From Desulfocapsa sp. (lineage in GTDB: Bacteria > Desulfobacterota > Desulfobulbia > Desulfobulbales > Desulfocapsaceae): 36,015 bases of DNA. Shown in pieces: positions 1-36,015 of this stretch (within the stretch, counting starts at the first letter, position 1; every line of letters starts with the position of its first letter). The stretch lies in NCBI GenBank assembly GCA_013792135.1, contig VMSP01000143.1, positions 1 to 36,015 on the forward strand. The letters run 5' to 3'. A model generated the notes under the pieces. It was given only the letters and a program-made list of their open reading frames with translations, did not search any database and was not told where the DNA came from. Made by a program: the position numbers and the translations under genes.

Positions 1-120
1 CCCCAAGCTCTGCGTTGTTCTAACAATTTTATCCTCGGAATATCGACTATATGCCTGCGGTAAAATTTTCTTCACGCCTTGATCTTGAATAAAAAGCCTG
101 ATTTTTCAAGGTACCCTTAA
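1..120. other. Upstream non-coding region with AT-rich hairpin
   Basis: No coding sequence is seen in these bases. An imperfect stem (CTTGAATAAAA near 84-94 against ATTTTTCAAG at 101-110) sits just before the SiaC-like gene. It could be the terminator of a gene outside the window or part of the leader. The AAGG at 107-110 is the only ribosome-binding-like string before the GTG start at 121. Confidence 0.3.
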
Positions 121-495
121 GTGTTAACCATTATATCTAAATCTACGCCAAGGGTTGATTTTAATGCCAAAAATAGAATGTTGATTATCAAGGGGCAGTC
201 TTACCCTGAGAACTCTTTTAAGTTTTATGACCCTATTTCCCAATGGTTGGATATGCTTTTTACAACTGTTGAAGATGATGACGGGTTGATTAAATTGGAG
301 ATAAGTCTTCCATATATTAATACCAGCAGTACAAAATGTATTTTGATGCTGTTGGAAAAATTTGAGGTAGCAGAAAAAAACGGAAGAAACATGGACGTCA
401 CTTGGTATTATGACAAGGAAAATGAGAATGAGCTGGAGTGTGCACAGGATTTTAAAGAGTTTGTTGAGTTGGAATTTAATCTGATCGCAGTGTAA
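121..495 (+). CDS. siaC: SiaC-family regulatory phosphoprotein (DUF1987)
   Basis: This 124-residue protein reads as a full-length DUF1987/SiaC protein. In Pseudomonas aeruginosa SiaC is a small switch protein: unphosphorylated it binds and activates the diguanylate cyclase SiaD, and kinase SiaB and phosphatase SiaA set its phosphorylation at Thr68. Here the conserved segment INTSSTKCILMLLE places a threonine at exactly residue 68. The start is GTG at 121, with a weak AAGG about 10 bases upstream. The next gene, 12 bases downstream, is a GGDEF protein, which matches the siaC-siaD order. SiaA and SiaB are not visible and may lie before the window. Family assignment is fairly sure; the regulatory role is inferred from the pair. 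Confidence 0.82.
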   Translation: MLTIISKSTPRVDFNAKNRMLIIKGQSYPENSFKFYDPISQWLDMLFTTVEDDDGLIKLEISLPYINTSSTKCILMLLEKFEVAEKNGRNMDVTWYYDKENENELECAQDFKEFVELEFNLIAV

Positions 496-507
496 GGGAA
501 AGAACAG

Positions 508-1296
508 ATGACGTCTGACAATAGAAGCGATATTTTTCAGGCTGACTATAAAGTGTTGGATGCGGCCGAAAAAGTGCTGCAAGGCCTTGAAGGTTCCGAC
601 AACGCAATACGGCCTCAATTTGAGGAAATCTATTTAGGGTATAAGAGGCTTCTACGCCAAAGTAGCCACCTGATTATTATCGCCGACAGGCAGCAGAAAA
701 GGTTGATTGATCTGCAAAATGACATCGTCGAGAAAAACAGGGAGTTGGAGGCACTGAGCATTACCGATGGCATGACTGGAATAGCCAACAGGCGGCGTTT
801 TGACGAAGTGCTTACTCAGGAACATGCCTGGCATGCCCGGTCGGGAGCCAAATTATCTCTGATATTGTTGGATGTTGATCACTTCAAAGCATTCAATGAC
901 AATTACGGACATGTCCAAGGTGACGAATGTCTGCGGCAGATTGCCAGGGTGATTGCTGACTGCACAAGCCGTCCTGCTGATCTGGCCGCCCGTTATGGTG
1001 GTGAAGAATTTGCCTGCATCTTGCCGGAAACCGACAACAATGGTGCGATCGCAATTGCTGAAAAAATTCGTTGCGGCATCATTGCCCTTGCCCTGCCACA
1101 TAAATGTTCGAGCGTAGCGGATGTTGTCACCGTCAGTCTTGGAGTAGTTACAGTTCGGTGTACAACAGGCGCATCAGCTGTTGACATCATTATTCAAGTG
1201 GATGAACTGCTCTACCAGGCCAAATCCAGTGGTCGTAACCGAGTGGAATTCGTCAAGTCATGTTGCGGGGCAGGGACAAGCAGCGGAGTAGTGTAG
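508..1296 (+). CDS. SiaD-like diguanylate cyclase (GGDEF)
   Basis: This 262-residue cytoplasmic protein should make cyclic di-GMP from two GTP. The first ~85 residues are helical and charged, ending in a short coiled coil (LIDLQNDIVEKNRELEALS) that leads into the cyclase domain at ITDGMTGIANRRRF. The active-site motif is GGEEF at residues 164-168, and an RxxD inhibitory I-site (RPAD, 155-158) lies exactly five residues before it, so product feedback looks intact. No membrane segment or sensor domain is present, as in SiaD. A good ribosome-binding site (GGGAAAG) precedes ATG 508. Its position 12 bases after the SiaC-like gene suggests that SiaC binding controls it. Cyclase activity is well supported; the SiaD name is inferred from context. 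Confidence 0.88.
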   Translation: MTSDNRSDIFQADYKVLDAAEKVLQGLEGSDNAIRPQFEEIYLGYKRLLRQSSHLIIIADRQQKRLIDLQNDIVEKNRELEALSITDGMTGIANRRRFDEVLTQEHAWHARSGAKLSLILLDVDHFKAFNDNYGHVQGDECLRQIARVIADCTSRPADLAARYGGEEFACILPETDNNGAIAIAEKIRCGIIALALPHKCSSVADVVTVSLGVVTVRCTTGASAVDIIIQVDELLYQAKSSGRNRVEFVKSCCGAGTSSGVV

Positions 1297-1361
1297 ATCG
1301 GCATTCAGTACGGACCCGTTTTCGGCATGACCTTGCTGATTATGCCTGCCTTCGCTTGTTG

Positions 1362-2009
1362 CTAAGAAAAAGAATTCCTGATTGCCTCTCCCAATTGCTG
1401 CAACTCGGCGATCTTCTTCGGATCGTTTTCAAAATCATTTATGCCCACGCTTTCCGGGGTGGCATCCTGGCCATGGATCATTTTCAAACTGGACATCTGA
1501 CACTGGCCTTCCTGACCGCAGCGTATACAGGGTACATTACCAAGTAAAGACACCCCGCCAATAAACTTCATACCTTCTTCGATCATGAAATTCTTGATGG
1601 CCTGAATGCCAATTTCAGCGGCAGGAGGCCATCCTTCTTGTCCATGGGGAATGGCACTGGTAATAATGGCCGCACCAGGTTTACCTGACATCAAACCATG
1701 GCGATGTCGCAGAGGATAAAGTCTTTCTATATAAGCCTTAGTGCGGCTATCAAGTGAAGAATAGGAAGTATAGCCGGCGATAATTACGGCGTCAGCCTTG
1801 TAGGTTTTTTCAGCCAGCATGATCCCGTCATCTTTTTTTATACACTTATTGGTTTTGATACAACCCAAGCAGGCATCACACGACCCAACATTATAATCAC
1901 TTAATTTGATGAATTCACTTTTCATGGAGGTGGACTCAAGAACAATTTTCAAGGCACGATCTGTATTACTATTTTTAATGGGTGAACCGGAAATACCAAG
2001 TACTTTCAT
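1362..2009 (-). CDS. Iron-sulfur flavoprotein / NADPH-dependent FMN reductase family
   Basis: This 215-residue flavodoxin-like protein starts with MKVLGISGSP, the FMN phosphate-binding turn of the NADPH-dependent FMN reductase family. Residues ~47-59 carry CDACLGCIKTNKC, the compact C-x2-C-x2-C-x5-C motif of archaeal-type iron-sulfur flavoproteins (Isf), which holds a [4Fe-4S] cluster and passes electrons to FMN. A second cysteine group (PCIRCGQEGQC) lies near residue 165 and is not part of the standard motif. I chose ATG at 2009 because GGAGGAGG stands 6-13 bases upstream; a longer frame to 2033 lacks this. It lies 112 bases downstream of the MFS gene on the same strand and might be co-transcribed. 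The physiological partner is unknown; roles in oxidative stress or quinone reduction are possible. Confidence 0.8.
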   Translation of the reverse strand: MKVLGISGSPIKNSNTDRALKIVLESTSMKSEFIKLSDYNVGSCDACLGCIKTNKCIKKDDGIMLAEKTYKADAVIIAGYTSYSSLDSRTKAYIERLYPLRHRHGLMSGKPGAAIITSAIPHGQEGWPPAAEIGIQAIKNFMIEEGMKFIGGVSLLGNVPCIRCGQEGQCQMSSLKMIHGQDATPESVGINDFENDPKKIAELQQLGEAIRNSFS

Positions 2010-2121
2010 AATAACCTCCTCCAAACAAGACATGTCACTTCAGGCTTTTGTTCATTCATCACAAGTGCCATGAAATTACACAATATTTAATAGTTAAAGT
2101 GCTGCCACTGACCGTGACCGT

Positions 2122-3276
2122 TTATCTGTTAATGAGTCTGGTGGCAACCAGACTCAGACCGAAGACCAGGATCCCGATCAGTAGGAAGGACCAACTCAGG
2201 CCTAACCAGTCTGATATGAAACCCGCCCCGATTGCCCCGATAAAGACCCCGCTGCTCATAGCCAGATTGAAGGCTCCCATCATGGATCCTTGTCCATAGC
2301 TCCGCCCCTCTTCCGTGGCCAGCGCCCCCAGGGTTGGCCAGATGATTGCCTCGCCGCTGCCCAGGATCACAAATAAGCCGAGCAGGACCCAGAAATTCCC
2401 GGCCAAGGGGACGAGACACATCACGCCGCTGATCACCAGGCAGCCAATCTGCAGCAACTTGACCTTGTCCATACGGTCTGCCAGTCGTCCACATGGGTGT
2501 TGCAGTACGGCATTGACCAGGGTTCGGGCGGCGATCACCATGCCGATCTGCATGCCGGTGGCCTGAAACCACTGATGCATCAGCAGAGGGAGTAGGGCCA
2601 TGGTCGGCACCATGACGATCATGGTTGCCATTCGGGCCAGCAGGATTCCGGTAGTCCGATGGCTGGCCAGCATCGTCCGTAAGGATTTGATTACCCCGGG
2701 ACCGCGCTCCGTCTTCGCCGGGGAGGGCGGGGCGGCCGGCATCTGCACCATGATCAGCATCATGGCCAGGAAACTTAAGCTGGCCATGACATAAAAGGCC
2801 GAGGCCATGCCCCAGTGATCGTTACAAAACCCGCCGATCAAGGGGCCGGAGCCGAATCCGGTAAAAATGGCGATATTGAGCAGCCCCATGTAATGGCCTT
2901 CACGACCCACCGGCGTCAAATCAGCGACATAGGCCATCGCCACCGGCACGATCATTGCCGAGCCCACCCCATGCAGGGCGCGGATTAAGATCAGAGAGCC
3001 AAGCGAAGTGGCTTCGGGCATCATGAGGCCGACCAGGCCATAGACGAAAAGCCCGCTGATGAGAAATCCCTTTCGCCCCCAGCGGTCGGAGAGATTGCCC
3101 ACTATCGGCTGACAGAAGCCCCTGGTCAAGGAAAAAGCCGCGACGATTATCCCCAGGGTCAGCCCTCCGGCGCCGAGACTCTCCGCAAACACCGGCATCA
3201 CGGGCACAATGATCCCGATCCCCAACAGGGCGATGAAGACCGAAAGCAGCAGGATAATCAGGAGGTGTCGGGGCAT
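2122..3276 (-). CDS. MFS transporter, TetA/DHA1-like drug efflux family
   Basis: A 384-residue inner-membrane protein with about 12 hydrophobic segments, which is the normal size for a major facilitator. The loop between segments 2 and 3 has the MFS signature as GNLSDRWGRKGFL (about residues 60-72), and its counterpart in the second half is GRLADRMDKVKLL. The motif-C-like stretch GVGSAMIVPVAMAYVADLTP near residues 100-120 points to a proton-driven antiporter of the DHA1 group. The substrate cannot be told from sequence. No strong ribosome-binding site is seen before ATG 3276. It is transcribed away from the YwbE gene, from the 365-base intergenic region. Confidence 0.85.
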   Translation of the reverse strand: MPRHLLIILLLSVFIALLGIGIIVPVMPVFAESLGAGGLTLGIIVAAFSLTRGFCQPIVGNLSDRWGRKGFLISGLFVYGLVGLMMPEATSLGSLILIRALHGVGSAMIVPVAMAYVADLTPVGREGHYMGLLNIAIFTGFGSGPLIGGFCNDHWGMASAFYVMASLSFLAMMLIMVQMPAAPPSPAKTERGPGVIKSLRTMLASHRTTGILLARMATMIVMVPTMALLPLLMHQWFQATGMQIGMVIAARTLVNAVLQHPCGRLADRMDKVKLLQIGCLVISGVMCLVPLAGNFWVLLGLFVILGSGEAIIWPTLGALATEEGRSYGQGSMMGAFNLAMSSGVFIGAIGAGFISDWLGLSWSFLLIGILVFGLSLVATRLINR

Positions 3277-3641
3277 GGTGGAATAAGGGTGCTCCAGGTG
3301 TTTGGTGTTTAAGAGATCCGTAACTTGTACCCTGATTATAAGGAATCGTTAAGAAATAATTTAGCTTTAAATAATTATTATGTTACGGATCCTTATGCCG
3401 TTCTGGGCACTCAAAAGTGCTTAATTTAATATCTTTACAACGGCAAAGCGATATGGATAGAAACAATGGTAGCTTGATAAGAATAGTGGTCAAGAAGGCT
3501 CCTTGTTTTTGTCGGTTCGGGGGACAAAAGGCACATAAAAGCGGGTGGGCAAGTCTCGAACATTTCTTTCTGTTCGATCATATTGTATTGTGACTGAGAA
3601 GCCGTTACGAAATAATCTGATCATCTAAAGAGATAACAACC
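3277..3641. other. Divergent intergenic region between MFS and YwbE genes
   Basis: This 365-base AT-rich stretch has no convincing gene. It must hold the minus-strand promoter of the MFS gene and the plus-strand promoter of the YwbE gene. It contains a widely spaced inverted repeat (3315-3391, listed separately) and a short hairpin GCACT-CAAA-AGTGC near 3407-3420. Confidence 0.5.
3315..3391. repeat. 77-bp element bounded by 10-bp inverted repeats
   Basis: GATCCGTAAC at 3315-3324 is exactly inverted as GTTACGGATC at 3382-3391. The 57 bases between are very AT-rich. It could be a small mobile-element remnant, a paired operator, or an RNA fold. Only one copy is seen in the window. Confidence 0.45.
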
Positions 3642-3836
3642 ATGAATGGCATGAATCGGAATGACATAAAGGCTGGCCTTCGGGTTTTCATCGTTTTGAA
3701 ACAGGATCAGCGATCCGGTAAACTCACCGAAGGAATTGTGAAAGATATCCTGACAAACTCCCCAACCCATCCCCATGGTATTAAAGTCCGTCTGGCTAGC
3801 GGTGAAGTCGGGCGAGTCAAAAAGGTTGAAGGTTGA
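3642..3836 (+). CDS. YwbE family protein (DUF2196)
   Basis: This 64-residue protein matches the small YwbE/DUF2196 family: the frame NRNDIKAGLRVFIVLKQDQ followed by SGKLTEGIVKDILTNS, then HPHGIKVRLASGEVGRVKK. The sequence suggests a compact beta-barrel of the KOW/SH3 type, with conserved glycines and a basic C-terminus that might bind nucleic acid; the function of the family is not established. It has its own ATG preceded by a weak AGAGAT. The next gene begins ~90 bases on, past a short terminator-like hairpin, so it is probably transcribed alone. Family call is fairly sure. Confidence 0.8.
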   Translation: MNGMNRNDIKAGLRVFIVLKQDQRSGKLTEGIVKDILTNSPTHPHGIKVRLASGEVGRVKKVEG

Positions 3837-3875
3837 ATGGGACACGAGATTTCATGTCAGGCGAATGGCTTGATG

Positions 3876-3894
3876 ACGAAATATTCGTTTTTTT
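3876..3894 (+). terminator. Short T-rich terminator candidate after YwbE gene
   Basis: The stem ACGAA-ATA-TTCGT (3876-3888) is followed at once by a run of seven T (3888-3894). The stem is short and AT-rich, so it would be a weak terminator. Confidence 0.35.
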
Positions 3895-3926
3895 GAATGT
3901 ATAATTAATTAATTTTGATGATCACA

Positions 3927-5171
3927 ATGAAATTCATCCATACTGCTGACATTCATCTGGGGAAAACCTACCGCAACTCTTCAGGGGAAGAGGAACGGTA
4001 CCAGGATTTCTTTCGCTGCTTAGCGGCCATTGTGGCAGATGCAGTCCGTGAAGCTGTTGACTTTGTCCTGATCGGCGGCGATCTCTTTCACACCGGGCAG
4101 ATCCTGCCCAAGACCTTTGCCAAAACCATCGAAATCCTCCAGCCCCTCAAAGAAGCGGGCATTCCTTGTATTGCCATTGAAGGCAATCATGACTGGATTC
4201 ACCGGCGCAACAATATCTCCTGGATGGAGGCCCTTTCTGAAATGGGCTATATCCGTCTGCTGCGCCCGGCCCGGACCGCTGATGGCGGCTATTGTTTTGC
4301 GCCCTTTAATGATGAGAGCGGGGAGGGTGGCCATATCGAGATCGGCGGTCTGCATATCTACGGCCTCGGCTATATCGGCGCCCAGGCCGGCAGTCATGTG
4401 GAGCGCATCTGCGAGGCTGTGACCACAGCCAACAATCTGCTGATTTTTCACGTCGGCATTTGGAAGTACTCGCCGGTAGAGATCGGCAACATGAAGATCG
4501 AAGAGGCCCATCCCCTGGCTGAAAAATTCGGCTATGTCGCCCTCGGTCACGGCCACAAACCGTACGTCATCGAGACCCCGGAAGGCAAACCTTATGCCTT
4601 CAACCCCGGGGCTCCGGAACGAGTTAACTTCGGTGAGGAAAAGTATGATAAAGGCTACTATTTTGTGAGTCTTGATGATGACATATACTCCCAGGAATTC
4701 AGGCCAACCGATCCTCGACCGATGCTGGTTGAGGTAATCAATCTCGACGGGGAAAATGATGCCGATTCCGCCCTGGCCCGTTTCCGGGAACAGCTAACGG
4801 AAAAGCTGGTCGGACTCACCGACCGGCGCGCTCCTTTGCTGGAGCTGAAGCTGGCCGGACGGGTTGGCTTCCATCCCTTTGAGCTGGGCCGCGAACGGTT
4901 GCGGCTGGCCATTGATGAGTTTACCGCTCCCTTGCACATCGAAATAAAGAATCATCTTTCTATGCTGACGCACTCTGGTGGGGAAGAGGTGGTCAAGAAG
5001 TCCCTTTCCGAGATTGAAAGTGATGTCCTCCATGAGTTGATCGGCGCCCACAGCAAATATCAGGGGAGGGAAGGGGAGTTGGCTAAGCTGTCGTTGGCTA
5101 TCCGCGATCTGGTCATGAAAGGTGATGTGGAAGATGATGAATTGCTCGGCCTTTTCGGGGAGCAGGGTTAA
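3927..5171 (+). CDS. sbcD: SbcD/Mre11-like DNA repair exonuclease
   Basis: A 414-residue metallophosphoesterase of the SbcD/Mre11 nuclease family, which with SbcC opens hairpins and trims double-strand DNA ends using two Mn ions. The phosphoesterase motifs appear in order: D8-x-H10 in HTADIHLG, GGDLFH, GNHDW, a histidine in IFHVGIW, and GHGHKP. The C-terminal third is a less conserved capping and SbcC-binding region. I start at ATG 3927 because homologues begin MKFIHTADIHLG; in-frame ATG 3918 and TTG 3915 are alternatives, and none has a clear ribosome-binding site. The SbcC-like gene starts three bases after the stop, so the two are one operon and almost surely one complex. Confidence 0.88.
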   Translation: MKFIHTADIHLGKTYRNSSGEEERYQDFFRCLAAIVADAVREAVDFVLIGGDLFHTGQILPKTFAKTIEILQPLKEAGIPCIAIEGNHDWIHRRNNISWMEALSEMGYIRLLRPARTADGGYCFAPFNDESGEGGHIEIGGLHIYGLGYIGAQAGSHVERICEAVTTANNLLIFHVGIWKYSPVEIGNMKIEEAHPLAEKFGYVALGHGHKPYVIETPEGKPYAFNPGAPERVNFGEEKYDKGYYFVSLDDDIYSQEFRPTDPRPMLVEVINLDGENDADSALARFREQLTEKLVGLTDRRAPLLELKLAGRVGFHPFELGRERLRLAIDEFTAPLHIEIKNHLSMLTHSGGEEVVKKSLSEIESDVLHELIGAHSKYQGREGELAKLSLAIRDLVMKGDVEDDELLGLFGEQG

Positions 5172-5174
5172 GGC

Positions 5175-7613
5175 ATGCAGATCCTCTCTATTTCGCTGAA
5201 GAATATCAAGTCCCATCGTGATAAGGAACTCCATTTTGTGGGCGGCATCAATGTCCTTTCCGGGGTCAACGGGGTCGGTAAAAGCACGATCTTTGAGGCC
5301 ATTGGCTATGCCTTGTTCGGTGTTGATGCCCGTGATTTTGTCGGCAACATTGAGCGGTTCATAACAATCGGGGCTAAAAAGGGCGAAATAGCAGTTACCT
5401 TTGCCCCGGGTGATGGCGATACATATAGGGCATCCCGCAGTGTCGGGGCCGGTTCCAAATGGCTGCTGGCCCGAGAGATCGGCGGCACCTTCGAGGTGGA
5501 GGATCATGCCGGCGCCCCGGAAACGGAAGCCCGGATCAAGGAGCTGCTCGGACTCGATGGCGGCCGTCCCCTGGCCGATCAGTTCAAACTGGTGATCGGC
5601 CCCTTTCAGCACGAATTTCTCGGTCCTTTTGTCCTCAAGCAACCGGCCAAGCGGCAGGAGGCCTTTGACGAGATCCTTGGCATCGATGCCTGGCGCAAGA
5701 CCTATAAAGGCACCAGTACCCTGCTCAAGGCAGTGAAGAGCAAGATCGATCTCTTGACTGTTGAGATCGAGGGCAAAGAGGAACAGGTTGTCGAGCTGCC
5801 CGAGCGGCAAGAAGAATTGACCGGGCTGGTTACCGAACGAAAGGTTCAGCAGAAGCAGGTGGCAGACAAGGAAAAGAGCCTTGGCGCCACCGAGGTGCAA
5901 CTTCTAAAACTTGATGGTCAGGAAAAGAAGAGCCAGGCAGTGAAGGGTGATATCCAGGTGTTGGAGAATCGCATTCGGGACGGGGAAGGGAAGATTGCCG
6001 ATAATCAGAAAAGGGTGAAAGAGGCCGAACTGGCCCTGGAAACCCTGGAAAATAGCCGGACCGGGAAAGAGGCCTTTGAGGCCGCTGAAGTGCAGCTCAA
6101 GGCCCTGCGGGAGCAAGAGAAGGAGCGCAGGGCGATCGAAAAGGAGATAACTCTCCTCGATAAAGAAACGGCCCGTCTGGCTCAAGCCTTTGCCCACGAA
6201 AAGCGGGAAGTCCAAAAAATCGATCAAGAGCAGGAGGCAGAGGCCTTCCGGCTCACAGCGTATCAAAAGGGACTTGTCGCTGCAGAGAGTGTAGCCATAG
6301 CCGCGGCCCGCTTGCCGGTTCTCAGAGAAGAGGCGGAAAAGCTGCGCCTGGCCAAGGGGCTTCTTGAGGGGCGGCGGGCGGGCCTGCAGGAAGGCAAGGC
6401 AAAACTGGCCGAAGGGATCTGCCCCTTTTTCAAGGAACAGTGTCAAAATATTGCCGGCAAGGCGCCGCGTGATGTCTTCAGTGGCCGGGTGGCTGACCTG
6501 GATAAGGAAGGGCTTGAGCTGGAGCAGCGTCTGACAGGGCTGGGCCAGGAGATCGGGGTGGCCGAGAAGGCCGGGCAGGAGCTCGATTCCCTCAAGGTCC
6601 GCGGCCAGGAACTTGCCAAACAGCTCAGCGCCCTGTCTAGGCGCCGCGATGACAACACCAAACGCCAGGGTGCTCTGGCAGGAGCCAAAGAACAACAGGA
6701 AGAGGCCGAGAAAAAGGGTGAGGCCCGTAAGGAAGGTCTCAAAAAATACTCCAATCTCGATGGCGAAATAGTAAAGATCGAAAGATTACGCACTGGACAT
6801 CAGGCCGCCCGAGATGCCTTCTTTGCCAATCAGAAAGACGCCCTTGATCTGCAAAATCGGCGTGATTCCCTGGCCAAGATGGTGGCGCTTCTGGAGGATC
6901 TGTGCAAGACCCTGGTGGCCAAGCAGCAAGAGCTTGTTGCGCTGGCCAGGGATTATGATCCCCAGCGCCACTCCGAGGTACGCCTCGTCAAAGAACAGTT
7001 GGTTGGCGAGCTTGCCACCAGCAGGCAGAAGATTGCTGATCTCGGCCGCGATCGACTCCGCCTGGATGGAGAGATCAAAAAGATGAAGCAGCTCAAGGAA
7101 GAGATTAAGGCCCGCTTGGTTGCCAGGAAGGGCCTTGCCGCCAAGGAAGAATTGGTCAAATTCCTACGGAACCAGATCTTTAATAATGTTTCGGCCCAGC
7201 TCTCTGAGCGTTTCCGCGAGGAGATAAGTCTACGGGCGGATCTTATCTACCGCAATATCGCCGAAACCGATGAAGAGCTTTACTGGGGTGACAAATACCA
7301 GATCGTGCTGCGTGACATGGAAAATGGCGAGCTCAGGGAACGCAGCGATGACCAGCTCTCCGGCGGCCAGACCATGAGCGCCGTGGTTGCCCTGCGCCTG
7401 GCCCTGCTGCAGACCATCGGCGCCCGAATGGCCTTCTTTGATGAACCGACCTCAAACCTTGATGCAGCGCGCCGGGCCAATCTGGCCCATGCCTTCCGGG
7501 CCATAGATGTCGGCCGTGAAGAGGTGACCGAGCACTGGTACGATCAGCTTTTTCTCATCAGTCACGATGTCGCCTTCACGGAAGTGACCGATCAGGTCAT
7601 TTCCCTTGAATAA
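5175..7613 (+). CDS. sbcC: SbcC/Rad50-like AAA ATPase, compact form
   Basis: This 812-residue SMC-like ATPase pairs with the upstream nuclease. Walker A is GVNGVGKST (residues 30-38), the ABC signature is LSGGQ (728-732), and Walker B is in MAFFDEPTSNLD (~752-763), followed by a D-loop and LISHD switch histidine. Between the ATPase halves are two long charged coiled coils (~180-400 and ~430-690). The apex, where Rad50 has a CxxC zinc hook, instead holds CPFFKEQC (C416, C423), exactly mid-protein. The protein is shorter than E. coli SbcC (about 1050) and nearer archaeal Rad50 in size. ATG 5175 lies three bases after the sbcD stop; GGGTTAAGGC serves as ribosome-binding region. Confidence 0.88.
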   Translation: MQILSISLKNIKSHRDKELHFVGGINVLSGVNGVGKSTIFEAIGYALFGVDARDFVGNIERFITIGAKKGEIAVTFAPGDGDTYRASRSVGAGSKWLLAREIGGTFEVEDHAGAPETEARIKELLGLDGGRPLADQFKLVIGPFQHEFLGPFVLKQPAKRQEAFDEILGIDAWRKTYKGTSTLLKAVKSKIDLLTVEIEGKEEQVVELPERQEELTGLVTERKVQQKQVADKEKSLGATEVQLLKLDGQEKKSQAVKGDIQVLENRIRDGEGKIADNQKRVKEAELALETLENSRTGKEAFEAAEVQLKALREQEKERRAIEKEITLLDKETARLAQAFAHEKREVQKIDQEQEAEAFRLTAYQKGLVAAESVAIAAARLPVLREEAEKLRLAKGLLEGRRAGLQEGKAKLAEGICPFFKEQCQNIAGKAPRDVFSGRVADLDKEGLELEQRLTGLGQEIGVAEKAGQELDSLKVRGQELAKQLSALSRRRDDNTKRQGALAGAKEQQEEAEKKGEARKEGLKKYSNLDGEIVKIERLRTGHQAARDAFFANQKDALDLQNRRDSLAKMVALLEDLCKTLVAKQQELVALARDYDPQRHSEVRLVKEQLVGELATSRQKIADLGRDRLRLDGEIKKMKQLKEEIKARLVARKGLAAKEELVKFLRNQIFNNVSAQLSERFREEISLRADLIYRNIAETDEELYWGDKYQIVLRDMENGELRERSDDQLSGGQTMSAVVALRLALLQTIGARMAFFDEPTSNLDAARRANLAHAFRAIDVGREEVTEHWYDQLFLISHDVAFTEVTDQVISLE

Positions 7614-7617
7614 GAAT

Positions 7618-7651
7618 AAAAAAAAGGGGTGAAACTATTTGATTACCCTTT
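7618..7651 (-). terminator. Minus-strand terminator after the Cache-PAS-GGDEF gene
   Basis: Read on the minus strand, AAAGGGT pairs with ACCCCTTT across a 14-base loop and is followed by eight T. It lies 12 bases beyond the stop of the sensor gene and between two convergent genes; the plus-strand sbcC transcript also runs into it. Confidence 0.5.
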
Positions 7652-7662
7652 AACGTGAGATG

Positions 7663-9762
7663 CTATGTCTTGCGTGTTTCTGAAATTGCTGGTTGTTTGC
7701 TATTTTTCTTTTTCTTCTTCTGCTTTGCGGCATACATCAATGCATCGGCTTCGCGTATGATTTGATCCAGCTCACATGGAGCGTTGTGGTTAAACACGCC
7801 GATTACGCTGCTGATTGATAATTCGTATGCTCGTTTATTGTTGTCTTGGTTATTTTGTTCTATATTTTTTTCCAGACGATAAATAATGTCTTTTTGTGAT
7901 TTTATCTCATTGTCACCATGCATCAAAACAATAAACTCATCGCCACCGATTCTCGCCAGAATATCTGCAGCCCTGAAGGTGTCTTGAAGGATTTGAGTAA
8001 TTTCCTGTAAAGCTTTATCACCCTGTTGATGACCAAGCTGGTCATTGATTGTTTTTATATTGTCAAGATCCGCATACAGTAGAAATAAATTCTGGTCGTT
8101 TCGCTTGGCAATCTGGAGCTGTTTTTCTGCTATTAAAAAAAATCCTCTTCTGTTAAAAAGTCCCGTCAGCTCATCTGTAATTGAATCCTGTTCAATCTTC
8201 TGTTCGAGTATTTTTCTGTCGGTGATATTGAACGAGGATTCTATCATCTGGCTGACTTCGCCATTCACATTAAAGATCGGATAACCGTGAATTTCTACAA
8301 ATTTTTTCCTGCCATGCCGGTCATAATGAGTATGTTCTACAATAGCTGTGTTTTTGGTTGTTTTTACAATATCAAGCGGGCATGAGTGGCCATCTTCTCC
8401 ACGACAGGGTGAATCGCAGCCGTGGGTCAGATTGTGGCACTTTACTCCCTCATAGTTATGCTTGATAGTGGCCTGGGAGTTGGCAAGGATGATAGAATAA
8501 TCATCAGCATTGATGACATAAAAAGGGTATGGTAGTGATTCGATAATATTACGCAATAATTTATTTTGTTCCTTGATTTGATTTTCGGCTCTTGTCCGCT
8601 CTGTAATGTCCCGGAAAATACCGCGGGTGAAAAGAGGCTTTCCTTTCTCTAATCGGCAGCTGGCATTTCCTTTCAGCAAGACATCCTCTCCATTTTTAGA
8701 CAGATATGTCACTTCCATATCACGCATTTCTTCTCCTGCAATAATGCGCTGAAAATTGGTAATACAGTCTTCTTTGTTTTCAGGCGATAGAAGATCAAAA
8801 ACTTTGAGATCTGCTATTTCACTGTCAGAGTAACCCATCGTTTCTCTCCATGATCTATTGACATATTCGAAAGATCCGTCCGGTCTGATACTCTGGATGA
8901 GGTCGTGGACATTGTCTATGAGATCACTATAGCGCTCCTCACTCTGCAGGAGTTCCTTCGCCGTCTGATTTCTCTCCTCAATTTCATTCTTGAGCGAATT
9001 ATTCATCATGATAATATCTTCTATCTTCTCCTTAACGAGGAGATCCAGATGGTCGTGATGTTTTTTCAGTTCTTCCACCGCGGTTTTCCGATTTCTTTCA
9101 ATTTTTATGGAATTGGTAACGATCCAGTATTCCACAAGTATGATAATAATGAGGACGCCAGTGGCAATCAGGGAAATTCTTTTACTGAGGGTGTTGATTT
9201 CTTCCCTGACGTCTTCAGTGTAAACACCAGTACCCACAATCCAATTCCACGGTTCGAACAACTGAACATAGGAGAGTTTGGAGACGATTTTTGAGTTGTT
9301 ATCTTTCCATTGCCACATGTATTTGACAAAGCCGTCTTTATTTTTTTTGGCAATGGTAACAAAATCCTTGAAAGGGAATACCCCTTTTTTAACCTGGAAA
9401 TCTGCCACATTTTTGTTTTCCAGATCAGGACGATAGGGGTGCATGACCATTACAGGTGTCATGTCGTTAATCCAGAGATAATCTTTTTTCTCCGGTCCGT
9501 ATCGCACATTCCTGATAACATCTTTGGCAATGTCTTGAGCTTGTTCGTGTGTTAATTCACCCTGTTGCTCTTTCCTTTCATAATATGAAAGGATTGTAAC
9601 GATGGAATGAGTCATCTCCATCATCATATCTTTTTTTCTTTCCAGAATATTGTTCTCAAATTGCGGAATAACATAAGCAAAGAGCAACAGAACAACTAAA
9701 AGAAAAGTGAAAATGGCAGGAAAAATTATTTTTATACTGGAAGTGTCTAATGAAATTTTCAT
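7663..9762 (-). CDS. Cache-PAS-PAS-GGDEF membrane diguanylate cyclase
   Basis: A 699-residue inner-membrane sensor. One membrane segment (~10-32) is followed by a periplasmic Cache domain (sCache_2 type, with KKDYLWINDMTPVMVMHPYR and WNWIVGTGVY), a second membrane segment near 190-210, a coiled coil, a PAS domain (IQSIRPDGSFEYVNRSWRET), and a second PAS domain rich in cysteine. The C-terminal cyclase has GGDEF at 606-610 and an I-site RAAD five residues before it, so it should be active and feedback-controlled. The stalk reads GRKKFVEIHGYPIFN, typical of the cysteine-rich PAS group. I start at ATG 9762 because the 39 residues upstream look non-coding. It is a lone gene, AT-rich like its upstream neighbours. 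Confidence 0.88.
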   Translation of the reverse strand: MKISLDTSSIKIIFPAIFTFLLVVLLLFAYVIPQFENNILERKKDMMMEMTHSIVTILSYYERKEQQGELTHEQAQDIAKDVIRNVRYGPEKKDYLWINDMTPVMVMHPYRPDLENKNVADFQVKKGVFPFKDFVTIAKKNKDGFVKYMWQWKDNNSKIVSKLSYVQLFEPWNWIVGTGVYTEDVREEINTLSKRISLIATGVLIIIILVEYWIVTNSIKIERNRKTAVEELKKHHDHLDLLVKEKIEDIIMMNNSLKNEIEERNQTAKELLQSEERYSDLIDNVHDLIQSIRPDGSFEYVNRSWRETMGYSDSEIADLKVFDLLSPENKEDCITNFQRIIAGEEMRDMEVTYLSKNGEDVLLKGNASCRLEKGKPLFTRGIFRDITERTRAENQIKEQNKLLRNIIESLPYPFYVINADDYSIILANSQATIKHNYEGVKCHNLTHGCDSPCRGEDGHSCPLDIVKTTKNTAIVEHTHYDRHGRKKFVEIHGYPIFNVNGEVSQMIESSFNITDRKILEQKIEQDSITDELTGLFNRRGFFLIAEKQLQIAKRNDQNLFLLYADLDNIKTINDQLGHQQGDKALQEITQILQDTFRAADILARIGGDEFIVLMHGDNEIKSQKDIIYRLEKNIEQNNQDNNKRAYELSISSVIGVFNHNAPCELDQIIREADALMYAAKQKKKKKNSKQPAISETRKT

Positions 9763-10190
9763 AGAGGAGACCTGCAAGTCAAAAAACAACTGGATATCAT
9801 TAATATTATTGGAAGAGACGCTTGCCGGTACAACCGGAAGCTGATGAAGGCAAATATTAGAACAATATAGCATTGACAATATGAATTGTCTTTATGAAAT
9901 ATTTCCTTAGCAGCAACGCCTGGATGTCATCTATGATGTCTGCGGAACAGAATAATTCGCAGAACTATGGGGGGAAGCTATTAAAATCGTCGGCCATTAA
10001 AACAGTAAGAGGTTAAGAACGACCAGCAGCATAAGATTTTATTCGTATTTTTTGACTATTGATAGAGTGAGCAGGCGATGAAGAATGTAATATGAATTAC
10101 TTCAGAAGGTCCAGAAAAAAACTGCATCTACCATTTAGCAGATTTCATTGAACCTTCTGTTTAATGTATAAGTGAACGAGATTACGACTT
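9763..10190. other. Intergenic region upstream of the GGDEF sensor
   Basis: About 430 AT-rich bases without a convincing gene. It should hold the promoter of the sensor (minus strand) and the 3' end of the lipoprotein transcript. Two palindromes are seen: GACAAT-ATGA-ATTGTC at 9875-9890, well placed as an operator for the sensor gene, and a looser pair CAGAAGGT (10103-10110) with ACCTTCTG (10152-10159). Confidence 0.4.
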
Positions 10191-10634
10191 TTACGGTCTG
10201 ACTGCCCGGACACTGCCCTCACTCTTATTGAAGTAGCGACGTTCCGGATCGCATTGATCAGACATCTCCCAGGATCCAGCCATTCCTTCACCATCTTTCT
10301 CTCCGGACCAGTATTTCCCTTTCCGTTCAAAATCACACGTTCCGTTCACATGAAGGTCGAAGAGGTAATTCAGATCGTATAATTCATAGACGGTTGGCAG
10401 TCGCCAATCGGTGTATCCGCCAAGCTTTAGATTCTTTACATAAAGCTTTGCTTCTTCATACGTTTTGATAGTTTCACTTTTGTCAGTCTGCCACATTTGC
10501 CCTGAGACTGTGTCATGGCAAATTCCGTTGTTAAGGTTTTGGAAACGAGCGTCTTGTGGATTTTTACTGCTACAGCCTTGTGAAATGAGAATAAGGGTAA
10601 AAAATAATGTGTAAAGAATGTGTCTTGATTTCAT
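10191..10634 (-). CDS. DUF1566 (Lcl-like) putative lipoprotein
   Basis: This 147-residue protein has an N-terminal export signal with a hydrophobic core (HILYTLFFTLILIS) ending in QGC at residues 19-21, a likely though imperfect lipobox, so it is probably anchored to a membrane outside the cytoplasm. The rest matches the DUF1566/Lcl C-terminal domain: a DTVSGQMWQ-like opening, then GGYTDWRLPTVYELYDL, KYWSGE, and a final SEGSVRAVRP. The domain is related to lectin-like sulfatase-modifying folds and has no settled function. ATG 10634 has a strong AAGGAGG seven bases upstream. A perfect TetR-type palindrome lies ~120 bases upstream, in the gap after the TetR gene, suggesting control by that regulator. 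Confidence 0.8.
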   Translation of the reverse strand: MKSRHILYTLFFTLILISQGCSSKNPQDARFQNLNNGICHDTVSGQMWQTDKSETIKTYEEAKLYVKNLKLGGYTDWRLPTVYELYDLNYLFDLHVNGTCDFERKGKYWSGEKDGEGMAGSWEMSDQCDPERRYFNKSEGSVRAVRP

Positions 10635-10752
10635 AGTCAGGCCTCCTTGGAGTTTATGGAGCTAGGGGAGTCTGGGCAAAGCAGTTTTTTTGCTGGCAGA
10701 CACGGTTAGGACTAAATGTTTTTTTGATATTTTTTAAGCGACTTGTTCCTTA

Positions 10753-10772
10753 TGTACCAACTGATTGGTACA
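10753..10772. promoter_or_regulatory. Palindromic TetR-family operator upstream of the lipoprotein gene
   Basis: TGTACCAACTGATTGGTACA is a perfect inverted repeat with 8-base arms and a 4-base centre. It lies between the TetR gene and the DUF1566 lipoprotein gene. Its right half, CTGATTGGTACA, recurs with one mismatch (CTGTTTGGTACA) upstream of the TetR gene at 11406-11417, which links both to the same regulator. Confidence 0.65.
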
Positions 10773-10790
10773 AATATTCTGCAAAAAAAA

Positions 10791-11378
10791 TCAGTGATCG
10801 AGTAGATTTTTGATGGCCGCCAGGAAATCAAACAAATCTTTTTCGCGTTTGCTGACCCGTGACATCATAATCGCTCCTTCCACGGTTGCTACCACGGTTT
10901 TAGCCATAAGTTTCTCTGAAATTCTCGAGTTAAGCAGCTTAGACTCTGACGCTTCAAGCAGGAGGATTTCGAGCTTATTCGTCCATCTGTCGAAAACTTC
11001 TTGAATGACGGAAGCAAATTCAGGGTTGCTGTCGGTCATTTCCAGAGCTGTATTTCCGAACAGGCAGCCGTCGACAAAATTATTTTTTTTCTGTTCGTTA
11101 AAAATTGCCTGACAGGAGTTGATAATCTTGGCGACCGGGTCAGTACCCGAGAGTGATTTGTTCAGGAAATGAAAAAATTCTTCTTTGGCATCCTCTAAAA
11201 CAGCCAGACCCAGATCTTCCTTGCTGGCAAAATGATAATAGAGGTTTCCTTTTTTAACGCCGGTCGCTGAGATTATTTCACTGACAGAGGTGTTGTGAAA
11301 GCCTTGCTTAATAAAAATTTTTCGAGAAGCCTTGAGGATGTGTTCCCTCGTTTTTTCACCTTTGACTGTAACTGCCAT
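10791..11378 (-). CDS. TetR/AcrR family transcriptional regulator
   Basis: A 195-residue repressor-like protein. The N-terminal helix-turn-helix domain is complete: TREHILKASRKIFIKQGF, then TSVSEIISATGVKKGNLYYHF, the usual TetR recognition helix. The ligand domain has a VDGCLFGNTALEM motif around residues 95-107, seen in the YxaF/AcuR/NemR-like group, whose members often sense small electrophiles or organic acids; the ligand here is unknown. I start at ATG 11378, which follows TTGGAG by about six bases, rather than at the 51-residue longer frame. The gene is AT-rich. A half-operator lies in its own leader and a full operator downstream before the lipoprotein gene, so autoregulation and control of the lipoprotein are both likely. 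Confidence 0.86.
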   Translation of the reverse strand: MAVTVKGEKTREHILKASRKIFIKQGFHNTSVSEIISATGVKKGNLYYHFASKEDLGLAVLEDAKEEFFHFLNKSLSGTDPVAKIINSCQAIFNEQKKNNFVDGCLFGNTALEMTDSNPEFASVIQEVFDRWTNKLEILLLEASESKLLNSRISEKLMAKTVVATVEGAIMMSRVSKREKDLFDFLAAIKNLLDH

Positions 11379-11397
11379 AAAAATCTCCAAGTATTCC

Positions 11398-11417
11398 ATA
11401 ACTGACTGTTTGGTACA
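11398..11417. promoter_or_regulatory. Degenerate second operator in the TetR leader
   Basis: The right half CTGTTTGGTACA (11406-11417) matches 11 of 12 bases of the perfect palindrome at 10753-10772, while the left half is poorly kept. It lies 20-39 bases before the TetR start, a normal place for an autoregulatory site, and may also affect the divergent DUF362 gene. Confidence 0.45.
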
Positions 11418-11584
11418 AAAACTAGTCTTTGTGTTGGGCATTGTCAATGAAAAAAAAGTAAATCTCATCATGACGTTCCCTTGCCATGAAGGTATGAGGT
11501 TTGCTTTGACATACTCATCTCGCGGTGCCATAATTATCTGAAAAGAGCGTTTCCCAGACGAACATGAACGGGCGAGGTGCTGAT

Positions 11585-12496
11585 ATGGACAGGAGAGAAT
11601 TTCTCAGGCAGGTGGCATTGTGGTCGGCAGGCCTCAGTGTAAGTGTACCCCATTTCCGGATTGGCGCGGCGCTGGCAGCGGAGAGTCAGCCGTCCCTGTT
11701 GACCAGTGCCACCGGCAAGGACTATCAGGAGTTGGTCGATCGGGTTCTCGGACCCCTGGGCGGGATGGGCAAGTTCGTCCGCCGCGGTGATAAGGTGGTG
11801 GTCAAGCCCAATATCGGCTGGGATCGCAATCCGGGCCAGGCTGCCAATACCCATCCCCTGGTGGTCAGGGCCCTGGTGGAACGGGCGCTCGACGCCGGGG
11901 CCGGTGAGGTCCTGGTTTTTGACCGCACCTGCAACGAGGAGCGGCGCTGCTATGTCAACAGCGGTATGGAGGATGCCCTGGCGGGGATCAAGGACAATCG
12001 CTTAAAATTTTTTCACCCTGACGAACGCAAATATGTTCCGGTTGATATTGAACGCGGCAAGGCGGTCAGTCGACTGGAGATCTATCGGGACGCACTCGAG
12101 GCCGACAGCTATATCAACGTGCCGGTGGCCAAGCACCACGGCCTCAGCCGCTTGACCCTCGGCCTCAAGAACAGCATGGGGGTTCTCGGCGGCAACCGGG
12201 GGGCTATGCACCACAACCTGGGCCAGAAGTTGGCTGATCTGGCAACGGTCATTCGACCGAAACTCACCGTCATCGATGCCACCCGGATCCTTCTCAATAA
12301 TGGTCCTCAAGGTGGGGACCTGGGTGATGTCAGGGTGCTTGATACGCTTGTTGCCTCGGTCGATCCGGTGGCAGCCGATGCCTATGCCACCACCCTTTTC
12401 GGCCTGAAGCCGGAGGAAATCGAATCCACGGTTGCAGCGTATGGAATGGGATTGGGGGAGATGGACCTGACGAAGATCAGGATCATCAAGGCGTGA
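11585..12496 (+). CDS. Tat-exported DUF362 protein
   Basis: A 303-residue protein beginning with a twin-arginine signal: MDRREFLRQVALWSAGLSVS, then a hydrophobic stretch and a likely cut after AALA. The body matches DUF362: VVVKPNIGWDRNPG, the glycine-rich EVLVFDRTCN segment, NVPVAKHHGLSRLTLGLKN, and AADAYATTLFGL near the end. DUF362 proteins are often found with ferredoxins and are thought to take part in redox or cofactor work, but no reaction is established. ATG 11585 follows a GAGG; an ATG 21 bases earlier is possible. The polyferredoxin gene starts 17 bases after its stop, so the two form an operon, and both carry Tat-type signals, pointing to a periplasmic redox complex. Confidence 0.82.
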   Translation: MDRREFLRQVALWSAGLSVSVPHFRIGAALAAESQPSLLTSATGKDYQELVDRVLGPLGGMGKFVRRGDKVVVKPNIGWDRNPGQAANTHPLVVRALVERALDAGAGEVLVFDRTCNEERRCYVNSGMEDALAGIKDNRLKFFHPDERKYVPVDIERGKAVSRLEIYRDALEADSYINVPVAKHHGLSRLTLGLKNSMGVLGGNRGAMHHNLGQKLADLATVIRPKLTVIDATRILLNNGPQGGDLGDVRVLDTLVASVDPVAADAYATTLFGLKPEEIESTVAAYGMGLGEMDLTKIRIIKA

Positions 12497-12513
12497 TTTT
12501 CCATGGTGAGGCG

Positions 12514-14094
12514 ATGAAAAATAAAAAGAGAATTCCTGCCTATTACTGGCGGCGTGCGAGCCAACTGGTCTGCCTGGCCCTCTTTTTCTTTCTCTTTATC
12601 AGGACCGACTATTCGGGTCGCGATGAGATTGAGTACGCGGTCAATATCCTGTTTCGCATTGATCCATTGCTGGCCCTGTCTGCCTCGGTGGCGGCTGGAT
12701 TCTTCATTGTCCTTATGCTGCCGGCAGTGGTGACCTTGCTGCTCACCTTGATCCTGGGTCGTTTTTTCTGCGGTTGGGTCTGCCCCATGGGAACCCTGCT
12801 TGACGGTTGCCACACCATGGCGTCACCTCAAGGGCAGGGGAGGGAGAGAAAATATCGTTTTCTGAAATTCTATCTCCTGGGTTTTTTACTGGTCGGGGCC
12901 TGGTTCGGCCTGCCGCTTGCCGGCTATGTCGATCCCTTCTCGATTCTCGTCCGGAGCCTGGCCCTGGCTGTTGATCCGGCCCTGAACGCTCTGGCCACCA
13001 CCTTCTTCACCTATACCTATGAGCAGGCACCGGCCTGGGTCAATGGGCTGACCGAACCGCTCTACACCTTCCTGAAGGCTACCATCCTGCCCTTTAATCA
13101 GAAATATTATGATCTGACGGTTCTGTCACTGGTCATTCTCCTTGTGGTCTTTTTGCTGGAAAGGCTTGAGCGCCGCTTCTTCTGCCGCAATATCTGCCCG
13201 CTGGGTGCCCTGTTTGCAGTCACGGCCCGTTTTTCCCTTCTGCGGGGCCGGGCCGGGACCAAATGCGGCACATGCCGGAACTGTCGGGATGTCTGCCGGA
13301 TGGGGGCAATCGATGAAGAACGCAATATCTCTCCGCTGGACTGCAACCTCTGCCTTGATTGTATCCATCATTGTCCCGGAAATAAGATATCCTTTCAGTT
13401 CGGTGGATTACATAAGAACAGACCGACTTTTGCGCTTTCCCGGCGCAGTTTCGTCGGCTCCCTGGCTCTCGGAGCAGCGCTGCCCTTCTTTCTCAAGAGC
13501 AGAACCCTGGCCCGCCAGGCCGATCCCCTCCTGATCCGTCCGCCCGGAGCCCTGTCCGAGGAGGAGTTCATCGGTCGCTGCGTGCGCTGCGGCGAGTGCA
13601 TGAAGGTGTGTATAGGCAACGGTCTGCAGCCGGCCTTTCTCCAGGGCGGACTGGAGGGGATGTTTTCCCCGGTCCTCAAGGCCCGCACCGGCTACTGTGA
13701 GTACAACTGCACCCTCTGCGGCCAGGTGTGCCCCAGCGGGGCGATCAGGAAGCTGGCCCTTGAGGAAAAGCAGAAGGTGAAGATCGGCAATGCCTGCTTT
13801 GACCGGAACCGCTGCCTGCCCTATGCCAAGGGGATTCCCTGCATGGTCTGCGAGGAACATTGTCCCACCCCTGACAAGGCGATCAAATTCAGGGAGGTGG
13901 TGGTAGAGAACAGCCGGGGGGAAAAGGTATCGGTCAAACAGCCGTATCTGGTTGACGAGTTGTGCGTCGGCTGCGGAATCTGTGAAACCAAGTGCCCCTT
14001 GCCGGGTGTATCGGCGGTGATGGTGACCAGTGCCGGAGAAAGTCGCAACCCGGCCCAGGCGCTGCCGGATACCGGCAACACGGGTTACCCGTAA
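12514..14094 (+). CDS. Membrane polyferredoxin, NapH-like and NapG-like halves fused
   Basis: This 526-residue protein looks like two electron carriers in one chain. The first half (~1-305) resembles NapH: about five membrane helices, two CxxxCP motifs (FFCGWVCPMG, FFCRNICPLG), and two [4Fe-4S] motifs, CGTCRNCRDVC (~251) and CNLCLDCIHHCP (~277). At ~309 comes SRRSFVGSLALGAALPFFL, a twin-arginine-like sequence and hydrophobic segment inside the protein. The second half resembles NapG: CVRCGECMKVC (~356), CEYNCTLCGQVCP, a group ending CMVCEEHCP, and CVGCGICETKCP. The fused form would pass quinol electrons to the periplasm. I start at ATG 12514, preceded by TGAGG; a GTG at 12493 overlaps the upstream stop. 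The partner DUF362 gene lies just upstream; no nitrate reductase is present. Confidence 0.85.
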   Translation: MKNKKRIPAYYWRRASQLVCLALFFFLFIRTDYSGRDEIEYAVNILFRIDPLLALSASVAAGFFIVLMLPAVVTLLLTLILGRFFCGWVCPMGTLLDGCHTMASPQGQGRERKYRFLKFYLLGFLLVGAWFGLPLAGYVDPFSILVRSLALAVDPALNALATTFFTYTYEQAPAWVNGLTEPLYTFLKATILPFNQKYYDLTVLSLVILLVVFLLERLERRFFCRNICPLGALFAVTARFSLLRGRAGTKCGTCRNCRDVCRMGAIDEERNISPLDCNLCLDCIHHCPGNKISFQFGGLHKNRPTFALSRRSFVGSLALGAALPFFLKSRTLARQADPLLIRPPGALSEEEFIGRCVRCGECMKVCIGNGLQPAFLQGGLEGMFSPVLKARTGYCEYNCTLCGQVCPSGAIRKLALEEKQKVKIGNACFDRNRCLPYAKGIPCMVCEEHCPTPDKAIKFREVVVENSRGEKVSVKQPYLVDELCVGCGICETKCPLPGVSAVMVTSAGESRNPAQALPDTGNTGYP

Positions 14095-14387
14095 ACTTTC
14101 ACGAAGTATTTTACATTTCCGCATCAAATAAGAGGGAAGGAAAATAGCTTTGCCTTTACCCTTTAATCTCTTAAGTCCTCTGTGTTAATCCTGTCACTCA
14201 TTAAAAATCGGTTTGACATGGTACTGATGGGAAATGAGTGTCGTTAGCTAAGAAAAAATTTGACATTGGCCTGTTTTTTTGTGGTTAATGATAATATAGC
14301 GTGATTGCTTGGCAGGGATGCGCGCATCTATTTCACGATTTGTATTGCGTATCGTCTATTGTTTATCATTGGCCAGTGGAGGAATAA

Positions 14388-14810
14388 ATGGGCATAACAA
14401 AGGATTACCAGGTACAGGGAAGTCGAATTTTTTTTCGATGTCCAGTATGTGAGACAAGAAGAACATATCCAATAGCCCATAATTTGCGGCAAATCAGTGT
14501 TCGTTGTTATAAATGTGGCGGTAAGAGCATGTGCAGGTTAAATCGTCGTTTCCGTAACCGCTCTCAACAGGCTGGCAAAGTGCTGCTGATAACGCAGGAA
14601 GGAAGGGAGTTCGAGATCAATCTGAACGATATTTCAGAGAACGGGGTAGGCTTTGATGTGCCGATAGGCATTGCCCGAGCCAAGGTGGTTACGTTAGGAG
14701 AAGAGGTGCGTATCAGGTGTAGCTGGAATTCGCGTCTTTTTGGCAATAGTCGTTTTGTTGTCCAGAATGTCCAAGGACAACGGGTTGGGGCTAAAAAGAG
14801 GGGTATCTAA
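14388..14810 (+). CDS. Zinc-ribbon PilZ domain protein
   Basis: A 140-residue cytoplasmic protein. Residues 15-50 hold a zinc-ribbon-like pattern: CPVC at 18-21 and CYKC at 40-43, with another cysteine at 49. A PilZ domain follows: the RxxxR motif spans R50-R54 (RLNRR) and the DxSxxG motif is D81-I-S-E-N-G86 (LNDISENGVGFD), the two elements that bind cyclic di-GMP. It is thus a likely effector for the cyclases in this window. ATG 14388 has GTGGAGG about 7 bases upstream. It is transcribed alone after a 290-base intergenic region and converges with the small gene at 14814 with a gap of three bases. Confidence 0.78.
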   Translation: MGITKDYQVQGSRIFFRCPVCETRRTYPIAHNLRQISVRCYKCGGKSMCRLNRRFRNRSQQAGKVLLITQEGREFEINLNDISENGVGFDVPIGIARAKVVTLGEEVRIRCSWNSRLFGNSRFVVQNVQGQRVGAKKRGI

Positions 14811-14813
14811 TTC

Positions 14814-15077
14814 TTAGCCTTTCTCGAATTTTTTCACTTTTTCGCCGACCATGGAGACCTTATCGCAGTGGGCACCTTCTCGAGGATTGCAATCGAGGAG
14901 GATACCCATCACCCTGTCGGCGGCCCTATAGCAGTCGGCATCTTCCAGTCTTCCCAAGAGCTCGGACATCAGCTTGTTAAATTCCATGCATTTTTTATAA
15001 TCGGAAGAGGTGCGCTGGTGCAAGGAACATGCTTTCTCCAAGTCTTTCTGGATATCTTCAGGGATTATTTCAGCCAT
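14814..15077 (-). CDS. Small cysteine-containing hypothetical protein
   Basis: I do not recognise this 87-residue protein. It is predicted to be helical, soluble and charged, with five cysteines (C17, C30, C49, C63, C70) spaced 13-19 residues apart except for the last pair, a pattern that hints at helix-hairpin disulphides or metal binding, as in twin CxnC proteins, but without the classic CX9C spacing. No signal peptide is seen. An AAGGA lies ~8-12 bases before ATG 15077. It faces the PilZ gene tail to tail with three bases between the stops, which argues that both are real. Function unknown. Confidence 0.55.
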   Translation of the reverse strand: MAEIIPEDIQKDLEKACSLHQRTSSDYKKCMEFNKLMSELLGRLEDADCYRAADRVMGILLDCNPREGAHCDKVSMVGEKVKKFEKG

Positions 15078-15438
15078 ATGGTCAGATCCTTTTATACTAT
15101 GGGGAACAACATATGTGTAGATTGCTGCTCCCTTTATTCCAAGGTAACTATCTATTTATTCGGGGATTAAAAAGGATCTCGCGCAGAGCCGCAAAGGCGC
15201 TGAGAAGGACAAGCTTTTTTTATCTGCGCCTCTGTTGATAAATGCTAGTTATTCTTATTTGTGCTGAACAGTTACAACTAAAGAAGTAATAATAACGTAT
15301 CGCCAGGCTGTCTGCGACAGAAAACTTTAGGAAAATATACCTGTGTGTTATAGATTCTGGTAATTGACACTGGCTACTTTAAACATTCACGGCGGTATTG
15401 GTATAGATAGAAGGAATTCGCATGGAGATTCGGTTACG
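15078..15438. other. Intergenic region upstream of pssA
   Basis: About 360 bases with no convincing gene. It holds the promoter of the small minus-strand gene, the CGCAGAG-type repeat at 15175-15236, and a perfect small hairpin CTGTC-TGC-GACAG at 15308-15320. A TTG-start extension of pssA from 15364 is open but unlikely. Confidence 0.4.
15175..15236. repeat. Degenerate CGCAGAG/CGCAAAG-type intergenic repeat
   Basis: The run GATCTCGCGCAGAGCCGCAA and following bases resemble the periodic CGCAGAG/CGCAAAG intergenic element found in many environmental bacteria (recalled, not checked). GCGCAGA at 15181-15187 is inverted as TCTGCGC at 15223-15229, so it can fold into a stem. It is the only copy in the window. 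Confidence 0.45.
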
Positions 15439-16065
15439 ATGAAAACACATAAGCCCTCAAAGCCTTTATCAATGATTCGTGAGTTCCATCTGGCCGACTG
15501 GTTTACTCTCGCCAACGCCGTCTGTGGTATAGGGGCGATATTCTCCACCATGACGTACCTGCAAATAGACGATATCAGGCACATCTATTTTGCCTGTGCT
15601 TTGGTGTTGGCTGCTTTGGTATTTGACGTCCTCGATGGCCGCATTGCCAGATGGCGGCAGGTGGCGTCAGTGATGGGTAGAGAACTGGATTCCCTCGCTG
15701 ATGTCATTTCTTTCGGTGTCGCCCCGGCGATTATTGCCTACGGTTGCGGCATGCAGGGCCTCTACGACCGCATCGTCCTGGCCTACTTCGTCGCCTGCGG
15801 GGTCTCGCGTCTGGCCCGTTACAACGTGACTGCCGAAACACTGTCCGAAGGTGGTGACAAGGTGAAGTACTTTGAAGGAACACCGATTCCGACCTCCCTT
15901 TTCCTTGTCTTGCTCCTGGCAGTCGCAGCTTCGTTCGGCGCGGTACACCAACACCTCTGGTTTGGATACGTCAAACTTGCCGGTTTCCATCTCCATCCCC
16001 TCGTTCTGACCTTCGCCCTCTCAGGTTCGCTCATGATCAGCCGAATCCGCATTCCCAAACTATGA
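15439..16065 (+). CDS. pssA: CDP-diacylglycerol-serine O-phosphatidyltransferase
   Basis: This 208-residue inner-membrane enzyme belongs to the CDP-alcohol phosphatidyltransferases. The signature D-x2-D-G-x2-A-R-x8-G-x3-D-x3-D is complete: D63, D66, G67, A70, R71, G80, D84 and D88 (FDVLDGRIAR, then GRELDSLADV). Assignment to serine (PssA) rather than glycerol-phosphate substrate rests on the SFGVAPA segment right after the signature and CGVSRLARYNV, as in type II PssA. It would make phosphatidylserine, the precursor of phosphatidylethanolamine. I start at ATG 15439; a TTG start 75 bases upstream adds a low-quality N-terminus. No psd gene lies next to it. Confidence 0.85.
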   Translation: MKTHKPSKPLSMIREFHLADWFTLANAVCGIGAIFSTMTYLQIDDIRHIYFACALVLAALVFDVLDGRIARWRQVASVMGRELDSLADVISFGVAPAIIAYGCGMQGLYDRIVLAYFVACGVSRLARYNVTAETLSEGGDKVKYFEGTPIPTSLFLVLLLAVAASFGAVHQHLWFGYVKLAGFHLHPLVLTFALSGSLMISRIRIPKL

Positions 16066-16107
16066 GGCCAGTGCCTCTTTCCTGCTAAATTTGCCCTTAT
16101 CAGTAGC

Positions 16108-16154
16108 GGGGGAGCCGGTGTAAAGAGAGCTTGCTGAAAGAAGAGAGCTCCCCC
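16108..16154. other. Long-armed hairpin between pssA and tetR
   Basis: GGGGGAGC (16108-16115) pairs perfectly with GCTCCCCC (16147-16154) across 31 bases. No T run follows, so it is not a classic terminator; it may stop read-through together with the stem GAGGC-CAGT-GCCTC at 16064-16077, which overlaps the pssA stop. Confidence 0.35.
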
Positions 16155-16163
16155 GGTTCCTTG

Positions 16164-16215
16164 TTGACAGATAAATGACCAATGGATATTGTACTTAAAG
16201 TTAAACAAACGTTTG
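16164..16215 (+). promoter_or_regulatory. Promoter and TetR operator of the efflux operon
   Basis: A perfect -35 TTGACA (16164-16169), a 17-base spacer and a -10-like TATTGT (16187-16192) are followed by the palindrome CAAACGTTTG (16206-16215), which would cover the transcription start region. It lies 14 bases before the TetR start, so the repressor likely controls its own gene and the efflux genes behind it. Confidence 0.6.
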
Positions 16216-16229
16216 ATTAGGATGAGGAC

Positions 16230-16874
16230 ATGAAAAATAAAAGTGATAATAAAGAACCAAAAATGGACTCAAGAGAACGGATTCTTCAGGCCGCCGTCTT
16301 TCTCTTTGCCCGTCATGGCTTTGACGCGACCGGCATGCGTGAATTGGCGGCTCATGCCGGGGTAAACATCTCGATGGTGGGTTATTTTTTTGGCAGCAAA
16401 AAAGGAGTGTTGAAGGAGATTCTTGACAGCTTTCTTTCGGGATATCTGGCCATCGCCAGAGAGGAACTGGCCGGCGCAGGTGATCTGCACACTCGGCTTG
16501 AACGATTCATTGTCAGTACCGTCGGTTATTTTGATGTCCAGCGAGATTCCTTGATCATCGCCATCAGTGAACTGCCCCACGATGACCCTGAAATTGTCGA
16601 ACATAAAGCGGGATGGGCCAGGCAGATGGTGGGGATCGTCAACCGGGAGGTCTGCCAGCCTCATGCAGCAGAAACAGGGAAATACATTCCTCCGACCAGT
16701 TTGTCTCCTATGCTGACTGTTCTCATGGCCTCTCGTTATCTCTTCGCGCCTGTTATGGAAAAAGTTGAGCCGGGCAGTTCTGAGACTGTCAGTAGAGAAG
16801 AGTATGCAAAGATGATTGTCGGCCTGGTTCTGCAGGGAATTACTGGATCTGAGAGCAGGGTAACGAAGAGTTGA
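16230..16874 (+). CDS. TetR/AcrR family regulator of the efflux operon
   Basis: A 214-residue regulator. The DNA-binding domain is clear: SRERILQAAVFLFARHGF, then ATGMRELAAHAGVNISMVGYFF, with the glycine-rich turn and the Y-F-F at the end of the recognition helix. The ligand-binding part is typical in length but its ligand cannot be read. GAGG lies six bases before ATG 16230. A TTGACA promoter with a CAAACGTTTG palindrome lies directly upstream, so autoregulation is likely. The TolC, adaptor and RND genes follow on the same strand after 28 bases, so it is the local repressor of this efflux system. Confidence 0.87.
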   Translation: MKNKSDNKEPKMDSRERILQAAVFLFARHGFDATGMRELAAHAGVNISMVGYFFGSKKGVLKEILDSFLSGYLAIAREELAGAGDLHTRLERFIVSTVGYFDVQRDSLIIAISELPHDDPEIVEHKAGWARQMVGIVNREVCQPHAAETGKYIPPTSLSPMLTVLMASRYLFAPVMEKVEPGSSETVSREEYAKMIVGLVLQGITGSESRVTKS

Positions 16875-16902
16875 TTAAACACACTATTGGCAAAAATAAG
16901 CT

Positions 16903-18240
16903 ATGAAAAAAATGTTCTTTACACGGATTCTGCTCTTAAGCCTGTTCAATCAGGCCCTTCTTACCTTTCTTCCCGGGGCGAGCAGCGGCTTGACCATTGA
17001 CGAGGCCGTGGCTCTGGCCCTGGCCAACAATCCTGATCTGCAAAAACAGCAGATGAATCGGGCCTTGAGTGAAGAAGACCTGAGCGGCCAGAAGTCACAA
17101 GCTTTCGGCAAGGTTGATCTGGCGGCCTCCTATGGATATTACAACCTGCCGCGCACCCTGGCCCCTTTGACACCGGCGTCAATCGCCACTGATCCCAGGG
17201 GGGTTCCCACTACCGTGGATCTTTTTGCCACAGGCATCATGTATGAGGTGCCGCTTTTCACCGGATTTGCCCAGCAGCGTTCAGTGGAAATTGCTACACT
17301 GGAAAAAGAACTTGCTGGACTTGCACTCAAATTGAGCCGGGAACAGCTCATCTATAATGTGAAGTCGTTGTATGTAAATATCCTTTCCCTGCAGGCCCAG
17401 GAAGAGGCACAAAAGGCCTACTATGAGGCATTGCAGAACCTTTACGATGATATCTTGCTTGAGGTCAAACTTGGCAGAAAGGCCCGGGTTGAACAGCTGA
17501 AAGCTGCGGCGGATCTGGAAAATGCCAGGGTTCAGGCCCGGCAGATCAGCGGCAACATCAGGATAGTGAAGGCCGGTCTCAGCACTTTGCTGGGTGGAGA
17601 GACGATCACACCCCTGGAAAATCTTTCCGTAGAGATGGCGACCCCCGGGAAAACTGAACAGAACAAGGAAATAGAGCAGCTCGATCGATACCGTTCTGCT
17701 GCATTGGAAGTCGAAAAAAAGGCCAGGCTGGTTGATAAAAGCAGGGCGACCTTTTATCCCCAGGTAATCTTTAACAGCTTTTACGGCCAGAATTTTGGCC
17801 CCAATGATAGTTCCAATCTGCATGAAGGGGACTGGAATAATCAGGAGGTCTGGCAGGCAACCGTGAATCTGAAGTGGACTCTTTTTGACTTTGGTGCCCG
17901 GAAGACAGCCCGCCGGATGGCAGCTGTCCGTGAACAGCAAAGTCGGCGGGATCGGGTGAAAACCGAGCTCGAGTTGAAGAAATCGCTAAGTGAGGCAGAG
18001 ATTAAAATTGAGATGGCCAGGAATGCCTTTCATTCCGCCGAGTCCGAGCTTGCCCTGACCCGGGAAACGGAGATGATTGAGCAGGTCCGCTTTGATAAAG
18101 GAGCCACGGATGTGAATGATCTGCTCTCTGCCAAGTCCCGAAATCAACTGGCATTGAGTCGCTCGATTGCTGCCCGCTATAGCTATCATAATGGGTGTTT
18201 TTATCTGGATTACCTGTTGGAAAACGGAGAGAGTAAATGA
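16903..18240 (+). CDS. TolC-family outer membrane efflux protein
   Basis: A 445-residue outer-membrane channel. It begins with a signal peptide (MKKMFFTRILLLSLF, cut near GASSG), then LTIDEAVALALANNPDLQ, the usual first repeat of TolC proteins. Two long helical repeats follow (to ~230 and ~250-440), with a second-repeat segment VNLKWTLFDFGARKTARRMA that mirrors the expected W-x-L-F-D-F-G signature. It forms the exit duct for the RND pump encoded behind it. The adaptor gene's ATG overlaps its stop by four bases (ATGA), so the two are translationally coupled. Confidence 0.88.
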   Translation: MKKMFFTRILLLSLFNQALLTFLPGASSGLTIDEAVALALANNPDLQKQQMNRALSEEDLSGQKSQAFGKVDLAASYGYYNLPRTLAPLTPASIATDPRGVPTTVDLFATGIMYEVPLFTGFAQQRSVEIATLEKELAGLALKLSREQLIYNVKSLYVNILSLQAQEEAQKAYYEALQNLYDDILLEVKLGRKARVEQLKAAADLENARVQARQISGNIRIVKAGLSTLLGGETITPLENLSVEMATPGKTEQNKEIEQLDRYRSAALEVEKKARLVDKSRATFYPQVIFNSFYGQNFGPNDSSNLHEGDWNNQEVWQATVNLKWTLFDFGARKTARRMAAVREQQSRRDRVKTELELKKSLSEAEIKIEMARNAFHSAESELALTRETEMIEQVRFDKGATDVNDLLSAKSRNQLALSRSIAARYSYHNGCFYLDYLLENGESK

Positions 18241-19316
18241 AGAAAATTGTTATAGGATTGATGATTGTTGCCCTGCTTGTCAGTGCCGCCATGCTCCTCA
18301 AAAAACGTAAGCAGAGTATAACAAATACTCCAACTCCGGCCCCTTTGACCTATCAGGTGAAAGTCGTTTCGCCTTCCTCCGGGCGACTGGAGCAGACCCG
18401 TCCTTTTCTGGCCCATCTGGCCTCCCGGGACAGTGCCGAAATTGCTTCCAAGCTGAGCGGCCGGATAATAGAGATGCTCGCCCGTGAAAACCAGTCGGTA
18501 AAAAAAGGCGATCTCCTGCTGCGCATTGATGATCAGGAGATTGTCTCCAGCATCCAGTCCCTGCAGGTGACCATGAAGGCCCAGGAAAAAGATGTCCACT
18601 ATACCGGCAGCCTCCATGAACGCAACAGGGCTCTTGTTGAGGTGGGAGGTCTGGCTCAGGAAAAATTCGAGGCCTCGGAAGTTGCCTATCTCGACAAACA
18701 GGCAGCCCTGGCAGCGACTCGCCAGAAGATCAGCGCCCTGGAGGTGCAACTCAATTATCTCAAAATCACGGCCCCTTTTGCTGGGACGGTCGGTACTCTC
18801 TTTGCGCACCAGGGAGACTTGGCGAGCCCCGGCAAACCACTGCTCTCCCTTAACTCTCCCGGACAGAAACTCACCTTCAGCTATGTCGCTGGGGAGCCTG
18901 CCATCCGCCCGGGGCAGGAGGCCTTCCTTGGTGGCCTGGGTGGCCGGAAGATTGGTCGGATCACAACCCTGTACAGTGACGCGAAAAACGGCCTGTCAGT
19001 CGCCGAAGTGTCCCTTGACAGCCCCCTTCTAATGCCGAACAACAGTTATCTCACCATTGATCTGCTCATCTTTGCCGAGAATGGCTGCCTCATTCCCCTG
19101 GATGCGCTCCTCCACCAACAGGATGGAACAAAGGTCATGCTCCATGCAAAGGATACGTTCACTCCATTTCCGGTGCGTGTTCTGGGAGAAAATAGAGAAC
19201 AGGCCCTCATTGAACCATGTCCCAGCTCACCCATGGCCGTGGCACCGGAGGCAACGCTGGGGAAGCTGCCCGGCTATGGCGAAGTGCTGATCCGCAGGAG
19301 CGATGCCAATGAATAA
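18237..19316 (+). CDS. RND efflux periplasmic adaptor (membrane fusion protein)
   Basis: A 359-residue adaptor of the HlyD/AcrA type. An N-terminal membrane anchor (KIVIGLMIVALLVSAAMLL) is followed by a biotinyl-lipoyl-like half motif AEIASKLSGRIIEMLARENQ and VKKGDLLLRIDDQE, a helical hairpin (~100-160), the second lipoyl half ITAPFAGTVGTLFAHQGDLA, and beta-barrel and membrane-proximal domains. It joins the inner-membrane pump to the TolC-like channel. It overlaps the upstream gene by four bases and the pump gene by 14 bases, so all three are made together. Being anchored and not a lipoprotein, it resembles CusB/MdtA-type adaptors in topology. Confidence 0.88.
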   Translation: MKKIVIGLMIVALLVSAAMLLKKRKQSITNTPTPAPLTYQVKVVSPSSGRLEQTRPFLAHLASRDSAEIASKLSGRIIEMLARENQSVKKGDLLLRIDDQEIVSSIQSLQVTMKAQEKDVHYTGSLHERNRALVEVGGLAQEKFEASEVAYLDKQAALAATRQKISALEVQLNYLKITAPFAGTVGTLFAHQGDLASPGKPLLSLNSPGQKLTFSYVAGEPAIRPGQEAFLGGLGGRKIGRITTLYSDAKNGLSVAEVSLDSPLLMPNNSYLTIDLLIFAENGCLIPLDALLHQQDGTKVMLHAKDTFTPFPVRVLGENREQALIEPCPSSPMAVAPEATLGKLPGYGEVLIRRSDANE

Positions 19317-22300
19317 CAGTTTTGTAGAGCGCCTCCTGCGGCGGCCCTATTTCATCTATTCCTTTCTGGCCCTCTTTGTTTTCTTAGGGCTTGCCGGTTA
19401 TCAGAAGATTGACCGGAAACTCTTCCCGGAATCCAACTATCCGGAGATTGCCGTCGTTATTATCCAGCCCGGTGGCTCTGCCAAGACCCTGGCGGCCAAT
19501 GTTGCCGTGCCCGTGGAAGAGGAACTCTACAGCCTGGACAAGATACGCCGGGTCTATTCAACCACCATTGATGAAGTCTCTGTTGTCCGAGCCGAGTTTG
19601 AATACTCCAAAGACCTGAGTATGGCCGCAAGCGATGTGACCAACTCCCTGAACAAGATCCGCTCTCTCTTGCCGCCTGATATCCAGGAACCGCAGGTTCA
19701 TAAGATCTCTGCGGCCACAGCGCCCGTTGTGGTGATTGGCGTCAGTTCCGATCTGCTGGCGCTTCCTGATATCCGCCAGCTTGCAGAAAACGAGCTGCGC
19801 CATGAACTGCTCAAGACGCGAGGTGTGGCCAATGTTGACATCTTCGGCAGCTATAAAAAAGAGGTGCAGATCATCATTGATAAGGCCAAATTGGATCAAT
19901 ATGGTCTGGGTCTGGCTGCGGTGCTGGCGACAATACAGAGTAATAATAAAGATTATGCCATTGGTTTCATCTCCAATGAAAAAAGCCGTTACCTCCTGAA
20001 GTCTTCCGGCAAAGAGGAGACGATGCAGGGCCTGCGGGCTCTGCACCTGACCCCGGATGTGCGGCTGGCTGATGTGAGTGAGATCTACTTCGGTCATTAT
20101 GAAAACAGTTCGGGCTATTACGGAAATGGCCGGGAATCCATCGCCATCTCGGTACAGCGCGGGCTCGATGCCGATGTGCTGGGCACCATTACCCGGGTAG
20201 AGGAAAAATTAAAGACAATCAAGAGCGCCTATCCGAACCTCCGCTTTGAGATAACAGACACCCAGAAGGACACCATCGTCCAGAGTACGGACAATATGTT
20301 CGAGTCCCTGCGGGACGCCATCATCATGTCCACCATCGTGGTCTTCTTCTTTCTGGCCAGCTTCCGCCAGGTGCTGGTGGTCCTGGCCACAATTCCGGTG
20401 GTCTATGCTGCCACCATTGCCTTGATGTGGCTGGTGGGGATCGAATTTAATGTGGTGACCCTTACCGGTATTATCCTCGCCCTGGGCCTGCTGCTTGATG
20501 ACACGGTGGTGGTCATGGAAAATATTGAGCGCCATTATAAGGAGGGAGGGGAGGACATCAGAAAGTCGGTGATCTCCGGGACCAGGGAGATCATGTTTGC
20601 CGATCTCTCCGGAACACTTACCACCATGATTGCCCTGGCCCCCATTCTTTTTGTCGGCGGCTACCCCCAGACCGTATTCCGGCCCCTGGTGGGCACACTG
20701 CTCCTGGCACTCATGGCCTCCTATGTTATTTCGATTACGGCCGTACCTTTGCTGTCGATGAAAATACTGACCATGGAGCCGCCCTGGCTTATGCGCATGG
20801 AGGATTTTTTCCAGCGCATAACCGGCTTTATCATGAATTATATCAACTCCTTTTTTAGTGCCGCCGTCAACCTGGCCCTGCAAAGGAAGGTTGTGGCACT
20901 GGCCTATTTTATCGGCCTGGCCCTGCTCTTTGTCGTCAGTCTCCGGGGGGTGATGCCCACGGTGGGACAGGAGCTGATGCCCGCCATGGATACCGGCGGC
21001 ATCAAGGTCAACATTGTCACAGACCCCAACCTGCCCATCGAGGCCAGCCGGCGCATTGTTCGTGAGGCGAACACTCTGCTTGCAGACAATGGCCCCCTGC
21101 TGCGGCTCTCTTCAGCCATCGGCAGTGAGCCGGGAGTCCTCAGTATCGGCAGCGGCAGCGGCACGGATCGTATCGCCATTACCGCTACCTATGTAAATCG
21201 CTATGAGCGGGATGAGTCCATCTGGGAGATCGAAAAACGGCTGCGACCGCTCCTGGCCCGGATTGACCATGTCAAGCGACTGGAGGTGGTGGATTTCGGG
21301 GCAACTGCCCTGGCAAGTATCCGGGCAAATGTGGATGTGACGCTCTCCAGTAAAAACTTTGACGATCTGGAGAAAGCTGGAGACCTTGTTGAAAAAACCC
21401 TCTATAAAACCAGAGGTATCGTCTCGGTGGGGAGGAGCTGGGACAGGGATAAAAGCGTCTATAACCTTGAAATCTATCCGGCCAAGTCGGCCCTCTACGA
21501 CCTTAAAAGCGGGGAGATTGCCAGGCAGCTGCAGACTGTTTTACGAGGAGCGCTGGTGGCCTCCTTTCCTCTGCAGAACGGTGTTGATTTCGGGGTGCGG
21601 GTCTGGCTGCCTGCCGGTCAGCGAGATACCAGGGATATCCTGCAATCCACCTTGCTGGATACCCCTCAGGGCAAGATCCCACTGGCCGCCATCGCCTCAC
21701 TCAAGCGGGAGCTTGAGCCGGGGATCATCACCAGGGAAGGGTTGAACTATACCCTCAATGTCTATGGCTCCAGAGAGAAGGCCGCCATCTCCCATATCAT
21801 GGCTGATTTTGAACAGGCCTTTCAAGGGTCGAAACTGCCCCCGTCAGTGACCATGGAGCAGACCGGGGATATTCAACAATTTCAAAACTCAGCCGGGCGG
21901 ATGGCTGCTGCCGCAGGCTTTGCGGTGATCTTCATCTTTATTACCCTGATTGCCCTCTTTAACAGTGTCAGGGTGGCCGTTATGATCGTCCTTTCAATCC
22001 CGCTGACCATTATCGGTGCTTCCTGGACGAACCTCCTCCTCGGCTATCATGTCTCCATGCCGGCCATGATGGGTTTTATCCTTCTCTCCGGCATCATCGT
22101 CAATAATGCCATCCTCCTTATTCATTTTGCCCAGGAAAGGATGGCGGAGGGGATGTCCAAAAAAGAGGCCATGCTCGAATCGATCCAAATCCGTACCCGG
22201 CCGGTACTGATGACGGCCTTTGCCGTGGCCGCCGGCATGCTGCCGGTCGCCCTCGGTTCGGCCATTGGCCTCGAGCGGCTGGCCCCCTTGGGTGCCGTAG

Positions 22301-22401
22301 CAATCGGGGGCCTCATTGTCGGCACTGTTTTGACCCTGCTCTTTATTCCTCTTATCTTCATCATGGTGGCAAAGGAGGGCGGAGGGCAGGGTGGTGACTG
22401 A
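19303..22401 (+). CDS. RND efflux transporter permease (AcrB/HAE-like)
   Basis: A 1032-residue inner-membrane pump with the two-fold RND layout: membrane helix 1 (PYFIYSFLALFVFLGLAGY), a large periplasmic loop, six helices, a second loop and six more helices. The proton-relay pair is present in helix 4 as LGLLLDDTVVVMEN (D399, D400). In helix 10 the lysine of AcrB (K940) is replaced by asparagine (VNNAILLIHFA, N934), a change also common in other HAE-type pumps. It lacks the heavy-metal pattern of CusA/CzcA, so an organic substrate is likelier. It overlaps the adaptor gene by 14 bases and ends the tetR-tolC-adaptor-pump operon. Confidence 0.9.
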   Translation: MPMNNSFVERLLRRPYFIYSFLALFVFLGLAGYQKIDRKLFPESNYPEIAVVIIQPGGSAKTLAANVAVPVEEELYSLDKIRRVYSTTIDEVSVVRAEFEYSKDLSMAASDVTNSLNKIRSLLPPDIQEPQVHKISAATAPVVVIGVSSDLLALPDIRQLAENELRHELLKTRGVANVDIFGSYKKEVQIIIDKAKLDQYGLGLAAVLATIQSNNKDYAIGFISNEKSRYLLKSSGKEETMQGLRALHLTPDVRLADVSEIYFGHYENSSGYYGNGRESIAISVQRGLDADVLGTITRVEEKLKTIKSAYPNLRFEITDTQKDTIVQSTDNMFESLRDAIIMSTIVVFFFLASFRQVLVVLATIPVVYAATIALMWLVGIEFNVVTLTGIILALGLLLDDTVVVMENIERHYKEGGEDIRKSVISGTREIMFADLSGTLTTMIALAPILFVGGYPQTVFRPLVGTLLLALMASYVISITAVPLLSMKILTMEPPWLMRMEDFFQRITGFIMNYINSFFSAAVNLALQRKVVALAYFIGLALLFVVSLRGVMPTVGQELMPAMDTGGIKVNIVTDPNLPIEASRRIVREANTLLADNGPLLRLSSAIGSEPGVLSIGSGSGTDRIAITATYVNRYERDESIWEIEKRLRPLLARIDHVKRLEVVDFGATALASIRANVDVTLSSKNFDDLEKAGDLVEKTLYKTRGIVSVGRSWDRDKSVYNLEIYPAKSALYDLKSGEIARQLQTVLRGALVASFPLQNGVDFGVRVWLPAGQRDTRDILQSTLLDTPQGKIPLAAIASLKRELEPGIITREGLNYTLNVYGSREKAAISHIMADFEQAFQGSKLPPSVTMEQTGDIQQFQNSAGRMAAAAGFAVIFIFITLIALFNSVRVAVMIVLSIPLTIIGASWTNLLLGYHVSMPAMMGFILLSGIIVNNAILLIHFAQERMAEGMSKKEAMLESIQIRTRPVLMTAFAVAAGMLPVALGSAIGLERLAPLGAVAIGGLIVGTVLTLLFIPLIFIMVAKEGGGQGGD

Positions 22402-22516
22402 ATGAGCTGTGAAGGCTCAGCAAAAACAGTGCCTTGCAGGCAAGCGGCTCCGGATCAGGAAGCGAAGGAAATCGACAGTCCCGGCCATACAAGCGCCGGG
22501 AGCAAGTTGGCTGTGC

Positions 22517-22873
22517 TCAGATCTTGCACTTGCCTTCGGCGACTTTGGGGAAACCGCTCAGGTTGAAGCTCTGGCCGCAACCGCAGGTGGTTTTGGTGTT
22601 GGAATTGGTGAACTGCAGGCCGCCGTTGATCAGCTCGTCGGAGTAGTCGATGACCAGACCGCCCAGAAATTTGGCACTTGCTCCGTCGGTAATAATAGTG
22701 ATCGTCCCGGCCGTATGGATCACACTCTCGCTGTCCTTCATCTCGCTTACGAATGCAGCGTCGTAGGTCAGACCGGCACAGCCTCCTTCTTTTACTGCAA
22801 CCCGCAGGAACTGGCCCGGTGCCATCTTGCTGCTCAGCATCGCTTCTGCTTTTTCTTTAATGGTGATATTCAT
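22517..22873 (-). CDS. IscA/ErpA-type iron-sulfur cluster carrier
   Basis: A 118-residue A-type carrier protein that receives a Fe-S cluster from the assembly scaffold and hands it to target enzymes. The three conserved cysteines are present: C32 in EGGCAGLTYD, and C97 and C99 in TTCGCGQSF, with the usual length for the HesB/IscA/ErpA family. Which of the subtypes it is cannot be told. ATG 22873 has a strong GGGAGG five to ten bases upstream and a plausible promoter further up. It is not next to iscS/iscU. The window is rich in Fe-S proteins that could be its clients, including the adjacent radical SAM enzyme. Confidence 0.9.
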   Translation of the reverse strand: MNITIKEKAEAMLSSKMAPGQFLRVAVKEGGCAGLTYDAAFVSEMKDSESVIHTAGTITIITDGASAKFLGGLVIDYSDELINGGLQFTNSNTKTTCGCGQSFNLSGFPKVAEGKCKI

Positions 22874-22900
22874 GAAGACCTCCCTGGTTGATTTTTACTA

Positions 22901-22929
22901 AATATAGTCAGTAATGTCCGGTTAGACAA
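22901..22929 (-). promoter_or_regulatory. Promoter candidate for the IscA-type gene
   Basis: On the minus strand TTGTCT (22924-22929), a 17-base spacer and TATATT (22901-22906) form a reasonable sigma-70 promoter about 30 bases upstream of the ATG. The -10 sits inside an imperfect palindrome TTACT-GACTATATTT-AGTAA, a possible regulator site. Confidence 0.45.
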
Positions 22930-23081
22930 GGGCAGGTGGAGGATGGCGTCCATTCAACAGCATTCAACTTGGCCGCCCGCTTCAGCTTGCAGAGAAAGAC
23001 GTCGTCGACCGTATCACCAAGGGAATCTGTTTGGGCCACTAGGGAGAAAGGTTCTTGCCCTGGTGGTAAAGGAGGGGATGG

Positions 23082-24383
23082 TTAGGCAGAGCGGTACCTG
23101 AGATCCTGCTGCAGCATGGGCTCCAGGGTGGCGTCAAGAAACGCGCGCTGGCAATCTACCTGTTTCATGTGGCCGTCACGCTGGAAGGCCATGTAGCGGC
23201 AGCCGCCGAAGCAGAGGGGTAGGTAGACACAGTCGCGACACTGCGCCTCGTCCTTCCAGTGGTCCAGGCAGTAGCTCTCCTGCCACCCTTGACCCATACC
23301 CTGCCATATATCGCCCGCCTCGTAACCCTTATGGCCAATCATGGTGATGCACTTATAGATGGTGCCGTCGTGATTGACGACCAGGGCGTCGTCAATATCC
23401 ACCATACAGGGAGAGGGGCGCATTTTTGCCAGCGGAAACCCACGCCGCCCCAACTCTTCCCGGATAAAAAGGGCCGCCTCGATCAGCCACGGTTCGGAAA
23501 TGGAGCAACAGCCGCTGCTGAATTCCGGGTTGGCGAACTGGTCGTTAATCTGCATCGCCGGGTAAAACTGCACTTGGGCCACCCGGTCGGGGGTGACTCC
23601 CTGCTCAAGGTAGAGGTCGAGCAGCTCGGGAAATCGCTGGTAATTGTCCCTTGTGTAATTGCCGACCAGATTGAGGCAGAGCAGATCGCAGCACTCTCGG
23701 ATGTTGTGCAGTACCACATCGAAACTGGGCATCCCGTTCTTCAATGGTCTGGACTGGTTATGGAGTTCCGCCGACCCATCCACGGTAATCTTGGCGCTCT
23801 TGAGGCCCAGAGGCAGTAACTCCGCCACCACGGCCGGGGTGAGCAGCGAGCCGTTGGTGACCAAATGGATCTCAAGGCTGCCGCCCCGTTCCTCGACCAG
23901 GGGCTTGAGCCGTTGGGCCAGTTCCCTGATGCGATCCAGATAGAGCAAGGTCTCGCCGCCATAGAGGTTGAGTACCAGCTTTTCCTTCCCCGGGGTGAAC
24001 CGCTGCCCCAGAAATCGGACGAGCTGGTCGGCGGTGGCATCGTTCATTCTGGACGCGCCTTCCTTCTGGCCGCCCTCGTAGCAATAGACACAGGCAAAGT
24101 TGCAGGCCATGCCTAGGATCACCGACACCCGCAGCGCCCGGTTGAGACGGTTCAGCTCGGCCGGCAGGTCATGAACAGCGGCCTGTTCGCCTGCCCGATC
24201 CTCCACCACCATCCCGAGCCGGGCCAGCAGGGCGGCCTGCTCCTGGGGGACAACCCCGGAGCGCAGCTGGGCCGCCAGCTCGGCGGGCAGCAGAGCCAGC
24301 GAGCATTTGCGGGTGGAGAAGAGCAGGTGCTGGCTGGCGCCCGGTTCAACAGGGTAGAGCTTGAGATAGGCGGAAGGGATCAT
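23082..24383 (-). CDS. Radical SAM/SPASM peptide maturase (geopeptide-maturase-like)
   Basis: A 433-residue enzyme. The radical SAM motif is CNFACVYC near residues 94-101, followed by LNLYGGETLL (GGE motif) and VTNGSLLT. The SPASM region is complete: C-x13-G-x4-C (SPCMVDI... to TIYKC), then CRDCVYLPLCFGGC (C-x2-C-x5-C-x3-C), and a last cysteine in DCQRAF, so two auxiliary clusters are expected. An N-terminal domain (AYLKLYPVEPG, LLFSTRKCSLALLPAELA) resembles that of geopeptide-type maturases (GptM, recalled from TIGR04280, unchecked). It should install crosslinks on the cysteine-containing peptide encoded just upstream. I start at ATG 24383, past the terminator; ATG 24392 is an alternative and neither has a clear ribosome-binding site. 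Confidence 0.85.
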   Translation of the reverse strand: MIPSAYLKLYPVEPGASQHLLFSTRKCSLALLPAELAAQLRSGVVPQEQAALLARLGMVVEDRAGEQAAVHDLPAELNRLNRALRVSVILGMACNFACVYCYEGGQKEGASRMNDATADQLVRFLGQRFTPGKEKLVLNLYGGETLLYLDRIRELAQRLKPLVEERGGSLEIHLVTNGSLLTPAVVAELLPLGLKSAKITVDGSAELHNQSRPLKNGMPSFDVVLHNIRECCDLLCLNLVGNYTRDNYQRFPELLDLYLEQGVTPDRVAQVQFYPAMQINDQFANPEFSSGCCSISEPWLIEAALFIREELGRRGFPLAKMRPSPCMVDIDDALVVNHDGTIYKCITMIGHKGYEAGDIWQGMGQGWQESYCLDHWKDEAQCRDCVYLPLCFGGCRYMAFQRDGHMKQVDCQRAFLDATLEPMLQQDLRYRSA

Positions 24384-24419
24384 GGGGGGCATGTACGGGG
24401 AGAAAAGAGGGGTCGAAAC

Positions 24420-24441
24420 AAAAAGGGGGCCGAAGCCCCCT
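24420..24441 (-). terminator. UUCG rho-independent terminator between peptide and maturase genes
   Basis: On the minus strand AGGGGGC-TTCG-GCCCCCT forms a perfect 7-bp stem with the very stable UUCG loop, followed by four further T after the paired one. It lies 19 bases after the peptide stop and ~37 bases before the maturase start, so most transcripts should end here, giving much more peptide than enzyme mRNA. Confidence 0.8.
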
Positions 24442-24459
24442 CTCTTTAACTTATGAATC

Positions 24460-24573
24460 TCATTCAGTGTCGACGGAGGGGGCCGGACTATTCGGCCGGC
24501 AACAGGCCATTGAGGCTGCCAGTTCTTCAGTTTCCATTCCTTGATCAAGTACTACTACCTCTTTGTTTTCCAT
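24460..24573 (-). CDS. 37-residue cysteine-containing RiPP precursor candidate
   Basis: This short gene has a near-ideal ribosome-binding site (AAAGGAG, 8 bases before ATG 24573). The product starts MENKEVVVLDQGMETEELAA, an acidic leader with a VVVLDQGM stretch that looks like a recognition region, followed by SMACCRPNSPAPSVDTE: a Cys-Cys pair, prolines and serines as the likely core. It lies between a TonB receptor and a radical SAM/SPASM maturase, with its own promoter and a strong terminator behind it, the usual arrangement of a modified-peptide precursor. It resembles the small cysteine peptides associated with geopeptide maturases, though I cannot confirm family membership. The product and its activity are unknown. 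It is not a fragment of the maturase, which is in another frame. Confidence 0.8.
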   Translation of the reverse strand: MENKEVVVLDQGMETEELAASMACCRPNSPAPSVDTE

Positions 24574-24628
24574 GAAGAGACTCCTTTGTTTGGGGTTTGA
24601 TATTTACAACTACAACACAACTCTCTTC

Positions 24629-24657
24629 CTTATCAACGATCAGACTACCGCTGTCAA
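24629..24657 (-). promoter_or_regulatory. Promoter candidate for the peptide gene
   Basis: Read on the minus strand, a perfect TTGACA (24652-24657), 17 bases and GATAAG (24629-24634, four of six consensus) lie in the gap between the receptor stop and the peptide gene, leaving a leader of about 50 bases. Together with the terminator it defines a short peptide transcript. Confidence 0.5.
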
Positions 24658-24668
24658 GGGGAGTCATA

Positions 24669-26531
24669 CTAAAAATGGAGGGTGATGCCCAGCTCCAGCC
24701 AGCGGCCGGCGTTTTTTTCCAACTCCACATTGTACTGGCTGCCGTCAAAGAGATTATGGGCGACGAAAAAGAGATCGTAGGTGAGCTCTCTGAAAACCAG
24801 GGGTTTGGTCACGGTCAGGTCCCAGATGATGGTGGAGTAGTCGCCTGAATCGTCTGGTTCATGCCGCTGATCCAGCCAGATGTAGTGGCCACCAAGGCGG
24901 GCTTGGATAAAGGGGCTGTCGTACTTGCAGATGAGGTTGCTCATTTGCTCCGCGTCGTTTTCAAAGATATTGCCGTTCCAGTCGGCGATGGAGTCTTTAT
25001 AGTCGGTGTGGGTATAGGTGTGGTTGGCCAGCAGTGACAAGTCGTGCCATTTAATGGTCTCCGCCTCCAGTTCAAATCCTTGCCGCACCGCCTTGCCGGT
25101 GTTGACATACTGGCCGCCCCAATCCGAAGGGAGGGTGCTGTCCCAGGTCCAAGAGTCCCGTTCACGGTGTTGGAACAGGGTGACCTTGGTCTGTAGGTTG
25201 GGGACGGATGTGCTCTCCAGACCCAGCTGGGTGGTCCAGGCCTTGGACGGTTTCAGGCCGGGCGAATAAGCGAGGGTGGAGGAAGGCGGGCGGCGAAAGC
25301 CACTGGAGGCCCCGGCCCGGAGGAGGTTCTGCTCGGAGAGGCGATAGGTCATGCCGAGGCTTGGACTGAGCAGGTCATCGGCGTTGAGGTTCTGGTCGTA
25401 GCGCAGGCCAGGGGTAATGGCAAACTTCCCCCAGACCACGGTATCGTTGACATAGACCCCCAAGAATTCATCGTAGACCCGGTTTGGATCGCCTGCGTCC
25501 TCATAATAATTACGATGATGCTCGCTGCCGAAGACCACGTTGTTGTCGCCAGCCCGCCAGTTGATATGGCCCATAACGGAGGTGAGGGAATGGCTGCGCT
25601 GGTTCCATGGATGGTCATACTCACGGTCGAAGTTCTGGACGCTCAGATGGTAGCTGAGACTCTCTCGGGGCGAGCTATCCAGGGCCAGGGTGTAGAAGGT
25701 GTCCTTCTCGCTCGTCCAGAATTTCTCTCCCCAGTACAGTTGCGACATTTTCATATAATCGGGGGCGAAACGGCCCACGGAGGCGGTAAGGGTGGAACGG
25801 AACGGAAGATCGGCGGCGGAGAACTTGCCGAAAAAGGTTTCAAAATCCCGGGAACGGCCGTAATCGTCGTTGACCAGACCGTCGGTGTTCAGAGAGCCGG
25901 CATGGAGGAAGTAGCCAAATCTTCCCATCTTGCCCGCCGCCTCACCGTTGTAGGTACTGGTGTTGTGCTCTCCGTGGGTGGCGCTGAGGCTGCCCGTGGG
26001 CAGGATGCTCTTGCCCGTGCCCTTGGTAACAATATTGATCACTCCGCCCAGGGCAGAGCCCCAGGTGGAGGAGGTGGCGCCCTTGATCACCTCGATTCGG
26101 TCGATGATGGCAACCGGAATGGCGTTGGTCTCGTTGTACTCGGAGTCGATAAAGGACCAGCGCATACCGTTCAGGAGCACGGTCACCTGTTCATAGTCGG
26201 AGTTATGGATATAAAGAGAACTTGGGGCGCCGATATCTTCTCCTTCGGGGATAACCAGGAGACCAGCGGTGTACTTGAGCACCTCGGCCACCGAGTGGGC
26301 ATGCATGGCGGCGATCTCGGCGGCGCTGATGATGGTGACGTTCTCGGCCACTTGGGTAAGGGGCTTGGCGGCGCGGGTGGCTACCTCCACCATCTGGGAG
26401 TCGTCGAAGTACATGGCCAGGGGATCGGCATCGGCAGCCTGGGCAGCCTGGGCGACAGGGAGGCAGCAGAGCAGGGTGGCGGCCAAAGGGGCCAGACTGT
26501 GGGCAAAACAGGGTTGTTTGGCAGGGGGCAT
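24669..26531 (-). CDS. TonB-dependent outer membrane receptor
   Basis: A 620-residue receptor. The signal peptide (HSLAPLAATLLCCLPVAQAA) is cut near residue 35; MVEVATRAAKPLTQVAENVT follows, leading to a plug domain (~60-170) with ISAAEIAAMHAHSVAEVLK, IDRIEVIKGATSSTWGSAL and GVINIVTK. The rest is a 22-strand barrel, ending in the aromatic LELGITLHF needed for outer-membrane insertion. It resembles BtuB/vitamin and peptide receptors more than large siderophore receptors and has no N-terminal signalling domain. I start at ATG 26531, at the signal peptide, with AAGGA ~12 bases upstream. It sits directly upstream of the peptide gene and divergent from the binding protein-kinase operon, so its ligand could be the modified peptide. 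Confidence 0.88.
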   Translation of the reverse strand: MPPAKQPCFAHSLAPLAATLLCCLPVAQAAQAADADPLAMYFDDSQMVEVATRAAKPLTQVAENVTIISAAEIAAMHAHSVAEVLKYTAGLLVIPEGEDIGAPSSLYIHNSDYEQVTVLLNGMRWSFIDSEYNETNAIPVAIIDRIEVIKGATSSTWGSALGGVINIVTKGTGKSILPTGSLSATHGEHNTSTYNGEAAGKMGRFGYFLHAGSLNTDGLVNDDYGRSRDFETFFGKFSAADLPFRSTLTASVGRFAPDYMKMSQLYWGEKFWTSEKDTFYTLALDSSPRESLSYHLSVQNFDREYDHPWNQRSHSLTSVMGHINWRAGDNNVVFGSEHHRNYYEDAGDPNRVYDEFLGVYVNDTVVWGKFAITPGLRYDQNLNADDLLSPSLGMTYRLSEQNLLRAGASSGFRRPPSSTLAYSPGLKPSKAWTTQLGLESTSVPNLQTKVTLFQHRERDSWTWDSTLPSDWGGQYVNTGKAVRQGFELEAETIKWHDLSLLANHTYTHTDYKDSIADWNGNIFENDAEQMSNLICKYDSPFIQARLGGHYIWLDQRHEPDDSGDYSTIIWDLTVTKPLVFRELTYDLFFVAHNLFDGSQYNVELEKNAGRWLELGITLHF

Positions 26532-26625
26532 GGTCTTTGATTTCCTTCTTTTAAGGGGGGGGAAGGCCAACACGTCATATTGCGGATGGTTGGCGAATTT
26601 ACCTTGATCTAAGGGGCAGTTTGCT

Positions 26626-26653
26626 ATTAGCATAATAAAAGAATAGCTGACAA
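26626..26653 (-). promoter_or_regulatory. Promoter candidate for the TonB receptor
   Basis: On the minus strand TTGTCA (26648-26653), a 16-base spacer and GCTAAT (26626-26631) make a moderate sigma-70 match, with a TG two bases before the -10. It lies in the 154-base divergent region shared with the binding-protein operon. A spaced palindrome GCCAAC/GTTGGC (26566-26594) stands between it and the receptor start and could bind the response regulator. Confidence 0.35.
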
Positions 26654-26685
26654 CTCGCCGACTTCCTCGACTCTCTAAATTTTTG

Positions 26686-27645
26686 ATGAGACACGGACAT
26701 CACATAACCGCACGCATAATCTTCCTTCTGGTGCTGCTGGCCCTGCTGTCGGCCACAACGGCCTGGGGGCAGGAGTGCGTCCTGCTCCAGTCTTCGGCGC
26801 TGAAGCCCTACGAAGAGGCCCGCCAGGGTTTTGAACAGGCGTGGAGTGCCCAGCGGCCCGTTTCGGGGCCAAAAAGCATTACCCTCGGCAACCTAGCACA
26901 GGTGCTGCTCTCGGAACAACCCGAGGAAAACATGGGTGTGTTTAAAAAGCAACTTGAAAATGCGCAACTGGTGGTGGTGATCGGCGATCCGGCCCTGAAT
27001 TTCGTCCGTGATCTGCAGCAGACGCCAGTCCTCTATCTCCTGGCCCCCTCGGCCGATAAGCTTCCCGCCAACTTCACCGGCATCGATATGTGCATCCTCC
27101 CTTCCCAGCAGCTGGAGGCGATGAGCCGACTCATGCCCAAGGTTCGCAGTATCGGTGCTCTCTACAATCCGGCCCGGAGCGGCCAGTGGGTCCAGGAGGC
27201 GCTCATGAGTCAGGTGAGCGCGGTGGAGACCCTGCTCTTCAAGAAGGTTGCTGCCCCATCTCTTGTGCCCGAGGCCCTGAAGAGTCTTGGCAATAACATC
27301 ATCGACGCATACTGGCTGCTGCCGGACGAGCTGGTTACCAACCCCCAGACCATGGAGCACCTGCGAGAGTTCTCCATAGCCAACCGGGTGCCGATTGTCA
27401 GCTTTTCAGACAAGTACCTTAAGGCCGGGGCCGCCGCGGCCATCACCTTCGACATGATTGACATGGGCAGCCAGGCAGCGGAGATGGCGGCCCGTATCGT
27501 CGCTGGTACACAGCCAGGCGAGATCCCGGTAGAGCCGCCGCGCCGCCAGCGGGTGATCGTCAACACCAGTGTCTTTCGCAGGATGGGGGTGGTGATCAAC
27601 GATGCTGCAGTGGACGAAGTCTATTCTGGAGGAATGGAACAATGA
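26686..27645 (+). CDS. ABC-type periplasmic substrate-binding protein (PF04392-like)
   Basis: A 319-residue exported protein. The signal peptide is RIIFLLVLLALLSATTAWG-Q; the mature part has the two-lobe fold of the ABC substrate-binding family PF04392 (TrpX-like): LVVVIGDPALNFV, TPVLYLLAP, SIGALYNPARSGQW, IDAYWLLPDELV, VPIVSFSDKYLKAGAAAAITFD and a C-terminal VNTSVFRRMGVVIN. No ABC permease or ATPase is near; instead the stop overlaps the start of a histidine kinase (ATGA), so this protein probably presents a ligand to the kinase rather than feeding a transporter. ATG 26686 is preferred to TTG 26683; no strong ribosome-binding site is visible. Confidence 0.85.
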   Translation: MRHGHHITARIIFLLVLLALLSATTAWGQECVLLQSSALKPYEEARQGFEQAWSAQRPVSGPKSITLGNLAQVLLSEQPEENMGVFKKQLENAQLVVVIGDPALNFVRDLQQTPVLYLLAPSADKLPANFTGIDMCILPSQQLEAMSRLMPKVRSIGALYNPARSGQWVQEALMSQVSAVETLLFKKVAAPSLVPEALKSLGNNIIDAYWLLPDELVTNPQTMEHLREFSIANRVPIVSFSDKYLKAGAAAAITFDMIDMGSQAAEMAARIVAGTQPGEIPVEPPRRQRVIVNTSVFRRMGVVINDAAVDEVYSGGMEQ

Positions 27646-29324
27646 AGCTTTTTCATCGGCCTATTTTGTGCAGAATGGGCTTCAACCTCAAAATCCTGCT
27701 GACCCTGTCTCTGATTCTGCTCGGTTTTGCCGTGGCTTCCGGGATGGCCTTCAATATGATCCAGCGCAAAGAGCTTAAGGGCCATCTTGACCACCAAGGG
27801 GAACTGATGGTCACCATGCTCTCCGGTTCCCTTCAGTCGGGGCTCTATTTCGAGGATCGTGCAGCTATTGACCAGGCGGTGAATACCTTAGTATCCCTGA
27901 ATCTCCATCATGATATGGAGGCGGTTGCGGTTTACGATGTTAATGATGGGGTACTTTTGCGCAATTTCCTCGCCAAAGCGGAGATCCCTGCAGAATTTAC
28001 GAGTATGGCTGGCCACATGGCCACTGCCCTTAGCTCCTTCCACCGGGATACTGATCAGGGGAAGGTCTGGGAGGGTGACAATCTAATCATCTTCACGGCA
28101 CCGGTTTCGGTGGCGGCCAAGCAGCAGAGCAACGAAAGCCTGTTCTTCGACACCAAAGACAATGTACAGGCCCGCACTGTGATCGGGTACGTCCAGTTGG
28201 TTACAAACAAGTCTCAATTCGACAATACAGTAAGCAAGACCGTACTCCGGACGACGATGCTGACCATCCTCTTCCTGTTCATCTCCCTGGCCGCCACCTA
28301 TATGCTGACCCGGGCGACCATGACACCGCTCAGGCGACTGATTGACACCATCCGGGAGCGGGGCGGTCAGAAAGAGGTGGGTGCGGACGAGGTGGGACTT
28401 TTGGGCGATACCTTTTCCCAGCTGGTAGATGACCTCGAAAATTCTTTTTCGACCATCCAGACCCTCAAGGAAGGTCTGGAGGAGACGGTGACGGAACGCA
28501 CCAGGGAGCTGAGCCAGGCACTTACCGAACTCAGAGAGACCCACATGCAGCTGGTCCAGTCGGAAAAAATGGTGGCCATCGGCCGGCTGGTGGCAGGCAT
28601 TGCCCACGAGATCAACAACACCACCAATTTCATCAGCGGGGCGCTGCCGCCGTTGCGCAAACGGCTCAGCGAGATGGAGGGACTCCTCCATGTGCCGGCA
28701 GGAGAAGGACCTGATATTGAGCGGTGCGAGGCCATCTTTATGAATCTGACCCTGCTCCTGAATAATATCAGCGAGGGGGCGCGGCGGACCAATAAGATCG
28801 TCGGCGACCTCAAAAACTTTTCGCGACCGGTCGATGAATTGCCCGGGCTGGTTGACATTAACTACTGTCTGCGCTCCACCATCTCGCTGGCCTATCCGGA
28901 GTACAAGCATCGCCTTGAATTGAACCTGGAGCTGGCCGAAGAGCTGCCCCTGATTGAGGGTGTGCAGGGACAGCTTAACCAGGTGTTCATGAATCTGTTG
29001 CTCAATGCGATGCAGGCGCTCCCCGTACAAGGAACCATCTTGATCCGCACATGGGTAGTTGAAAACGAGGTACACATTCTGTTTCATGACAACGGTCCCG
29101 GTATTCCAGCCGGGGTGATCGACCGGATTTTCGAGCCCTTCTTTACCACCAAGGAGATGGGCAAGGGCACGGGGCTGGGACTTTCCATATCTTATGGTAT
29201 CATCAATAAACACCAGGGTAAAATCCTAGTGCTGAGCGAAGCGGGAGACGGTACCGAATTTGAGATCATCTTGCCGCTCAGGTGGCAGAAAACAATAGAA
29301 ATCATCACTGAGGAGAGACAATGA
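27642..29324 (+). CDS. Membrane sensor histidine kinase
   Basis: A 560-residue kinase. Membrane segment 1 lies at ~16-38 and segment 2 near 205-227, bounding a periplasmic domain of ~165 residues ([20 protein letters not shown]) that fits the CHASE8/dCache-like sensors. A HAMP-like linker ([17 protein letters not shown]), a coiled coil and HisKA follow: the phosphorylated histidine is H322 in GIAHEINN. The ATPase domain has [12 protein letters not shown] (N box), DNGPGIP and [11 protein letters not shown]. It should phosphorylate the response regulator encoded next, with which it overlaps by ATGA; it likewise overlaps the binding-protein gene upstream. The sensed ligand is likely relayed by that binding protein. 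Confidence 0.92.
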
Positions 29325-30052
29325 ATAGGGATCTGAGCAAGGTGCTCTATGTGGACGATGAAGAGATCAACCTGATCAACTTCAGAGAATCGCTTTGCGA
29401 TAAGTTCGAGATTTTTACCGCTCTTTCCGGCGAAGAGGCGTTGTTGGTGCTGGAGAAGGAAAAGGATATAGCCCTGGTGGTCAGCGATCAGCGGATGCCG
29501 GGGATGAAGGGCGTCGACCTGCTGGCCAGGGCACTGGAGCTGGCTCCTTATGCCGAGCGGATCATCATCACCGGCTACACCGACCCCCAGGATATTATTG
29601 CCGCCATCAATGAAGGCCATGTCTACCGCTACATTCTCAAACCCTGGACCGAGGAAGATCTGCAGGTCACGATCACCCATGCGGTGGAACGACATCATCT
29701 CAAACAACATAATCGGGAGCTGCTAGAGGAGCTGAACCGGAAAAATATGGAGCTTGAGGACCGGGTCAGGGAGCGCACCGCCCAACTGGCAATGACCATC
29801 GAGACCTTGGCAGCCAAGGTGGAGGAGCTGGAGTGGACCAAATACGAACTGAAGACCCTGCAAGGGTTTCTTGCCATCTGCTCCTACTGTAAAAAAATAC
29901 GGGACACCGATGATACCTGGGTGCCCATAGAGGAATACCTGCACCGCCATGCTGACATCATGCTCACCCATGGTATCTGCCACCAGTGCCATGCGCAGGT
30001 GATGAAGGATCTGCCGGCCCAGATAGAAAAGTTCCTAGGCAAGGAGAAGTGA
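29321..30052 (+). CDS. Response regulator with coiled coil and C-terminal four-cysteine motif
   Basis: This 243-residue protein opens with a full receiver domain: D12 and D13 for Mg, phosphoacceptor D56 in VVSDQRMPGM, T84 and K107 in YILKPW. Residues ~120-180 are a coiled coil (NRELLEELNRKNMELEDRVR, then ERTAQL). The end has C187 and C190 in AICSYCKKIRDTDDTW and C220 and C223 in LTHGICHQC, a CxxC...CxxC motif seen at the C-terminus of many signalling proteins in this phylum, probably metal-binding, function unknown. It has no helix-turn-helix, GGDEF or HD-GYP domain, so its output is likely protein-protein interaction. It is coupled by ATGA overlap to the kinase. Confidence 0.9.
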   Translation: MNRDLSKVLYVDDEEINLINFRESLCDKFEIFTALSGEEALLVLEKEKDIALVVSDQRMPGMKGVDLLARALELAPYAERIIITGYTDPQDIIAAINEGHVYRYILKPWTEEDLQVTITHAVERHHLKQHNRELLEELNRKNMELEDRVRERTAQLAMTIETLAAKVEELEWTKYELKTLQGFLAICSYCKKIRDTDDTWVPIEEYLHRHADIMLTHGICHQCHAQVMKDLPAQIEKFLGKEK

Positions 30053-30156
30053 TAAGTGAGGAACCGTAAAATGAGAACAGAGCCAGTTTGCATGCAGAGG
30101 GACAAGTGAATCAATCCACTCGTCATGGAACTCGTGCCAAAAGGGCCCATGGCAAA

Positions 30157-30202
30157 AAAAAAGAGTTTGTGAGATGTGCTTAAACCAACTCGTCTCTTTT
30201 TT
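30157..30202 (+). terminator. Hairpin terminator candidate after the two-component operon
   Basis: AAAAAAGAG (30157-30165) is perfectly inverted as CTCTTTTTT (30194-30202), with a second inner pair GAGTT/AACTC, giving a stem whose right arm ends in six T. The outer pairing is AT-rich and the loop is large, so strength is uncertain. Confidence 0.35.
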
Positions 30203-30445
30203 GGTCTGGTAAAAGCATAACCATTAACCCTCAATGCGCATTTTCCCTGATGTTCCTGGATATTATGCCCGCATGGACGCACCTCTCCTGAAGTTTGTAT
30301 TAAATCCGTAAGTAATATTCCCATTGATTCCCCGGATGTCTCTTGGTTTGGGTGCCTATTTTGCCCTTTCATGCTCCCAGCGCTCACTTCGTTTCCTTGC
30401 TTGGGCAGCATCGTATTTTTGGCATAGTGCCGATCATTTTATTCC

Positions 30446-30487
30446 TTGACAATGGGCATTCTTTTTATCATATTTAAACATGTTTAA
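30446..30487 (+). promoter_or_regulatory. Promoter and TetR operator of the MMPL operon
   Basis: A perfect TTGACA (30446-30451), a 17-base spacer and CATATT (30469-30474) are followed directly by the 14-base perfect palindrome TTAAACATGTTTAA (30474-30487). The palindrome overlaps the -10 and start region, ~30 bases before the TetR gene, fitting autorepression. Confidence 0.6.
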
Positions 30488-30517
30488 TAAAAAAATACGT
30501 TTAGTGATATTTGGATT

Positions 30518-31147
30518 ATGAGCCGCCGCGAAACAACAAAACAAGAGACCAGGCAACTGATTTTGGATGCTGCCCGCAAGCTTTTCCAGGAAAAAGGGCC
30601 AGAACGCTGCACCATGCGGGATATTGCCCGAGAGGCAGGTGTGTCTCCGGCCTCGGTGGTGGTTCATTTCAAAAGCAAAACCGCGCTGCTGGAGGTGGCT
30701 CTTTATGAAGACATCGAGCGCAACATTGGTCGGGCCGTTGCCACCATGCCCGGGGAAGCAGCCTTGCTTGCCCGGCTCATGCATATCGCCCAGGCTATGT
30801 ACAGCTTTTATGACAGCAACCGGGAGCTTTACCGGGTCCTTATTCGGGATACGGCCTTTGAGTCGGAAGGGGAAAACCCGTATCTGACCCGGCAGCTTGA
30901 ACACTATCTGATTTTTTTCGGGGGGATGATCGAGGAGGAAAAGAAACGGGAGGCTGTCCGGCCTGAGGTCGATGCCCATATTGCCGCCGCATCGTTTTTT
31001 TCCCTATACTTCAGTGTGCTCATGGAGTTTCTGCGCAATCCGAACATGACCGTAGACATGGCGTTGGAAAGGCTTGCCTTATGTGCTAATCAACATCTTA
31101 CCGGAATCCTTACTCAAAAGGAGAAGAACGATGGCCGCTGTCCATAA
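30518..31147 (+). CDS. TetR/AcrR family regulator of the MMPL operon
   Basis: A 209-residue regulator with a standard N-terminal domain: TRQLILDAARKLFQEKGPER, then TMRDIAREAGVSPASVVVHF, ending in KSKTALLE. The C-terminal ligand domain is helical with no diagnostic motif. The exporter start lies inside its last 17 bases, so it is co-translated with the exporter. A strong promoter plus a 14-base palindrome just upstream indicates that it represses its own operon. The inducing compound is unknown; lipids or hydrophobic compounds are possible, given the cargo genes. Confidence 0.88.
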   Translation: MSRRETTKQETRQLILDAARKLFQEKGPERCTMRDIAREAGVSPASVVVHFKSKTALLEVALYEDIERNIGRAVATMPGEAALLARLMHIAQAMYSFYDSNRELYRVLIRDTAFESEGENPYLTRQLEHYLIFFGGMIEEEKKREAVRPEVDAHIAAASFFSLYFSVLMEFLRNPNMTVDMALERLALCANQHLTGILTQKEKNDGRCP

Positions 31148-33545
31148 TTCGTTGGAGAACTGGTTCGGCAAACTCGCCGAATTCGTCTATCGGCGAAAGT
31201 ATCTCGTTTTGATTGTCATGCTGTTGCTGACTGCCGGATTGGCAAGCCAGATCCCCAAAATCACCATCGACACCAGGGACGAGGGCTTTTTCTACGATAC
31301 CGATCCCGCACTCATCGCCTACAACAACTTCCGTGATCAGTTTGGCCAGGATGATACCTTTATTATTGCCCTGCAGCCAAAAAACGGACTGGATCTGCAA
31401 TTCTTTGGAACTCTTTTTGCCCTGCATCAGGAACTTGAGGCCCAAGTACCCTATATTGATAAAATTAAAAGTCTGGTCAACGGTCGTATTGTCAGGGCAG
31501 CGAATGATACCCTTTATGTTGAAGAGCTGATGGAGCATGCGCCCCAGTCAACGGCTGAGGTCGATCGTATCCTCGAACTCATCAAGCGCTATCCTCTTTA
31601 TGAAAACCTGCTGGTCTCCAAAGACCAGTCGCTCGTGTCGATTCTGATCAAGGCCCAGGCGGTAAAACAACAAAGCGGCGATCTCCAGGCAGGTTTCGGG
31701 GCTGATGCATCGCCGCCTCTCAGCAACAAAGAAAAATATCTCAGCAACGACGAAAGTATTGAAATCACCAATGCCATCGAAAAGGTGCTGGCGCGTTATA
31801 AAGACAAGGGGGTTGCCATTTATTTTTCCGGGACCCCGGCGGTTATCTCCACCCTGCAGAAAAGCATTATGCATGATATGTCGATCATGATTCCGCTTTC
31901 CTTTTTGCTGATTGTTTTATTTCTCGTTGTCCTTTTCAGGCGGGTATCCGGCCTTGTTTATCCACTTATCGTGGTCAGCCTGTCTCTTCTTGCCTCACTC
32001 GGGGCCATGGCTGTTCTCGGCCTTCCTATTACCCTGGTCTCGCAGATATTACCCTCCTTTCTGCTGGTTGTAGGCATAGGGGACAGCGTGCACATCATGA
32101 CGATCTTTTATCGACGATATCGGGATACCGGCGACAAACACCGGGCGATTGTCGAGGCGATACGCTTTGCCGGCCTGCCGGTCCTCATGACCAGCGTGAC
32201 CACGGCCTGTGGTGTTTTATCGTTTATCTGGGCCGATGTGGCAACCGTTGCCCAGCTTGGCTATATCACGCCCATCGGTGTTATGCTGGCCCTGGCCTAT
32301 ACGGTGGTCCTGTTACCGGCCCTGATTGCCGTCTTTCCAGTAAAACAGCCCACCCCCTTGCCGGAAAACACCATCCCCTTTGCCGACCGCATATTCACCT
32401 GGATTGCGCGGGTCACGACCCAAAGAGCTGTTCTCGTCTCCACCATTTCAGGGATCATTGTCGCCTGCGCCCTGGCCGGGGCGATGTCTGTCAGGTTCTC
32501 CCATAACGCCCTGAACTGGTTTCCGGAAGATTCGGAAATCCGGATTGCTACCCAATTGCTCGACTCGGTAAACGGCGGCTCCGTTATGCTGGAAGCGATT
32601 GTGGATACGGGGCGGGACAACGGGCTCCAGGAACCGGATACTCTGCAAAAATTCGCCAGGGCGACCGCCGAACTACCCGGCATAACGGTCAACAAGATCA
32701 AGGCTTCCAAGGCCTGGTCCCTTGCCGACGTGCTCAAGGAGACGAACCGGGCCCTGCATGAAGATCAGGACACGGCCTACCGCGTGCCGGACAGCCGGGA
32801 GTTGATTGCTCAGGAACTGTTGCTCTTTGAGGGAAGCGGCAGCGATGACCTGGAGGATTTTACCGACATCAATTATCGAATTGGTCGGATTTCCCTGCTC
32901 GCGCCCTTTGCCGACGCAATTTTATACAAGGATTACGTCGACACTATCAAAGCGTATTTACAGAATCTTTTCCCGGATGCGACCATAACCCTCACCGGCA
33001 AGATTCCGCTTTTTGTCCAGTTGATCAAAAATGTGGTGACCAGTTTAGCCAAAAGCTTTGTGTTTGCCCTGCTCGTCATCACCCTGATCATGATCGTCAT
33101 GGTGGGCCGGGTGCGCATCGGGCTGCTCAGCATGGTTGCCAATGTGGTACCTATCATTGGAGTTCTCGGTCTGATGGGGATCAAACACATCCCCTTGGAT
33201 CTGAGCACCATGCTCATCGGCAGCCTCGTCTTAGGGCTGGTCGTGGATGATACCATTCACTTTCTGCACCATTTCAGAAGGGCATATGAAGAATGCAATG
33301 ACGTGGAACAGGCCGTGCGCATGACCCTCTTTTCCACCGGGCGCGCCATGGTGATCACCAGCTGCGTTTTGGCCGGCGGCTTTTTCATCTATACCGCGGC
33401 CTATCTTGAGAGTAACGTCCGCTACGGTCTGTTGAGTGGTTGCGCTGTTATTTTTGCGCTGGCCGCTGATTTTTACCTGGTGCCGGCCCTGTTGAGTATC
33501 GCCTACGGAAAGCGGCAAAATCAATCCTGCCCAAGGGAGCTGTAA
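31131..33545 (+). CDS. MMPL/RND-superfamily exporter
   Basis: An 804-residue inner-membrane protein of the RND superfamily in the MMPL/HpnN-like group (about 12 helices, shorter loops than AcrB). Helix 1 is YLVLIVMLLLTAGLASQIP, followed by a periplasmic domain starting DTRDEGFFYDTDPALIAY. Each membrane half has the sterol-sensing-like layout, with GIGDSVHIMTIFYRRY in the first half and LGLVVDDTIHFLHHFRRAYE in the second, carrying the proton-relay acidic residues. ATG 31131 follows AAGGAGAAGAACG and overlaps the TetR gene by 17 bases. The genes after it encode a LolA-like periplasmic protein and a DUF1302-like outer-membrane protein, suggesting export of a lipid or lipid-like molecule to the outer membrane. 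Confidence 0.88.
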   Translation: MAAVHNSLENWFGKLAEFVYRRKYLVLIVMLLLTAGLASQIPKITIDTRDEGFFYDTDPALIAYNNFRDQFGQDDTFIIALQPKNGLDLQFFGTLFALHQELEAQVPYIDKIKSLVNGRIVRAANDTLYVEELMEHAPQSTAEVDRILELIKRYPLYENLLVSKDQSLVSILIKAQAVKQQSGDLQAGFGADASPPLSNKEKYLSNDESIEITNAIEKVLARYKDKGVAIYFSGTPAVISTLQKSIMHDMSIMIPLSFLLIVLFLVVLFRRVSGLVYPLIVVSLSLLASLGAMAVLGLPITLVSQILPSFLLVVGIGDSVHIMTIFYRRYRDTGDKHRAIVEAIRFAGLPVLMTSVTTACGVLSFIWADVATVAQLGYITPIGVMLALAYTVVLLPALIAVFPVKQPTPLPENTIPFADRIFTWIARVTTQRAVLVSTISGIIVACALAGAMSVRFSHNALNWFPEDSEIRIATQLLDSVNGGSVMLEAIVDTGRDNGLQEPDTLQKFARATAELPGITVNKIKASKAWSLADVLKETNRALHEDQDTAYRVPDSRELIAQELLLFEGSGSDDLEDFTDINYRIGRISLLAPFADAILYKDYVDTIKAYLQNLFPDATITLTGKIPLFVQLIKNVVTSLAKSFVFALLVITLIMIVMVGRVRIGLLSMVANVVPIIGVLGLMGIKHIPLDLSTMLIGSLVLGLVVDDTIHFLHHFRRAYEECNDVEQAVRMTLFSTGRAMVITSCVLAGGFFIYTAAYLESNVRYGLLSGCAVIFALAADFYLVPALLSIAYGKRQNQSCPREL

Positions 33546-33546
33546 G

Positions 33547-34389
33547 ATGGATATCAGCAGAACTTTCAAACGAACTCTTTTGGCGAGTTTCCCTGTCCTC
33601 CTTCTGGCAGGGCTGCTGGCGGTTGTTGCCACTGCCGGGGCGGAAGAGATGACGGCCAGGGCAGTCATGGAAAAGGTGGATGCCCGGGATGACGGCGACC
33701 GCTCAACTGCCGACATGACCATGGTTCTGATCGACAGGCACGGCAAACAGAGGAGCCGGTCGATCCGTTCCTTCTCCCTCGACAAAGCGGATGATACCTA
33801 CAGCCTGATGTTTTTTCTCACGCCAGCGGATGTCACGGGAACCGGCTTTCTTACCTACGACTATAAGGAGGCGGCCAGAGACGATGACCAGTGGCTCTAC
33901 CTGCCGGCCCTGAAAAAAACCAAACGCATTGCGGCAAGCGATAAGAGCGGTAGCTTCATGGGTTCCGATTTTACCTATGCCGACATGACCAGAAGACGCC
34001 TTGATGACTACACCTATACGTTTAATAAGGAGCAGGCCGTGGCCACGGTCTACGATCAGAAAACCTGGGTTATCGGCAGCCTGCCGCGCAGTCCGCAGGT
34101 GATCGAGGAAACCGGCTATGCCAAGTCGATCCTCTTTGTCAGGCAGGACAATTTCATGGTGGTGCGGGCCATTCATTTTGTCGATAAGGGTGGGGATCTG
34201 AAATATTTTGACGTGAAAAAGATGGCCTTGATTGACAACATCTGGACCAATATGGAAATTAACATGACCCGGAAAAAAGGGGGAAACACCATTCATCAGA
34301 CCATCCTCACCCTGGCTACTGTCCGCTATAACCAGAAAACGGTGGATGAAAGCCTGTTTACGATCCGAACCCTTGAGAAAGGTCTGTAA
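33547..34389 (+). CDS. LolA-like outer membrane lipoprotein-sorting protein
   Basis: A 280-residue periplasmic protein. The signal peptide (RTLLASFPVLLLAGLLAVVA) is cut near TAGA-EE. The mature part matches the LolA-like family PF17131: AVMEKVDARDDGDRSTADMT, LTPADVTGTGFLTYDYKEA, DDQWLYLPALKKTKRIAA, SGSFMGSDFTYADM and the C-terminal NQKTVDESLFTIRTLEKG. The family has a half-open beta-barrel that holds acyl chains, and in this type of operon it accompanies an MMPL exporter. It starts two bases after the exporter stop with GGGAGC as ribosome-binding site. It probably carries the exported lipid or lipoprotein across the periplasm; the cargo is inferred, not shown. Confidence 0.86.
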   Translation: MDISRTFKRTLLASFPVLLLAGLLAVVATAGAEEMTARAVMEKVDARDDGDRSTADMTMVLIDRHGKQRSRSIRSFSLDKADDTYSLMFFLTPADVTGTGFLTYDYKEAARDDDQWLYLPALKKTKRIAASDKSGSFMGSDFTYADMTRRRLDDYTYTFNKEQAVATVYDQKTWVIGSLPRSPQVIEETGYAKSILFVRQDNFMVVRAIHFVDKGGDLKYFDVKKMALIDNIWTNMEINMTRKKGGNTIHQTILTLATVRYNQKTVDESLFTIRTLEKGL

Positions 34390-34399
34390 AGGAGCGGCA

Positions 34400-35740
34400 A
34401 TGATCCGTGAGCTAAGCGCCTGCCTGCTGCTTCTGCTGATGGCATCCCCTCTCTTCGCCGGAGAGATCGATCTCTTCGGCGGCTTTGACAACATCCAGGC
34501 GTCCGGCAAGGAAGAGACGAGCACTCCGGAGAATGAACTTTCCAGCCACTTCAGCGGCTATAGCAAGCTGGGGACAAGCGTAAATGTCGCGCGCCATGCC
34601 CCGGATGCGCAGGAAACCGACTGGCGCGACCTTTCGCGTTTGCGGGCCGAGCTGCAACTGGAGGCCGATTACCGGCTGCTCCAATGGAAATTGTTCGCCA
34701 GTGGCAAGGGGTCGTATGATTTTTCCTATTCCCTAAACGGCCGCGACCGCTATACCTCGCAGGTGCTTGACAGCTATGAATGGGAGGCCGAACTGCGTGA
34801 AGCCTATGTCCAGGGTGCCTTGAGCGAAAACCTCGATGTGAAACTCGGCCGCCAGATCGTGGTCTGGGGGCGCTCAGACAACTTCCGGGTAACCGATATC
34901 CTCAACCCGCTTGACTACCGGGAACCGGGACTGACCGATATTGAGGACCTGCGTCTGCCGGTCACCATGTCGAAAATGGATTATTATCAAGGGGTCTGGC
35001 AGCTTTCCCTTATAGCCGTTCACGAACACCGCGCAAGCAAACTGCCGCCCTTCGGCTCGGATTTTTATCCCTCACCAGTACCTCCTCCCCCTGAAGAAAC
35101 GCCAGCCAATAGTCTGAAAAACACCGGCCTTGCCCTGGAAGCGCGAGCTGTCTTTCCCGGCTGGGATATTTCTTTTTACGAAGCAAATCTTTATACCGAC
35201 CAGATCACCATTGTTCCGTCTTTTCCGCCCGTCCAGGAACTTCGCCGGATCAATATGGCAGGGGCGGCCATGAACGCTGCCCGCGGCAATTTTCTTTATA
35301 TCCTGGAGGTCGCCCATCTCACAGGTCTCCGTTTCATGGCTGATTACCCCAGAGATTATGCCCGTACCGATCTGTTGGCTGGCCTTGAATACCGGGGATT
35401 TACCGATACCACCATCAGCCTCGACCTGGTCAACCGCCATCTGTATCATTTCCGCCAGGAACTGTCGGATTCACCGGAATCTCCACAAAGAGACGAGAGA
35501 CAGACAGCGCTTCGCATCAACAGGGAGTTGTTCCATGATCAACTGAGCCTTACCGCTCTGCTGATCCTCATGGGGGAGCTGGCTCAGGATGGCACCGTGC
35601 AGCGTTTCACCGCGGCATATGATCTTGCTGACAACTGGAGTTTAACCGCTGGTGTGATTTTCTATCAATCCGGCCATGGGGCTATGGCCGCAGTTGGTGA
35701 CAATGACCGGGGCTTTTTGGAGCTTCGCTATGATTTCTGA
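34400..35740 (+). CDS. DUF1302-like outer membrane beta-barrel protein
   Basis: A 446-residue exported protein. The signal peptide is SACLLLLLMASPLFA-GE. The mature chain is rich in alternating beta strands, contains KLGRQIVVWGRSDNFRVTDI followed by NPLDYREPG, the signature of the DUF1302 outer-membrane family, and ends in a barrel-like FLELRYDF with a terminal phenylalanine. I start at ATG 34400, preceded by AAAGGAG; a longer frame from 34346 overlaps the LolA-like gene. It is the third structural gene of the operon, so it is the likely outer-membrane exit or acceptor for what the MMPL exporter and LolA-like protein move. Confidence 0.82.
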   Translation: MIRELSACLLLLLMASPLFAGEIDLFGGFDNIQASGKEETSTPENELSSHFSGYSKLGTSVNVARHAPDAQETDWRDLSRLRAELQLEADYRLLQWKLFASGKGSYDFSYSLNGRDRYTSQVLDSYEWEAELREAYVQGALSENLDVKLGRQIVVWGRSDNFRVTDILNPLDYREPGLTDIEDLRLPVTMSKMDYYQGVWQLSLIAVHEHRASKLPPFGSDFYPSPVPPPPEETPANSLKNTGLALEARAVFPGWDISFYEANLYTDQITIVPSFPPVQELRRINMAGAAMNAARGNFLYILEVAHLTGLRFMADYPRDYARTDLLAGLEYRGFTDTTISLDLVNRHLYHFRQELSDSPESPQRDERQTALRINRELFHDQLSLTALLILMGELAQDGTVQRFTAAYDLADNWSLTAGVIFYQSGHGAMAAVGDNDRGFLELRYDF

Positions 35741-35769
35741 TGCCGGTTGAATTGAAAGGGGGAATTTTG

Positions 35770-35934
35770 ATGGATACGATGGCCGAAAGTTATTTGATCT
35801 TCCTGGCCGAGGGCTTGGCAGGACGCTCCACTGTTTCAACTTTTTTCTGCCGTTCGGCGGAAGGCAGGCGCAGGTATAGGGGGGCTGATGAACGTAGAAA
35901 CTTTATATATAGAAATTTGGCGAAACTTTTATGA
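35770..35934 (+). CDS. Doubtful 54-residue reading frame
   Basis: A short frame starting MDTMAESYLIFLAEGLAGRS, with a good ribosome-binding site (AAAGGGGG, eight bases before the ATG). The rest is arginine-rich and unlike any family I know, and its last bases run into the direct repeats at 35897-35954. It may be a small gene downstream of the MMPL operon or a chance frame; I lean to chance. Confidence 0.22.
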   Translation: MDTMAESYLIFLAEGLAGRSTVSTFFCRSAEGRRRYRGADERRNFIYRNLAKLL

Positions 35935-35954
35935 AACTTTTGTGAGATTTTCTG
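35897..35954. repeat. Phased GAAACTTTT direct repeats (regulator-binding array candidate)
   Basis: GAAACTTTAT (35897), GAAATTTGGC (35912), GAAACTTTTAT (35922), GAAACTTTTGT (35933) and GAGATTTTCTG (35944) follow each other with 10-15 base steps; the two central units differ at one of 11 bases. On the minus strand this reads as repeats of ATAAAAGTTTC and ACAAAAGTTTC. One-turn phasing is typical of OmpR/PhoB-family sites. Confidence 0.55.
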
Positions 35955-36015
35955 GGAACTGGTGGGCGTTTGCGGGATATTCGGTATGTTGAATGAGAGT
36001 GAAAAAGAGGGGAAA

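Follow-up and report, generated by a model that had tools for sequence, protein, structure and literature searches.

Linkage of a geopeptide-like precursor and its radical SAM/SPASM maturase to a TonB receptor, a binding protein and a sensor kinase suggests peptide import and sensing in Desulfobacterota

All six genes of a candidate peptide-import-sensing cluster are present in the window, the whole 36,015-nucleotide stretch of Desulfocapsa sp. DNA that was analyzed. On the minus strand, a Cys-Cys peptide of 37 residues is encoded together with a TonB receptor and a radical SAM/SPASM enzyme, and a divergent plus-strand trio encodes a PF04392 binding protein, a kinase and a response regulator. 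This arrangement, given in the original prediction, was borne out by open reading frames and domain matches, and two 4-base overlaps joining the plus-strand genes support their description as translationally coupled. The proposed association of the peptide with the maturase, and of both with one receptor clade, the binding protein and the kinase, was likewise supported by comparison across genomes. As judged from sequence, this linkage suggests a molecule that the cell makes, imports again and reads. The following features were assigned:

23082..24383, minus strand: geopeptide radical SAM/SPASM maturase (TIGR04280; CteB-like model; putative start from alignment)
24414..24442, minus strand: terminator-like hairpin with T-rich tail between peptide and maturase (own hairpin rule)
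24460..24573, minus strand: geopeptide-like precursor, 37 aa (TIGR04229, 21.2 bits, below cut-off; alignment with 39 relatives)
24669..26531, minus strand: TonB-dependent receptor of the maturase-associated clade, likely start (PF07715, PF00593; tree; genome search)
26683..27645, plus strand: periplasmic binding protein, PF04392 (family match; model with pLDDT 88.5; fold comparison)
27642..29324, plus strand: sensor histidine kinase with periplasmic sensor region (HATPase_c and sCache_4 over cut-off)
29321..30052, plus strand: response regulator (PF00072; Cys-rich C-terminal motif)

Eight window proteins were scanned against family models. The maturase scored 498.2 bits against TIGR04280 (geopeptide maturase, NCBIfam; cut-off 400) and also exceeded the cut-off of the SPASM model TIGR04085. 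Its listed reading frame (23082-24548, TTG start) overlaps the peptide gene, and alignment of relatives places the true start near 24383. CteB, the SCIFF thioether maturase (PDB 5WGG/5WHY), was the top match by sequence among solved structures (E 5e-34, identity only about 17%) and the closest by fold, the predicted model matching it over nearly its full length (Z 27.8, rmsd 4.2, 382 aligned, residues 4-429). anSMEcpe and ChlB came next (Z 26-27) without the N-terminal region. The window maturase therefore combines the SPASM fold with an N-terminal domain, as do enzymes of the thioether-forming CteB/PapB kind, and this N-terminal part may, going by the model, bind the leader. Since the identity to CteB is so low and anSMEcpe and ChlB follow closely, the chemistry is not fixed by the fold. 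The enzyme probably modifies the adjacent peptide.

The peptide gene is preceded by AAGGAG 7 bases 5' of its ATG and was found as a single copy in the genome. Its product consists of a leader with the motif VVVLDQG, the CC pair and a short variable tail, so that the trait of the geopeptide system, a short CC precursor beside the maturase, is found in the window. In the alignment with 39 relatives only the CC, which the search itself required, and the leader motif were constant, and the tail beyond the CC varied greatly. The TIGR04229 cut-off of 30 bits was exceeded in none of 395 Desulfobacterota genomes, and therefore this geopeptide model misses most such precursors. As a search probe it was dropped for being too short, 147 of the 395 genomes and 7 of 14 control genomes matching at E <= 1. 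Within 75 nt past the peptide stop a hairpin was detected in 19 of 36 loci tested, against a mean of 2.0 and a maximum of 4 in 20 dinucleotide shuffles; it is a possible attenuator. This claim rests on our own hairpin rule, as the terminator rule built into the scan of 24300-26800 reported the window hairpin on the plus strand only and no excess. A promoter scan of the same interval gave no more matches than shuffled sequence.

The receptor frame (listed as 24669-26633) carries a Plug domain and a beta-barrel, and its start is likely at 26531, ahead of a signal-peptide-like stretch. An identity as vitamin B12 receptor was rejected: the best NCBIfam match, TIGR01779, reached 109 bits at a cut-off of 600 and CirA ranked above BtuB among solved structures, so that no ligand is implied. 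The binding protein has, in its predicted model, a TrpX/CD0873-like fold with TorT and XylFII-LytS among its matches. In the kinase HATPase_c and, weakly, sCache_4 exceeded their cut-offs while HisKA and HAMP stayed below; a binding protein is thus encoded with a kinase having a periplasmic region, as in systems of the LuxPQ type. The regulator combines a receiver domain with a Cys-rich C-terminal region (CSYCKKIR...GICHQC); for this protein the Pfam scan returned no DNA-binding family over cut-off and no recognized output domain.

To what extent these genes travel together was assessed across related loci. Of 49 maturase loci, 47 had a strict peptide motif led by a Shine-Dalgarno sequence (SD) no farther than 2.5 kb from the maturase, the two misses being at contig ends. 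By comparison, there was one match in 499,880 bases farther out in the same loci and none in control loci totalling 468,172 bases, from which six loci known to hold peptide or maturase (L103, L106, L136, L137, L138 and L143) were left out. The peptide frame is thus conserved near maturase homologues, as the original prediction demanded; since the motif was derived from these same loci, this is a test of consistency and not a blind one. All 49 maturase-adjacent receptors fell into one clade (SH-aLRT 99), which excludes 20 other receptors, hand-picked among the Plug matches listed, and 11 of 13 receptors from TonB-PF04392-kinase cassettes without a maturase. The proposed neighbourhood search and co-occurrence check in Desulfobacterota agreed with this: a maturase over cut-off was present in 31 of the 395 genomes and the receptor clade in 32 (both 31, receptor only 1, maturase only 0, neither 363), per-genome counts being lower bounds because at most four maturase and three receptor candidates were scored in each. 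Members of the receptor clade occurred at 40 places; of these, 35 had a maturase no more than 5 kb away, and two of the remaining five were at contig ends. Receptor-kinase operons mostly lacking peptide and maturase, which would have spoken against the prediction, are therefore not the rule for this clade, the exceptions being L097 and L139. There the clade receptor, binding protein and kinase occur with no recognizable peptide and no maturase beside them, and the L139 genome holds no maturase at E <= 1e-60.

In a table of 48 maturase loci, compiled by hand to include the L071 peptide and to enter L041 as a fusion, 32 had at least 7 kb upstream. Peptide, receptor and kinase were present in 32/32 each, the kinase flag having a low score threshold; kinases are common in general. 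Among 32 maturase loci with this upstream length, the binding protein was separate in 31 and kinase-fused in one, and some regulator was present in 23. The fused PF04392-kinase protein of L041 comprises 907 aa. PF04392 proteins also pair with other receptors, and 3 of 43 maturase-linked ones group with unlinked ones. The gene set is retained in at least three gene orders. A scan of contigs yielded the records L032-L048, 17 in all and either Desulfobacterota-like or unassigned, as well as two weak matches from planctomycetes (L049, L050).

Several loci depart from this pattern. In a sister lineage (L085, L089, L092 and L093) maturase, tiny peptide, an SBP_bac_5 protein and kinase occur in constant order. 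Its binding protein belongs to family 5, unrelated to PF04392, and four of the sister peptides have one Cys only. The receptor next to the sister maturase falls outside the clade in L092 and L093, and L085 shows none. L103 has a receptor module with its own peptide and no adjacent maturase, two maturases being located elsewhere in the same genome. The set is absent from L094 and L095, which hold weaker maturase relatives. Clustering of neighbours by sequence revealed, regulators excepted, no further family in more than five loci; inner-membrane importers and metal regulators were not among the recurring ones. That no exporter is visible holds for the cluster in the window, whereas several relatives have MFS genes adjoining the maturase. 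The RND/TolC block at 16230-22401 was set aside as the exporter: L033 has an RND gene at the corresponding place, L046 has none there, and the family does not recur.

We propose a circuit in which a ribosomal peptide is made, exported, reimported through its own receptor and read as a signal, and consider the arguments for and against it evenly balanced. The maturase would cross-link the Cys region of the precursor, a thioether being a guess from the nearest relatives, and the leader would then be removed. The product would exit the cell, in some relatives via an MFS pump, and re-enter the periplasm through the TonB receptor, where the binding protein would capture it and report to kinase and regulator. 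The neighbours show no recurrent importer of the inner membrane, so the ligand seems to be detected in the periplasm and not eaten; for this reason we regard the molecule as primarily a signal or probe, with nutrient carriage in second place. The suggested action of the product inside the cell gains no support from these data. Co-variation of the peptide core with receptor and binding protein was weak (partial r 0.21 and 0.27, n = 31) and not specific, the leader behaving alike, and was set aside as support. More tentatively, and with doubt prevailing, each lineage might have a private peptide, its leader and CC constant and its tail variable, that is exported, reimported and read, amounting to a Gram-negative signaling language in which some cells listen in. 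On that reading, L139 and L097 cells, having receptor, binding protein and kinase only, may be such listeners, and in the sister lineage the binding protein would have been swapped for an unrelated family with the circuit retained.

The main rival to the signal reading is a methanobactin-like metallophore, which we regard as unlikely: the peptide would bind metal outside the cell, the receptor import the complex, and binding protein and kinase report the level. In its favour are the adjacent CC pair, a TonB receptor dedicated to the system, the MFS_3-type pumps of some loci and the sister locus L136, which comes after genes for a FecCD permease and a BtuF-like binding protein. Methanobactin operons (MbnA, B, C, T, M), as outlined in PMC3621798, likewise unite a ribosomal precursor that contains Cys, a TonB transporter linked to it, an exporter and sometimes a binding protein. 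Unlike in those operons, the enzyme here is a radical SAM protein and the partner of the binding protein is a histidine kinase, not FecI/FecR; no MbnB or MbnC family matched among the eight proteins scanned. Also against it, neither an inner-membrane importer nor a metal regulator recurs in the sequence clustering, the tail after the CC is highly variable, four sister peptides have a single Cys and the kinase pairing is steadier than that of any pump.

Rather improbably, receptor, binding protein and kinase could sense an unrelated environmental ligand and switch on a peptide acting elsewhere, for instance as an antibacterial. Cassettes without peptide or maturase (L097, L139) and PF04392-kinase modules serving other receptors would agree with this, but the receptor clade tracks the peptide system over 395 genomes and L103 retains the peptide beside the receptor with no maturase there. 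A bacteriocin cluster was rejected, as no peptidase-domain exporter or immunity gene was recognized in the listed neighbourhoods, of which selected neighbours were scanned with Pfam. It is very improbable that the peptide is a ribosomally made, PQQ-like cofactor precursor that is also scavenged from outside. A radical SAM/SPASM enzyme with a short precursor would be expected, the profile of PqqU, the TonB receptor for PQQ, was among the weak matches of the window proteins scanned, and L136 directly follows cobalamin salvage genes; however, a cofactor should have a constant core, whereas constancy is here confined to a leader motif and the search-required CC, and an inner-membrane importer does not recur. 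Proximity by inheritance without common function can practically be dismissed: close relatives do share further neighbours, but the set persists as flanks and gene order change between families, and the receptor tree and the 395-genome table make it unlikely.

Among known systems, LuxP-LuxQ, TorT-TorS and XylFII-LytS are pairs in which a periplasmic binding protein activates a sensor kinase, as described in PMC6321045. TorT and XylFII share their general fold with the window binding protein; unlike in these systems, the binding protein here comes from PF04392 (family 5 in the sister lineage) and has genetic linkage to both a TonB receptor and a ribosomal peptide. The geopeptide system (TIGR04229, TIGR04280) covers the window maturase over cut-off and a peptide of the model's kind below it, and its family names carry nothing on receptor, binding protein or kinase. 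The peptide and enzyme families already had names; a literature search judged by titles and abstract starts found no paper describing their linkage to receptor, binding protein and kinase, nor any on geopeptides or with the geopeptide model accessions.

Taken together, a named but functionless peptide family gains a testable physiology in metal- and sulfate-reducing lineages. Should the molecule be a metallophore instead of a signal, methanobactin would have a counterpart made by a radical SAM enzyme; if the signal reading is true, the cluster would represent a new Gram-negative way of sensing a self-made peptide across the outer membrane.

All six genes of the window are present in the arrangement described in the original prediction. 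Neighbourhoods were compared at 32 maturase loci with at least 7 kb of upstream sequence. The peptide and the TonB receptor were found at all 32 loci, a separate PF04392 binding protein at 31 (the remaining locus carries a fusion) and some regulator at 23, while a histidine kinase was flagged at 32/32 loci using a low threshold for what is a common kinase family. At L041:4753-7473, binding protein and histidine kinase are fused into one protein of 907 residues. Gene orders were regulator-kinase-binding protein divergent from receptor-peptide-maturase (the window and L032-L040), kinase-binding protein-receptor divergent from peptide-maturase (L051-L056 and L058-L060, with the kinase undetected in some), or, on one strand, binding protein-kinase-(regulator)-receptor before the maturase (L044, L074, L075, L082). 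Clustering of all neighbours gave no further family at more than five loci except an NtrC-like regulator family (eight loci). In the L055 genome the full system occurs twice, with different peptides, at a spacing of 6.4 kb. Within the window, the following starts and neighbouring features were assigned:

near 24383, minus strand: start of the maturase (the TTG at 24548 is a wrong start)
26531, minus strand: probable start of the TonB receptor
29884-30052, plus strand: C-terminus of the response regulator, with a four-Cys motif (CSYCKKIR...GICHQC) and no Pfam family over cut-off
22517-22873: IscA/HesB-type iron-sulfur protein just past the maturase on its downstream side; only L033 and L046, both close relatives, retain it
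16230-22401: block downstream of the maturase that reads as TetR, TolC-like, membrane-fusion and RND efflux genes, with a counterpart in L033 and no recurrence at other loci

As a reverse test, a profile built from 27 receptors was run over 395 Desulfobacterota genomes; scores dropped from 581 to 472 bits and the cut was set at 500. With at most three receptor and four maturase candidates scored per genome, so that counts per genome are lower bounds, clade receptors were detected at no fewer than 40 places in 32 genomes. Clade receptors without a maturase turned out to be the minority, as 35 of the 40 places had a maturase no more than 5 kb away, two were at contig ends and three were solo. 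A clade receptor was likewise located within 5 kb of 33 of the 36 maturases over cut-off; short contigs or a position at a contig end account for the other three. Counted by genome, 31 had both a maturase over cut-off and a clade receptor, one had the receptor only, none the maturase only and 363 neither (Fisher p 3e-45, for genomes that are not independent). A tree of 88 receptors placed every one of the 49 maturase-adjacent rows, to which a few loci contribute two, in a single clade (support 99) that also took in L088, L097, L103 and L106, the last a contig piece; outside it lay 20 other receptors and 11 of the 13 that are paired with PF04392. The solved structures nearest to the profile are CirA and BtuB, a likeness that does not fix the ligand. 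The binding protein is less exclusive, with 40 of 43 maturase-linked ones in one clade, which includes L110 and L115, where no maturase is adjacent, and three in a group that also contains L097, L104 and L105.

The peptide and maturase families are already named; searches of a library of open-access papers turned up no account that connects them with the receptor, the binding protein and the kinase. The window maturase exceeds the TIGR04280 cut-off of 400 bits with a score of 498, and an alignment of 24 maturases shows no variation in the radical SAM and C-terminal cysteines. Its AlphaFold model (pLDDT 91.5) is closest to CteB (Z 27.8, rmsd 4.2, 382 aligned), N-terminal region included, whereas the next matches, anSMEcpe and ChlB (Z 26-27), leave that region uncovered. 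Maturase frames at L065, L067 and L068 reach ~690-730 residues, explained either by an upstream frame that stays open over a long distance or by extra N-terminal sequence.

The window peptide scores 21.2 against TIGR04229, below the cut-off of 30, and this published geopeptide model returned no precursor over cut-off in the 395 genomes despite clear precursors at maturase loci. The predicted conservation of the peptide frame beside maturase homologues was nevertheless borne out, since 47 of 49 loci have a match to a strict motif close to the maturase; at the other two (L076, L079) the sequence ends 1.6 and 0.8 kb upstream. Control DNA gave one match in 499,880 bases and none in 468,172 bases. 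Forty aligned precursors (mean column identity 24%) carry a leader motif, usually V-L-x-x-G, followed by CC, whose invariance is partly due to selection as CC belonged to the search pattern, and a variable tail often ending in Arg or Lys after 6-8 residues. The window peptide is single-copy in its genome (4.2 Mb, 186 contigs, rated 99.99% complete; search at E <= 10). Sequence comparison argues firmly for a real and conserved peptide. A terminator-like hairpin was found within 75 nt past the peptide stop at 19 of 36 tested loci; 20 rounds of shuffling gave 2.0 on average and never more than 4, and random windows gave 11 of 288. Hairpins between precursor and enzyme genes are the usual way to obtain more precursor than enzyme, and the one observed here would have this effect.

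The binding protein, modelled at pLDDT 88.5, most resembles CD0873 (Z 26.0) and L-Trp-bound 3LFT (Z 21.6); XylFII-LytS gave Z 14.7, and TorT was among the Foldseek matches. LuxPQ, TorTS and XylFII-LytS (PMC6321045) are the nearest analogues of the sensing arm.

Several loci deviate from the common gene set. L103 has receptor, binding protein, kinase and a peptide with CIC instead of CC, no maturase alongside and two maturases elsewhere in the genome; at this locus it is the peptide that the receptor accompanies. Two loci have the receptor, the binding protein and the kinase but no recognisable peptide, at L139:8498-13857, where the receptor belongs to the clade and the genome has no maturase at E <= 1e-60, and at L097. 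Both may eavesdrop on a neighbour's product or pirate it, or the cassette may have another ligand.

In a sister lineage of maturases below cut-off (249-308 bits), L085, L089, L092 and L093 show the order maturase, 24-26-residue peptide, SBP_bac_5 (family 5) binding protein, kinase. These peptides read MK..(I/V).KKG..., have a single Cys close to an aromatic residue and follow a strong SD. Oligopeptides are among the ligands of family 5 proteins. Retention of the kinase while an unrelated family replaces the binding protein is expected if the binding protein-kinase pair reads the product; against this argument, the L092 and L093 receptors lie outside the clade and no receptor was found near the L085 maturase. 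L094 and L095 showed none of the sister-lineage features. L088 combines a clade-edge receptor, a family 5 protein, a CC peptide and a maturase. At L136:1759-8850, genes for a FecCD permease, a BtuF-like binding protein and CobT, along with genes that we take to be CobU and CobS, immediately precede a CC peptide and a sister maturase, which shares a 4-base overlap with an MFS gene.

The window locus shows no evident exporter, in agreement with the original prediction. Mutually homologous MFS genes are found next to the maturase in L044, L070, L071, L076 and L079, that of L044 matching PF05977. For receptor and export, methanobactin (PMC3621798) is the nearest analogue. In the present system the sequences firmly support a precursor, a maturase, a dedicated receptor and a binding protein-kinase pairing, fusion included. 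The maturase would cross-link the peptide, which would then be cleaved, and the product would be exported, re-imported, captured and signalled. A metallophore with monitored uptake would look much the same. We favour a product that is read in the periplasm, since by sequence clustering no inner-membrane importer recurs while the kinase does.
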